Below, piece after piece: positions 1-45,184 of a stretch of DNA of 45,184 nucleotides; position 1 is the first letter of the stretch, and every line of letters begins with the position of its first letter. The translations under genes and the position numbers were made by a program. The notes beneath the pieces are model-generated. The model was not told where the DNA came from and made no database searches. It was given only the letters and a program-made list of their open reading frames with translations. The DNA is from an uncultured Merdimonas sp. (GTDB lineage Bacteria; Bacillota; Clostridia; Lachnospirales; Lachnospiraceae), in the NCBI GenBank assembly GCA_944375725.1, contig CALWAZ010000093.1, forward strand, positions 1 through 45,184. Direction: 5' to 3'.

Positions 1-2
1 TG

Positions 3-335
3 GTACGGATCGAAGGAGCTTATACCCGGAATCAGGCAGATGATAAGGTGGATTATAGTGAGATCGTATTCATATTTTATCAGTATATAGACGAAAATGC
101 AGAAGGAGGCAGGATCAGTGTTGTGGAGGCGGAAATCAATATGCCTGCCAATACACTGAATATCCGCCGTTTCTACGGAGCTGGAAAAGCGTATGGCGGT
201 TTTCTTGGATCTGAAGAGATAAAAACGGATGAACTGGATGTTATTACAGAAAGTATACAAAACAATCCGGACATGAAGGACAGCGGCTATTTTACTTCAC
301 GGATTGGCAGAGACGGAGGACTGGTGGTTTATTGA
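3..335 (+). CDS. C-terminal part of an unknown protein
   Basis: The reading frame is open from the left edge of the window, so the true start lies outside; about 110 residues are visible and the frame ends at TGA 333-335. The visible part is acidic, has no membrane segment and shows no motif that I recognise. It contains FIFYQYIDENAEGG and a glycine-rich stretch (FYGAGKAYGGFLG) and ends in GLVVY. It could be the C-terminal domain of a larger cytoplasmic protein or a regulator. It is followed by a strong hairpin shared with the convergent MATE gene, so it is the last gene of its transcript. A GTG at 48 could in principle start a short protein, but it has no ribosome site and the frame continues upstream. 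Confidence 0.55.
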   Translation, partial: VRIEGAYTRNQADDKVDYSEIVFIFYQYIDENAEGGRISVVEAEINMPANTLNIRRFYGAGKAYGGFLGSEEIKTDELDVITESIQNNPDMKDSGYFTSRIGRDGGLVVY

Positions 336-391
336 ATATCAGGCATAGCCAGTAGTGAAACCATGCAGAAGGAACTGATGAATAAATAATA

Positions 392-426
392 AAATGCCGC
401 GGACCATTCGGCAGTCCGCGGCATTT
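392..426. terminator. Bidirectional terminator between convergent genes
   Basis: A perfect 13-bp stem (392-404 with 414-426) encloses a 9-nt loop. The arms begin AAA and end TTT, so either transcript carries a short U-run after a GC-rich stem. It lies between the unknown gene ending at 335 and the MATE gene ending at 442, and serves both. Confidence 0.8.
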
Positions 427-441
427 ACAGATCAGCATATT

Positions 442-1818
442 TTATTTTGCGGCCGGTTTTCCAAGCTGTGCCAGAGCCTTTCGGAATGTAAAATAGAAGG
501 CAATGGCAGTAAAGGTCACGGCCAGCGTATCTGTGACCGGCTCTGCCAGATATACGGCGAAGGTCTTATTGCCCGGGAACAGATGAGGCATCAGATAGAT
601 CAGCGGCAGCAGCAGAACGAATTTCCGGACAATGGCCGCGATGGCGGACATGAGCGCGTTGCCGATGGAGACGAAGGTCATCTGGCAGGCCATCTGGATG
701 CCGAAGATAAAGAGCACGGCCAGATAGGTGCGCAGGGCCGGAACCGTAAAATCAATCAGCGCCGCGTCGCTGGTAAACAGAGAGGCGAACAGGCGCGGGA
801 ATAACATGACGAAGCCCCACAGCAGAAAGGAATAGCAGCAGTCTGCTTTCAGCAGCAGCCAGAAAGCCTTTTTGACTCGGTCCACATTGCGGGCTCCGTA
901 GTTGTAACTGATGATGGGCTGGGAACCCTGGCCCATACCCTGGAGAGGCAGCATGGCGAACTGCATGACGCTGGAAAGGATTGTCATGGCTCCCACAGCG
1001 ATGTCGCCTCCGTAAAGCTGAAGAGAGGAGTTAAAGCAGATGTTGACTACGCTTTCGCTGGCCTGCATGATAAAGGTAGAGATGCCAAGGGCCAGGCTGG
1101 GGAAGAGGATTCGTGGCTGAATCCGGAAATAGCGTGCCCGGATGCGTAAGTTCGTTTTCTTTCCCACCAGAAACAGCAGAACCCAGGCGCAGGACAGAGC
1201 TTGTGAGATGATGGTGGCGAGAGCGGCGCCTTGTACCCCCATGTTAAAGCCGAAGATCAGGATCGGATCCAGGATGATATTGGTGACGGCTCCGATCAGG
1301 ACGGAGAGCATGCCGGTCTTTGCGAAGCCCTGGGCGGTAATGAAAGCGTTCATACCCAGAGTGAGCTGTACAAAGATAGTGCCGATGGCGTAGATATTCA
1401 TGTAGTCCACTGCGTATCCGATGGTATTTTCGCTGGCGCCGAAGGCCATCAGAAAATCCCGGTTCCAGATCAGAAGTACTGCAGTCAGAACCACGGAAAT
1501 GATGATCTGAGCCACAAAACAGTTGCCCAGGGTGGCCTCCGCGGATTCATAATCCTTCTTTCCCATGGAGATCGAGGCGCGGGGAGCGCCGCCGTTGCTG
1601 ATGAGGGCCGCAAAAGCCGATACGATCAGGATCAGGGGCATGCAGACGCCCACGCCTGTCAGGGCGGTGGCTCCCACGTCCTTGATATGGCCTATGTAGA
1701 TACGGTCTACCAGATTGTAAAGCATGTTGATAAGCTGCGCGGTTACGGTGGGAAGAGCCAGGCGCAGAAGCAGTTTTCCTACTGGCTCGGTTCCCAGAAA
1801 TTCTTTGTCATTGTTCAT
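442..1818 (-). CDS. MATE family multidrug efflux transporter
   Basis: Predicted cation-coupled exporter of drugs or organic cations in the cytoplasmic membrane. The 458-residue product has the length and about twelve hydrophobic segments of the MATE/NorM family. Its N-terminal region reads PVGKLLLRLALPTVTAQLINMLYNLVDRIYIGH, the usual MATE opening in which a short amphipathic start leads into helix 1 and an NxxDRxxIG element (shown here only as family reasoning). A second half beginning near LFPSLALGISTFIMQ repeats the fold. The ATG at 1818 is preferred: it lies inside the end of the upstream marR gene (11-base overlap), which suggests translational coupling. An ATG at 1845 in the same frame would overlap marR further. 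The gene is co-transcribed with marR, so it is probably repressed by it and induced by a ligand. The substrate cannot be deduced. Confidence 0.9.
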   Translation of the reverse strand: MNNDKEFLGTEPVGKLLLRLALPTVTAQLINMLYNLVDRIYIGHIKDVGATALTGVGVCMPLILIVSAFAALISNGGAPRASISMGKKDYESAEATLGNCFVAQIIISVVLTAVLLIWNRDFLMAFGASENTIGYAVDYMNIYAIGTIFVQLTLGMNAFITAQGFAKTGMLSVLIGAVTNIILDPILIFGFNMGVQGAALATIISQALSCAWVLLFLVGKKTNLRIRARYFRIQPRILFPSLALGISTFIMQASESVVNICFNSSLQLYGGDIAVGAMTILSSVMQFAMLPLQGMGQGSQPIISYNYGARNVDRVKKAFWLLLKADCCYSFLLWGFVMLFPRLFASLFTSDAALIDFTVPALRTYLAVLFIFGIQMACQMTFVSIGNALMSAIAAIVRKFVLLLPLIYLMPHLFPGNKTFAVYLAEPVTDTLAVTFTAIAFYFTFRKALAQLGKPAAK

Positions 1819-2257
1819 TTGAGTTACACCTGCTTTCCAGTCCATTCAGGACATTTTCTGTGATTTTTTCCGTGATACTCTGGTATTGTCTGAGCTCGGA
1901 ATCTGTGAGCCCTTTGGAGAGAGTCTTGTAAAAGCCCTCTTTTACCTCGTCGATCTGATGAACGATTTCCGTGGCCTGTCTGGTCAGGGACAGGTGGACG
2001 CGTCTCCGATCTCCGGGATCCGGAAACCGTTCCAGATATCCTTTCTGAATCAGAGCTTCCACGCCCTGGGACACGTTTCCCTTTGAGAGCATCCGGTATT
2101 CGGCAATATCCCCGGCTGTATCCAGGCCGGGGTTATTGTGCAGAAAACTGATAATCGTAATCTCGATGCGGGAAAGGGAAAAATTTTTCCGGATATCGTC
2201 CATATGGCGGTCATAGAGCTTTTGAATTCTGCGGTAAAGCAGAAGCAAACCTTTCAT
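1808..2257 (-). CDS. MarR family transcriptional regulator
   Basis: A 149-residue winged-helix regulator, the normal MarR length. The DNA-binding part runs from about residue 25 to 100 with the recognition region around DIAEYRMLSKGNVSQGVEALIQKGYL, followed by the wing DPGDRRRVHLSLT, a classic MarR wing. It is the first gene of a minus-strand pair with the MATE transporter and reads away from the ABC exporter. The intergenic region has a consensus promoter for it and two tandem dyads just downstream of the -10, so autorepression is likely. The same sites may also affect the divergent ABC operon, whose promoter is only about 60 bp away. The inducing ligand is unknown. Confidence 0.9.
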   Translation of the reverse strand: MKGLLLLYRRIQKLYDRHMDDIRKNFSLSRIEITIISFLHNNPGLDTAGDIAEYRMLSKGNVSQGVEALIQKGYLERFPDPGDRRRVHLSLTRQATEIVHQIDEVKEGFYKTLSKGLTDSELRQYQSITEKITENVLNGLESRCNSNEQ

Positions 2258-2283
2258 CCGGGAGATGCACCTTCCTTTTTTTT

Positions 2284-2312
2284 GTTCTAATTAGAACGAT
2301 TCTTTTTAGAAC
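2284..2312. promoter_or_regulatory. Two tandem MarR-type operator dyads
   Basis: GTTCTAATTAGAAC (2284-2297) is a perfect 14-bp palindrome. It is followed one base later by ATTCTTTTTAGAAC (2299-2312), which keeps four of the five arm pairs. The two copies are spaced 15 bp apart and lie immediately downstream of the predicted -10 of marR, over its transcription start. This is a typical position for an autorepressing MarR protein; the assignment to this MarR is inference. Confidence 0.65.
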
Positions 2313-2313
2313 A

Positions 2314-2341
2314 ATTATAACACAGAAGCGGAAACTGTCAA
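2314..2341 (-). promoter_or_regulatory. Promoter of marR-MATE operon
   Basis: On the minus strand TTGACA (2336-2341) and TATAAT (2314-2319) are separated by 16 bp. Both hexamers match the sigma-A consensus exactly. Transcription would start near 2307, inside the second dyad. Confidence 0.8.
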
Positions 2342-2358
2342 TTCCTTTTCGCTATGGA

Positions 2359-2387
2359 TTGACAACAGCAATCATTGGTAATACAAT
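2359..2387 (+). promoter_or_regulatory. Promoter of the ABC exporter operon
   Basis: TTGACA (2359-2364) and TACAAT (2382-2387) have 17-bp spacing. The start is near 2394, about 26 bases before the ATG at 2420, which has a TTGGAGG ribosome site (2405-2411). The -35 lies only 17 bp from the -35 of the divergent marR promoter. Confidence 0.8.
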
Positions 2388-2419
2388 AGTTGCATCTACA
2401 ACAGTTGGAGGTTCAAGTT

Positions 2420-4147
2420 ATGCTGATACGTCTGTTTTCTTATATGAAACAGTATAAGAAATACGCGGTTCTTGCGATGATCTGTATTACGGCGGAAGGA
2501 ATTCTGGAGCTTCTCGTTCCGCTGATTATGGCAGACCTGGTGGATGTGGGTGTGGCTTCGGGCGACACGGCCTACATCTATGAGAAAGGGGCGCAGATGG
2601 TCATCTGCGCGGTGATTGCCCTGATCCTTGGCGTGGGAAGCGCCAGATTCGCGGCGCTGGCCGGACAGGGGCTGGGCGCGGAGCTCCGCCGGGCGGAGTA
2701 TGAGAAGCTTCAGCATTTTTCCTTTTCCAATATTGATCATTTTCGGACATCCTCTCTGGTGACGAGACTGACCAGTGATGTGACGAATATACAGAATACC
2801 GTTTCCATGGGAATGCGTCCCTTCTGCCGCGGCCCGGTGATGCTGGTGGCGGCGACGGGAATCGCCTTCTCCATCAATCATATGCTGGCAGTGGTGTTTT
2901 TTGTGGCGCTGCCCATACTGGGAGCGGCTCTTTTCGTAATTACCATGAAGGTGCGGCCGCTGTATTCCAAAATGCAGGGCGCCATCGATACGGTAAACCG
3001 GATTATTCAGGAAAACCTGACAGCGATCCGGATCGTGAAGGCCTGTGTCCGGGGGGACCATGAGATTGCCAAGTTCGAGGAAGGCAACCGGGAGCTGCGC
3101 ACTCAGTCTGAGACAGCTTTCCGGCTGGCGGCCCTGAATATGCCAGCCATGCAGTTTGTAATGTACGGCACGATTCTGGGAATCCTGCTGTATGGCGGCG
3201 AGCTGATTCAGGTTGGAAACATGCAGATCGGCGAGCTGACCAGTTTCCTGAGCTATGTGCTTCAGATTCTGAACTCCCTGATGATGATTTCCAATGTGTT
3301 CCTTATGATGACCCGTTCCATCGCGTCCGGCGAGCGAATTATGGAAGTCATAGATGAAAAGGTTGATATTACAGATGAAAAGGCAAAGGATATCGAAGTG
3401 GAGCGGGGAGACATTTCCTTTGAGCATGTATGGTTCAAGTATAAGAAGGAAGCCAAGGAATATGTGCTTTCAGATATCAATCTGTGGATTCAGGCAGGGC
3501 AGACGATAGGCATCATCGGCCAGACCGGTTCAGCCAAGTCTACGCTGGTGCAGCTGATTCCCCGGCTGTATGAGGTGGAACAGGGTGTGGTGAAGGTGGA
3601 TGATGTGCCGGTGCAGGAATATCCCATGGAGCATCTGCGGGACGCGGTGGCCATGGTGCTTCAGAAAAACACGCTGTTTTCCGGAAGTCTTCTCGAAAAC
3701 CTGAAATGGGGCAGAGAGGACGCTTCCATGGAAGAGGTGGAGGAGGTCTGCCGGATCGCCTGTGTGGATGAGTTCCTGGAACGGCTGCCGGAAGGCTATG
3801 ACACGGAAATGGGACAGGGCGGCGTCAATGTGTCCGGCGGCCAGAAGCAGAGAATCTGCATCGCCCGGGCTCTGCTGAAAAGGCCCAAGGTACTGATTCT
3901 GGATGATTCCACCAGCGCTGTGGATACGGCCACAGAGCGGAAGATCCGGGAGCGGATGGCGGAATACCTGCCCTTTATGACGAAGATTATCATTGCCCAG
4001 AGGATTTCCTCTGTGCGGAGCGCGGATCAGATTGTGATTCTGGACGATGGGAAGATCAGCGACATCGGCACCCACGAAGAGCTGCTGGCAAGAAGCGAGA
4101 TTTATCAGCAGATTTATGAATCTCAGAAGGAAGGGGTGGAGCTCTAA
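2420..4147 (+). CDS. ABC exporter half-transporter, subunit with degenerate ATPase site
   Basis: One half (575 residues) of a heterodimeric ABC exporter: an N-terminal six-helix membrane domain (about residues 15-310) and a C-terminal nucleotide-binding domain. The ATP site residues are unusual: Walker A is GQTGSAKST (K373, with A372 where Gly is usual), Walker B ends LILDD so the catalytic Glu is Asp (D496), and the switch His is Gln (Q527, IAQR). The signature VSGGQ (472-475) is near-canonical. This is the known pattern of the TM287/288 and BmrCD type, in which one site binds but barely hydrolyses ATP. The ATG at 2420 is chosen for its TTGGAGG site; a TTG at 2390 would lie inside the promoter. 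The stop overlaps the next start (TAATG). Likely a drug or lipid exporter; substrate unknown. Confidence 0.92.
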   Translation: MLIRLFSYMKQYKKYAVLAMICITAEGILELLVPLIMADLVDVGVASGDTAYIYEKGAQMVICAVIALILGVGSARFAALAGQGLGAELRRAEYEKLQHFSFSNIDHFRTSSLVTRLTSDVTNIQNTVSMGMRPFCRGPVMLVAATGIAFSINHMLAVVFFVALPILGAALFVITMKVRPLYSKMQGAIDTVNRIIQENLTAIRIVKACVRGDHEIAKFEEGNRELRTQSETAFRLAALNMPAMQFVMYGTILGILLYGGELIQVGNMQIGELTSFLSYVLQILNSLMMISNVFLMMTRSIASGERIMEVIDEKVDITDEKAKDIEVERGDISFEHVWFKYKKEAKEYVLSDINLWIQAGQTIGIIGQTGSAKSTLVQLIPRLYEVEQGVVKVDDVPVQEYPMEHLRDAVAMVLQKNTLFSGSLLENLKWGREDASMEEVEEVCRIACVDEFLERLPEGYDTEMGQGGVNVSGGQKQRICIARALLKRPKVLILDDSTSAVDTATERKIRERMAEYLPFMTKIIIAQRISSVRSADQIVILDDGKISDIGTHEELLARSEIYQQIYESQKEGVEL

Positions 4148-6012
4148 TGGCACAATACAGATATGACGGCTATAAAAGGCCGAAAAATACGAAAAAAACA
4201 CTGCTGCACCTTTTAAGCTATCTGGGACATCATAAATGGATGTTTCTGCTGGTGGGTCTGCTGGTATTTATCAGCACAGGCGCCAGCCTGATGGGAACCT
4301 ATCTTCTGAAGCCGGTTATCAACCGGTTTATCATGCCGGGCGATATGAAGGGGCTTGTGGAGGCAGTCGTCGGTATGGGAATCATGTATCTGTGCGGCGC
4401 TCTTGCCACGCTGGGCTACAATCAGCTGATGATCAAATCCGCCCAGACTGTGGTGCAGGAAATCCGGCGGGATCTGTTTGTGCATGTACAGAAGCTGCCG
4501 CTGAAATATTTTGACGCCCATACCCATGGAGAGCTGATGAGCCGTTTTACCAACGATGTGGATACGGTGCAGGAGGCCATGAACAACAGCTTTGCCATGA
4601 TCATTCAGAGCTTTCTGACCCTGGCGGGCACGGTAATCATGATGATGGTCTTAAGTATCCGGCTTTCCATGATTGTAGTGGTATTTCTGATTCTGATGTT
4701 TGCCTTTATCCGGTTCAACGGAAGCAGAAGCCGGAAGTATTTCCAGAGGCAGCAGGCGGAACTGGGCCGCATCAACGGCTTTGTGGAAGAGATGATGGCA
4801 GGGCAGAAGGTGGAGAAGGTCTTCAATCATGAGAAAAAGGACTTTGAGAATTTCTGCGTGCTGAATGAAAATCTGAGAAGGGAATCCACCAGCGCGCTGG
4901 CCTATACCGGCATGCAGGTTCCCACCGTGGTCAGCCTGTCCTATCTGAATTATGCGGTGTCAGCCTGCGCGGGCGGCCTGTTTACCCTGGCCGGCCTGAT
5001 GGATCTGGGAAGCCTGGCTTCCTATCTGGTCTATGTGCGTCAGAGTGCCATGCCCTTAAATCAGTTTACCCAGCAGGTGAATCTTCTGATGACAGCTCTT
5101 GCGGGAGCGGAGCGTATTTTTGACCTGATGGAAGCGGAGCCTGAGGTGGACGAGGGTGATGTGACGCTCTGCAATGTGCGGGAAGAGAATGGCAGCCTTG
5201 TGGAGACGCCGGAGCGCACAGAGCATTTTGCGTGGAAGGTGCCGGATGAAAAGGGAGACGGTGCCAGCCTGGTACCGCTGAAGGGAGACGTCCGCTTCAA
5301 CAATGTAGTCTTTGGTTATGTGCCGGAGAAAAAGATTCTGAACGGAATTTCCCTGTACGCGAAGCCCGGCCAGAAGATCGCTTTTGTGGGTTCCACGGGA
5401 GCCGGAAAAACCACGATCATCAATCTGATCAACCGGTTTTATGAGATACAGTCCGGCGTCATCACCTACGACGGCATCGATATCCGGAGAATCAAAAAGG
5501 ATGATCTGCGCCACTCGCTTGCCATGGTCATCCAGGAGACGCACCTCTTTACAGGAACCATAGCGGACAATATCCGCTACGGAAAACTGGATGCCACCGA
5601 TGAGGAGGTAAAGGAAGCGGCCCGGATCGCCAACGCGGATTCCTTCATCCGCAGGCTGCCGGACGGCTATGATACCATGCTGCACAGCGATGGAGCAAAT
5701 CTGTCCCAGGGGCAGCGCCAGCTGCTGGCTATCGCCCGGGCGGCCGTGGCGCGGCCGCCGGTACTGATTCTTGACGAAGCCACCAGTTCCATCGATACCC
5801 GTACCGAGCGTCTGATTGAAAAGGGCATGGATGCCATCATGGATGGCCGGACGGTATTTGTGATTGCCCACCGCTTGTCCACGGTCCGCAATTCCAAGGC
5901 TATCATGGTACTGGAGCACGGCGAGATCATCGAGCGGGGCGATCATGAATCGCTGCTGGAGCAGAAAGGGCGTTATTATCAGCTGTACACCGGACAGTTT
6001 GAACTTGAGTAG
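4147..6012 (+). CDS. ABC exporter half-transporter, catalytic subunit
   Basis: Partner subunit (621 residues) of the heterodimeric exporter. The membrane domain covers about residues 20-320, and the nucleotide-binding domain has Walker A GSTGAGKTT (K421), Walker B LILDEATSS with the catalytic Glu E544, and switch His H575, all intact. Its signature is LSQGQ (519-523) instead of LSGGQ. In the heterodimer that signature faces the degenerate Walker motifs of the first subunit, so both deviations fall in the same composite site. An extra 50-residue charged segment (about 335-385) separates the two domains. The start overlaps the previous stop by one base, so the two subunits are made in a fixed ratio. 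A strong terminator follows. Confidence 0.93.
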   Translation: MAQYRYDGYKRPKNTKKTLLHLLSYLGHHKWMFLLVGLLVFISTGASLMGTYLLKPVINRFIMPGDMKGLVEAVVGMGIMYLCGALATLGYNQLMIKSAQTVVQEIRRDLFVHVQKLPLKYFDAHTHGELMSRFTNDVDTVQEAMNNSFAMIIQSFLTLAGTVIMMMVLSIRLSMIVVVFLILMFAFIRFNGSRSRKYFQRQQAELGRINGFVEEMMAGQKVEKVFNHEKKDFENFCVLNENLRRESTSALAYTGMQVPTVVSLSYLNYAVSACAGGLFTLAGLMDLGSLASYLVYVRQSAMPLNQFTQQVNLLMTALAGAERIFDLMEAEPEVDEGDVTLCNVREENGSLVETPERTEHFAWKVPDEKGDGASLVPLKGDVRFNNVVFGYVPEKKILNGISLYAKPGQKIAFVGSTGAGKTTIINLINRFYEIQSGVITYDGIDIRRIKKDDLRHSLAMVIQETHLFTGTIADNIRYGKLDATDEEVKEAARIANADSFIRRLPDGYDTMLHSDGANLSQGQRQLLAIARAAVARPPVLILDEATSSIDTRTERLIEKGMDAIMDGRTVFVIAHRLSTVRNSKAIMVLEHGEIIERGDHESLLEQKGRYYQLYTGQFELE

Positions 6013-6020
6013 ACTGACAG

Positions 6021-6063
6021 CCGGGACGGTATGCGGCTTGGGAAAAGCCGCGTACCGTCCCGG
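6021..6063 (+). terminator. Terminator of ABC exporter operon
   Basis: A 19-bp stem (6021-6039 with 6045-6063, one G-U pair) closes a 5-base loop and is followed by ATTTGTTTCC. It starts nine bases after the exporter stop codon. The U-tract is imperfect, so some readthrough into the next MarR gene is possible. Confidence 0.75.
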
Positions 6064-6089
6064 ATTTGTTTCCTGATAGAAAATGAGAA

Positions 6090-6539
6090 ATGCGGAATAA
6101 GAAAGCGGGTTTTAATATGGAAAAAAAGGAAATCAGAGATATACTGCACAGGCTGGATCTGGAAAGAAAAAAATTTCTGGGACCGAAGCTGCAGGTACTG
6201 GGCCTGACCGTGGGGGAAGGGCAGGCGCGCGCGCTGCGCGGCCTGCTGGAGGAAGGCCCCATGACCCAGAAAGAGCTGGCAGATCTGTGCATGCGGGACA
6301 CGGCCACCATGTCCCGGAATATTGACCGGCTGGAAAAGGCCGGCCTGCTCACAAGAGAGAACAACCCCGGCTGCCGGCGCTCTTATCTGATCTGCCTTAC
6401 GGAAGAAGGAAAAGAGAAGGCAAAGCAGGTACAGGAAATTTTCCGGGAACTGGATGAGCGGATCTGGGGTGATATTCCGGCAGAGGAGATGAAACAGCTG
6501 TACGAAACTCTGCTGCGGATCGAGAAAAATCTGGAGTAA
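6090..6539 (+). CDS. MarR family transcriptional regulator
   Basis: A 149-residue MarR-type winged helix. The recognition region reads MTQKELADLCMRDTATMSR followed by NIDRLEKAGLLTRE and the wing NPGCRRSYLICLTEEG, in the right order and spacing. It differs clearly from the first MarR of the window. No good ribosome site precedes either the ATG at 6090 or the in-frame ATG at 6117 (MEKKEIRD, where the family similarity begins), so the start is uncertain. It sits behind the exporter terminator with no obvious promoter of its own, so its expression may depend on readthrough. A role in controlling the exporter is possible but only inferred from position. Confidence 0.85.
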   Translation: MRNKKAGFNMEKKEIRDILHRLDLERKKFLGPKLQVLGLTVGEGQARALRGLLEEGPMTQKELADLCMRDTATMSRNIDRLEKAGLLTRENNPGCRRSYLICLTEEGKEKAKQVQEIFRELDERIWGDIPAEEMKQLYETLLRIEKNLE

Positions 6540-6544
6540 AGAGG

Positions 6545-6573
6545 TTGACACTGCCCTGCCTGTTAAATATAAT
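6545..6573 (+). promoter_or_regulatory. Consensus promoter before the Uma2 gene
   Basis: TTGACA (6545-6550), a 17-bp spacer and TATAAT (6568-6573) match the consensus perfectly. The start would be near 6580, giving a leader of about 135-170 bases. Two small perfect hairpins lie in the leader: AATGTGC/GCACATT (6599-6617) and TGGCAG/CTGCCA (6619-6632). Confidence 0.75.
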
Positions 6574-6748
6574 GAAATTGTCACAGGAATCACTTGTAAA
6601 TGTGCCTGTCGCACATTCTGGCAGTTCTGCCATGATTTCCAAAAAATGATTTCAATATATGGCAGAGGGAACGGGGACCTTTTCAGGGAATGCCTTTGCC
6701 GGAACAGGAGGTAGCATGAGAGCAAGCTTACGAAAAGAGGATGTACGT

Positions 6749-7288
6749 ATGTCTGATCAGGAGAACAGAGAGTATACTACAGATGATATTTTAGCCCTGC
6801 CGGAAGGCGTAAGGGCGGAGCTTATCGACGGAAAAATGTATTATATGGCATCGCCGACCATGACGCATCAGCGGCTGATTATGGGACTTTCCGCCCAGAT
6901 TTATAATCATATCAGAGAGCATGGAGGCGGCTGTCAGGTGTTTCCTGCACCGTTTGCAGTATTTATTATGAATGATAAGCGGAACTATTTTGAGCCGGAT
7001 ATCGTTGTAGTCTGCGATCCGGATAAGCTGGATGAGGCGGGATGTCATGGGGCGCCGGACTGGGTGATTGAAATTGTGTCGCCATCCAGCAAGACGATGG
7101 ATTATTACAAAAAAGCCGGGAAATATGCGGAGGCTGGCGTAAGGGAATACTGGATTGTCGATCCGGCAAGAGAGGCAGTGGTAATCTGCCGCATGGAAAA
7201 AGGTGAGGAGCCTGTCATTTATCCTTTTACGGACAAACTGGCTTCCGGTATTCTTGAAGGATTGGAACTGGATGTCCAGGCGGTTTGA
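6749..7288 (+). CDS. Uma2 (DUF820) family PD-(D/E)XK nuclease-like protein
   Basis: A 179-residue protein with the Uma2 pattern in order: YTTDDILALPEGVRAELIDG near the start, MTHQRLIMGL, then FEPDIVVVCDPDK and DWVIEIVSPSS, ending with YAEAGVREYWIVDPARE. The Asp of FEPD and the Glu of VIEIVS are the usual acidic residues of the PD-(D/E)XK fold, with a Lys after YYK. The family is predicted to be nuclease-like, but the role is unknown; members occur widely as single genes in Lachnospiraceae. The ATG at 6749 fits the family start and has AAGAGG eight bases upstream. An ATG at 6716 behind AGGAGG would add 11 residues and is nearly as good. The gene is monocistronic between a consensus promoter and a hairpin. 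Confidence 0.8.
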   Translation: MSDQENREYTTDDILALPEGVRAELIDGKMYYMASPTMTHQRLIMGLSAQIYNHIREHGGGCQVFPAPFAVFIMNDKRNYFEPDIVVVCDPDKLDEAGCHGAPDWVIEIVSPSSKTMDYYKKAGKYAEAGVREYWIVDPAREAVVICRMEKGEEPVIYPFTDKLASGILEGLELDVQAV

Positions 7289-7325
7289 GAATCGGAAAAA
7301 TTAGTATGGAGGGCAGCATAACAGA

Positions 7326-7367
7326 CAGGGTCCGGGAAGCAGAATTCTTTTCGCTTCCCGGACCCTG
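7326..7367. terminator. Hairpin between convergent Uma2 gene and nrdG
   Basis: A perfect 15-bp stem (7326-7340 with 7353-7367) has a 12-base loop. It lies between two convergent genes, which supports a shared terminator. Neither side has a clean U-run, so termination strength is uncertain. Confidence 0.6.
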
Positions 7368-7399
7368 AGTATTGAATACAAAATGAGAAATCCAGTGTT

Positions 7400-7963
7400 T
7401 CAGACTTCATTAATATCGCCGCTTCCCATGGTCCGCCGCCAGGTGCCCTCCAGCAGAACCATCCGGCCCTCAGCCAGGGATTTCGGCATATCGATGATAT
7501 TCTGGTTGGAGGAGCCCCGGAAAATCAGGCCGGCGTCTTTCAGCTCTTCTATAAATTTACCGTCCACCAGTACGTCGATATAAGAGAGAAGCTCCCGGAG
7601 GATTTCCGGGTCACCCACAGAACCGGTCAAAAGATCGGTCTCAAAGGTGAAGCCGGTGTAACACCAGAGGGTTTTCTCCGGAAAACGCTCCTTGAACAGG
7701 CGGGCCAGCTCCAGAAGCGGCGCCTGGTTCTCAGGCTCCAGAGGCTCGCCTCCCAGAAAGGAAAGGCCGGCCACATAGGAGGGAGCGAGGGCGTTCAGAA
7801 TTTCGTCCATGGTTTCCCGGGTGAAGGGCTGGCCGTAGGAAAAATCCCAGGCTTCCCGGTTGAAGCAGTTCCGGCAGTGGTGGCGGCAGCCGCTCACAAA
7901 GAGGGAGACGCGGACGCCGGGGCCATTGGCAATATCATTTTTCTTGATCACTGCGTAGTTCAT
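7400..7963 (-). CDS. nrdG: Anaerobic ribonucleotide reductase activating protein
   Basis: Radical-SAM activase (187 residues) that generates the glycyl radical of NrdD in the cytoplasm. The 4Fe-4S cluster motif CxxxCxxC is at C26, C30 and C33 (SGCRHHCRNC), preceded by DIANGPGVRVSLFVSG, a hallmark of NrdG. The later segments FLGGEP and WCYTGF bind S-adenosylmethionine and shape the barrel. The ATG at 7963 has GAGGT upstream at good spacing. It is the second gene of the nrdD-nrdG operon, 116 bases after nrdD, with a hairpin in between that may adjust the ratio of the two proteins. Confidence 0.95.
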   Translation of the reverse strand: MNYAVIKKNDIANGPGVRVSLFVSGCRHHCRNCFNREAWDFSYGQPFTRETMDEILNALAPSYVAGLSFLGGEPLEPENQAPLLELARLFKERFPEKTLWCYTGFTFETDLLTGSVGDPEILRELLSYIDVLVDGKFIEELKDAGLIFRGSSNQNIIDMPKSLAEGRMVLLEGTWRRTMGSGDINEV

Positions 7964-8009
7964 AGGCTTACCTCATGAAATGAAAATATATTCTGTGAAA
8001 ATTCAGAGA

Positions 8010-8036
8010 GGGGTGTCTCAATTTTTGAGACACCCC
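8010..8036 (-). other. Hairpin between nrdD and nrdG
   Basis: An 11-bp perfect stem (8010-8020 with 8026-8036) has a 5-base loop. In the nrdD to nrdG reading direction it is not followed by U's, so it is more likely a processing or stabilising hairpin, or a weak attenuator, than a full terminator. The U-rich tail is on the opposite (plus) strand. Confidence 0.5.
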
Positions 8037-8079
8037 GTTTCTTTTCTGGTTATTTGGCAGAAGCATCAGATGCTGAAAA

Positions 8080-10257
8080 TTACAGGTGCAGCACGCGCTC
8101 TTTGATTTCCTGGGTTCTGCCCTGGTTCCAGAACTGGGTGCCGATGTAGCCGCAGGTACGTCTTGCCACGTTCATTTTGTTCTGGTCGGTATTGCCGCAG
8201 TTGGGGCACTGCCAGATGAGCTTTCCGTGCTCGTCCTCCTTGATTTCGATTTCTCCGTCATAGCCGCATACCTGGCAGTAATCGCTCTTGGTATTCAGCT
8301 CTGCGTACATAATATGGTCGTAGATGAATTTGATTACGGCCAGTACAGCTTCCAGGTTGTTCTGCATGTTCGGAACCTCCACATAGGAGATGGCTCCGCC
8401 CGGTGAAAGGGCCTGGAACTTGGCTTCCAGCGCCAGCTTGTCGAAGGCGTCAATGTTTTCCGTTACATGGACATGGTAGCTGTTTGTAATATAGTTGCGG
8501 TCGGTCACGCCTTTTACGATGCCGAAACGCTTCTGCAGGCACTTGGCAAATTTGTAGGTAGTGCTTTCCAGAGGAGTGCCGTACAGAGAATAGTCGATAT
8601 TCTCGGCAGCTTTCCATTTAGCTGTATATTCGTTGAGCTTCTTCATAATCTCCAGGCCCAGAGCCTCTCCCTCCGGCTCAGTCAGCTTCTTGCCGTTCAG
8701 GCTGTAGACGCATTCCCAGAGACCTGCGTAGCCCAGGGACAGGGTAGAGTAGCCGCCATGGAGATATTTGTCGATTTTTTCTCCCTTCTTCAGACGGAGC
8801 AGAGCACCGTGCTGCCAGAGAATCGGAGCCGCGTCGGACAGGGTTCCGGTCAGACGCTCGTGGCGGCACTGGAGCGCCCGGTGGCAGAGCTCCATGCGCT
8901 CATCGAAAATTTCCCAGAATTTCTCCATGTCGCCGCCGGCGGAAAGTCCGATATCTACCAGGTTTACAGTGACTACGCCCTGGTTGAAGCGGCCGTAATA
9001 TTTGGGCTGTCCGTTCTCATCCACATAAGGAGTCAGGAAGCTTCTGCAGCCCATGCAGGTGTAGCAGTGGCCTTCGCCGTTTTTGTCGATTTTGTTCTGG
9101 AGCATGATCTTTTCGGAAATGTAATCAGGCACCAGACGCTTGGCGGTACACTTGGCGGCCAGCTTTGTCAGATAGTAGTATTTGCTGTCCTCGTGAATGT
9201 TGTCCTCTTCCAGCACGTAGATAAGCTTCGGGAAGGCGGGAGTAATCCAGACGCCTTTCTCGTTTTTTACGCCCTGATAGCGCTGGCGCAGGGTCTCTTC
9301 GATAATCAGCGCCAGATCCTGCTTTTCCTGCTCGTTCTTGGCTTCGTTCAGGTACATGAATACAGTCACAAAGGGGGCCTGTCCGTTGGTGGTCATCAGA
9401 GTTACCACCTGATACTGGATCATCTGGACACCGTTTTTTACCTCTTCCCGGAGTCTCTTTTCGGTGATTGCGGAGATCTCATCCTCTGTCACAGCCTCCC
9501 GGATGGTGTGAAGCTCGTCCGCTACCTGGCGGCGGATCTTTTTGCGGCTCACATCCACAAAGGGTGCCAGATGGGTCAGGGAAATACTCTGGCCGCCGTA
9601 CTGGCAGGAAGCTACCTGGGCGATGATCTGAGTGGCAATATTGCAGGCGGTGGAGAAGCTGTGGGGCTTCTCAATCAGGGTGCCGCTGATGACGGTGCCG
9701 TTCTGCAGCATGTCCTCCAGATTGACCAGATCGCAGTTGTGCATATGCTGCGCAAAATAATCCGCGTCATGGAAATGGATCAGCCCCTGCTCATGGGCAT
9801 TCACAATATCCGGCGGAAGCAGAAGACGCTTGGTAATATCCTTGCTGACTTCTCCGGCCATATAGTCACGCTGTACGCTGTTGACCGTAGGATTCTTGTT
9901 GGAATTTTCCTGCTTGACCTCCTCGTTGTTGCATTCAATGAGGCTTAAGATCTGCTCGTCTGTGGTATTGGATTTCCGCACCAGAGCGCGGCGGTAGCGG
10001 TAGGTGATATAGCGTCTGGCCACATCGAATGCCCGCTGGTTCATGATCTGATCCTCTACCATATCCTGAATCTCTTCCACGCTTAAGGAGCGGTTGATAT
10101 TCTGAGCGGCGCTCTCCACATCCTCGGCAATCCGCTTAATCTGAACGGCGGACATGCGGGCGCTGGGAACGACACTGTCGTTGGCTTTCGTTACTGCGAT
10201 TACGATTTTCTGCGGATCGAAGGAAACCTCGGCTCCGCTGCGCTTGATGATTTTCAT
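8080..10257 (-). CDS. nrdD: Anaerobic ribonucleoside-triphosphate reductase (class III)
   Basis: Glycyl-radical enzyme that reduces ribonucleoside triphosphates to deoxy forms under anoxia. The 725-residue protein opens with an ATP-cone (about residues 1-95, KIIKRSGAEVSFDPQKI), which allosterically controls activity, followed by the catalytic barrel (HFHDADYF, CYTCMGCRSF). A zinc site of paired cysteines (CQVCG and CPNCG) precedes the glycyl-radical loop RRTCGYIG, with the radical Gly at 703. The ATG at 10257 has GGGAG nine bases upstream and starts exactly at the ATP-cone; an ATG eight codons earlier lacks support. Two NrdR-like boxes over the promoter suggest repression by NrdR, whose gene is not in this window. 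Confidence 0.96.
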   Translation of the reverse strand: MKIIKRSGAEVSFDPQKIVIAVTKANDSVVPSARMSAVQIKRIAEDVESAAQNINRSLSVEEIQDMVEDQIMNQRAFDVARRYITYRYRRALVRKSNTTDEQILSLIECNNEEVKQENSNKNPTVNSVQRDYMAGEVSKDITKRLLLPPDIVNAHEQGLIHFHDADYFAQHMHNCDLVNLEDMLQNGTVISGTLIEKPHSFSTACNIATQIIAQVASCQYGGQSISLTHLAPFVDVSRKKIRRQVADELHTIREAVTEDEISAITEKRLREEVKNGVQMIQYQVVTLMTTNGQAPFVTVFMYLNEAKNEQEKQDLALIIEETLRQRYQGVKNEKGVWITPAFPKLIYVLEEDNIHEDSKYYYLTKLAAKCTAKRLVPDYISEKIMLQNKIDKNGEGHCYTCMGCRSFLTPYVDENGQPKYYGRFNQGVVTVNLVDIGLSAGGDMEKFWEIFDERMELCHRALQCRHERLTGTLSDAAPILWQHGALLRLKKGEKIDKYLHGGYSTLSLGYAGLWECVYSLNGKKLTEPEGEALGLEIMKKLNEYTAKWKAAENIDYSLYGTPLESTTYKFAKCLQKRFGIVKGVTDRNYITNSYHVHVTENIDAFDKLALEAKFQALSPGGAISYVEVPNMQNNLEAVLAVIKFIYDHIMYAELNTKSDYCQVCGYDGEIEIKEDEHGKLIWQCPNCGNTDQNKMNVARRTCGYIGTQFWNQGRTQEIKERVLHL

Positions 10258-10314
10258 ACGATGCTCTCCCTCTATAGTCATTGTGTTAATAGTATACGAT
10301 AGTCGGCGAAAATT

Positions 10315-10366
10315 ATTGTAACAATATATAGTGGTGTTGTCAATGGAAAATTACTAGATATTGTTG
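10315..10366 (-). promoter_or_regulatory. nrdD promoter with two NrdR-type boxes
   Basis: On the minus strand TTGACA (10338-10343) and TACAAT (10315-10320) are spaced by 17 bp. Box 1 (10319-10334, core CAATATATAGTG) fills the spacer between them and box 2 (10351-10366, core CTAGATATTGTT) lies upstream of the -35. The boxes are 32 bp apart, about three helical turns. Both resemble the published NrdR consensus (an AT-rich palindrome with CwAtATaTwG at its core), and paired, helically phased boxes are usual for NrdR. Confidence 0.75.
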
Positions 10367-10421
10367 ATGCAAAATAAAAGTTTTTCCGGAAAGAAATCTG
10401 TGAAAAGACAGCGAAATGTGC

Positions 10422-10427
10422 TATACT
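10422..10427 (+). promoter_or_regulatory. Possible -10 of the LRR-VWA-MoxR operon
   Basis: TATACT lies 60 bases before the ATG of the LRR gene. No convincing -35 is found 16-18 bp upstream, so the promoter is weak or needs an activator. Confidence 0.3.
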
Positions 10428-10487
10428 GAGTTCGCGTTACCGTTTTACGCCGCATGGCTGCGGTCCGCATCAGAAAGGAAACGGTGT

Positions 10488-11603
10488 ATGAAAATCGTTT
10501 ATGAGATAAAAAACAGAGAAGCCGTGATCTGGCGGTGCTATGATTACGGCATGGAAGCGGAGCTGCCCGGGCTCCTGGAAGGCTGCCCGGTGACGGAGCT
10601 TGCCCCTTACGCTTTTTCTGACCATATGGATGAAAAACTGCTGGAGAAAGGGTTCCGGGAGGGAAGGCTGCGGCTGTGGGATCCGGATTCCGGGGAAGAG
10701 AGTTTCCGGGAAGGTCCGGAAGGACAGAAGCTCCTGTATTCTAAGAGTTTTAAGACCGGCCTGGAGCCGGAGCTGCCGCCGGCCCTTACGGGGACGGCAG
10801 TGGAGGCGGTCAGTCTGCCGCCGGCGCTCCGGAAAATCGGCGCCTATGCCTTTTACAACTGCGGCAGACTGCGGAGGCTCTGCTTTTACGGAGAACTGTC
10901 GGATCTGGGGGCAGGGCTTTTTACGGGCTGCCACGGGATCCGGGAGCTGGTGCTGCGCCTGGATGAGACGCAGGCCTCCTGCCTCCGGGAAATTCTGATC
11001 GAAGTGCCGGAAAAACTGATTGTATATCTGGAGGGAAGCCTCCGGGCGAAGCTGGTGTTTCCGGAATTTTTTGAGGAGAGTGTGGAAAATACGCCGGCGC
11101 GGATTCTGGTGACCCATATTCATGGAAGCGGAATGAATTACCGGAACTGCTTTTACGATCGAAAGTTTGATTTCCGCGCCTACGACAGCTGTTTTTATCA
11201 TGCCAGGGCGGCGGAGGATTTTGACACCCTGCTGGAAATGGCTCTGTCCCGCCTGCGGTATCCGGTGCAGCTTTCAGAGGAGAACCGGGCAGAATATGAG
11301 TCCTGGCTGGAGCTTCATGGGGCCCAGGCTGTGAAAAAGGCAGTATCGGACCGGGATATGGAGACGCTGGAGTATCTGGCCTGTCAGGTGCTGGCGCGGA
11401 AAAAGGAAGAGGAACAGACAGAGATTTTGAGGGAGGCTTCCTCGCAGGCAGTCTCCTGTGATTTCCCGGAAGGAGTGTCCTTCCTCATGGACGCGCTTCA
11501 CAGAAGAGACAGAGAGCGGCGGGGAGAAGGCACGGCGGACACCGGACAGGAACGGAAACCGGCCGGACAGAAGGAAACCGCAGCCCGGAGATTTGAGCTG
11601 TAG
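10488..11603 (+). CDS. Leucine-rich-repeat (BspA-like) protein, first gene of the MoxR operon
   Basis: A 371-residue protein without signal peptide or membrane segment, so apparently cytoplasmic. The first 170 residues hold irregular BspA-type (LRR_5) repeats: LPGLLEGCPVTELAPYAF, LPPALRKIGAYAFYNCGRLRRL and LGAGLFTGCHGIRELVL, each with the IGxxAFxxCxxL frame. A middle region (about 200-330) is helical with no recognised family, and the C-terminal 40 residues are charged and low in complexity. The ATG at 10488 follows AGGAAACGG and begins at the first strand. It stands 12 bases before the VWA gene, so it belongs to the same operon. Most BspA-like proteins are secreted; a cytoplasmic copy beside a MoxR/VWA pair suggests an adaptor or substrate-recognition subunit, which is inference. 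Confidence 0.7.
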   Translation: MKIVYEIKNREAVIWRCYDYGMEAELPGLLEGCPVTELAPYAFSDHMDEKLLEKGFREGRLRLWDPDSGEESFREGPEGQKLLYSKSFKTGLEPELPPALTGTAVEAVSLPPALRKIGAYAFYNCGRLRRLCFYGELSDLGAGLFTGCHGIRELVLRLDETQASCLREILIEVPEKLIVYLEGSLRAKLVFPEFFEESVENTPARILVTHIHGSGMNYRNCFYDRKFDFRAYDSCFYHARAAEDFDTLLEMALSRLRYPVQLSEENRAEYESWLELHGAQAVKKAVSDRDMETLEYLACQVLARKKEEEQTEILREASSQAVSCDFPEGVSFLMDALHRRDRERRGEGTADTGQERKPAGQKETAARRFEL

Positions 11604-11615
11604 GAGGAAAAACAG

Positions 11616-12971
11616 ATGGTGAAAAGTCCGATTCTCGAACAGCAGAAAAAGGAACTGGAAAAGGAGGAGCTGGGCAGGCGGATTCTGTCCAGCGTGAGAA
11701 ATGAGCTGTATCTGAAGCTGAAATATCTGGATCTGGCACTGGGCAGCCTTCCCTTTGCTCCGGGAAAGGCCGATCCGGCAGGAACTGACGGAGGAGCCTT
11801 CTACTTTACGCCGGACAGTCTGATGGGACTGTACCGGAGAAGCCGGGCGTCTGTGGTCCGGCTTTACCTGCACAGCCTGCTGCACTGTCTGTTCTGTCAT
11901 CCCTTCGACAGGAAGGAGCGGGATGAAGCCCTGTGGGGGCTCTCCTGCGATATTGCGGTGGAAGCTCTGATCGACAGCCTGCATCTGAAATGCGCCCATG
12001 TCCCTTCCGGAGCTTTCCGGAAAAGCTGCATTGCCAGGCTGAATAAGGAGCTCTCTGTGCTGACGGCAGAGGGAATCTTTCATAAGCTGCAGGAATTTTC
12101 CCTGTCAAAGACAGAAATGGAAAGATGGCTGCGGGAGTTTGGGGCAGACGATCACAGGCTCTGGGACAGCAGACCGGATTCCGGCGCGCAGAATTCCAGC
12201 AGAAAGCGCTGGGAGGATATCAGAGAGCGGATGCAGACGGAGATTTCCCTGTTTTCCCGGGAAGCTTCAGAGGGCCAGGGCGATCTTCTGGAACAGCTTC
12301 GGATCAGCAGCCGTTCCCGCTGTGATTACCGGGAGTTTTTGAGGAAGTTTACAGCGCTCCGGGAGGAAATGCAGGTGGACCCGGACAGCTTTGATTATAT
12401 TTTTTATAATTATGGAATGACTCTGTATGGAAATATGCCCCTGATTGAGCCGCAGGAGACCCGGGAAATCCGGCGTATCGAGGAGTTTGTCATCGTGATA
12501 GATACCTCCATGTCCTGCAGAGGAGAACTGGTGCGGCGGTTTCTGGAAGAGACGTATCAGGTGCTTTCGGAGACAGAGAGCTTTTTTAAAAACGCCAGGG
12601 TTCATATTCTTCAGTGTGATGAAAAGGTGCAGTCGGATGTGCTGCTTGAAAATGCTGAAAAGATGAAATGGTATATGGAGCATTTCACGGTGAAAGGCGG
12701 AGGCGGCACGGATTTCCGCCCGGCCTTTGCCTACGTGGAGGAGAAGATGGCTGAAAAGACCTGGGGAAGGCTGCGGGGGCTGCTGTATTTTACAGACGGA
12801 TACGGCATTTATCCCGCAAAGATGCCGCCCTTTGAGACGGCCTTTGTGTTTCTGCAGAATCAGTACCGGGATGTGGATGTGCCGCCCTGGGCCATCAAGG
12901 TGATTCTGGATGGACAGGAGCTGCTGGAGAGCCGGAACACAAAAAGCGTGGATAAACGGATTGCAGACTGA
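11616..12971 (+). CDS. DUF2201-type putative metallopeptidase with C-terminal VWA-like domain
   Basis: A 451-residue cytoplasmic protein with two parts. The N-terminal part resembles the DUF2201 putative metallopeptidase domain, with the helix YLHSLLHCLFCHPF (H86 and H90); the usual catalytic Glu after the first His is Ser, so peptidase activity is doubtful. The C-terminal part is a VWA-like domain with the metal-binding motif DTSMS (D296, S298, S300), then GGGGTDFRP and FTDGYG. Such proteins are typically paired with MoxR AAA ATPases, with the VWA protein acting as adaptor in chaperone-like maturation of enzyme complexes. A clean AGGAGG precedes the ATG at 11616, and the MoxR gene follows 27 bases later. 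Confidence 0.85.
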   Translation: MVKSPILEQQKKELEKEELGRRILSSVRNELYLKLKYLDLALGSLPFAPGKADPAGTDGGAFYFTPDSLMGLYRRSRASVVRLYLHSLLHCLFCHPFDRKERDEALWGLSCDIAVEALIDSLHLKCAHVPSGAFRKSCIARLNKELSVLTAEGIFHKLQEFSLSKTEMERWLREFGADDHRLWDSRPDSGAQNSSRKRWEDIRERMQTEISLFSREASEGQGDLLEQLRISSRSRCDYREFLRKFTALREEMQVDPDSFDYIFYNYGMTLYGNMPLIEPQETREIRRIEEFVIVIDTSMSCRGELVRRFLEETYQVLSETESFFKNARVHILQCDEKVQSDVLLENAEKMKWYMEHFTVKGGGGTDFRPAFAYVEEKMAEKTWGRLRGLLYFTDGYGIYPAKMPPFETAFVFLQNQYRDVDVPPWAIKVILDGQELLESRNTKSVDKRIAD

Positions 12972-12998
12972 GAGAAAACAGGCAGGAGGAGAGCGATT

Positions 12999-14525
12999 AT
13001 GAATATCAAACGGGCAAAACAGGAGATCAAGGACGCGGTGGAGGCCTATCTTCTGAAGGATGAATATGGAGCCTATGAGATTCCGGTGATCCGGCAGAGG
13101 CCCATTCTGCTTCTGGGGGCGCCGGGCATCGGCAAGACACAGATTATGGAGCAGATCGCCAGAGAATGCGGCATCGGCCTGGTGGCTTATACGATTACCC
13201 ACCACACACGGCAGAGTGCCATAGGCCTGCCGTTCATTTCGGAAATGGAGTATGCCGGGCAGAAAAGGCCGGTCACAGAATATACCATGAGTGAGATTGT
13301 GGCGTCCATCTATGAAAAAATGAATAAGACAGGCCTGAAGGAGGGTATTCTGTTTATTGATGAGATTAACTGTGTGTCTGAGACGCTGGCTCCGGCCATG
13401 CTGCAGTTTCTGCAGTGCAAGACCTTCGGAAACCATCCGATTCCTGAGGGCTGGATCATCGTGGCGGCAGGCAACCCTCCGGAATATAACAAATCTGTCC
13501 GGGATTTTGACGTGGTGACCCTGGATCGTGTGAAGAAAATTGAGGTGGAGCCGGATTACGGAGTATTCCGGGAATACGCGGTCCAGGCCAGGATTCATCC
13601 GGCTGTTATCTCTTATCTGGACACCCGTCCGGGAAATTTTTATCAGATGGAGACCACGGTAGACGGAAGGAGATTCGCTACGCCCCGGGGCTGGGAGGAT
13701 CTGTCCAGGCTTCTGGATGTCTATGAAAAACTGGGGAAACCGGTGGACAAGGAAGTGGTGCGCCAGTATATCCAGCATGATCGGATTGCCGGAGAATTTG
13801 CCAGCTATCTGGAGCTGTACCGGAAATATGAGGAGGATTACGGCATAGCCGAAATTCTGAAAGGAGTGATCCGGGAAGGAACGCTTAAAAAACTGTCCCA
13901 CGCCTCCTTTGATGAGCGGCTGAGTGTAGTAAGCCTTCTTTTATCCGGATGCGTGGCAGAATTCCGCAGGGTACGCGTCCAGGAGCTGTTTACAGAGCTT
14001 CTGTATGAAAAAATGAAAGAGGCTGGAAAAGTGCTGAATACGGAGGAGATAGAAGCGGAAAGGATCCCCGGGGTCCTGGACGGGCTGAAAGATGAGGCGG
14101 AGCAGGAACGGGAGAAGAAGAAAAAGGCAGAGCTTCTGGGCAGGGAAGAAGAGCGCAGACTGCTGCGCCTGGAAGAGGTGCTTGCTTCCTACGGAACAGA
14201 GCTGCGCAGGCAGCATCCGCAGAACGGCCCGGAAGCCTTCGAGACTCTGCGGAAGCTTTTTGCCGGGGAGAGAGAGCACTATGAGGAGCTTCAGGCTGCC
14301 GGAGGCCAGGCGCTGGAGCATGCCTTTGACTTCCTTGAGGCGGCCTTTGGAAACAGCCAGGAAATGGTGGTATTTCTCACAGGGCTCAACTCTTCAGCGG
14401 ACGCAGTGGCTTTCCTTCAGACCTATGACTGCGAACGGTACCGCAGATATAACCAGAGTCTGCTGTTCCAGGAGAGCGACCGGGAGCTTCGGAAGGAGAT
14501 CGACCGTCTGTCTACAGAAGGGTAA
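12999..14525 (+). CDS. MoxR-type AAA+ ATPase
   Basis: A 508-residue AAA+ ATPase. Walker A is GAPGIGKT (residues 40-47), Walker B is ILFIDEIN with D121 and E122, sensor 1 is N159 in VAAGNPPEYN, and an arginine-finger candidate is R177 in LDRVKK. The AAA module (about 1-280) is followed by a helical domain and a long charged coiled-coil-like region (about 345-400, EAEQEREKKKKAELL). It probably assembles as a hexamer and, with the VWA protein encoded upstream, remodels or activates a client protein; RavA-ViaA and MoxR-VWA pairs are precedents. The client is unknown. AGGAGGAGAG precedes the ATG. The 3' end overlaps the convergent Crp/Fnr gene by 14 bases. Confidence 0.88.
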   Translation: MNIKRAKQEIKDAVEAYLLKDEYGAYEIPVIRQRPILLLGAPGIGKTQIMEQIARECGIGLVAYTITHHTRQSAIGLPFISEMEYAGQKRPVTEYTMSEIVASIYEKMNKTGLKEGILFIDEINCVSETLAPAMLQFLQCKTFGNHPIPEGWIIVAAGNPPEYNKSVRDFDVVTLDRVKKIEVEPDYGVFREYAVQARIHPAVISYLDTRPGNFYQMETTVDGRRFATPRGWEDLSRLLDVYEKLGKPVDKEVVRQYIQHDRIAGEFASYLELYRKYEEDYGIAEILKGVIREGTLKKLSHASFDERLSVVSLLLSGCVAEFRRVRVQELFTELLYEKMKEAGKVLNTEEIEAERIPGVLDGLKDEAEQEREKKKKAELLGREEERRLLRLEEVLASYGTELRRQHPQNGPEAFETLRKLFAGEREHYEELQAAGGQALEHAFDFLEAAFGNSQEMVVFLTGLNSSADAVAFLQTYDCERYRRYNQSLLFQESDRELRKEIDRLSTEG

Positions 14526-15156
14526 CGGTACGTTTGGAAATCTGAATGAGGCCTTCTTTTTTCATTTTTCCCAGCTCCCGGATCATGGCGCTCCGGTTGA
14601 CGGAAAGAAAATCGGCGAAGTCGATCATGGTAAAGGGGAGCTCAAAGGTGCTGCTGTTTTTTCCGGCAGCCAGCTGCATGAAGTAGCACATGAGCTTTTC
14701 CCGGATGCTCCGCTGGCTTAATACTTCCACCCGTTCACTTAAGGAGCGGGTCTTGTCGGACAAAAGCTGCAGCAGATTCCGAATCAGCTGGGTGTGGCAG
14801 GCGCAGGCATTCTGGCAGGTCCGTGTCATGCTCTGGTAATCGATAAAGAGGACCTGGCAGTCTGTCTGACAGACCACGGCGATGCAGGAATCATCGCTGG
14901 GCACAAAGGACAGGTGCTCGCCGAAAATGCTTTTGGGTGACAGATTTTCCAGAATACTCCGGGTGCCGTTGTATTCATAGCGGATGACGGCGGCCTGGCC
15001 GTTCAGCAGAATACCCACGATTTTGCGGGGCGTGTCGAAGGAGTAAATTTCTTCCCCCGCGTAAAAGCTTCGTTTCTGGGCTTTCATGCAGGCGAGCATT
15101 CGCTGGCAGTCCTTTTCGCTGACATTTTGGAACAGAAGAGTTTCTGAGTAATCCAT
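14512..15156 (-). CDS. Crp/Fnr family transcriptional regulator
   Basis: A 214-residue regulator with an N-terminal cyclic-nucleotide-binding-like barrel (about 10-125), a dimerisation helix and a C-terminal winged helix (about 150-214, FADFLSVNRSAMIRELGKMKKEGLI). It has a cluster of cysteines at 95-122 (CQTDC, then TCQNACACH) at the end of the barrel, instead of the N-terminal cysteines of FNR; this might be a redox, metal or Fe-S site. It is divergent from rubredoxin, and a Crp/Fnr-like dyad sits in the shared region, so rubredoxin and other redox genes are likely targets. The ATG at 15156 follows AGAGGA at somewhat long spacing; an upstream in-frame start at 15219 would fall in the promoter region. 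Confidence 0.88.
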   Translation of the reverse strand: MDYSETLLFQNVSEKDCQRMLACMKAQKRSFYAGEEIYSFDTPRKIVGILLNGQAAVIRYEYNGTRSILENLSPKSIFGEHLSFVPSDDSCIAVVCQTDCQVLFIDYQSMTRTCQNACACHTQLIRNLLQLLSDKTRSLSERVEVLSQRSIREKLMCYFMQLAAGKNSSTFELPFTMIDFADFLSVNRSAMIRELGKMKKEGLIQISKRTVTLL

Positions 15157-15225
15157 GGCTGATGCGCTTCCTCTCTTGTGTACAGCAGCAGGTGCTGTTA
15201 TTTTTCTTAAGTATGACACAAAAAA

Positions 15226-15267
15226 GTTGCAAAAGCAACAGAATATACAGAAAACTTCTGATATAAA
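15226..15267 (+). promoter_or_regulatory. Rubredoxin promoter with Crp/Fnr-type dyad
   Basis: GTTGCAAAAGCAAC (15226-15239) is a perfect palindrome with 5-bp arms and a 4-bp spacer, the geometry of FNR sites. If TATAAA (15262-15267) is the -10, the start is near 15274 and the dyad centre falls at about -41.5, the class II activation position. There is no consensus -35, as expected of an activated promoter. A second dyad, CAGAAAACTTCTG, lies at 15248-15260. Confidence 0.6.
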
Positions 15268-15341
15268 CTAGATATACAGAAGAGGGAACGTTCTGTCCTT
15301 CTTTGAAAATCTCAAAAAAACAGTTTAGGAGGAAAATGATC

Positions 15342-15503
15342 ATGAAAAAATATGTATGTGAGCCTTGTGGTTATGTATATGATCCGGAAGTAGGCGATCC
15401 GGATAACGGAATCGCTCCCGGAACCGCTTTCGAGGATCTGCCCGATGACTGGGTATGCCCGATCTGCGGAGTGGGAAAAGATCAGTTCGTAGAGGAAGAG
15501 TAA
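15342..15503 (+). CDS. Rubredoxin
   Basis: A 53-residue one-electron carrier with a single iron bound by four cysteines, C6, C9, C39 and C42 (CEPCG and CPICG). The aromatic residues Y11, Y13 and W37 and the sequence [20 protein letters not shown] are textbook rubredoxin. The second of two close ATG codons (15342) is used, since AGGAGG then has a nine-base spacing. In anaerobes rubredoxin passes electrons to rubrerythrin or oxygen and superoxide reductases, so a role in oxidative stress defence is likely. It is monocistronic, under the dyad described above, and ends at a strong terminator. Confidence 0.97.
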
Positions 15504-15534
15504 GCCGGACAGGCTGAAAGAAGAAAAAAAGGAT

Positions 15535-15586
15535 CGGCTGGCCGCCGGACGGGATGATTTCCCGGACGGCGGCCAGCCGCTTTTTC
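15535..15586. terminator. Bidirectional terminator between rubredoxin and AlaX genes
   Basis: A 13-bp GC-rich stem (15535-15547 with 15567-15579) with an inner extension is followed by CTTTTT on the plus strand. On the minus strand the AAGAAAAAAA at 15520-15530 supplies a U-run. It serves both convergent genes. Confidence 0.9.
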
Positions 15587-15595
15587 CCCGGCCAG

Positions 15596-16759
15596 CTAAC
15601 GGTTTTCCCGAAAGCTGTCCAGGGCAGCCATGATTTTTTCCTGCGTTCCGTTCAGGGATCCCTGCACCATCTCGGGCTTTCCGCCGCCCTTTCCGCTGAA
15701 TTCAGAGTTCAGATATTTACAGAGGGGACGGGTGTCCTCTGTGCGGCTGCCTAAGATATAACGCCAGCCTTCTGTATCGTTTCCCGAAAAGACGGAGGCC
15801 GTTCCCGTACAGCGGGCCGTCAGAAGATTGACGAATTCCCGGCAGGTATCCATATCCAGGCCAGCCTCGAAAAAGACAGGATCTGCGGCGCCTTCCGGAA
15901 CAGCGGCGGCTTTTTCCCGGACTCTGGCCAGATTCAGACTCATAAGCCTGCCTCTTAAATCGAAGGCTTCCTGCTTCAGCCGTTCTACGGCGGCAGCGAT
16001 ACGGTCTTCTTTCGCGGAAAGCAGGACGGAGACGGCTTTCACGCCTGCTTCCTTTTCCCGGTAATCCAAAAGCGCCCGGTCTCCGGCCAGCAGAGTGATG
16101 CGGACTCCGCCCCGGTGGCTCTGCACGCTGGTCAGCTTGATCAGGCCGATTTCACCGGTACGCTCCACGTGGGGAGCGCAGCAGGCGCAGACATCGATGC
16201 CGGGAATGGTGACGATGCGCACCTGGCCCTGGATCTCGATTTTGCTCCGGTATTCCAGGGAAGCCAGCTCTTCTCTGGAAGGGCAGGAGATCTGCACGGG
16301 AAGGTTGGCAAAGACTGCCTGGTTGGCCTGCAGTTCGATCTCTGCCAGCTCTTCTCTGGTGATGCTTCCGTTGAAATCCAGCGTCACTTCCGGATCTCCC
16401 AGATGGAAGCCCACATTATCGTAGCCGAACCGGGCGTGTACAAGTCCGGATACGATGTGTTCTCCCGTATGCTGCTGCATCCGGGAAAAGCGTATGTTCC
16501 AGTCAATTTTGCCGAGAACTTCTGTGCCGGGCTCCAGCGGAGCTTTCGCGTAGTGCCAGATGATGCCCTCCTTTTCATGGGTATCGAAAATTTCCGTGTC
16601 ATTTAAAAGGCCGCAGTCTCCGGCCTGGCCGCCTCCTTCCGGAAAGAAAGCAGTCCGGTCAAGACTGATTTTCCAGTAATCCTTCTCTTTTTCACAGGCC
16701 GTTACCACTGCCTGGAATTCTTTCATATGGCTGTCTTCATAATATAAACGTTCTGTCAT
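15596..16759 (-). CDS. Alanyl-tRNA editing protein, long type (AlaX-L)
   Basis: A 387-residue free-standing editing protein that hydrolyses Ser-tRNA(Ala) or Gly-tRNA(Ala), acting in trans to alanyl-tRNA synthetase. The N-terminal part has RTAFFPEGGGQAGD, like the AlaRS linker. The zinc site is formed by H97 and H101 (QQHTGEH) with C193 and H197 (CCAPH). The C-terminal part is a DHHA1-like domain with GKGGGKPEMVQG, normally found at the AlaRS C-terminus. It lacks the aminoacylation domain, so it is not AlaRS. The ATG at 16759 follows AGAGGAG at seven bases. An upstream extension in the same frame has no ribosome site and overlaps the terminator of the next gene. Confidence 0.93.
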   Translation of the reverse strand: MTERLYYEDSHMKEFQAVVTACEKEKDYWKISLDRTAFFPEGGGQAGDCGLLNDTEIFDTHEKEGIIWHYAKAPLEPGTEVLGKIDWNIRFSRMQQHTGEHIVSGLVHARFGYDNVGFHLGDPEVTLDFNGSITREELAEIELQANQAVFANLPVQISCPSREELASLEYRSKIEIQGQVRIVTIPGIDVCACCAPHVERTGEIGLIKLTSVQSHRGGVRITLLAGDRALLDYREKEAGVKAVSVLLSAKEDRIAAAVERLKQEAFDLRGRLMSLNLARVREKAAAVPEGAADPVFFEAGLDMDTCREFVNLLTARCTGTASVFSGNDTEGWRYILGSRTEDTRPLCKYLNSEFSGKGGGKPEMVQGSLNGTQEKIMAALDSFRENR

Positions 16760-16846
16760 GGGGATGCTCCTCTCTTGCGCGCGGACAGGGCCGCGCTTTT
16801 CCTGTACAGTATAGCATTCACAGACAGAAAATGCACGGGGAAAATG

Positions 16847-16876
16847 GGCCGGCGCCAGACTGTTCCCGCGCCGGCC
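16847..16876 (-). terminator. Terminator of the Spo0A-C-like gene
   Basis: On the minus strand, a perfect 9-bp GGCCGGCGC/GCGCCGGCC stem with a 12-base loop is followed by CATTTTCC. A TATACT that may be the -10 of the AlaX gene follows about 30 bases later. Confidence 0.65.
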
Positions 16877-16932
16877 GTCTGACATCTGAAGGTGCAGCCC
16901 TTCCGGATCAGGTTTTTAATTTAAGCGCGGTT

Positions 16933-17340
16933 CTAATCCTTTTTTCCGCCGTTTCCCTGGAAAAGAAGTTCCGGATTGGCTTCCACTATTTCGTAGTAGG
17001 GCTTGTCAAAGTAACAGTAGAAGGCCAGATAAAAGAGCATGTCTCTTGGTGCACGGATATCCTGCAGCTGCCGCCCGATATACAGTTTGCGTTCCTCTTT
17101 ACTGAGCCGGTCCCAACAGAGATTTCCCATACGTTCAAGCTGGCGGGCAACTGCGACATAGCTTTTGTCCGTTTTCCTTGCCACTTCGGGATAGACATGT
17201 TTGGTTACCAGAATATCATCCTGGGCCATATTTTCTTCAAAAAGCAGATGGGATGTGATTTCGATAGCACAGGCAAAGGTGCGGACACCGCCTTTGATCG
17301 GACCCAGAATGCTGCGAATTAAAGCTTCCTCTTTTGTCAT
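16933..17340 (-). CDS. Small protein resembling the Spo0A C-terminal DNA-binding domain
   Basis: A 135-residue soluble protein. By eye it follows the pattern of the Spo0A effector domain: a first helix pair (SILGPIKGGVRTFACAIE), then ILVTKHVYPEVARKTDKSY, which matches the Spo0A stretch ending in YPxIAKK, then a VxRxxxxxxxxxW helix (VAVARQLERMGNLCW) and an APRDMLFYLAF end that parallels PTNSEFIAM. There is no receiver domain, so it is not Spo0A itself and would not be phosphorylated. It could be a DNA-binding regulator or a decoy. AGGAGA precedes the ATG. It is monocistronic with its own terminator. The similarity is moderate and needs a profile search to confirm. Confidence 0.6.
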   Translation of the reverse strand: MTKEEALIRSILGPIKGGVRTFACAIEITSHLLFEENMAQDDILVTKHVYPEVARKTDKSYVAVARQLERMGNLCWDRLSKEERKLYIGRQLQDIRAPRDMLFYLAFYCYFDKPYYEIVEANPELLFQGNGGKKD

Positions 17341-17572
17341 AAAGAATCTCCTTTCTTTTCCTGTATTTTTATGATATGGTAGATTCTTCCTGATCCGACG
17401 TTGGGCGACACAATACGACAGTTCCGCTCGTGGAAAGGCGGCGTGTCATCAAGGATACGAAAGGTATTTCATTCTTCGTATTACGGGATAACGGAGGAAA
17501 AGAGACGCGGAAAACGAAAGATTTTCAGGAGAAACAGGGAGAAAAGGGTGGGAAAGACCACAGAAAAAAGAG

Positions 17573-17623
17573 TAAAAAAAGACCGGCACAGCGGACTGCC
17601 AGAGCAGCCGCGCCATGCCGGCC
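17573..17623 (-). terminator. Terminator of the flavoprotein gene
   Basis: On the minus strand, a GC-rich stem (17608-17623 with 17581-17594, one bulge) is followed by seven U's (A's at 17574-17580). The rest of the interval 17341-17572 holds the upstream region of the Spo0A-C-like gene and a purine-rich stretch with no gene that I can support. Confidence 0.7.
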
Positions 17624-17666
17624 GGTTCTGCCGCGGAGGCAGGACAAAGACCGGGGTGCCGGAATC

Positions 17667-18287
17667 TTAACGGATGAAATTGGTGATCTGGTGAGGCTCA
17701 TCCGGGCTGGGAAGGCCGAAGGCCTCCTTTCCCAGCTGAATGCTTTTCATGAGAAAGGCCATATTTCTGGCCAGAGTCCGCATGGTCTGCAGTCCTTCCG
17801 CGTCCTGCAGGGCTTCCCCGGGAGTCCTTCCGTGGATATTGTTCCAGTACTGGCTGGAGGCCACAGGCATGCCGGAAATGGTAAAATATTTGTTCAGCTC
17901 ATCAAAGGTGGCTGTAAGCCCGCTTCTTCTGGCAGCCACCACGCTGGCGCCCACCTTCATGGTTTTATCAAAATGGGTGCTGTAGAACAGCCTGTCCAGA
18001 AAAGCAATCAGTGTGGCGTTTGCGGAAGCATAGTAGACGGGGCTGGCGATGACCAGGCCGTCGCAGGCTTCAAATTTCGGAGCCGTCTCATTGACCAGAT
18101 CGTCAAAGACACAGGCTCCTTTCCGGGCACAGACTCCGCAGGCTGTACAGCCCCGGATGTCCCTGCCGCCGATATGGAGAAGCTCCGTTTCGATCTGCTC
18201 CTGGGCAAATACCTTTTCCATTTCATGAAGAGCAATATAGGTGTTTCCTTCCTTGTGGGGACTTCCGTTAAGCATCAGAACTTTCAT
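17667..18287 (-). CDS. NADPH-dependent FMN reductase / iron-sulfur flavoprotein family
   Basis: A 206-residue flavodoxin-fold protein. The FMN phosphate loop is LNGSPHKEGNTY near the N-terminus and a second loop is ASPVYYAS. Four cysteines are spaced CTACGVCARKGAC (C47, C50, C53, C59), as in iron-sulfur flavoproteins that carry a 4Fe-4S cluster. It probably transfers electrons or reduces quinones or other small oxidants; the partner is unknown. The ATG at 18287 follows AGGAGG at seven bases. The frame stays open through the leader to 18371, but that part is the hairpin described next, so translation from there is unlikely. Confidence 0.87.
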   Translation of the reverse strand: MKVLMLNGSPHKEGNTYIALHEMEKVFAQEQIETELLHIGGRDIRGCTACGVCARKGACVFDDLVNETAPKFEACDGLVIASPVYYASANATLIAFLDRLFYSTHFDKTMKVGASVVAARRSGLTATFDELNKYFTISGMPVASSQYWNNIHGRTPGEALQDAEGLQTMRTLARNMAFLMKSIQLGKEAFGLPSPDEPHQITNFIR

Positions 18288-18308
18288 CTTGGTTCCTCCT
18301 TTCAGAAT

Positions 18309-18378
18309 AGCGTCGGTGTACCAAGGGACAATACGGTCAAAAATGGCTGAGGCATACTGCCCCTTGTACACCGACGCT
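18309..18378 (-). promoter_or_regulatory. Long hairpin leader of the flavoprotein mRNA
   Basis: AGCGTCGGTGTACCAAGGG (18309-18327) pairs with 18361-18378 as an 18-bp stem with one bulged base, enclosing a 33-base loop with its own GGCA/TGCC mini-stem. On the minus strand a TATAAT (18389-18394) sits just upstream, so the stem begins within about five bases of the likely start site and ends about 22 bases before the ATG. The -35 is poor. Confidence 0.65.
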
Positions 18379-18507
18379 GCTGTTTTATATTATATCATAT
18401 TACGCAGAGCCCGGAGGGAAAAGGGCTGGATGTACGGAACAAAAGGCTGAGCGGAAGGAAAGACAGGTGGAAACAGAATGGAAATCGAATGGGAAAAGAA
18501 CCGGGGA

Positions 18508-18536
18508 TGGCAAACGGCGGAGAAATGTGGTATAGT
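18508..18536 (+). promoter_or_regulatory. Probable metA promoter
   Basis: TGGCAA (18508-18513), a 17-bp spacer and TATAGT (18531-18536). The -35 is weak. The leader of about 95 bases is A- and G-rich and shows no SAM riboswitch or T-box. Confidence 0.4.
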
Positions 18537-18637
18537 AATAAACAGTGCGTCTCTGCAAAACGGCGGCAGGGAAAAATAGAAAGAAAAGCAGAAAAAAGCA
18601 GTTACATACAGACAAATAAGCAGAGGAGTGATGGAAG

Positions 18638-19555
18638 ATGCCGATTAAGGTACAAAGTGATCTGCCTGTGAGGGCGATTCTGGAGAGTGAAAATATTTTT
18701 GTGATGGATGAGACGAGGGCTATGAATCAGGATATCCGCCCGCTGAAAATAGGAATCCTGAATCTGATGCCGCTGAAGGAGGATACGGAGCTACAGCTTC
18801 TGCGTTCCCTGTCGAATACTCCTCTGCAGCTGGATATCACCTTTATTATGGTCAGCAGCCATGAGTCCAAGAATACGGCCCAGAGCCATATCAACAAATT
18901 TTATGAGCCCTTCAGCGAAATCAAAAAACGCCGCTTCGATGGTCTGATTATCACGGGCGCGCCGGTAGAGCAGATGGAATTTGAGGAAGTGGATTACTGG
19001 GAGGAACTGGTGGAGATTATGGACTGGGCAGACGCCCATGTCACTTCGACCTTCTTTATCTGCTGGGGAGCCCAGGCGGCTATGTACCATTTTTACGGGC
19101 TGAAGAAAAAACTGCTTCCCCGGAAGCTGTTCGGTCTGTACCGCCATAAGGTGCGCAACCGGAAGGAGCCGCTGGTCCGCGGCTTTGACGATGAGTTTTA
19201 CGCGCCTCATTCCCGCCACACGACTGTGGACGCGGAAGAGATCCGCGCCTGCGGAGAGCTGACGATTCTGGCGGAGTCAGAGGAGGCAGGGGTCTTTATC
19301 GCCATGGCAGAGGCGGGACGCAAGGTCTTTGTGTTCGGACATCCGGAGTATGACCGGCTGACCCTGGAAAAGGAGTATCTGCGTGATAAGAACAAGGGGC
19401 TGGATATTCAGCTTCCGAAGAATTATTTCCCGGACGATGACAGCAGCAATAAGCCGCTGCTGCTCTGGAGAGCCCATGCGAATACGCTGTATACGAACTG
19501 GATCAATTATTATGTATACCAGCTGACTCCGTATATGTGGGAGGATGAGGAGTAA
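18638..19555 (+). CDS. metA: Homoserine O-acetyltransferase (MetA family)
   Basis: First committed step of methionine synthesis: acylation of the homoserine hydroxyl in the cytoplasm. The 305-residue length and the sequence are those of the MetA family, with the nucleophile C142 (FICWGAQAA) and a His/Glu pair in FGHPEYD. Residue 111 is Glu (GAPVEQMEF). In the MetA family Glu at this position goes with acetyl-CoA use, while Gly, as in E. coli, goes with succinyl-CoA. This copy is therefore predicted to be an acetyltransferase despite the usual succinyltransferase annotation. GAGGAG precedes the ATG at nine bases. It is monocistronic and convergent with the DUF1294 gene 23 bases downstream. Confidence 0.94.
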   Translation: MPIKVQSDLPVRAILESENIFVMDETRAMNQDIRPLKIGILNLMPLKEDTELQLLRSLSNTPLQLDITFIMVSSHESKNTAQSHINKFYEPFSEIKKRRFDGLIITGAPVEQMEFEEVDYWEELVEIMDWADAHVTSTFFICWGAQAAMYHFYGLKKKLLPRKLFGLYRHKVRNRKEPLVRGFDDEFYAPHSRHTTVDAEEIRACGELTILAESEEAGVFIAMAEAGRKVFVFGHPEYDRLTLEKEYLRDKNKGLDIQLPKNYFPDDDSSNKPLLLWRAHANTLYTNWINYYVYQLTPYMWEDEE

Positions 19556-19578
19556 AAACGGCGGATTCCGGGAAATAT

Positions 19579-19857
19579 TTAGAGCCGTTTCAGAAGCATA
19601 TAAGCTGCCAGCGCAAGCTGTACCAGCAGAATACAGGGCATGCCGATCCGGAAGGAGGCATGCTTTGTTTTATGCCGGAAGATCTGCATGCCCAGAATGG
19701 CCCCGATGCTGCCGCCGATTATGGCAGACAGGAACAGCGTCTTTTCGGGGATGCGCCATCTGTGCCGGCGTGCTTTTGCCTTATCCAGGCCCATCAGCAG
19801 AAAGGCCAGCAGGTTTATGAAAATGAGATAGTACAGAAGAATGGTTTCAGGCTTCAT
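19579..19857 (-). CDS. DUF1294 membrane protein
   Basis: A 92-residue membrane protein of unknown function. A first hydrophobic helix (LLYYLIFINLLAFLLMG) leads into the conserved cytoplasmic loop DKAKARRHRWRIPEKTLF, followed by IIGGSIGAILGMQIFRHKTKH, the DUF1294 signature, and a last helix. The ATG at 19857 has AAGGAGG at the ideal distance; the frame is open 20 codons further upstream, but without support. No terminator is visible in the short gap to metA, so the two convergent transcripts may overlap. Confidence 0.87.
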   Translation of the reverse strand: MKPETILLYYLIFINLLAFLLMGLDKAKARRHRWRIPEKTLFLSAIIGGSIGAILGMQIFRHKTKHASFRIGMPCILLVQLALAAYMLLKRL

Positions 19858-19953
19858 GGGTGCCTCCTTATGATGTTCTGGAAGTTTCAACTGTCTGCTA
19901 CCGTTATCATACTGCATCTTATGAGGTAAGACAATTAAATTTTTCAGGGCTTC

Positions 19954-19982
19954 TGGACTTTAAAATTTTACTGTGATAAAAT
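19954..19982 (+). promoter_or_regulatory. Probable yerC promoter
   Basis: TGGACT (19954-19959), a 17-bp spacer and TAAAAT (19977-19982). The leader carries an 11-bp direct repeat, AAAACGGGAAT, at 20043-20053 and 20058-20068, just before the ribosome site AAGGAG. Confidence 0.45.
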
Positions 19983-20082
19983 ACGGATAGTCCCGTTCGA
20001 TTCTGCGGGCAGCGCAGCGCCGCTGTGCCGGAATGAAAAAGAAAAACGGGAATTTTGAAAACGGGAATAGAAGGAGAGAGTC

Positions 20083-20382
20083 GTGAATAAGAAGATAAGG
20101 ACAGAAGCCGTAGATTTTCTGTTTGACGCGGTTTTAAGCCTGAAAAACAGGGAGGAATGTTATACCTTTTTCGAGGATGTGTGTACCGTCAACGAGCTGC
20201 TTTCTCTGTCACAGCGCTTTGAGGTGGCAAAGATGCTCCGGGAGCAGAAGACGTATCTGGAAATCGCTGAGAAGACAGGAGCTTCTACAGCGACTATCAG
20301 CAGGGTGAACCGTTCTCTGAACTATGGAAACGACGGCTATGATATGGTGTTTGAGCGTCTGGAAAAGAAGCAGGAGCAGTAA
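20083..20382 (+). CDS. YerC/YecD family TrpR-related protein
   Basis: A 99-residue all-helical protein of the TrpR superfamily. The core LSLSQRFEVAKMLREQKTYLEIAEKTGASTATISRVNRSL is the helix-turn-helix region typical of YerC/YecD proteins. It starts with GTG (20083) behind AAGGAGAG. It probably binds DNA as a dimer; the target is unknown and tryptophan binding has not been established for this family. The gene ends 10 bases before the -35 of glnA. A readthrough transcript would carry two hairpins of the glnA leader. Confidence 0.9.
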   Translation: MNKKIRTEAVDFLFDAVLSLKNREECYTFFEDVCTVNELLSLSQRFEVAKMLREQKTYLEIAEKTGASTATISRVNRSLNYGNDGYDMVFERLEKKQEQ

Positions 20383-20392
20383 ATGAGCAGGC

Positions 20393-20421
20393 TTGACAAA
20401 AGGAAAAACGGCTGTTATATT
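20393..20421 (+). promoter_or_regulatory. glnA promoter
   Basis: TTGACA (20393-20398), a 17-bp spacer and TATATT (20416-20421), starting near 20428. It lies directly behind the yerC stop codon. Confidence 0.7.
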
Positions 20422-20468
20422 TTGTATCAGGACAAAGGCGTTCTTCAGGGGAAAGAGCGCCCTTTTTT
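20421..20468 (+). terminator. Tandem hairpins with terminator in the glnA leader
   Basis: TTTGT/ACAAA (20421-20436) closes a six-base loop ATCAGG. Directly after it, a 9-bp stem (20437-20445 with 20453-20461, one G-U) with a 7-base loop is followed by six U's (20463-20468). The second element looks like an intrinsic terminator between the promoter and glnA. It could end yerC transcripts or act as an attenuator of glnA. A further GCGGG/CCCGC hairpin lies at 20502-20515, just before the ribosome site. Confidence 0.65.
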
Positions 20469-20539
20469 ATGGTATTTTTGCGATACAGGAAAGAACCGGA
20501 TGCGGGCCTGCCCGCTTGTAATGAAAAAGGAGAAAAATC

Positions 20540-21886
20540 ATGAGTCATTATACGAAGAGAGATATTCTCAGGATGGTGGAAGAGGAAGATGTGGAATTTA
20601 TCCGTCTTCAATTTTCAGATCTGTTTGGAAACCTGAAGAATGCGGCAGTGACTGCCGGACAGCTGGAACGGGTTCTGGAACAGGGATACGTGTTTGACGG
20701 AGCCTGTGTGGAGGGCTTCCTGCATGACAATGATACGGATATGATCCTGTGGCCGGATCTGGATACGCTGGCGGTCTTCCCATGGCGGCCCCAGCAGGGA
20801 AAGGTGGCCCGTCTGATCTGCGATATCAGACGCCCGGACGGCACGGTTTACAGTGCCGATCCCCGCGGCATTTTGAAGAGAGCTGTGCGGGACGCGGCAG
20901 AAATGGGATATCAGTTCGACGTGGGACCGGAGTGTGAGTTTTTCCTGTTTCATACCGATGATGAGGGAAATCCCACGACCTTCAGCCATGAGCGGGCCGG
21001 ATTTTTTGATATGAGCCCCATTGATTTGGGAGAAAATACCAGACGTGATATTATCCTGACGCTGGAAGAAATGGGCTTTGATGTGGAATCCTCCTATCAT
21101 GAGATTGCCCCGGCCCAGCATCAGATTGATTTCCGGTATGATGAGGCTCTCCTGACGGCGGACAATATTATGACCTTTAAGCTGGCTGTGAAGACGCTGG
21201 CCAAGCGTTCCGGTCTGCACGCGACGTTTATGCCGAAGCCGCGGACGGGAGTCAATGGTTCCAGCATGCATACGAATATGTCGCTTTCCAGAGACGGACG
21301 GAACGTTTTCCAGGACGCGTCGGATCCAAACGGACTGAGCCAGGAGGCGTACTGGTTTATCGGAGGACTGCTGAAGCATGCCAGAGGAATGACAGCGGTC
21401 ACGAATCCGCTGGTAAATTCCTATAAGAGATTCTTCCCGGATCAGACCATAGCCGGCACCACTGCGCCCTCCTATGTGTCCTGGTCCGCGGTGAACCGCA
21501 GCCAGCTGATCCGGATACCGGCGCTGCGGGGCGACAATGCCCGGATAGAGCTCCGAAGCCCGGATCCTTCCTGCAATCCCTATCTGGCTCTGGCAGTCTG
21601 CCTGGAGGCCGGACTGGACGGTATCCGGAATCAGATTGCGCCGCCAAAGGCTGTGGACAGGGATGTGCGCAGAATGACAGAGGAGGAAAGAAAAGCGGCA
21701 GGTATCCAGCGTCTGCCGCGGAATCTTGACGAGGCTCTGTCAGCCATGGAGGAAGATGAGCTGGTAAGAAATACCCTGGGAGAGGATATCAGCTGCAGTT
21801 ATATACAGGCGAAGCGCAGGGAATGGGAAGAGTACTGCGCGCAGGTGTCTGAGTGGGAGACAGAGCATTATCTGTATCGTTTCTAG
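20540..21886 (+). CDS. glnA: Glutamine synthetase, type I
   Basis: Forms glutamine from glutamate, ammonia and ATP; a cytoplasmic dodecamer. The 448-residue protein has the type I-alpha length. Conserved metal and substrate segments are present: VGPECEFFLF, the HQIDFRY stretch, HATFMPKP, NGSSMHTNMSL and NPLVNSYKRF, then RIPALRGDNARIELRSPDPSCNPYLALA. The adenylylation region typical of proteobacterial type I-beta enzymes is not recognisable, so control is probably by feedback and transcription. AAAAAGGAG precedes the ATG. It is followed by an ANTAR regulator, a pairing known from clostridial glnA-nitR loci, where the regulator acts as antiterminator. Confidence 0.97.
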   Translation: MSHYTKRDILRMVEEEDVEFIRLQFSDLFGNLKNAAVTAGQLERVLEQGYVFDGACVEGFLHDNDTDMILWPDLDTLAVFPWRPQQGKVARLICDIRRPDGTVYSADPRGILKRAVRDAAEMGYQFDVGPECEFFLFHTDDEGNPTTFSHERAGFFDMSPIDLGENTRRDIILTLEEMGFDVESSYHEIAPAQHQIDFRYDEALLTADNIMTFKLAVKTLAKRSGLHATFMPKPRTGVNGSSMHTNMSLSRDGRNVFQDASDPNGLSQEAYWFIGGLLKHARGMTAVTNPLVNSYKRFFPDQTIAGTTAPSYVSWSAVNRSQLIRIPALRGDNARIELRSPDPSCNPYLALAVCLEAGLDGIRNQIAPPKAVDRDVRRMTEEERKAAGIQRLPRNLDEALSAMEEDELVRNTLGEDISCSYIQAKRREWEEYCAQVSEWETEHYLYRF

Positions 21887-21910
21887 GCCGGTCCTCAGGG
21901 CAGCATATCT

Positions 21911-21945
21911 CCGGCCGGCAGGAGCGGGCGCGTCCTGCCGGCCGG
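21911..21945 (+). other. Perfect GC-rich hairpin between glnA and the ANTAR gene
   Basis: CCGGCCGGCAGGA (21911-21923) pairs perfectly with 21933-21945 across a 9-base loop. No U-run follows, so it is more likely an mRNA stabilising or processing element than an intrinsic terminator. It could set glnA expression above that of the downstream genes. Confidence 0.6.
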
Positions 21946-21994
21946 GGCGCGGATTCTTGACAGATGAATTCCAGATCCCGGGGGAGGTGAGAGT

Positions 21995-22543
21995 GTGACG
22001 AATATTATTGTGCTGTTTTCCAAAATAGAAGACGCGAAGAACATCCGGAATCTTCTGGTACGCCGCGGCTTTACAGTGCCTGCTGTCTGCACGACAGGAG
22101 CTCAGGCGCTGGCTTCTGCCAACGGGCTGGGGGACGGCATTATAGTCTGCGGATACAAATATCCGGATATGATGTTTTCCGAGCTGCATGACTGTCTGCC
22201 GTCACACTTTGAAATGCTTTTGGTAGCCTCGCAGCGGGTATGGAGCGAATATGGCAGAGAGGGAGTCGTCTGCGTTACCATGCCTCTGAAGGTTCATGAA
22301 CTGCTGGACACGCTGGAAATGATGTCCGCGGAAATCGAACGGCGCAGAAAGAAGCGGAAAAGCAGGCCCAGAGAGCGCACGGAGGAGGAAAAGAAGATAC
22401 TGCAGGAGGCAAAGACTCTGCTGATGGAACGAAACAGCATGTCAGAGGAGGAGGCTCACCGCTATATACAGAAATGCAGCATGGACAGCGGAACAAATCT
22501 GGTGGAGACGGCGGAAATGATTCTCAGTATGATGAGCTTCTGA
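21995..22543 (+). CDS. ANTAR-domain antitermination regulator (NitR-like)
   Basis: A 182-residue regulator. The N-terminal 105 residues have a receiver-like fold (NIIVLFSKIEDAKNIRNLLVRRGF), but the phosphoacceptor Asp is missing: the equivalent strand reads IIVCGYKYPD. A basic helix (about 107-125) leads to an ANTAR domain (about 125-182, ILQEAKTLLMERNSMSEEEAHRYIQ), which binds paired RNA hairpins and prevents termination. The GTG start at 21995 is behind GGGGGAGGTGA. The position behind glnA and the missing Asp suggest a regulator that senses glutamine or GlnA itself and not a kinase. The glnA leader hairpins are the obvious candidate target. Confidence 0.88.
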   Translation: MTNIIVLFSKIEDAKNIRNLLVRRGFTVPAVCTTGAQALASANGLGDGIIVCGYKYPDMMFSELHDCLPSHFEMLLVASQRVWSEYGREGVVCVTMPLKVHELLDTLEMMSAEIERRRKKRKSRPRERTEEEKKILQEAKTLLMERNSMSEEEAHRYIQKCSMDSGTNLVETAEMILSMMSF

Positions 22544-22609
22544 CCGGCAGAGCTTTTTGATATGCGCGGGGCATCCGGCGTCCCTGCGGAAAAGAAGGGA
22601 GAAAGGCAT

Positions 22610-23473
22610 ATGAAATTCACAAAGATGCACGGCATCGGGAATGATTACGTCTATATGGACTGTACCAAGGAGAAACTGGAAAATCCGGAAGAGCTGGCCC
22701 GTCTTGTCAGCGACCGGCATAAGGGCATCGGCGCCGACGGACTGATTCTGATCCAGTCCTCGGAGGAGGCGGATTTTGAGATGGCCATGTACAACGCGGA
22801 TGGTTCCTATGGAAAAATGTGCGGAAACGGAATCCGCTGTGTGGCCAAGTATGTCTATGACAACGGGCTTACCGACAAGACAGAGCTTAAGATCGTGTCC
22901 GGCGGGGCTGTGAAATATCTGAAGCTTCTTGTTAAAAACGGAAAGGTGGAAAAGGTCCGGGTCAATATGGGCGAACCGGTGCTTGAGCCGGAGAAGATTC
23001 CCGTGATCGGCAGAGGGGAAGCCCTGGTGGGTGAGACGGTGGTCGTGGATAACCAGGTTTATGAGATGACCTGCGTGTCCATGGGAAATCCCCACGCGGT
23101 GGTGTTCCTGGATGATGTGGAGCACCTGAAGCTGGAAGAGCTGGGACCGAAATTTGAAAACCATGAGCGGTTTCCGGACCGGGTAAATACGGAGTTTGTC
23201 CGTAGAATAGACCGGAAAAATCTTCAGATGCGTGTCTGGGAGCGTGGCTCGGGCGAAACGATGGCCTGCGGCACAGGAGCCTGCGCCACTGCGGTGGCGG
23301 CTGTGCTGAACGGGCTTGCCGAGCGTGACGTGACCGTGCATCTGCTGGGCGGTTCTCTGGAAATCAGCTGGGATGAGAAGGATAACTGTGTCTATATGAC
23401 AGGCCCGGCGGCCACAGTCTTTACAGGAGAATTCGATCTGGAAGAGCTGCGCACGAGCGTAAACCAGAGATAA
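22610..23473 (+). CDS. dapF: Diaminopimelate epimerase
   Basis: Interconverts LL- and meso-diaminopimelate, the last step before lysine and a peptidoglycan building block. The 287 residues include the two catalytic cysteines, C71 in MCGNGIRC and C220 in MACGTGACA, and the N-terminal FTKMHGIGNDYVY motif. The ATG at 22610 follows GGGAGA; an earlier in-frame ATG (22562) has no ribosome site. The gene is 66 bases after the ANTAR gene and 51 bases before dapL, so a dapF-dapL operon, perhaps joined to glnA, is likely. Confidence 0.97.
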   Translation: MKFTKMHGIGNDYVYMDCTKEKLENPEELARLVSDRHKGIGADGLILIQSSEEADFEMAMYNADGSYGKMCGNGIRCVAKYVYDNGLTDKTELKIVSGGAVKYLKLLVKNGKVEKVRVNMGEPVLEPEKIPVIGRGEALVGETVVVDNQVYEMTCVSMGNPHAVVFLDDVEHLKLEELGPKFENHERFPDRVNTEFVRRIDRKNLQMRVWERGSGETMACGTGACATAVAAVLNGLAERDVTVHLLGGSLEISWDEKDNCVYMTGPAATVFTGEFDLEELRTSVNQR

Positions 23474-23524
23474 AGAAATAAAAAGAATATTCAGAAGGCC
23501 GGACCGGCCTGGAGAGGAGTAAAA

Positions 23525-24739
23525 ATGTACAGGATCAATGAAAATTATCTGAAGCTTCCGGGAAGCTATCTGTTTTCCACTATCGGAAAGAAGGTGGCGG
23601 CTTATTCCGAGGCGCATCCGGAGAAGCAGATTATCCGTCTGGGGATCGGCGATGTGACACAGCCGCTGGCTCCGGCGATTATTGACGCCCTTCACAAGGC
23701 AGTGGATGAGATGGGACATGCGGAGACCTTTCACGGCTACGCGCCGGATCTGGGTTATGAGTTTTTAAGAGACGCCATCGCGAAAAATGATTATCAGGAT
23801 CGGGGAGCGGATATTTCAGCGGATGAGATCTTCGTAAGCGATGGAGCCAAGTGCGACGCAGGAAACATTCAGGAGATTTTCAGTGTGGATAACCGGATAG
23901 CGGTCTGCGATCCGGTGTATCCGGTATATGTGGACACCAATGTGATGGCCGGACGGACCGGAACTTATGATCCGAAGACGGAGACCTGGAGCGATGTGGT
24001 GTATATGCCCTGCACAGAGGCAAACGGATTCGCTCCGGAGCTTCCGAAAAAGCAGGTAGACCTGATTTATCTGTGTTTCCCCAACAATCCCACCGGTTCC
24101 ACTATTACAAAGGCGCAGCTTCAGGAGTGGGTGGATTATGCCAATAAGAACGGCGCGGTTATCATTTATGACGCGGCGTATGAAGCCTATATTTCCGAGG
24201 CGGATGTGCCTCATACGATTTATGAGTGCGAGGGAGCCAGAACCTGTGCCATCGAGCTGAAGAGCTTCTCCAAGAACGCAGGCTTTACCGGCGTGCGTCT
24301 TGGCTATACGGTGATTCCCAAGGATCTCAAATGCGGGGATGTGGCCCTGCATTCTCTCTGGGCCAGAAGGCATGGAACCAAATACAACGGAGCTCCTTAT
24401 ATTGTGCAGCGGGCAGGAGAGGCTGTCTATTCTCCGGAAGGCAAGGCACAGCTGAAGGAGCAGGTGGCCTATTACATGAATAACGCGAAGACGATTCTGG
24501 AGGGCTTACGGGAAGCGGGCTATACGGCCTTCGGAGGCGTCAACGCTCCTTATATCTGGCTGAAGACCCCGGATAAGATGAATTCCTGGGAGTTCTTTGA
24601 CTATCTGCTGGAAAACGCCGGCGTGGTGGGAACCCCCGGTTCCGGCTTTGGACCCAGCGGAGAGGGCTATTTCCGTCTGACAGCCTTTGGCTCCCATGAG
24701 AATTCTGTGGCTGCTCTGGAGCGGATTAAAAAACTGTAA
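23525..24739 (+). CDS. dapL: LL-diaminopimelate aminotransferase
   Basis: A PLP enzyme that converts tetrahydrodipicolinate and glutamate to LL-diaminopimelate in one step, bypassing acylated intermediates. It has 404 residues with [22 protein letters not shown] and the PLP lysine K250 in KSFSKNAGF, all typical of DapL. Together with DapF it gives meso-diaminopimelate from tetrahydrodipicolinate, using glutamate, which links it to the neighbouring glnA. GGAGAGGAG precedes the ATG. A strong terminator follows 40 bases after the stop. Confidence 0.96.
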
Positions 24740-24779
24740 CGGGGCCGTTACGCTGCTGGCTGGGGCCAGAGGAAAAAGC

Positions 24780-24836
24780 AGAATCTTCCGCCGGTTCTCC
24801 GGATATATCCGGGGATCGGCGGAAGATTCTTTTTTT
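24780..24836 (+). terminator. Terminator after dapL
   Basis: A 14-bp stem (24780-24793 with 24817-24830), with an inner CCGG/CCGG pairing in the loop, is followed by seven T's (24830-24836). Confidence 0.93.
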
Positions 24837-24842
24837 AGGCTC

Positions 24843-24871
24843 TTGACTTATTTTCCAGCATCTGGTATTCT
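24843..24871 (+). promoter_or_regulatory. Promoter and leader of the giant surface protein
   Basis: TTGACT (24843-24848), a 17-bp spacer and TATTCT (24866-24871). The leader of about 235 bases contains a palindrome GAGGAGAGTCTCCTC (24903-24917) and a GTAT/ATAC plus CTCC/GGAG hairpin with a GGAA tetraloop (25052-25073), 40 bases before the start codon. I do not recognise a riboswitch in it. Confidence 0.6.
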
Positions 24872-25113
24872 TCAGTTATCAGACAGATCTGTCAATTTCA
24901 CGGAGGAGAGTCTCCTCAGAAATTCCAAACCAAGAATTTTAAGAGAAAAATACAGAAAACGGCGTAAAGCGGGGTGACAGCCGGGAAAAAGAACGTCTGC
25001 GGAAGAGGAAGATCTGCAGAGCAGTCTGCGGGTAAAGGTTTCGTCAAAATTGTATGCTCCGGAAGGAGAATACAGAAATTTGGAGGGAAGCGGATCCCTC
25101 AGAAAGGACGTAT

Positions 25114-28100
25114 ATGAAGAAAAGAAGAAAGGCCGGCATACGGCTGGCGGCGGCATTGCTTGCGCTCGTGCTGAGCATACCGGCGTCTCTGCCCGGCTCT
25201 GTGTCTGCGGCGGAACAGCCTCAGACGGTTTATGAGCAGGAGGCAGAGCAGCCGGATGTCCTGCAGGAGATTCCGGAGGAAGAAGCTGCCTTTGCGGGAA
25301 CTGTGGAAGAGGAAGAGCATACGGAGAGTTCCGCGGAACCGGATTCGGCTGCGGAAGAGGAGCTGGAAATCTCTGTCACGGTGTCCGGGCAGGGAGAGGC
25401 TGTGAGGATTTCCTTTGATCAGGAGACTTACCGCCCCGGGGATACTGTGACGGCTGTTCTGACGCCGGATCCGGGATACGGCCTGGATCCAGAAGGAATC
25501 TCTGTGACAGAGGAGGATGGAACGGTTCTGGAATATCAGCTGGACGGTCCGGGCGGGGACGGTTCTGCCACGCTGAGTTTTCAGGCGGGAAGCCAGAGGA
25601 TACTGGTGGCAGCGGAGGCTGTGCCCCGTCCCCGCTATCAGCTGACAGTTACGGAGGAAGCCCTGGAAGAAGGCGCTTCTGTTTTTGATGTGTCTGTGGA
25701 GCCGGATGAGCTTTATGAGGGCGCGGAGGTTCGGATATCGGCCGGCTATACAGGAGATCAGATCTGGACAGCTACGGTGACGTATGGGGAAGAAAATCAG
25801 GATCTGGAGTTTTCCCTGTCAGCCTCGGGAATCGCCTTTGAGATGCCGGCGGCTGATGTAGAAGTGGTACTGTCAGAGCGGGAAGATCAGAACCTGGGAG
25901 ACCTGTCGGCGGAAGACAGCAGTATTGCCGGAGACTGGCAGGGGAGTACTTCTTCCACTCAAAAGGAGTATGAACCGGATGTGGAGCTTTCCAAGTCGGC
26001 CCGCTGGACAGATATTGAGGACGGATATGCGGAGCTGACGATTGCAGAAAAAGACACGTCAGATTATGCCAATATTCCGGTGGATTACATTATCATTCTT
26101 GACCGGACCCGGACCATGTCATTAAATGGAAGCACCTGGGAGCAGGGAGCGGAGGAGGGCGTCATCAATGAAAATTCCCCCTGCATCAATCCCAGCCATT
26201 ATTACAGCAAGGACGGCACGGATTTCAATCTGGTGGATTATTATACGGGATATACCCGTTCCGGAGGGACCTGGGTGGACAACCTGCCAGGCGGGGCCGG
26301 CAGCTGGACGAAGCGGCATTATGACGCTTCCGGGCGGCAGATTGCCGTCAGCTATGGGAATGGCTGCCAGGATCGTCTTACCATGGCGAAGCAGGCGATC
26401 TACGAGCTGCTGGATCAGATTGCGGAGGATAATGCGGATGTGCCTGCCGGAAAGATCAAATCCCGGGTGGCTTTCTGGAGCTTCGCGGATGGGACCTATT
26501 ACGGCGGTTATGACCCGTACCGGGAAAGAGGATTATACAATTATACTCCGTGGACAGAGAACTATGACGCAGTCAAAAACGCGGTAAACGGTGTCAAAAC
26601 ATATTCCGGCACTTATTACTATGAGTCTCTGAGAGAAGTCTGCGATATGATCACGGAGCGTAACCAGACAGATCAGAGCCGGGCAGGCATTTATACGAAG
26701 GTGATCTTTATTTCCGACGGCATCTGCGGGGACAATCCGGCAGGAAACGGCCATGACAGAAACCAGGTGCGCAGCCTGGCAGAACAGATTAAGGGAATGC
26801 CCAATACGGATCTGTTTACGCTGGCCATCGGCATGCCGTCCGGCTCAGAGGGCGCGGAGCTTCTGGCAGAGCTGGCGACTCAGCGGTCCGACGGAGTCTA
26901 TACGGCAAACTTCTGGCAGGATCTTTCCTTCTCAGGAGGGACCGGTTCTGCTTTCGCGCGGACCCTGTTCAGCATTCATGAGAAGGCAGGAGAGATTAAA
27001 GCCGCGGATAAGGTGCTGTCCGATCAGATTGAGACAAAATACTGGGAGCCGGTGGAAGTGGTCAGCGCAGACGGGGGAACAGCGTCTGTATCACTGGACA
27101 AAAATACCGGAAAACTGACCTGGAATGTGCCGGAGGGAGCGGGCAGGACATACCGCTGTACGATCCGGCTGAAGCTGAAGGACGAGTACCGGTATCTTTT
27201 ATCAGATACCTCTTATCCCACGAACCGGGATCAGGATGGAGCGGCGGCGGACCCCACAAAGGCCGGCGCGGTGATGAGCTATACCATTGAGGGAGGAATT
27301 TACAACCGGGAGACAAGGAAAACCGGTGTGGTGACGCCGAAACTCAAATATGGAACCGTGGAGTTTACCGGAAAGAAAAACTGGACGGTGGATGGCTCCC
27401 GGACGGACAGCGTGACGGCTCGGCTGATGCGTACTCTGCCATCCCAGACCGCGGCGGTGCAGGTAAATAACGCGGTGACCAATGCCAGCCGGAACTGGGC
27501 ATATGCCTTTGACGCGCGGGTGATGCCGGATGGCAGCGAAAAGCCCCTGATCAAATATGATGAAAATGGCCGGCTGGTACAGTATGAGGTGACAGAAACC
27601 ATACCGGAGTATTACACCAAACTGGACAATATAGTCACTGCCGGAAAAGCTGGCAAAGACGGCGGCAGCGTGACGGACAGCCAGCTCTATAACGAGCCAT
27701 TCAAGGTAAAGGCACAGCTTGAGAAGGTAGATGAGGAAACCGGGAATCCTTTAAGCGGAGCAGTCTTTACCGTCTATGCCTGGAGCGAGAGAATTGGCGG
27801 CTATGTGCCTTACCGCGGGACGACAGACTCTTCCTCGAAGCCTTATGAGACAGGAACCATGACCGGAGCTTCCTCGGGAATGGAACTGGCTGAGACGGAA
27901 AAAGGAGTCTATCTCTCGCCTTCCTGGCTCTACTATTCACCGGATAATCAGGGAAAATTCAGGATTATCGAGTCTTCTGCTCCGGAAGGATACTTTGGAG
28001 ACTGGAAAGACGATGTCTCAGTGACAGAGGATTCTGCGGAAGCAGACAAGAAGGTCTATGATTTTGTGATTTCTCCAGATGCCTCACAAAACCAGTCCAC

Positions 28101-31100
28101 GATTACCATTACGAACAATCAGTCCGGAACCTTTGGCGATCAGCGGGTGCTTGGGAAAATCACATTTACAAAGAATGATCTGGAAGCACAGGATGCCATA
28201 CCCCAGGGCGGCGCTTCCCTTGCGGGAGCGGAGTACGGACTTTATGCCGCCGAGGATATTGCGCATCAGGATCAGAGCGGTACAGTGCTGTTCCAGAAAG
28301 GCGAAGAGATTCCGGTGAGCTACGTGGGAGCGGAGAACGGCGTCCGCACCTACCGGTATGACGAGGATGGAACGGCAGAAATGACAACGGGCTCCGGATA
28401 CACCATCATCATTGAAAACCTGGAGCTTGGGAGCTATTACCTGAAGGAAGAGGAAGCCGGCGAAGGGTATCTGGCGGATCCGTCAGAGTATCATTTCCAG
28501 CTGGAATGGCAGGGAGAGAAGGTTCCGGTGGTGGAAATCTCCGATTACCAGGTCTATGAGCAGGTAAAGAAGCAGGCCCTGTCCTTCTACAAGGTGACAG
28601 GAACAGACAACACAGACCGGCTGGACCCCATGGAGGGCGCAAAGTTCTCCATCTATCTGGTCTCTGATCTGGCGGATAGAAAATATGTGGATGTGCCGGA
28701 TGAGGAGCTTCCCCAGGCCATTATCGATGATTTCCGGGATCCCACGACGCTGGATTATTCTGCGTTCCGTCAGATTCGGCCTGCAATCGTTTATGACGAA
28801 GCAGACAGCGAAGATGTGAAAAACAGCAGGCTGGTGAAATATGTAGTCTATCAAGGAGGAACAGGTGATGGAGCCAGATATGACATTTCTGATTATACAG
28901 ATAATGAAAATGCGTATTTTGCGGCGGAGCTTGAGAGCGACGAGAAAGGAATCGTGACGACGCCCAGCCTGCCCTATGGCCGATACGTGGTGATTGAGAC
29001 GACCACGCCGGAGAATACAACGGCGACGCGTCCCTTTGTCATCAACGTGCAGGCAGATGATGAGGACGGCACGGTAGATGGCGACGGGCAGGGAACACTG
29101 CTGGACGACCTGGTGATTCTGATGGACCGCCCGGTCATGGCACTGGTCAAAATCGAGAAGGTGGACAGCCAGAGTAAGAAACCTGTGCTGAAGGAAGGCG
29201 CGTCCTATCTGATTCGTGACGTGGAAGGCGCCTGGTTCGACTACTATACGGCAGAGATGACCACAGCCCAGAAGAACGCTTATAAAGAGCAGTATGGCGA
29301 TCTGGTGGTCCAGTACAGCCAGGGCGTGTACCTGGGGACAGAAGAAAATCCTTATACCACGAAGCTGATTCAGTCGGAGACGGATGAAACAGGCAATGTA
29401 TATATTGAGACGCCCCAGGAGCTTCCGGCCGGAACCTATGAGCTGGAAGAATTATCCGCGCCGGAAGGCTATGTGCTGCAGGGCCATGAAGGAGTGATTG
29501 CAAAAGACACTTCTATTGAATCTGGAAACCAGACTTATTATGAGACGGAGGAAGAGGGAGCCTGGGCGAAAACACCCCAGGGTGTGACGCGTTTCATCGT
29601 GTCTTCCTCAGAAGCTGTTTACGACAGCAGCATCGGCGCTTATATTGTGACAGCCAGACAGCAGAACGATCCGGCCATTGGCAAGATTTCCATTTATGCG
29701 GAAGGAGAAAAGCTGGTCTCTGCCGCTCAGGAAGGCAGTACGATTCTTAGCCGTCTGGGTGATGCGCTCAGCCGTTTCTTTGGCTATGTAAAGGGCCTGA
29801 TTGGGCTGGATGTGCCAGATGAGCAGGGAATGACCGAGGCAGAACTGAGCGAGTATAAAGATTATGTATTTCACTATGAGATACAGCCGATTGCAGGCGC
29901 AGAGTTTGAAATCCGGGCCGCAGAGGATATCTACAGTCCGGAGGGCGGAGCGAACGCGGAGCTTCTGTACAGAGCCGGGGAACTTGTAGTGACGCTAACC
30001 ACAAATGCGGAAGGCAAGACCTGGACCGGACAGGAAGACTGGGAAGGGACCAATGTGGCCAAGGGTCTTCCTTTAGGAAAGTATACTGTAACTCAGACCA
30101 TAGCCGGAGAAGGCTTCGCGCTCTCTGAGGAAAACGCAGAACCCCGGGAAATCGAAATCTCCTATGCAGGCCAGGAGGTTCCGGTGATTTACCGTGATAC
30201 CTCTTATACCAATCCGCGCCAGAAGGTGCAGATTGCGATTGAAAAGCGTGATCAGGAGACAGAGGAAGCGCTGTCTGGCGCTGTATTCGGCCTGTATGCG
30301 GCAGAAGATATTCAGAATTACAGAGGAAAAACCGTGGTAAGGGCGGGAACGCTGATCGCGACATCGGAAACGACAGCAGATGAGAACGGAGAAGTAAGAA
30401 ACGCCGTCTTTGCTCCGGATTTACCGCTGGGACAGTATTATGTGAAGGAGCTGAAAGCCCCTTACGGCTATGCTTCCAGTGATACAAAGATTAATGTGGA
30501 TGCTTCTTACCGGGAAGACCAGAGGGAAGTGATTTCCCTGACAGGAACAGTCAAAAACGCGCCCATCCGGGTACAGGTAAAACTGATGGATTACTACACG
30601 GAAGTGGAGCTTGACGGGGCGCAGATGACAGTGCTGGACGAGGATGGAAATGCGTTTACCACTTTCCTGACGGTCCATGAGGGCAATCCGGTGCTCCGGG
30701 GTCTGGAAACCGGTAAGACCTATACGTTAAAAGAACTGGTAAGCCCGGAAGGGTATCACTATAATCTGTACATCCGGGAAGACTATGAGACTTCCAAAGA
30801 AGGCATTGAGCTTGAAAAGACTTATGCGGATGAGAGCGGGGCAGTTACCGATTCTGTGAAATTTACTGTCCTGGATGAGGATGAGCTGCAGATCGTAAGC
30901 GTGTTCAACAAACCTCTTCTTGGTGAACTGACGATAGAGAAGACAGGAGAGGAAGCTACAGGCACAACGAGCACGACAGACGAGAATGGAAATCTTTTGG
31001 AAACTCCGGTTTATGAGCTCAAGGGCCTGCCGGGCGCGGAGTATGTGCTGCGCGCAAAGGAGAATATTGAGTATCCGGATGGCTATACGGGGACGCTGTT

Positions 31101-34100
31101 TGAAGCAGGTTCGGTTGTGCTGGATGAATATGCAGCCATTCAGGATGCTCAGAACACACTTTTGAGAAACTATAAGCTGGAGATTGTGGATAACATCGGT
31201 GAACTGTCTGATGTCAGCGCATATCTCGGCGTAAAGTATGATACAGATGCTTCGGAGGAAGAGATGGAAGCTTTCTACGCAGAGCATGGCGCTGATGTGG
31301 AACGGCAGATTCCTTCCGCAGAAGAAATCGCGGATAATGAGACACGCTTTGAGGGGACTCCGGTAAGCTGGGTACTGCGGACCAATGAAGACGGCCTGGT
31401 AAGACTGAGCGGCCTCCCGCTGGGAGAGTATGAAGTGATTGAGGTGAAGGCTCCTGCAGGCTATTACCGGGATAAAACCGAGTGCGTTCAGGCTGTTACC
31501 GTGGCAGCGCCGGAGAACATGTCCGGGCGGCCGGAAGAACTGGTTTCTGTGGAAGTACAGTATGAAAACGCGAAGCAGGAGATAGAAACTCCGCCGGAGA
31601 CGCCGGACACACCGAAACCCACGGAAATCGTGTATCATCCGGATGTAACGATTACCAAACAGGCAGACAGGGATGTGTATGATCCGGGTGAAACCGTGAC
31701 GTACCATATCACGGTATCGAATACCGGAGATGTGGATCTGGAGAACCTGCGGGTGGATGACAGCCTGGCAGGAGGACAGATAGAGGTCATTGAGTATCTG
31801 GCAGTTGGAGAAACCTGTGCTTTTGACTATGAGTACATGATACCGGAGGACGCTGCGGCAGGCAGCCGGATTGACAATACCGTCCATGTGATTGGAACGC
31901 CGGTGATTCCGGATCCGGGAACGGATGAGTATGGCCAGCCGGTTGTAGTAGATCCTTCCTCTTATGTGGAGCCGGAGGATTCCGACCTGGAAAAGGTATT
32001 TGTGCGCGGCGCGGATATTATCGTAAAAAAGACAGCCGACAAGCGGATTTATGCGCCTGGTGATACGGCATTTTATACCATTGAAGTGTTGAATCCCAAT
32101 GCGCATGAGCTCAGGGACGTTCTGGTACGGGATTCTCTGGGAGGCAGCTTCAAGCTGACTGCTGCACAAGAGAAAACGGACGGAATCACGCTAAATGAGG
32201 ATGGCACGGTAAGCATTGCGGCTCTGCCGGGCGGCGGAAAGGTAAGCCTCAGATATGAATATCAGATTCCGGAGGATGCATCGGCAGGACAGATCGAGAA
32301 TCTTGTAATTGCTACAGGGGAAAGTACAGATCCGGAATATAAGAAGCCGGACATCAGCCTCACCAAAAAGGCAGAGAAATATGTATATCAGCCCGGTGAA
32401 ACGGTGAATTACACGCTGACTGTCACCAATACAGGTAATGTGGATCTGGACCATGTGACAGTGGAAGACAGCTTAAACGGCGGCATATGGGTGGACAGCC
32501 CTGATATCGGAGACCTGGCCATTGGTGAAAGCGTAACACTGGCTTATCAGTATACGATTCCGGAAGACGCGGCGGAAGGAGAAAAGATCAAGAACGTGGC
32601 TGTGGCCATAGGAACTATGGTTCCGGAACCGGAAGATTCGGAGCACCCGGGAGAACCGGAACAGCCGGAAGAAGTAAAAGACACAGATGAGGAAGAGGTG
32701 ACTGTAGAAAACAGCAGCGCTCCGGCCATTGACATCGTAAAATCTGTAGACAGGAAAGTGCTGAAGCCGGGTGAGACAGCGGTCTATACTCTGATTGTTA
32801 CGAATACCGGGAACACAGATCTGGAAGATGTGGCTGTAACCGACAGCAATATGGATTTGGGAGCAGAAGGCAGCATCGGCGCTCTGGCGATAGGTGAAAG
32901 CAGAACCGTCACCTATACCTTCACAGTCCCGGAAGAAACAGAAAACGGCACAGTTCTTCCGAACACAGCCTCTGTCACAGGAACGGAGAAACTGCCGGAG
33001 GACAGCACGGAAGAGCCCAGGACTGTGGAAGATACCGATGAGGAAGAAATCAGGGTAGAAACCGATCAGCCGGTGGAAGACGAGGATGAAGAGATTATCC
33101 TGGTTCGGAATCCAAAGATCAGTATTACCAAGAAGGCGGAGAAACAGGTTTATAAGCCGGGAGAAACCGCAGTCTACACTATCGTTGTTACTAATACGGG
33201 GGACTGCGCTCTTACGGATGTATCCGTAAAAGAAGAGATTCTGACAGAGGGAATTTTTACAGACAGTACGAAGGGAACCTTTGAAGGAACCCTGGCAGAG
33301 ATTGGTTCTCTGTCCGTGAGAGAAAGCGTTTCCCTGACCTTCGAGTATCAGATTCCGGAAGAGGCAGAGAATGGCACAGCCATTTACAATATCGTAACCA
33401 CAAAAGGAACCACAGAACCTGTGCTTGCTCCGATGGTTCCGGAATTCCCGGATGGGACGCCGAATTACCTGTCGGAGAAGACCGTATCAGACAGTGATGA
33501 CGAAGTAGTTTACGTGGAAACAGTGCCTGCAGGCATGGCAGTCACAAAATACAGCGTGGATGAAGGCGTACGGACAGAACAGGCAGGGGCTGAGTTTACC
33601 CTGTATGCGGCAAAAGATGTGAAGAATCTGCATGGAGCCGTGATTTATACTGCGGGTCAGGAGATTGAGACAGCCATATCCGGAGAAGACGGCATCGCGC
33701 GTTTTATCACGGATGTGCCGGTCGGAGTCTACCGGATTACTGAGACAAAAGCTCCGGCAGGCCATTACAGCAGCGGAAAGGAGATCATATTTGAGGTAAA
33801 CAAGGCGCAGCATAATGACAACATCCACTACCTGTCCTTCCATGATTACATGGAAAATGCCGTGACGGCAGTCCATGTGAAGCTGGTGGATGACATGACC
33901 GGAAATGAGCTGGCGGGAGCTTCCCTGCAGGTGACGGATCCGTCAGGAAATCCGGTGGAGGCCTGGATCACAGAGACCAGTGACGGTTACATCATTAAAA
34001 GATTGAATCCGGATACGCAGTATACGATTACGGAGACAATGCCCAGAGACGGTTATCTTGTGGAGTTTACAGGGGCGTCCATGATCTCTGAGAATGGTAT

Positions 34101-35709
34101 TATTACAGAGCCGCATGGGTCGCAGGTGGGCTTTATGCTCACAGACGTGCAGACAGGTGTGACAGAGGATGGAAAGAGCGATAAGACTACTATTCCGGAG
34201 ATGACGCGGATCATTCTGGAAAACCCATTTGTAACCGGAGAAGTCCGTGTAAATAAGGACGGCGAAATGCTGGAGAGCTGGACCCTGCTGGATAAGGCAG
34301 CCGCATTTGTGAAGTCGCTCTTCCACTATGAGAAGAAAGCGCTGGAAGGCGTGGAGTTTACCGTATACGCGGCAGAGGATATCATGCACCCGGACGGTGT
34401 GACCGGACTGGTATTCCACAAAGGAGACATTGTGGCGGAAGGAGTCAGAAGTATTCAGAGCCCGGCTGTGGCTGAGACAGACAAGCTTGGCACCGTGAGC
34501 TTTTCGGGCATGTATCTGGGAAATTACAAGATTGTGGAGACAGCTGCGGCCGAAGGCTATGTGCGGGATACGGAACCGAGAACCTTCACACTGGCTTATG
34601 TGGATGGTTATACCGATCCGGTTCCGGCTGTGGAAGGCGGTTTTGAGTGGACAAATCCGCGGCAGAAAGTAAATGTGGAAGTTTTAAAGACAGATCTGGA
34701 GACCGGAGAGCCTGTCCCGGGCGCAGTCCTCGGCCTCTATGCGGACGAAAATATCCGCAACGCTCAGGACACGGTAATCGTGGACGCAGGTACTCTTCTG
34801 GAAAGCAGTGAGACAGGGGCAGACGGCCTGGCACATTTTTCATCTGATCTTCCGGTGGGATACCGCTATGCGGTACAGGAAATTTCAGCGCCGGAGGGCT
34901 ACCTGAAGTCTGAGCAGAAGCAGGAATTTGATTTTGCCTATGCGAGAGATGGTATGGAGACTGTACAGGTAAGCCTTTCCATTGAAAATCAGCCAAATGA
35001 TGTGGAGATTGAGGTAGAAAAATCTGCTCCGGAACAGACAAAAGAAAATGAGACGCTCTGTTACAGCATAGAGAAAGTACGGAATGCCGGAAACTGTACA
35101 GTGGACAACTTTACACTGACTGACAGGCTTCCGGCCCAGGCGGAGCTCACAGAGCTGAAGACGGGTACATTTAAAGGCCTGAAAGATACAGCCAGCTACA
35201 GCGTCTGGTATCAGACCAACCAGAGCAGGGAGTACCGGCTGTGGAAAAATGATATCCGGGCGGATGTCGATACAAATCTGACAGTCAGCGAATTAAATCT
35301 GGCTGCCGGAGAAGAGGTGGTTTCCTTCCAGTACCGGTTTGGAACGGTAAACAAAGGCTTCACCGAGCTGGAAAAGCCGGAATATCTGGTAAGGATAAAA
35401 ACAGGCCTGAAGAATGGGGAAGAGATTGTAAACCGGATTGAACTTGCGGGCGGTAAACTGGGAATCACTTATACGGCAGAGGATGAGACGACTACTCGTC
35501 TGGATAAACCGCAGACACCGGATCACGGTTCCGGAGACGGCGGCAGGCCGGTACAGACCGGCAATGTGCCCACAGGGGACAACACAGAAATGGGACTGTA
35601 TCTGGGTCTGATCTGTGTGGCAGGAACTGTGGCGGCATCCCTGCTGGCAGCAGGAAAGAAGCCGTTGAAATTTACCAGAAAGTCCAATAAAATGAAAGGA
35701 GAAAAATAG
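25114..35709 (+). CDS. Giant sortase-anchored surface protein with VWA, Cna-B, SpaA-type and DUF11 domains
   Basis: A 3531-residue secreted adhesin-like protein. In order: signal peptide (1-32, cleavage after VSA); an acidic linker; a VWA domain (about 320-626) whose metal motif is DRTRT instead of DxSxS; a Cna-B domain (about 750-860); some eight SpaA-type isopeptide domains (about 863-2156); five DUF11 repeats (about 2173-2769); four more SpaA-type domains (about 2800-3290); a last DUF11-like domain; and a C-terminal sorting signal VPTGD (3485-3489), a hydrophobic helix and a basic tail. Sortase would attach it to the wall. SpaA-type and Cna-B domains usually form internal Lys-Asn bonds that stiffen the stalk. 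The ATG at 25114 follows AAAGGA and starts the signal peptide; an upstream ATG (25054) does not. Its ligand is unknown. Confidence 0.9.
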   Translation: MKKRRKAGIRLAAALLALVLSIPASLPGSVSAAEQPQTVYEQEAEQPDVLQEIPEEEAAFAGTVEEEEHTESSAEPDSAAEEELEISVTVSGQGEAVRISFDQETYRPGDTVTAVLTPDPGYGLDPEGISVTEEDGTVLEYQLDGPGGDGSATLSFQAGSQRILVAAEAVPRPRYQLTVTEEALEEGASVFDVSVEPDELYEGAEVRISAGYTGDQIWTATVTYGEENQDLEFSLSASGIAFEMPAADVEVVLSEREDQNLGDLSAEDSSIAGDWQGSTSSTQKEYEPDVELSKSARWTDIEDGYAELTIAEKDTSDYANIPVDYIIILDRTRTMSLNGSTWEQGAEEGVINENSPCINPSHYYSKDGTDFNLVDYYTGYTRSGGTWVDNLPGGAGSWTKRHYDASGRQIAVSYGNGCQDRLTMAKQAIYELLDQIAEDNADVPAGKIKSRVAFWSFADGTYYGGYDPYRERGLYNYTPWTENYDAVKNAVNGVKTYSGTYYYESLREVCDMITERNQTDQSRAGIYTKVIFISDGICGDNPAGNGHDRNQVRSLAEQIKGMPNTDLFTLAIGMPSGSEGAELLAELATQRSDGVYTANFWQDLSFSGGTGSAFARTLFSIHEKAGEIKAADKVLSDQIETKYWEPVEVVSADGGTASVSLDKNTGKLTWNVPEGAGRTYRCTIRLKLKDEYRYLLSDTSYPTNRDQDGAAADPTKAGAVMSYTIEGGIYNRETRKTGVVTPKLKYGTVEFTGKKNWTVDGSRTDSVTARLMRTLPSQTAAVQVNNAVTNASRNWAYAFDARVMPDGSEKPLIKYDENGRLVQYEVTETIPEYYTKLDNIVTAGKAGKDGGSVTDSQLYNEPFKVKAQLEKVDEETGNPLSGAVFTVYAWSERIGGYVPYRGTTDSSSKPYETGTMTGASSGMELAETEKGVYLSPSWLYYSPDNQGKFRIIESSAPEGYFGDWKDDVSVTEDSAEADKKVYDFVISPDASQNQSTITITNNQSGTFGDQRVLGKITFTKNDLEAQDAIPQGGASLAGAEYGLYAAEDIAHQDQSGTVLFQKGEEIPVSYVGAENGVRTYRYDEDGTAEMTTGSGYTIIIENLELGSYYLKEEEAGEGYLADPSEYHFQLEWQGEKVPVVEISDYQVYEQVKKQALSFYKVTGTDNTDRLDPMEGAKFSIYLVSDLADRKYVDVPDEELPQAIIDDFRDPTTLDYSAFRQIRPAIVYDEADSEDVKNSRLVKYVVYQGGTGDGARYDISDYTDNENAYFAAELESDEKGIVTTPSLPYGRYVVIETTTPENTTATRPFVINVQADDEDGTVDGDGQGTLLDDLVILMDRPVMALVKIEKVDSQSKKPVLKEGASYLIRDVEGAWFDYYTAEMTTAQKNAYKEQYGDLVVQYSQGVYLGTEENPYTTKLIQSETDETGNVYIETPQELPAGTYELEELSAPEGYVLQGHEGVIAKDTSIESGNQTYYETEEEGAWAKTPQGVTRFIVSSSEAVYDSSIGAYIVTARQQNDPAIGKISIYAEGEKLVSAAQEGSTILSRLGDALSRFFGYVKGLIGLDVPDEQGMTEAELSEYKDYVFHYEIQPIAGAEFEIRAAEDIYSPEGGANAELLYRAGELVVTLTTNAEGKTWTGQEDWEGTNVAKGLPLGKYTVTQTIAGEGFALSEENAEPREIEISYAGQEVPVIYRDTSYTNPRQKVQIAIEKRDQETEEALSGAVFGLYAAEDIQNYRGKTVVRAGTLIATSETTADENGEVRNAVFAPDLPLGQYYVKELKAPYGYASSDTKINVDASYREDQREVISLTGTVKNAPIRVQVKLMDYYTEVELDGAQMTVLDEDGNAFTTFLTVHEGNPVLRGLETGKTYTLKELVSPEGYHYNLYIREDYETSKEGIELEKTYADESGAVTDSVKFTVLDEDELQIVSVFNKPLLGELTIEKTGEEATGTTSTTDENGNLLETPVYELKGLPGAEYVLRAKENIEYPDGYTGTLFEAGSVVLDEYAAIQDAQNTLLRNYKLEIVDNIGELSDVSAYLGVKYDTDASEEEMEAFYAEHGADVERQIPSAEEIADNETRFEGTPVSWVLRTNEDGLVRLSGLPLGEYEVIEVKAPAGYYRDKTECVQAVTVAAPENMSGRPEELVSVEVQYENAKQEIETPPETPDTPKPTEIVYHPDVTITKQADRDVYDPGETVTYHITVSNTGDVDLENLRVDDSLAGGQIEVIEYLAVGETCAFDYEYMIPEDAAAGSRIDNTVHVIGTPVIPDPGTDEYGQPVVVDPSSYVEPEDSDLEKVFVRGADIIVKKTADKRIYAPGDTAFYTIEVLNPNAHELRDVLVRDSLGGSFKLTAAQEKTDGITLNEDGTVSIAALPGGGKVSLRYEYQIPEDASAGQIENLVIATGESTDPEYKKPDISLTKKAEKYVYQPGETVNYTLTVTNTGNVDLDHVTVEDSLNGGIWVDSPDIGDLAIGESVTLAYQYTIPEDAAEGEKIKNVAVAIGTMVPEPEDSEHPGEPEQPEEVKDTDEEEVTVENSSAPAIDIVKSVDRKVLKPGETAVYTLIVTNTGNTDLEDVAVTDSNMDLGAEGSIGALAIGESRTVTYTFTVPEETENGTVLPNTASVTGTEKLPEDSTEEPRTVEDTDEEEIRVETDQPVEDEDEEIILVRNPKISITKKAEKQVYKPGETAVYTIVVTNTGDCALTDVSVKEEILTEGIFTDSTKGTFEGTLAEIGSLSVRESVSLTFEYQIPEEAENGTAIYNIVTTKGTTEPVLAPMVPEFPDGTPNYLSEKTVSDSDDEVVYVETVPAGMAVTKYSVDEGVRTEQAGAEFTLYAAKDVKNLHGAVIYTAGQEIETAISGEDGIARFITDVPVGVYRITETKAPAGHYSSGKEIIFEVNKAQHNDNIHYLSFHDYMENAVTAVHVKLVDDMTGNELAGASLQVTDPSGNPVEAWITETSDGYIIKRLNPDTQYTITETMPRDGYLVEFTGASMISENGIITEPHGSQVGFMLTDVQTGVTEDGKSDKTTIPEMTRIILENPFVTGEVRVNKDGEMLESWTLLDKAAAFVKSLFHYEKKALEGVEFTVYAAEDIMHPDGVTGLVFHKGDIVAEGVRSIQSPAVAETDKLGTVSFSGMYLGNYKIVETAAAEGYVRDTEPRTFTLAYVDGYTDPVPAVEGGFEWTNPRQKVNVEVLKTDLETGEPVPGAVLGLYADENIRNAQDTVIVDAGTLLESSETGADGLAHFSSDLPVGYRYAVQEISAPEGYLKSEQKQEFDFAYARDGMETVQVSLSIENQPNDVEIEVEKSAPEQTKENETLCYSIEKVRNAGNCTVDNFTLTDRLPAQAELTELKTGTFKGLKDTASYSVWYQTNQSREYRLWKNDIRADVDTNLTVSELNLAAGEEVVSFQYRFGTVNKGFTELEKPEYLVRIKTGLKNGEEIVNRIELAGGKLGITYTAEDETTTRLDKPQTPDHGSGDGGRPVQTGNVPTGDNTEMGLYLGLICVAGTVAASLLAAGKKPLKFTRKSNKMKGEK
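31630..33420 (+). repeat. Five DUF11 repeats inside the giant protein
   Basis: Five consecutive domains of roughly 90-120 residues share the frame KxADxxVYxPGETVxYxxxVxNTGxxxLxxVxVxDS, ending in VPEDA-type and IxNxVxxxGT strands. They begin near 31630, 32010, 32350, 32720 and 33110. Between them lie very acidic, proline-rich linkers. The array probably forms a rod that lengthens the stalk. Confidence 0.75.
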
Positions 35710-35828
35710 CTGCCAAAGCATTGAAAGAATGCACTTTGCCGGACTGTTTCCTGTTTGATTAGACAATGGATTGTCCCTTGGGACACTGGCGTTTAAGAGA
35801 ATGACAGAGATACAAAAGAGAAAGAAAA

Positions 35829-35889
35829 GGGCCTCAAAAGGATAGGATATCAATCAATCCGGAATGCTTAAGAGGCTCTTTTTATTTTT
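35829..35889 (+). terminator. Terminator of the giant surface protein gene
   Basis: GGGCCTC (35829-35835) pairs with GAGGCTC (35872-35878), one G-U, across a long loop with its own weak stem, followed by TTTTTATTTTT. A smaller TGTCCC/GGGACA hairpin lies upstream at about 35770-35785. Confidence 0.65.
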
Positions 35890-35913
35890 GCATTTTACAG
35901 GTTCCGGATAGTA

Positions 35914-35966
35914 TTGACAAGGCAGTCTAACAATGTTAGTCTAAAGATAGACTAACGCTGTTAGAC
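35914..35966 (+). promoter_or_regulatory. blaI-M56 promoter with two BlaI-type operators
   Basis: TTGACA (35914-35919), a 17-bp spacer and TAGTCT (35937-35942). Two 17-bp dyads, GTCTAACAATGTTAGTC (35925-35941) and GACTAACGCTGTTAGAC (35950-35966), lie 25 bp apart centre to centre. The first covers the spacer and -10 and the second the start region. The whole 42-bp block is itself nearly palindromic. BlaI/MecI repressors bind such dyads. Confidence 0.8.
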
Positions 35967-36049
35967 AAACTGTACGCCAAAGCGGAAATGAAATCAAAAT
36001 TACCGCAGAATCCGGGTTCATGCCTGGAATGACAGAGGGGGAGAAAAAA

Positions 36050-36448
36050 ATGGAACCATACAAGCTTGGAGAAATGGAACAGAAATTTGCGGATCTGATC
36101 TGGGAGAAGGAACCGGTCTCTTCCAGGGAACTGACCAGGCTTTGTGAAGAAGCCTTTGGCTGGAAGCGGACAACCACCTACACTATGCTGAAAAGACTCT
36201 GTGTGAGAGGAATTTTTGCCAACGAGCATGGGCGGGTCAGGGCGTTGATGACAAGAGAAGACTTTCTGGCGGCTCAGGGAGAGCAGTTTCTGGAGGAGCA
36301 CTTTGAGGGCTCTCTTCCAAAATTTCTGACGGCGTTTTCCCACAGAAAGCGTCTGAGTGGGAAGGAGATTGCGGAACTGAAAAAGCTGATTGAAGAATAT
36401 GGGGAGGAAGAAGATGGAAGGACGGCTTCTGGAAAGAGCGCTGATTGA
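36050..36448 (+). CDS. BlaI/MecI/CopY family repressor
   Basis: A 132-residue winged-helix repressor with the family pattern: LGEMEQKFADLIWEKEPVSSRELTRL, then WKRTTTYTMLKRLCVRGIF as recognition helix and wing, and a C-terminal dimerisation region around SHRKRLSGKEIAELKKLIEEY. BlaI repressors leave DNA after cleavage triggered by their partner protease. The ATG at 36050 follows GAGGGGGAG; an ATG at 36020 would add ten residues without better support. It overlaps the M56 gene by 35 bases, and it is expected to repress its own promoter through the two dyads. There is no beta-lactamase or PBP gene beside it, so the regulated output is open. Confidence 0.92.
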   Translation: MEPYKLGEMEQKFADLIWEKEPVSSRELTRLCEEAFGWKRTTTYTMLKRLCVRGIFANEHGRVRALMTREDFLAAQGEQFLEEHFEGSLPKFLTAFSHRKRLSGKEIAELKKLIEEYGEEEDGRTASGKSAD

Positions 36449-38960
36449 GGTGCTGAATATGAGTCTGACGGCCAGCGTGGTGATTCTGGCAGTCTTTGCG
36501 GCAAGGCTTCTGCTGAAAAGGGCGCCGCGTGTCTTTTCCTATGCGCTCTGGGCGGTGGTATTGTTCCGGCTTCTCTGTCCGGTATCTTTTTCCGCGCCTC
36601 AGTCTCTCCTGGGGACTCTCCGGAATGAGGCGGGCGGCGGAGGGCGTATGGAATATATTCCGGAGGATATCGGATATCAGATGAATCCGGAGGTTCAGCT
36701 CCCCGGGCAGTCCGTAAATGAGAATGTGGATGAGAGGATCCAAGCTTCTCTTCCCCAGGGAAATCCGCAGGGCTCCGTAAATCCGCTGCAGATTTTTCTG
36801 TATCTGGCTGCGCGGGTCTGGATTCTTGGAATCGGGATTCTGGCATTTTACAGCATGGTTTCCCTGATACGTCTCAGAAAGAGGCTCAAAACCGCAGTGC
36901 GGGATGAGGGCAGGATCTGGCGGTTCCCCTGGAAAGGTACGCCCTTTGTGTACGGGCTTTTCCGGCCCCGCATCTATTTGCCGGACAGCCTGACAGAGCA
37001 GGAAGAACGATATATCCTTCTGCATGAGAAGATTCATATCCGCCGGGGAGATCAGGTTTTCCGGGCACTGGCCTGGGCGGCTCTGATCCTGCACTGGTTT
37101 AATCCTCTGGTATGGGCGGCCTTTCATTTCAGCGGAAAAGATATGGAAATGTCCTGCGACGAGGCAGTTTTAAAAAAGCTGGGAAATGGTGTAAAAAAGG
37201 AATACTCGGCGTCCCTGCTGGCACTGGCCTCCGGACATTATGGCCGCGGCGGAATGCCGCTGGCCTTTGGGGAAGGCAGCACGGGAAGCCGCATCCGCGG
37301 TATCCTGAGATACCGCAGGCCTGGGCGGCTTCTGGCAGGAGCGGCGCTGGCGCTCTGCGTGGTTCTGGCAGTCTGGCTGGCGGCCAATCCGGCGCCGGAT
37401 TCTTCCGGTAACCGGAACGTCTATTATGGAATTACCGAAAGGGTGGAGACTGCGGACGGCGGTGAACGGCTGGTGGTAAGGATTCCGCGTCTTGGCGATC
37501 TGGAGATACCGGAGACGGAAAAGATCGAAAGCACTCTGGAAGGGCGCGCGGAGGAAATTCAGGACAGGCCGGCATATATGGAAGGTTCGGGAAACAGTCT
37601 GATTCAGGAAGGAGATTTGCTGCGCATGGTGTTTCCGGCAGGCAGAGAGATTTCCGTGCGGGAGACATACCCCGCCGGTTTCTCTGAGGCGGCAGAGAGG
37701 ATTGAGATCATAGGACAAGGTCTGGCCATGCGCTATGAAGGGGCAGACCTTTACCGTATTGCGGTGTCCCTGGAACTTGCTGAAGAGGCAGAGCCGGGAG
37801 ATGTCCTTCACATTTATTATGACGCAAATGAAAACGCCGGCCAGCCGGGAGAGGCGGTGGAGGAAGAGCTGCTGGCTTCAGTCCCTGTTCTGGAGACAGA
37901 CGCGGAAAACCGCGGTATCTGGGTGGAACTGTCCACGGAGCAGACGGAACTCTTCCTGTCAAGCTTTGATTCCGGCATTACCTGCGGTCTGGAGAAAACG
38001 GACCATACAGCTGAAAGCGGCAGCCAGGAGCCCCAGATGCTGCGGGCAGAGGCGTTTGATGACGGAGATTTGGAGGGCAGATGGATGGTGCAGGCCTATT
38101 CTGTATCCAGAAGCGCGCGGTGCATTGATCTGTACCGCATGGATGGGCAGACGCAGGAAGAAGCGGCGGGGAATCCAAGCCTGGAATTTTCTGCGGACTG
38201 TATGTTCATGGTAAACCGGAAGATGGATCAGCAGTATTATGAAGAAACTGATTTTTCTGGCTTTGCGGATGCAGTGATGGATGGAGCAGGCAGTCTGGAC
38301 GGTCCTTTTAAAACTCTGGTCTGCGAGTTTAAAGAAGGAGTGATTGTGCGGGCAGATCTTCTATATGAACTGGAGGCATATGGAATCCGCTGGGAGCCGA
38401 TGGCGGGAGATTCCTTTTTTACAGATATGCAGGAGATTACAGGGCTGAACGGGCAGCAGCTCCTGGATGCTTATTATACACTTGCCGGGACAGAACAGAT
38501 GAGCATTGAAGGAGGAGGAACAGCGGATATGGAGATATATACCGGCAACATTGGCGATGGAGACAGCGGAATTGTCCTGTTTCTGGATGAGGAGGGTTTT
38601 TTCTTCTATTCACTGGGCGCCCACACGGCCCGGGCCGGATGGAATAATATTTATCTGGGAGAGCTTGATGGCGCGGATTTTATTTTGACGCTGCATATAG
38701 AAGACAGGGATACCTACGGAAGATATGATTATATAGTTTTTGAGCCGATAGAACATGGAATCCGGCAGGCTGCGGGAAGCAGCTTTGAGTGGGGCAGCGG
38801 AAACGTGGTTTATAATGAGGAATATTTCCAGGAATGGGCGGAACAGCTGAACCTTTATCTGGAAAACAGCCATCTGCTTTTAAGCACCCAGGAAGGGGAG
38901 CTTCGGGTGGAGAGGGGCTCGGAGGCTGACAGATATAATTATGAGACTCTTAAACCCTGA
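36414..38960 (+). CDS. M56 (BlaR1-like) membrane metalloprotease with a long unknown extracellular domain
   Basis: An 848-residue partner of the BlaI repressor. The N-terminal half has membrane helices near residues 17-35, 42-60, 128-150 and 305-324. The cytoplasmic zinc protease has HEKIH (H204, E205, H208) and the third ligand E245 in DMEMSCDEAV. From about 330 on, some 520 residues lie outside the cell. They do not show the SxxK, SxN or KTG motifs of a penicillin-binding sensor, so a beta-lactam signal is unlikely; I recognise no domain. GGGAGG precedes the ATG, which lies inside the end of blaI. Presumably an external signal activates cleavage of BlaI. A promoter follows soon, so it is the last gene of its operon. 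Confidence 0.88.
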   Translation: MEGRLLERALIEVLNMSLTASVVILAVFAARLLLKRAPRVFSYALWAVVLFRLLCPVSFSAPQSLLGTLRNEAGGGGRMEYIPEDIGYQMNPEVQLPGQSVNENVDERIQASLPQGNPQGSVNPLQIFLYLAARVWILGIGILAFYSMVSLIRLRKRLKTAVRDEGRIWRFPWKGTPFVYGLFRPRIYLPDSLTEQEERYILLHEKIHIRRGDQVFRALAWAALILHWFNPLVWAAFHFSGKDMEMSCDEAVLKKLGNGVKKEYSASLLALASGHYGRGGMPLAFGEGSTGSRIRGILRYRRPGRLLAGAALALCVVLAVWLAANPAPDSSGNRNVYYGITERVETADGGERLVVRIPRLGDLEIPETEKIESTLEGRAEEIQDRPAYMEGSGNSLIQEGDLLRMVFPAGREISVRETYPAGFSEAAERIEIIGQGLAMRYEGADLYRIAVSLELAEEAEPGDVLHIYYDANENAGQPGEAVEEELLASVPVLETDAENRGIWVELSTEQTELFLSSFDSGITCGLEKTDHTAESGSQEPQMLRAEAFDDGDLEGRWMVQAYSVSRSARCIDLYRMDGQTQEEAAGNPSLEFSADCMFMVNRKMDQQYYEETDFSGFADAVMDGAGSLDGPFKTLVCEFKEGVIVRADLLYELEAYGIRWEPMAGDSFFTDMQEITGLNGQQLLDAYYTLAGTEQMSIEGGGTADMEIYTGNIGDGDSGIVLFLDEEGFFFYSLGAHTARAGWNNIYLGELDGADFILTLHIEDRDTYGRYDYIVFEPIEHGIRQAAGSSFEWGSGNVVYNEEYFQEWAEQLNLYLENSHLLLSTQEGELRVERGSEADRYNYETLKP

Positions 38961-39006
38961 AGCAGGCGTATGTCTTTCTGGCAGGCTTTCATAAAATAAA
39001 AAAGGA

Positions 39007-39035
39007 TTGACCATTTTTCCTCCAGTTGGTATGAT
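39007..39035 (+). promoter_or_regulatory. Promoter of the PfkB sugar kinase
   Basis: TTGACC (39007-39012), a 17-bp spacer and TATGAT (39030-39035). No operator-like repeat is evident in the 80-base leader. Confidence 0.65.
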
Positions 39036-39117
39036 TTTATTAAAACATGTACCTTCCGGTTATAAGCTGTGAAAAGGCGGCCGGGAACCGGAAGACGGGA
39101 GGACTACAGGAGGGACT

Positions 39118-40062
39118 ATGGATTTTATAACGATTGGTGAGATGTTGATTGATTTTATACCAGGCCAGGAAAAAGCAAGCTATATCAGAAACGCGGGCGG
39201 AGCCCCGGCCAATGTGGCTATCGCGGCGGCCAGAAATGGTCTGGAATCCGGTATTTACTGTAAAGTGGGAGAGGATGATTTCGGAAGATTCCTGCTGAAA
39301 ACGCTGCGTGATAATCATGTGACACCCCTTGCGCCTGAGATGACAAAGGACGCGGTCACCACGATGGCCTTTGTGACGCTGGATGAGAATAATGACAGAA
39401 GCTTCACCTTCGCGAGAAAGCCGGGAGCAGACATGATGCTGGATAAGAGTGAGATCAAAGATGAGGATCTGAAGACCTGCCGGCTCATTCAGGCTGGTTC
39501 CTGTTCTCTGTCTGCGGGGAAGGCAGTGGAAGCGACTGAGTATGCCATGGCAAGGACCCATGAGCTGGGGAAAATGGTAGGTTTTGATATCAATTACCGC
39601 AATACCATGTGGAATGACGATAAGGATGCCTGTACAAAGAAGGTACTTTCCATCCTGAAATATGTGGATTTCCTGAAGCTTTCCGATGAGGAGATTGATA
39701 TGGTGGGAGGCCATGACAAGGTGCTTTCTGTCATGAAAGAGTATGATATTGCGGCAGCGGTGCTGACCCTTGGCGGAGGCGGAGCGGAGCTGTTTTTTGA
39801 CGGACAGTCCTATGTGGTTCCGGGATACCGTGTGGATAAGGTGGCCGATACCACAGGCGCCGGCGACGCGTTCTGGGGCGGCTTCCTGTCCTGTGTGCTG
39901 AATCAGGGTGTCTCCTCTGTAACCCAGCTGAACGCGGATATTCTGAAGTACGCGGTTCAGTACGGAAATGTCAGCGGCTCTCTGTCTGTGCGGGAGAAGG
40001 GCGCCATTGCTTCTCTTCCCACCAGAGAAAAGATTGAAAAATTTCTTGCGGAAAATGCCTGA
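39118..40062 (+). CDS. PfkB family carbohydrate kinase, probably fructokinase
   Basis: A 314-residue ribokinase-fold sugar kinase that phosphorylates a sugar with ATP in the cytoplasm. The first PfkB signature is GGAPANVAIAAARNG and the second is DTTGAGDAFWGGF, with the catalytic base D250. The start MDFITIGEMLIDFIP is common among bacterial fructokinases. AGGAGG precedes the ATG. No transport or sugar-regulator gene stands next to it, so fructose is only the most likely substrate. The gene is monocistronic and ends at a hairpin shared with asnA. Confidence 0.88.
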   Translation: MDFITIGEMLIDFIPGQEKASYIRNAGGAPANVAIAAARNGLESGIYCKVGEDDFGRFLLKTLRDNHVTPLAPEMTKDAVTTMAFVTLDENNDRSFTFARKPGADMMLDKSEIKDEDLKTCRLIQAGSCSLSAGKAVEATEYAMARTHELGKMVGFDINYRNTMWNDDKDACTKKVLSILKYVDFLKLSDEEIDMVGGHDKVLSVMKEYDIAAAVLTLGGGGAELFFDGQSYVVPGYRVDKVADTTGAGDAFWGGFLSCVLNQGVSSVTQLNADILKYAVQYGNVSGSLSVREKGAIASLPTREKIEKFLAENA

Positions 40063-40108
40063 TGTGCCGCCGGGGAGCCCGGAAATCAATCAGAGCGTCC
40101 GTACCAGA

Positions 40109-40136
40109 GAAAAGAGAGGGGCTGCCCTCTCTTTTC
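40109..40136. terminator. Hairpin terminator between the kinase gene and asnA
   Basis: GAAAAGAGAGGG pairs perfectly with CCCTCTCTTTTC across a GCTG loop. Both convergent transcripts end near it; the U-residues are within the stem ends. Confidence 0.75.
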
Positions 40137-40202
40137 CGTATACAAAAATTTCAGACAGATTCCGGCCCGGCCTGCAGGCAGGCACCCTGGCAGACAGCTG
40201 TC

Positions 40203-41213
40203 TTACAGCAGATTTACGCCTCTGCGGGCCGCTTCTTCCCGCACTTCGTCAGGCCAGATGGATACCTGAACCTCGCCGATATGGGCTTTCCGCAGATAAA
40301 ACATGCAGATACGTGACTGGCCGATGCCGCCGCCGATGGTATAGGGAAGCTTTTTCTCCAGAATGGCCTTCTGGAAGGGAAGCTCTGCCCGTTCCTCACA
40401 GCCGGCCAGTTTCAGCTGGCGGGCCAGGGAATCCTCGTCCACGCGGATACCCATGGAAGACAGCTCCAGCGCATGGCCCAGAACCGGATACCATACGATA
40501 ATATCGCCGTTTAAGTGCCAGTCGTCATAGTCCGGAGCGCGGCCGTCATGAGGCTTGCCATCCAGAAGCTTATCTCCGATCTCCATCAGGAAAACAGCTC
40601 CCTTTTCCTTCGTGATCAGATCTTCCCGTTCCTTGGGAGTCTTATCCGGATAGCGGTCTGCCAGCTCCTGGGTGGTGATGAAATAGATATCCTTCGGCAG
40701 AATTTCCTCGATATAGTCATACTGGATAGACATATATTTTTCTGTCTTTTTCAGCGCCTTATAGACCTTGCGGACGGTATCCTTTAAGTATTCCACGTTC
40801 CGGTCTTCCTTCAGGATAATCTTTTCCCAGTCCCACTGATCTACATAAATGGAGTGGATATTGTCTGTGTCCTCATCCCGGCGGATGGCGCTCATGTCTG
40901 TGTAAAGTCCCTCTCCGATGTGAAAGCCGTACTGCTTCAGGGCATTGCGCTTCCATTTGGCAAGAGAATGGACGATTTCAGCCGGGCGGTCATTCTGTTC
41001 CTTGATTCCAAAGGTAACAGGGCGCTCCACGCCGTTCAGATTGTCATTGAGTCCGGATTCCGGCGTGACAAACAGGGGAGCGGAAACGCGTAGCAGATAA
41101 AGCTGTTCCGCAAGTGTCTTCTGAAAAAAATCCTTGACCGTCTTAATGGCTATCTGGGTGTCATAGAGGCTTAAGCCAGAAGAGTAGCCGGACGGTATGT
41201 ACAAATGTTCCAT
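40203..41213 (-). CDS. asnA: Aspartate-ammonia ligase (asparagine synthetase A)
   Basis: Makes free asparagine from aspartate, ammonia and ATP through an aspartyl-adenylate. The 336 residues carry the AsnA markers: TPESGLNDNLNGVERPV, IVHSLAKWKRNAL, YTDMSAIRRDE, SIYVDQWDWEKII and GGGIGQSR. It resembles class II aspartyl-tRNA synthetases but has no anticodon domain. The ATG at 41213 is the usual AsnA start. It is divergent from the tRNA-dependent asparagine operon, with overlapping promoters, and has a leader of about 218 bases. The leader lacks a T-box; it has a GC-rich hairpin followed by TTTTTT at a distance, which might be an attenuator. Confidence 0.96.
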   Translation of the reverse strand: MEHLYIPSGYSSGLSLYDTQIAIKTVKDFFQKTLAEQLYLLRVSAPLFVTPESGLNDNLNGVERPVTFGIKEQNDRPAEIVHSLAKWKRNALKQYGFHIGEGLYTDMSAIRRDEDTDNIHSIYVDQWDWEKIILKEDRNVEYLKDTVRKVYKALKKTEKYMSIQYDYIEEILPKDIYFITTQELADRYPDKTPKEREDLITKEKGAVFLMEIGDKLLDGKPHDGRAPDYDDWHLNGDIIVWYPVLGHALELSSMGIRVDEDSLARQLKLAGCEERAELPFQKAILEKKLPYTIGGGIGQSRICMFYLRKAHIGEVQVSIWPDEVREEAARRGVNLL

Positions 41214-41391
41214 AAAAATCTACTCCTGTCATTGATATGGTTTATGCTTCCGCTGTCAGAGTAAGGGGAGTGTTTCCGAAAGGATCCTCTGAATACGGAG
41301 GCGGATACAGAATATGATGCAAGAAATATTTCGGCTGAATTCGGAGCGGAGCGAAAAAATTCCTGAAAGCTTCCGCAGGACGGAAAAAGCC

Positions 41392-41466
41392 TTGCAATCA
41401 AAAAAAATCTATGCTAATATTTCTCGCATATAAAGGAATTATACTATAAGTAAATGCAAAGAACAA
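41392..41466. promoter_or_regulatory. Overlapping divergent promoters of asnA and the aspS2 operon
   Basis: On the minus strand TTGTTC (41461-41466), 17 bp and TATAAT (41438-41443) form a good asnA promoter. On the plus strand two candidates exist: TATACT (41440-41445), whose -35 is poor, or TTGCAA (41392-41397), 17 bp and TAATAT (41415-41420). Either one overlaps or directly abuts the asnA promoter. Confidence 0.55.
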
Positions 41467-41847
41467 GACTCGGATCTTCAGAGGCCGACAGGAATAAGAC
41501 GTCACCGACTGAGAGCGTCTTTGGGAAGAGGAGATTAGCCGGAGCCTTTCGGAAGCAGTTTAGTCTGCGGAAGGATACGGCGGGCGGGAACACTTGGGAG
41601 CAGATCGTCTGAACAGGCAGAAGCGGAAGCAGAAAGCGGGCAGTAGGGCGGTACGGAAGCCTCCGTTACGGGCAAGAGTGGGAGAGTGAGCCGATATCCG
41701 GTTCTGTGTGTTTTTGGAGTATGCCGGACAGACAGAGTAAGGATAAAAGCGGACGCTTTTCAATGCGGGTGGTACCGCGGGATTTTTATCAATGTGAAAT
41801 AAGAACCCCGTCCCGGAATAGAAATATTCCGGGACGGGGATTTTTTT
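41452..41847 (+). ncRNA. T-box leader controlling the tRNA-dependent asparagine operon
   Basis: The T-box sequence is at 41761-41780 with GGGTGGTACCGCGG. It is followed by a terminator: a 15-bp stem (41806-41820 with 41825-41839), a GAAA loop and seven U's (41841-41847). A stem II-type conserved segment with the CCGTTAC element lies at 41647-41675. Stem I must be within 41452-41640. The best specifier candidate is GAAC at 41588-41591, before a TTGGGAGC stretch; another GAAC is at 41611-41614. AAC would pair with tRNA(Asn). Uncharged tRNA should stabilise the antiterminator and allow expression of the downstream genes. I could not fold stem I with certainty. Confidence 0.9.
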
Positions 41848-41903
41848 GTATCGATTCCACAAAAAGCTGCTCCGCCCGGAAGAACAGAAAGGAGCCAGAG
41901 CAT

Positions 41904-43235
41904 ATGGAATTTATGACAGGAATCAGAGAAAAGGAAACGGTGGGCCTGACGGCCCTTACTTCCGCAGACATGGAAGGGAAAACAGTAAAGACGGAAGGAA
42001 CCGTCCATACCATCCGGGATATGGGCGAGGTGGCATTTGTAATTCTGCGGAGCCGGGAAGGACTTCTGCAGTGCGTCTATGAGGAAGGGAAATCAGGTTT
42101 TGCTCTGAAGAAGCTGAAAGAGGCAGCCTGTGTGGAAGCAGAAGGAACCGTCCGCCGGGAAGAGAGAGCGCCCCACGGCGTGGAGCTCCGCTTAACCGGA
42201 CTGAAGGTACTTTCCGAGCCGGCGGCGCCCCTGCCCCTTGCCATTTCCAAATGGAAGCTGAACACTTCCCTGGAAGCCAAGCTGAACATGAGGTCCGTGT
42301 CCTTGCGGAACATCCGGGAGCGCGCGAAGTTCCGGATTCAGGAAGGCATCGTGCGGGGGTTCCGGGATTTCCTGTACAGCCAGGGATTTACCGAGATTCA
42401 CACCCCGAAGATCGGGGCCAAGGGAGCAGAGGGCGGTTCCAACCTGTTCCGTCTGGATTATTTCCATCATCCGGCTGTGCTGGCCCAGAGCCCGCAGTTT
42501 TACAAGCAGATGATGGTAGGCGTGTTTGACCGGGTATTTGAGACGGGTCCTGTGTTCCGCGCCGAAAAACACAACACCAAGCGCCATCTGAATGAATATA
42601 CCAGCCTGGATTTTGAGATGGGCTATATCGACAGCTTTGAGGATATTATGGCGATGGAGACCGGGTTTCTGCAGTACATGCTGGCTCTTCTGGAAAAGGA
42701 ATACGCACCGGAGCTGAAAATTCTTGATATTACGCTGCCGAAGGCAGATAAAATTCCGGCAGTGCGCTTCGACGAGGCAAAGCGGCTGGCTTCCGAAAAA
42801 TACGGCCACAAAATCCGCAACCCCTACGATCTGGAGCCGGAAGAGGAGGTTCTGATCGGACGCTGTTTCCAGGAGGAGTACGGCTCTGATTTTGTATTTG
42901 TAACCCATTACCCATCCAAGAAACGTCCTTTCTATGCCATGGACGATCCGGCGGACCCGAAATTTACCTTAAGCTTTGACCTGCTGTACAAGGGCCTGGA
43001 GATCACCACAGGGGGCCAGCGCATCCATGACTATCAGATGCTTCTCGACAAGATAGCGGCCAGAGGCATGACAGAAGAAGGAATGGAGCAGTATCTGGAT
43101 ACCTTCAAATACGGCATGCCGCCCCATGGAGGCCTTGGCATCGGCCTGGAGCGTCTGACCATGAAACTGGTGGGCGAAGACAACGTCCGTGAGACGACAC
43201 TGTTCCCGAGAGACTTAAGCAGACTGGAGCCTTAG
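41904..43235 (+). CDS. aspS2: Archaeal-type aspartyl-tRNA synthetase, probably nondiscriminating (Asp-tRNA(Asn) forming)
   Basis: A 443-residue class II synthetase with an N-terminal anticodon-binding OB fold and a catalytic core. FTEIHTPKIGAKGAEGG and LAQSPQFYKQMM, motif 2 (FRAEKHNTKRHLNEYTSLD) and motif 3 (GIGLERLTM) match archaeal-type AspRS rather than AsnRS (whose equivalent usually reads QSGQLY) or the bacterial AspRS, which is about 590 residues. Clostridia use such a second AspRS to charge tRNA(Asn) with aspartate, which GatCAB then amidates. That fits the downstream gatC and gatA genes and the T-box in front. It may be annotated as AsnRS by mistake. The ATG at 41904 follows AAAGGAG, after the T-box terminator. 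Confidence 0.88.
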   Translation: MEFMTGIREKETVGLTALTSADMEGKTVKTEGTVHTIRDMGEVAFVILRSREGLLQCVYEEGKSGFALKKLKEAACVEAEGTVRREERAPHGVELRLTGLKVLSEPAAPLPLAISKWKLNTSLEAKLNMRSVSLRNIRERAKFRIQEGIVRGFRDFLYSQGFTEIHTPKIGAKGAEGGSNLFRLDYFHHPAVLAQSPQFYKQMMVGVFDRVFETGPVFRAEKHNTKRHLNEYTSLDFEMGYIDSFEDIMAMETGFLQYMLALLEKEYAPELKILDITLPKADKIPAVRFDEAKRLASEKYGHKIRNPYDLEPEEEVLIGRCFQEEYGSDFVFVTHYPSKKRPFYAMDDPADPKFTLSFDLLYKGLEITTGGQRIHDYQMLLDKIAARGMTEEGMEQYLDTFKYGMPPHGGLGIGLERLTMKLVGEDNVRETTLFPRDLSRLEP

Positions 43236-43248
43236 CGCAGACAATGAA

Positions 43249-43369
43249 CAGTGCAGCAGGAGGTGTGAGCTTCCGTCGGAAGCCCGCTTACGTAAGGAAG
43301 CTTACATCTCCTGCTATAGGGCGAAGCCCGTAAAGCGAGATGGAGCGGAGCGTAATCGAGCTTGCACTG
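43249..43369 (+). other. Branched inverted-repeat element between aspS2 and gatC
   Basis: An outer pair CAGTGCA/TGCACTG (43249-43255 with 43363-43369) encloses a 19-bp stem with G-U pairs (43256-43274 with 43296-43314), a GGGC/GCCC mini-hairpin near 43319-43329 and a further GCGAG-rich part. GCTTCC at 43269-43274 can pair either with 43278-43283 or with 43296-43301, so two structures compete. A third CAGTGCA is at 43416-43422. The 215-base gap is unusual inside an operon. Function is unknown; a MITE-like repeat or a regulatory RNA are both possible. Confidence 0.6.
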
Positions 43370-43450
43370 CGAAGTTAAGGAGAGAGGGTCCCCTGGGGTC
43401 TGCAGGAAGTGAGGGCAGTGCATTTATGGAAGGAAAGGAGAACACAGACT

Positions 43451-43744
43451 ATGGCAAATATCATTTCAGACGAAACCATGGAATACGTAGGAATTCTGGC
43501 GAAGCTGGAGCTGTCCGACGCGGAAACGGAAGCGGCGAAGCGTGACATGGGCCGGATGCTGGATTATATTGATAAATTAAACGAGCTGGACACATCGGGC
43601 GTGGAGCCCATGTCCCATGTGTTCCCGGTGAGCAATGTTTTCCGGGAGGACGTGGTGGAAAACGGCGATGAGCATGAGAAGATGCTGGCGAACGCGCCGA
43701 AGGTCAAGGACGGCATGTATCAGGTGCCGAAGACGGTAGAGTAG
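43451..43744 (+). CDS. gatC: Asp-tRNA(Asn)/Glu-tRNA(Gln) amidotransferase subunit C
   Basis: The small GatCAB subunit (97 residues), which helps GatA fold and clamps the GatA-GatB interface. It has the conserved ISDETMEYVGILAKLELS start, MLDYIDKLNELDTSGVEPMSHV and the end FREDVV...ANAPKVKDGMYQVPK. The ATG at 43451 follows AAAGGAG; an in-frame start further up at 43409 lacks a ribosome site and is not needed. The gatA start follows 11 bases after the stop. Confidence 0.95.
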   Translation: MANIISDETMEYVGILAKLELSDAETEAAKRDMGRMLDYIDKLNELDTSGVEPMSHVFPVSNVFREDVVENGDEHEKMLANAPKVKDGMYQVPKTVE

Positions 43745-43755
43745 GAGGCGGCAGT

Positions 43756-45184
43756 ATGGAATGGATGGAAATGACAGCTGCAGAGCTGGGAAAGAAGATT
43801 CAGGCAGGGGAGCTTACAGCGGTGGACGCCGCAAAGGCAGCCCTTGAAAAAATAAAGGAAAAAGACGGAGAGCTGAACTGCTTCGTCACAGTGGACGAGG
43901 AGGACGCGCTTGCAAGAGCCGCCAGAGTTCAGGAGAAGATCGAGAGCGGAGAGCTGACCGGCCCCCTGGCAGGCGTGCCGGCAGCGGTCAAAGACAATAT
44001 CTGCACGGAAGGCGTGCTGACCACCTGCTCCTCAAAGATTCTGTACAACTTTAAGCCCACCTACTCGGCGGAAGCGGCCCTGCGGCTGGAGCAGGCAGGC
44101 ATGGTCATGATTGGAAAGACCAACATGGACGAATTTGCCATGGGAAGCACCACGGAGACCTCCTTTTTCGGTCCCACCCGCAATCCCTGGAATATGGAGC
44201 ATGTGCCAGGCGGTTCCTCCGGCGGTTCCTGCGCCGCGGTGGCCGCGGGCGAGTGCAGCTGCGCTCTGGGTTCTGATACGGGCGGTTCTATCCGCCAGCC
44301 CAGTTCCTTCTGCGGCGTGACGGGACTGAAGCCCACCTATGGAACTGTATCCCGGTATGGACTGATTGCCTACGGCTCCTCTCTGGATCAGATTGGACCC
44401 ATCGCCAGAGACGTGACGGACTGCGCTCTGCTGCTGGAGGCCATTGCTTCCCACGATAAAAAAGACAGCACGTCTATCGCCCGTGAAAGCTATGACTTTA
44501 CTTCAGCGCTAAAGGATGATGTAAAGGGGATGCGTATCGGTATTCCCCGTGATTATTTCGGGGACGGACTGGATCCGGAGGTGGCGGCGGCTGTCCGCGG
44601 CGCGGCAGAAGCGCTCAAAGACCGAGGAGCAGTCGTGGAGGAATTTGATCTAAGCCTGGTAGATTACGCGATTCCGGCCTACTACGTCATCGCTTCGGCG
44701 GAGGCCAGCTCCAACCTGGCCCGTTTTGACGGAGTAAAGTACGGATACCGGGCGGAGGAATATGAGGGACTCCACAACATGTACAAGAAATCCCGTTCCG
44801 AGGGCTTCGGCGAGGAAGTGAAGCGCCGTATCATGCTGGGATCTTTCGTGTTAAGCTCCGGCTATTATGATGCCTATTATCTGAAAGCGCTTCGGACCAA
44901 GGCGCTGATCCGCCAGGCTTTTGACCGGGCGTTTGAGAAATACGATGTGATTCTTGGACCTGCGGCTCCCACTACAGCGCCCAAGCTTGGAGAATCCTTA
45001 AGCGATCCGCTGAAAATGTATCTGGGTGATATTTATACGATCTCCGCCAATCTGGCCGGACTTCCGGGTATCTGCCTGCCCTGCAGTACGGACAGCAGGG
45101 GGCTGCCCATCGGTCTGCAGCTTCTGGGAGACTGTTTCCAGGAAAAGAAAATCATCCAGACAGCCTATACCTATGAAGGTGTCC
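43756..45184 (+). CDS. gatA: Asp-tRNA(Asn)/Glu-tRNA(Gln) amidotransferase subunit A, truncated by window end
   Basis: Amidase subunit that releases ammonia from glutamine or asparagine for transfer to Asp-tRNA(Asn) or Glu-tRNA(Gln). The first 476 residues are visible, close to the full length of about 490; the 3' end and presumably gatB lie beyond the window. The Ser-Ser-Lys catalytic triad is intact: K79 (AAVKDN), S154 (PGGSSGGS) and S178 (DTGGSIRQP), the same numbers as in well-studied GatA. AGGAGG precedes the ATG at 43756. The gene is the third of the T-box operon after aspS2 and gatC. Confidence 0.96.
   Translation, partial: MEWMEMTAAELGKKIQAGELTAVDAAKAALEKIKEKDGELNCFVTVDEEDALARAARVQEKIESGELTGPLAGVPAAVKDNICTEGVLTTCSSKILYNFKPTYSAEAALRLEQAGMVMIGKTNMDEFAMGSTTETSFFGPTRNPWNMEHVPGGSSGGSCAAVAAGECSCALGSDTGGSIRQPSSFCGVTGLKPTYGTVSRYGLIAYGSSLDQIGPIARDVTDCALLLEAIASHDKKDSTSIARESYDFTSALKDDVKGMRIGIPRDYFGDGLDPEVAAAVRGAAEALKDRGAVVEEFDLSLVDYAIPAYYVIASAEASSNLARFDGVKYGYRAEEYEGLHNMYKKSRSEGFGEEVKRRIMLGSFVLSSGYYDAYYLKALRTKALIRQAFDRAFEKYDVILGPAAPTTAPKLGESLSDPLKMYLGDIYTISANLAGLPGICLPCSTDSRGLPIGLQLLGDCFQEKKIIQTAYTYEGV

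Follow-up and report, generated by a model that had tools for sequence, protein, structure and literature searches.

A T-box leader that is probably specific for tRNA-Asn and lacks the stem I S-turn precedes aspS2-gatC-gatA in an uncultured Merdimonas sp.

The 45,184-nucleotide stretch of DNA analyzed here (the window) contains a T-box leader at positions 41455–41839, located 5′ of aspS2-gatC-gatA and between the divergent genes asnA and aspS2. As judged from its sequence and those of its relatives, the leader is very probably a T-box riboswitch that attenuates transcription and responds specifically to tRNA-Asn. This assignment is favored because the codon in the specifier loop is AAC or AAU followed by a purine in all 86 distinct aligned rows, because the codon keeps the ordinary T-box register, because the product of aspS2 is an aspartate--tRNA(Asn) ligase, and because the discriminator base of tRNA-Asn is G73. 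The leaders of other families that retain the S-turn also have AAC, which was counted in favor of the reading of Asn. In the Lachnospiraceae leaders found, the S-turn of stem I is replaced by a predicted CUC:GGG helix, a conserved structural variant of the decoding site.

The gene divergent from the operon, asnA (40203–41213, reverse strand), matches TIGR00669 with 381.6 bits (cut-off 292.8). On the forward strand, aspS2 (41904–43235), encoding aspartate--tRNA(Asn) ligase, a non-discriminating AspRS, matches TIGR00458 with 429.8 bits (cut-off 368.4) and NF003483 with 573.7 bits (cut-off 353); its start was placed by our choice at the ATG at 41904, and the open frame extends further upstream. 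It is followed on the same strand by gatC (43451–43744; TIGR00135, 94.7 bits, cut-off 47.1) and gatA (43756–45183; TIGR00132, 622.8 bits, cut-off 481.1), which runs past the end of the window. With asnA divergent from aspS2, the intergenic region within 40203–41903 is common to two routes for making Asn, and a promoter scan of 41214–41903 found none. A second gatA, 97% identical to that of the window, is located in the same genome near a contig end (C165:14018–15442), and may be a second copy or come from strains mixed in the assembly. The genome also encodes GlnRS (729.5 bits, cut-off 425.8) and AsnRS (655 bits, cut-off 342.6); among the 38 genomes examined, GlnRS scores above the curated cut-off in 33 and AsnRS in 28. 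The operon would place Asp on tRNA-Asn and then amidate it, giving the cell a route to Asn on the tRNA itself, in addition to AsnRS and asnA. By analogy with other T-boxes, uncharged tRNA-Asn, which has the anticodon GUU and G73, would pair with AAC in the specifier loop and with the UGGU bulge, the latter with a wobble at G73. The bound tRNA-Asn would stabilize the antiterminator and so permit transcription into aspS2-gatC-gatA.

The hallmarks of a T-box, namely a UGGN bulge with antiterminator and terminator, an S-turn in stem II, and a stem IIA/B region, are all present in the window. The T-box sequence GCGGGUGGUACCGCGGGA (41765–41782, forward strand) forms the 5′ part of the antiterminator with the bulge UGGU, and a 15-pair intrinsic terminator hairpin with a T-run lies at 41806–41839; the two elements bear out the T-box that the preliminary description of this DNA had placed before aspS2-gatC-gatA. 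Stem II (41604–41652) has seven pairs in the window, formed by AUCGUCU 41604–41610 and GGGCGGU 41646–41652, which enclose an S-turn of GAA 41611–41613 and AGUA 41642–41645. At least five pairs of stem II are formed in 88 of 93 distinct leaders, which were collected with an expression requiring GAAC or GAAU and are biased towards these; the base 3′ of the stem II GAA is C in 50 of them, A in 18, G in 14 and U in six, and in five no stem was found. The stem IIA/B region with CCGUUA (41653–41668) was aligned to the Rfam T-box model. This model (RF00230), with which the preliminary description had proposed to check the leader, does match the window, at 41571–41818 and with stem I skipped, at a score of 40.8 bits, which is below the gathering cut-off of 93 bits; this cut-off serves for searching and marks no biological limit. 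In a search of the whole window, no Rfam family reached its own cut-off. All 15 sampled relatives score 50.5–91.2 bits with the T-box model, likewise below 93, which means that leaders of the S-turn-less type can escape Rfam's curated threshold.

The comparison is based on 117 Lachnospiraceae aspS2 upstream regions, drawn from the top of ranked match lists that covered 9 of the 16 genomes in one case, 97 of the 299 matching genomes (30 loci) in another, and 80 of 581 in a third. Among the matches listed, a stem I segment was recognized in 103 of the 117 regions by the expression that required GAAC or GAAU, which biases this set, and the 73 leaders left after de-duplication, to those tetramers. 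Inspected by eye, the remaining 14 regions have no T-box or lie on truncated contigs, and L096 is a T-box without stem I. Sixty of the 73 leaders were aligned with few gaps, and the 13 omitted include five leaders with side arms, among them that of the window, and eight that are divergent or odd; the covariation figures therefore refer to leaders that are more regular than the whole set. Most of the eight return in a second set of 86 distinct rows, derived from 93 matches in 100 sources by a model that applied no GAAC filter but was trained on those sequences. Alignment A1, in which L012 and L015 are wrongly placed at the 3′ end, is excluded from the counts.

Stem I of the window (41455–41602), as drawn from the consensus of the 60 relatives, contains a K-turn base in which UGC 41455–41457 pairs with GCA 41600–41602, a helix below the specifier loop, the loop itself, a three-pair helix above it, a distal arm, and a side arm. 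The helix below the loop is formed by CAAG 41464–41467 and CUUG 41593–41596, with two-sided changes in all four pairs. It varies as a unit (AGAG/CUCU, CAAG/CUUG, CGGG/CCCG, GGAA/UUCC, CAGG/CCUG), and its lowest pair is A·C in ten of the 60 rows. Just above the loop, CUC 41469–41471 occupies the usual place of the S-turn strand AGUA and pairs with GGG 41586–41588. In the 60-row set, the first pair of this helix is C-G and the second U-G without exception, and the third is C-G in 57 rows, U-A in two, and G-U in one. In the 86-row set, the first pair is C-G in all 85 scorable rows, the second is U-G in 79, G·A in five and A·A in one, and the third is C-G in 74. A further helix of stem I is formed by AUCUUC 41474–41479 and GGAGAU 41530–41535. 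The conserved distal-arm bulge GACAGGAAU (41487–41495) occupies the position that CAGAGAG has in the genome's own cysE-cysS leader; by this comparison, it would be one half of an elbow-docking module. The distal hairpin (41496–41521), in which six of the seven stem pairs have two-sided changes, carries the loop CACCGACUGAGA at the position of CACCGGCUGAAA in that cysE-cysS leader. We considered whether the distal loop ACCGACUGAG could base-pair with the D-loop of tRNA-Asn and rejected this, as the tRNA-Asn of the genome has no complementary match of at least five bases. A novel upstream aptamer was rejected as well, as the same bulge and loop occur in the genome's own cysE-cysS leader and in the cysE, pheS and valS leaders of relatives.

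The proposed stem I pairs 91.6% of the cells in the 60-leader alignment, with two-sided changes in 21 of 26 pairs. None of 500 shuffles scored as high on any of five measures, and slid versions of the structure paired 40–54%. RNAalifold, applied to the 60 relatives with no structure supplied, arrived at the main helices and the specifier loop of the proposed stem I. When segment 41455–41602 was folded alone and unconstrained, it formed the loop of A41468 and AACA 41589–41592 at −38.4 kcal/mol. Folds of 41450–41847 and 41465–41790 preferred other pairings, and the proposed stem I was absent from them; the fold of 41465–41790 was no more stable than those of its shuffles (z 0.41). The side arm (41538–41584) is formed by GCCG 41538–41541 and CGGC 41578–41581 with a linker GGG, and is absent from most relatives. 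Model R1, built without the side-arm leaders, put the 3′ strand of the window in the side arm, ending at 41557, and not at 41586–41602, a misplacement that we attribute to the side arm (41538–41581). The placement of the 3′ strand in the window is based on its match to relatives and on the fold of 41455–41602. Sequence and covariation together reveal a K-turn-like base, a small loop with AAC and a purine, a distal arm, the S-turn of stem II, the UGGU bulge and the terminator.

The specifier loop consists of A41468 opposite A41589-A41590-C41591-A41592, in which the Asn codon AAC (41589–41591, forward strand) precedes the purine A41592. Among the matches listed, the loop reads AACA in 81 of the 86 rows, AACG in four, and AAUA in one (L093), AAU being the other Asn codon. 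The base before the specifier, G41588, pairs with C41469; it is G in 86 of 86 rows, and its partner is C in 85 and a gap in one. Because G41588 is part of the CUC:GGG helix, the G before AAC is read as a structural base of that helix. AAC keeps the ordinary register of codon, purine, four pairs and GGAGC. The genome's own cysE-cysS leader (L003) reads GAA-G-UGC-A-UUCG-GGAGC, with the codon UGC, and the pheS leader of a relative (L215) reads GAA-U-UUC-A-CUCG-GGAGC, with the codon UUC. An ACU specifier with GAA as the S-turn would leave no helix before GGAGC, and is ruled out by the alignment. The preliminary description had drawn attention to two GAAC tetramers on the specifier strand. Both are present, at 41588–41591 and 41611–41614; however, only the first lies on that strand, and the second belongs to the S-turn of stem II. 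Since about 1.6 GAAC are expected per 400 random bases, the tetramers alone are meaningless, and it is their conservation that is informative. The same description had proposed AAC as a codon of the specifier strand, which agrees with the alignment of Lachnospiraceae relatives that places AAC in the loop; the alignment of leaders that it suggested supplies the stem I model that it lacked, with AAC as the codon in register.

The same AAC site is also found 5′ of AspRS1-type genes and, in L198, 5′ of gatC. The AspRS1-type sites in G037, G213 and G271 have gatA about 2.3 kb downstream on the same contig. The expression found GAAC in 32 of 33 family loci, missing L228, which nevertheless shows GGGGAACA. 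Outside the family, the hisS-like leader L229 has an S-turn-less loop that reads GGAAC-A, so that a codon for Asn stands 5′ of a His gene; this counts against the reading of Asn, since AAC appears not to be confined to leaders of Asn-pathway genes.

An S-turn above the specifier in stem I is usual in T-boxes, although not universal. In the window, the S-turn AGUA/GAA of stem I is absent, and the 5′ strand reads A-CUC and the 3′ strand GGG-AAC. A survey upstream of gatA in the class covered 55 stretches and gave ten T-box-like matches, of which L283 is spurious; the other nine are gat-operon leaders of other families, with L253 from the same taxonomic order, and have AGUA and GAA-G-AAC in an ordinary S-turn loop with the codon in the same register. 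Leaders with and without the S-turn that share the codon and the kind of operon constitute a natural comparison set for the function of the S-turn. S-turn-less sites with codons other than those for Asn seem to occur too: by eye, C precedes GAC in the hisS-like leader L239, U precedes GAC in L231, and U precedes ACC in the thrS leader L232. L239 and L231 have GACAC on the specifier strand, in which codons for Asp (GAC) and His (CAC) overlap. tRNA-Asn normally carries the bulky t6A beside its anticodon, and the Asn leaders described here do without the S-turn despite this modification. According to excerpts of PMC7583486, the stem I S-turn, located above the specifier, keeps modified bases of the tRNA from clashing. 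The literature searched, mostly papers available without subscription, contained no S-turn-less Asn T-boxes of Lachnospiraceae, and we do not claim that they are absent from print.

The discriminator bases given here were taken by visual inspection from the output of ARAGORN. In the genome of the window, tRNA-Glu(UUC) has A73, and tRNA-Asn and tRNA-Trp have G73. A73 of tRNA-Glu(UUC) was found in 28 of 28 readable genomes, of 37 searched, and G73 of tRNA-Asn in ten of ten readable genomes. Among the matches listed, duplicates included, the bulge is UGGU in 101 of the 103 leaders of Lachnospiraceae aspS2 genes, and UGGC in L061 and L098; six apparent UGGA bulges were misparses, in which the true T-box has UGGU. 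The wobble of UGGU with G73 that had been envisaged for this leader is consistent with the G73 of the genome's tRNA-Asn. UGGU is compatible both with G73 of tRNA-Asn, by wobble, and with A73 of tRNA-Glu(UUC), whereas UGGC mismatches A73 of tRNA-Glu, and the resulting C·A mismatch would be expected to block the sensing of Glu. It speaks against the reading of Asn that U forms only a wobble with G73, as compared with UGGC in the genome's own trpE-like leader. However, two Trp-type leaders of the genome differ, with UGGC in the trpE-like L009 and UGGU in L002, and U occurs at this position in 46% of Trp T-boxes according to excerpts of the TBDB paper (PMC7778990); UGGU facing a tRNA with G73 is therefore not odd.

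The preliminary description had raised a possible dual specifier with overlapping GAA and AAC codons. In such a specifier, tRNA-Asn would read AAC and tRNA-Glu(UUC), once C41469-G41588 opens, would read GAA, so that the operon balances two amino acids. This is unlikely. It is true that all 86 distinct rows have GAAC or GAAU, that GAA and AAC overlap on the specifier strand of this leader, that the prevailing UGGU pairs with A73 of tRNA-Glu(UUC) and wobbles with G73 of tRNA-Asn, and that a T-box with two codons has been reported for the transamidation operon of C. acetobutylicum (PMC4052509, in excerpts). However, the pairing of G41588 with C41469 means that both codons are not free in the loop, and the purine expected after a codon (A or G) follows AAC in every row, whereas the base after GAA would be C or U. 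Furthermore, GAAC is retained with UGGC in eight of eight compact AspRS1 leaders, picked out visually among the hits of a model (A73 of tRNA-Glu was read in five of these genomes, G236, G446, G581, G565 and G469), and in three of nine S-turn leaders (L279, L290 and L298; A73 was read in G463, G518 and G576). It is also retained in the family of G430, where the first bulge is UGGC in 19 of the 25 leaders in which a bulge was found; 30 were examined, and five gave no bulge. L302 and L367 come from the same genome. The tRNA-Glu of this family was read in G430 alone, where the first bulge is UGGU. GAAC therefore does not track compatibility with Glu. A G before the codon also occurs, with no dual logic, in 12 of 13 Cys leaders counted by script, in a control that covers only 46 T-boxes found by a strict expression, some of them doubtful (L237). 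AAC without the preceding G, a case that the preliminary description had set against its own proposal, occurs in one related leader of the G430 family, L392, where A replaces G in GAA-A-AAC (GAAAAAC), and is absent from the 86 Lachnospiraceae rows; the other 29 of the 30 have GAA-G-AAC, and in L372 the script picked a second GAAAAAC that lies between two T-boxes. The metabolic argument for a dual sensor is weakened by the presence of both GlnRS and AsnRS in the genome, which means that GatCAB is not required for Gln-tRNA, yet it may still make it. The dual specifier is thus unsupported, and a conserved GAAC alone is no evidence of dual sensing of Asn and Glu.

It is quite improbable that the C41469-G41588 pair acts as a gate, presenting AAC to tRNA-Asn when closed and, when melted, letting tRNA-Glu(UUC) read GAA after a one-base slip, with UGGU serving both G73 and A73; if it does, the lineage would have exchanged the S-turn for a C-G/U-G/C-G helix that is weak and can be switched. 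The chance is very small that the leader is a former Asn T-box partly decayed in this strain by the side arm, with the operon no longer tightly controlled. The Rfam score of the window is the lowest of the 16 leaders tested (those of the 15 relatives are given above), its 47-base insert is lacking in most relatives, and whole-leader folds miss stem I. However, all blocks are intact, as are the bulge and the terminator, and L015, L016, L078, L081 and L120 carry different arms at this position; the side arm is absent in L013, L014 and L017. The start of the side arm, CGGAGCCUUUCGGAAGCAG, resembles the true 3′ strand, CGGGAACACUUGGGAGCAG, and the arm is perhaps a decayed duplication.

Fourteen of the 30 leaders of the family of G430 combine a single stem I, with GAA-G-AAC, and two T-box bulges 3′ of it, at most about 500 bases before aspS2 (L367–L371, L373–L376, L379–L381, L386 and L389). 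According to a script, a hairpin and a T-run follow each bulge. The order is UGGU then UGGC in L367, L368, L379 and L386, and UGGC then UGGU in L376; nine leaders have UGGC twice. Partly doubled T-boxes are known.

The leader can be compared with several known systems. A T-box controls the tRNA-dependent amidation operon of C. acetobutylicum, which encodes an extra AspRS and GatCAB (PMC4052509, PMC4206432, both in excerpts). As described there, the operon logic is the same as in the window and AsnRS is also present, and overlapping Asn and Glu codon positions are reported in the specifier loop. By contrast, in a comparison by description with these excerpts, the Lachnospiraceae leaders have a paired G before AAC and no S-turn in stem I. 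In the family of G430, the leaders read GAA-N-AAC. Ordinary S-turn T-boxes (RF00230; L003) share with the window the K-turn base, the register, the distal arm, the S-turn of stem II, stem IIA/B, the bulge and the terminator, whereas in the window the AGUA/GAA S-turn is replaced by CUC:GGG and the score falls below the Rfam cut-off. The compact AspRS1 leaders (L223, L230, L234, L236, L247, L248, L249 and L251), which are strongly conserved and occur in several families of the class, resemble the window in having GGG-AAC-R without an S-turn, a distal arm and a T-box; however, they differ from it in the UGGC bulge and, by eye, have no K-turn and no stem II. An Asn T-box on the AspRS–GatCAB route is thus of a known kind, and the S-turn-less decoding site is a new structural variant.
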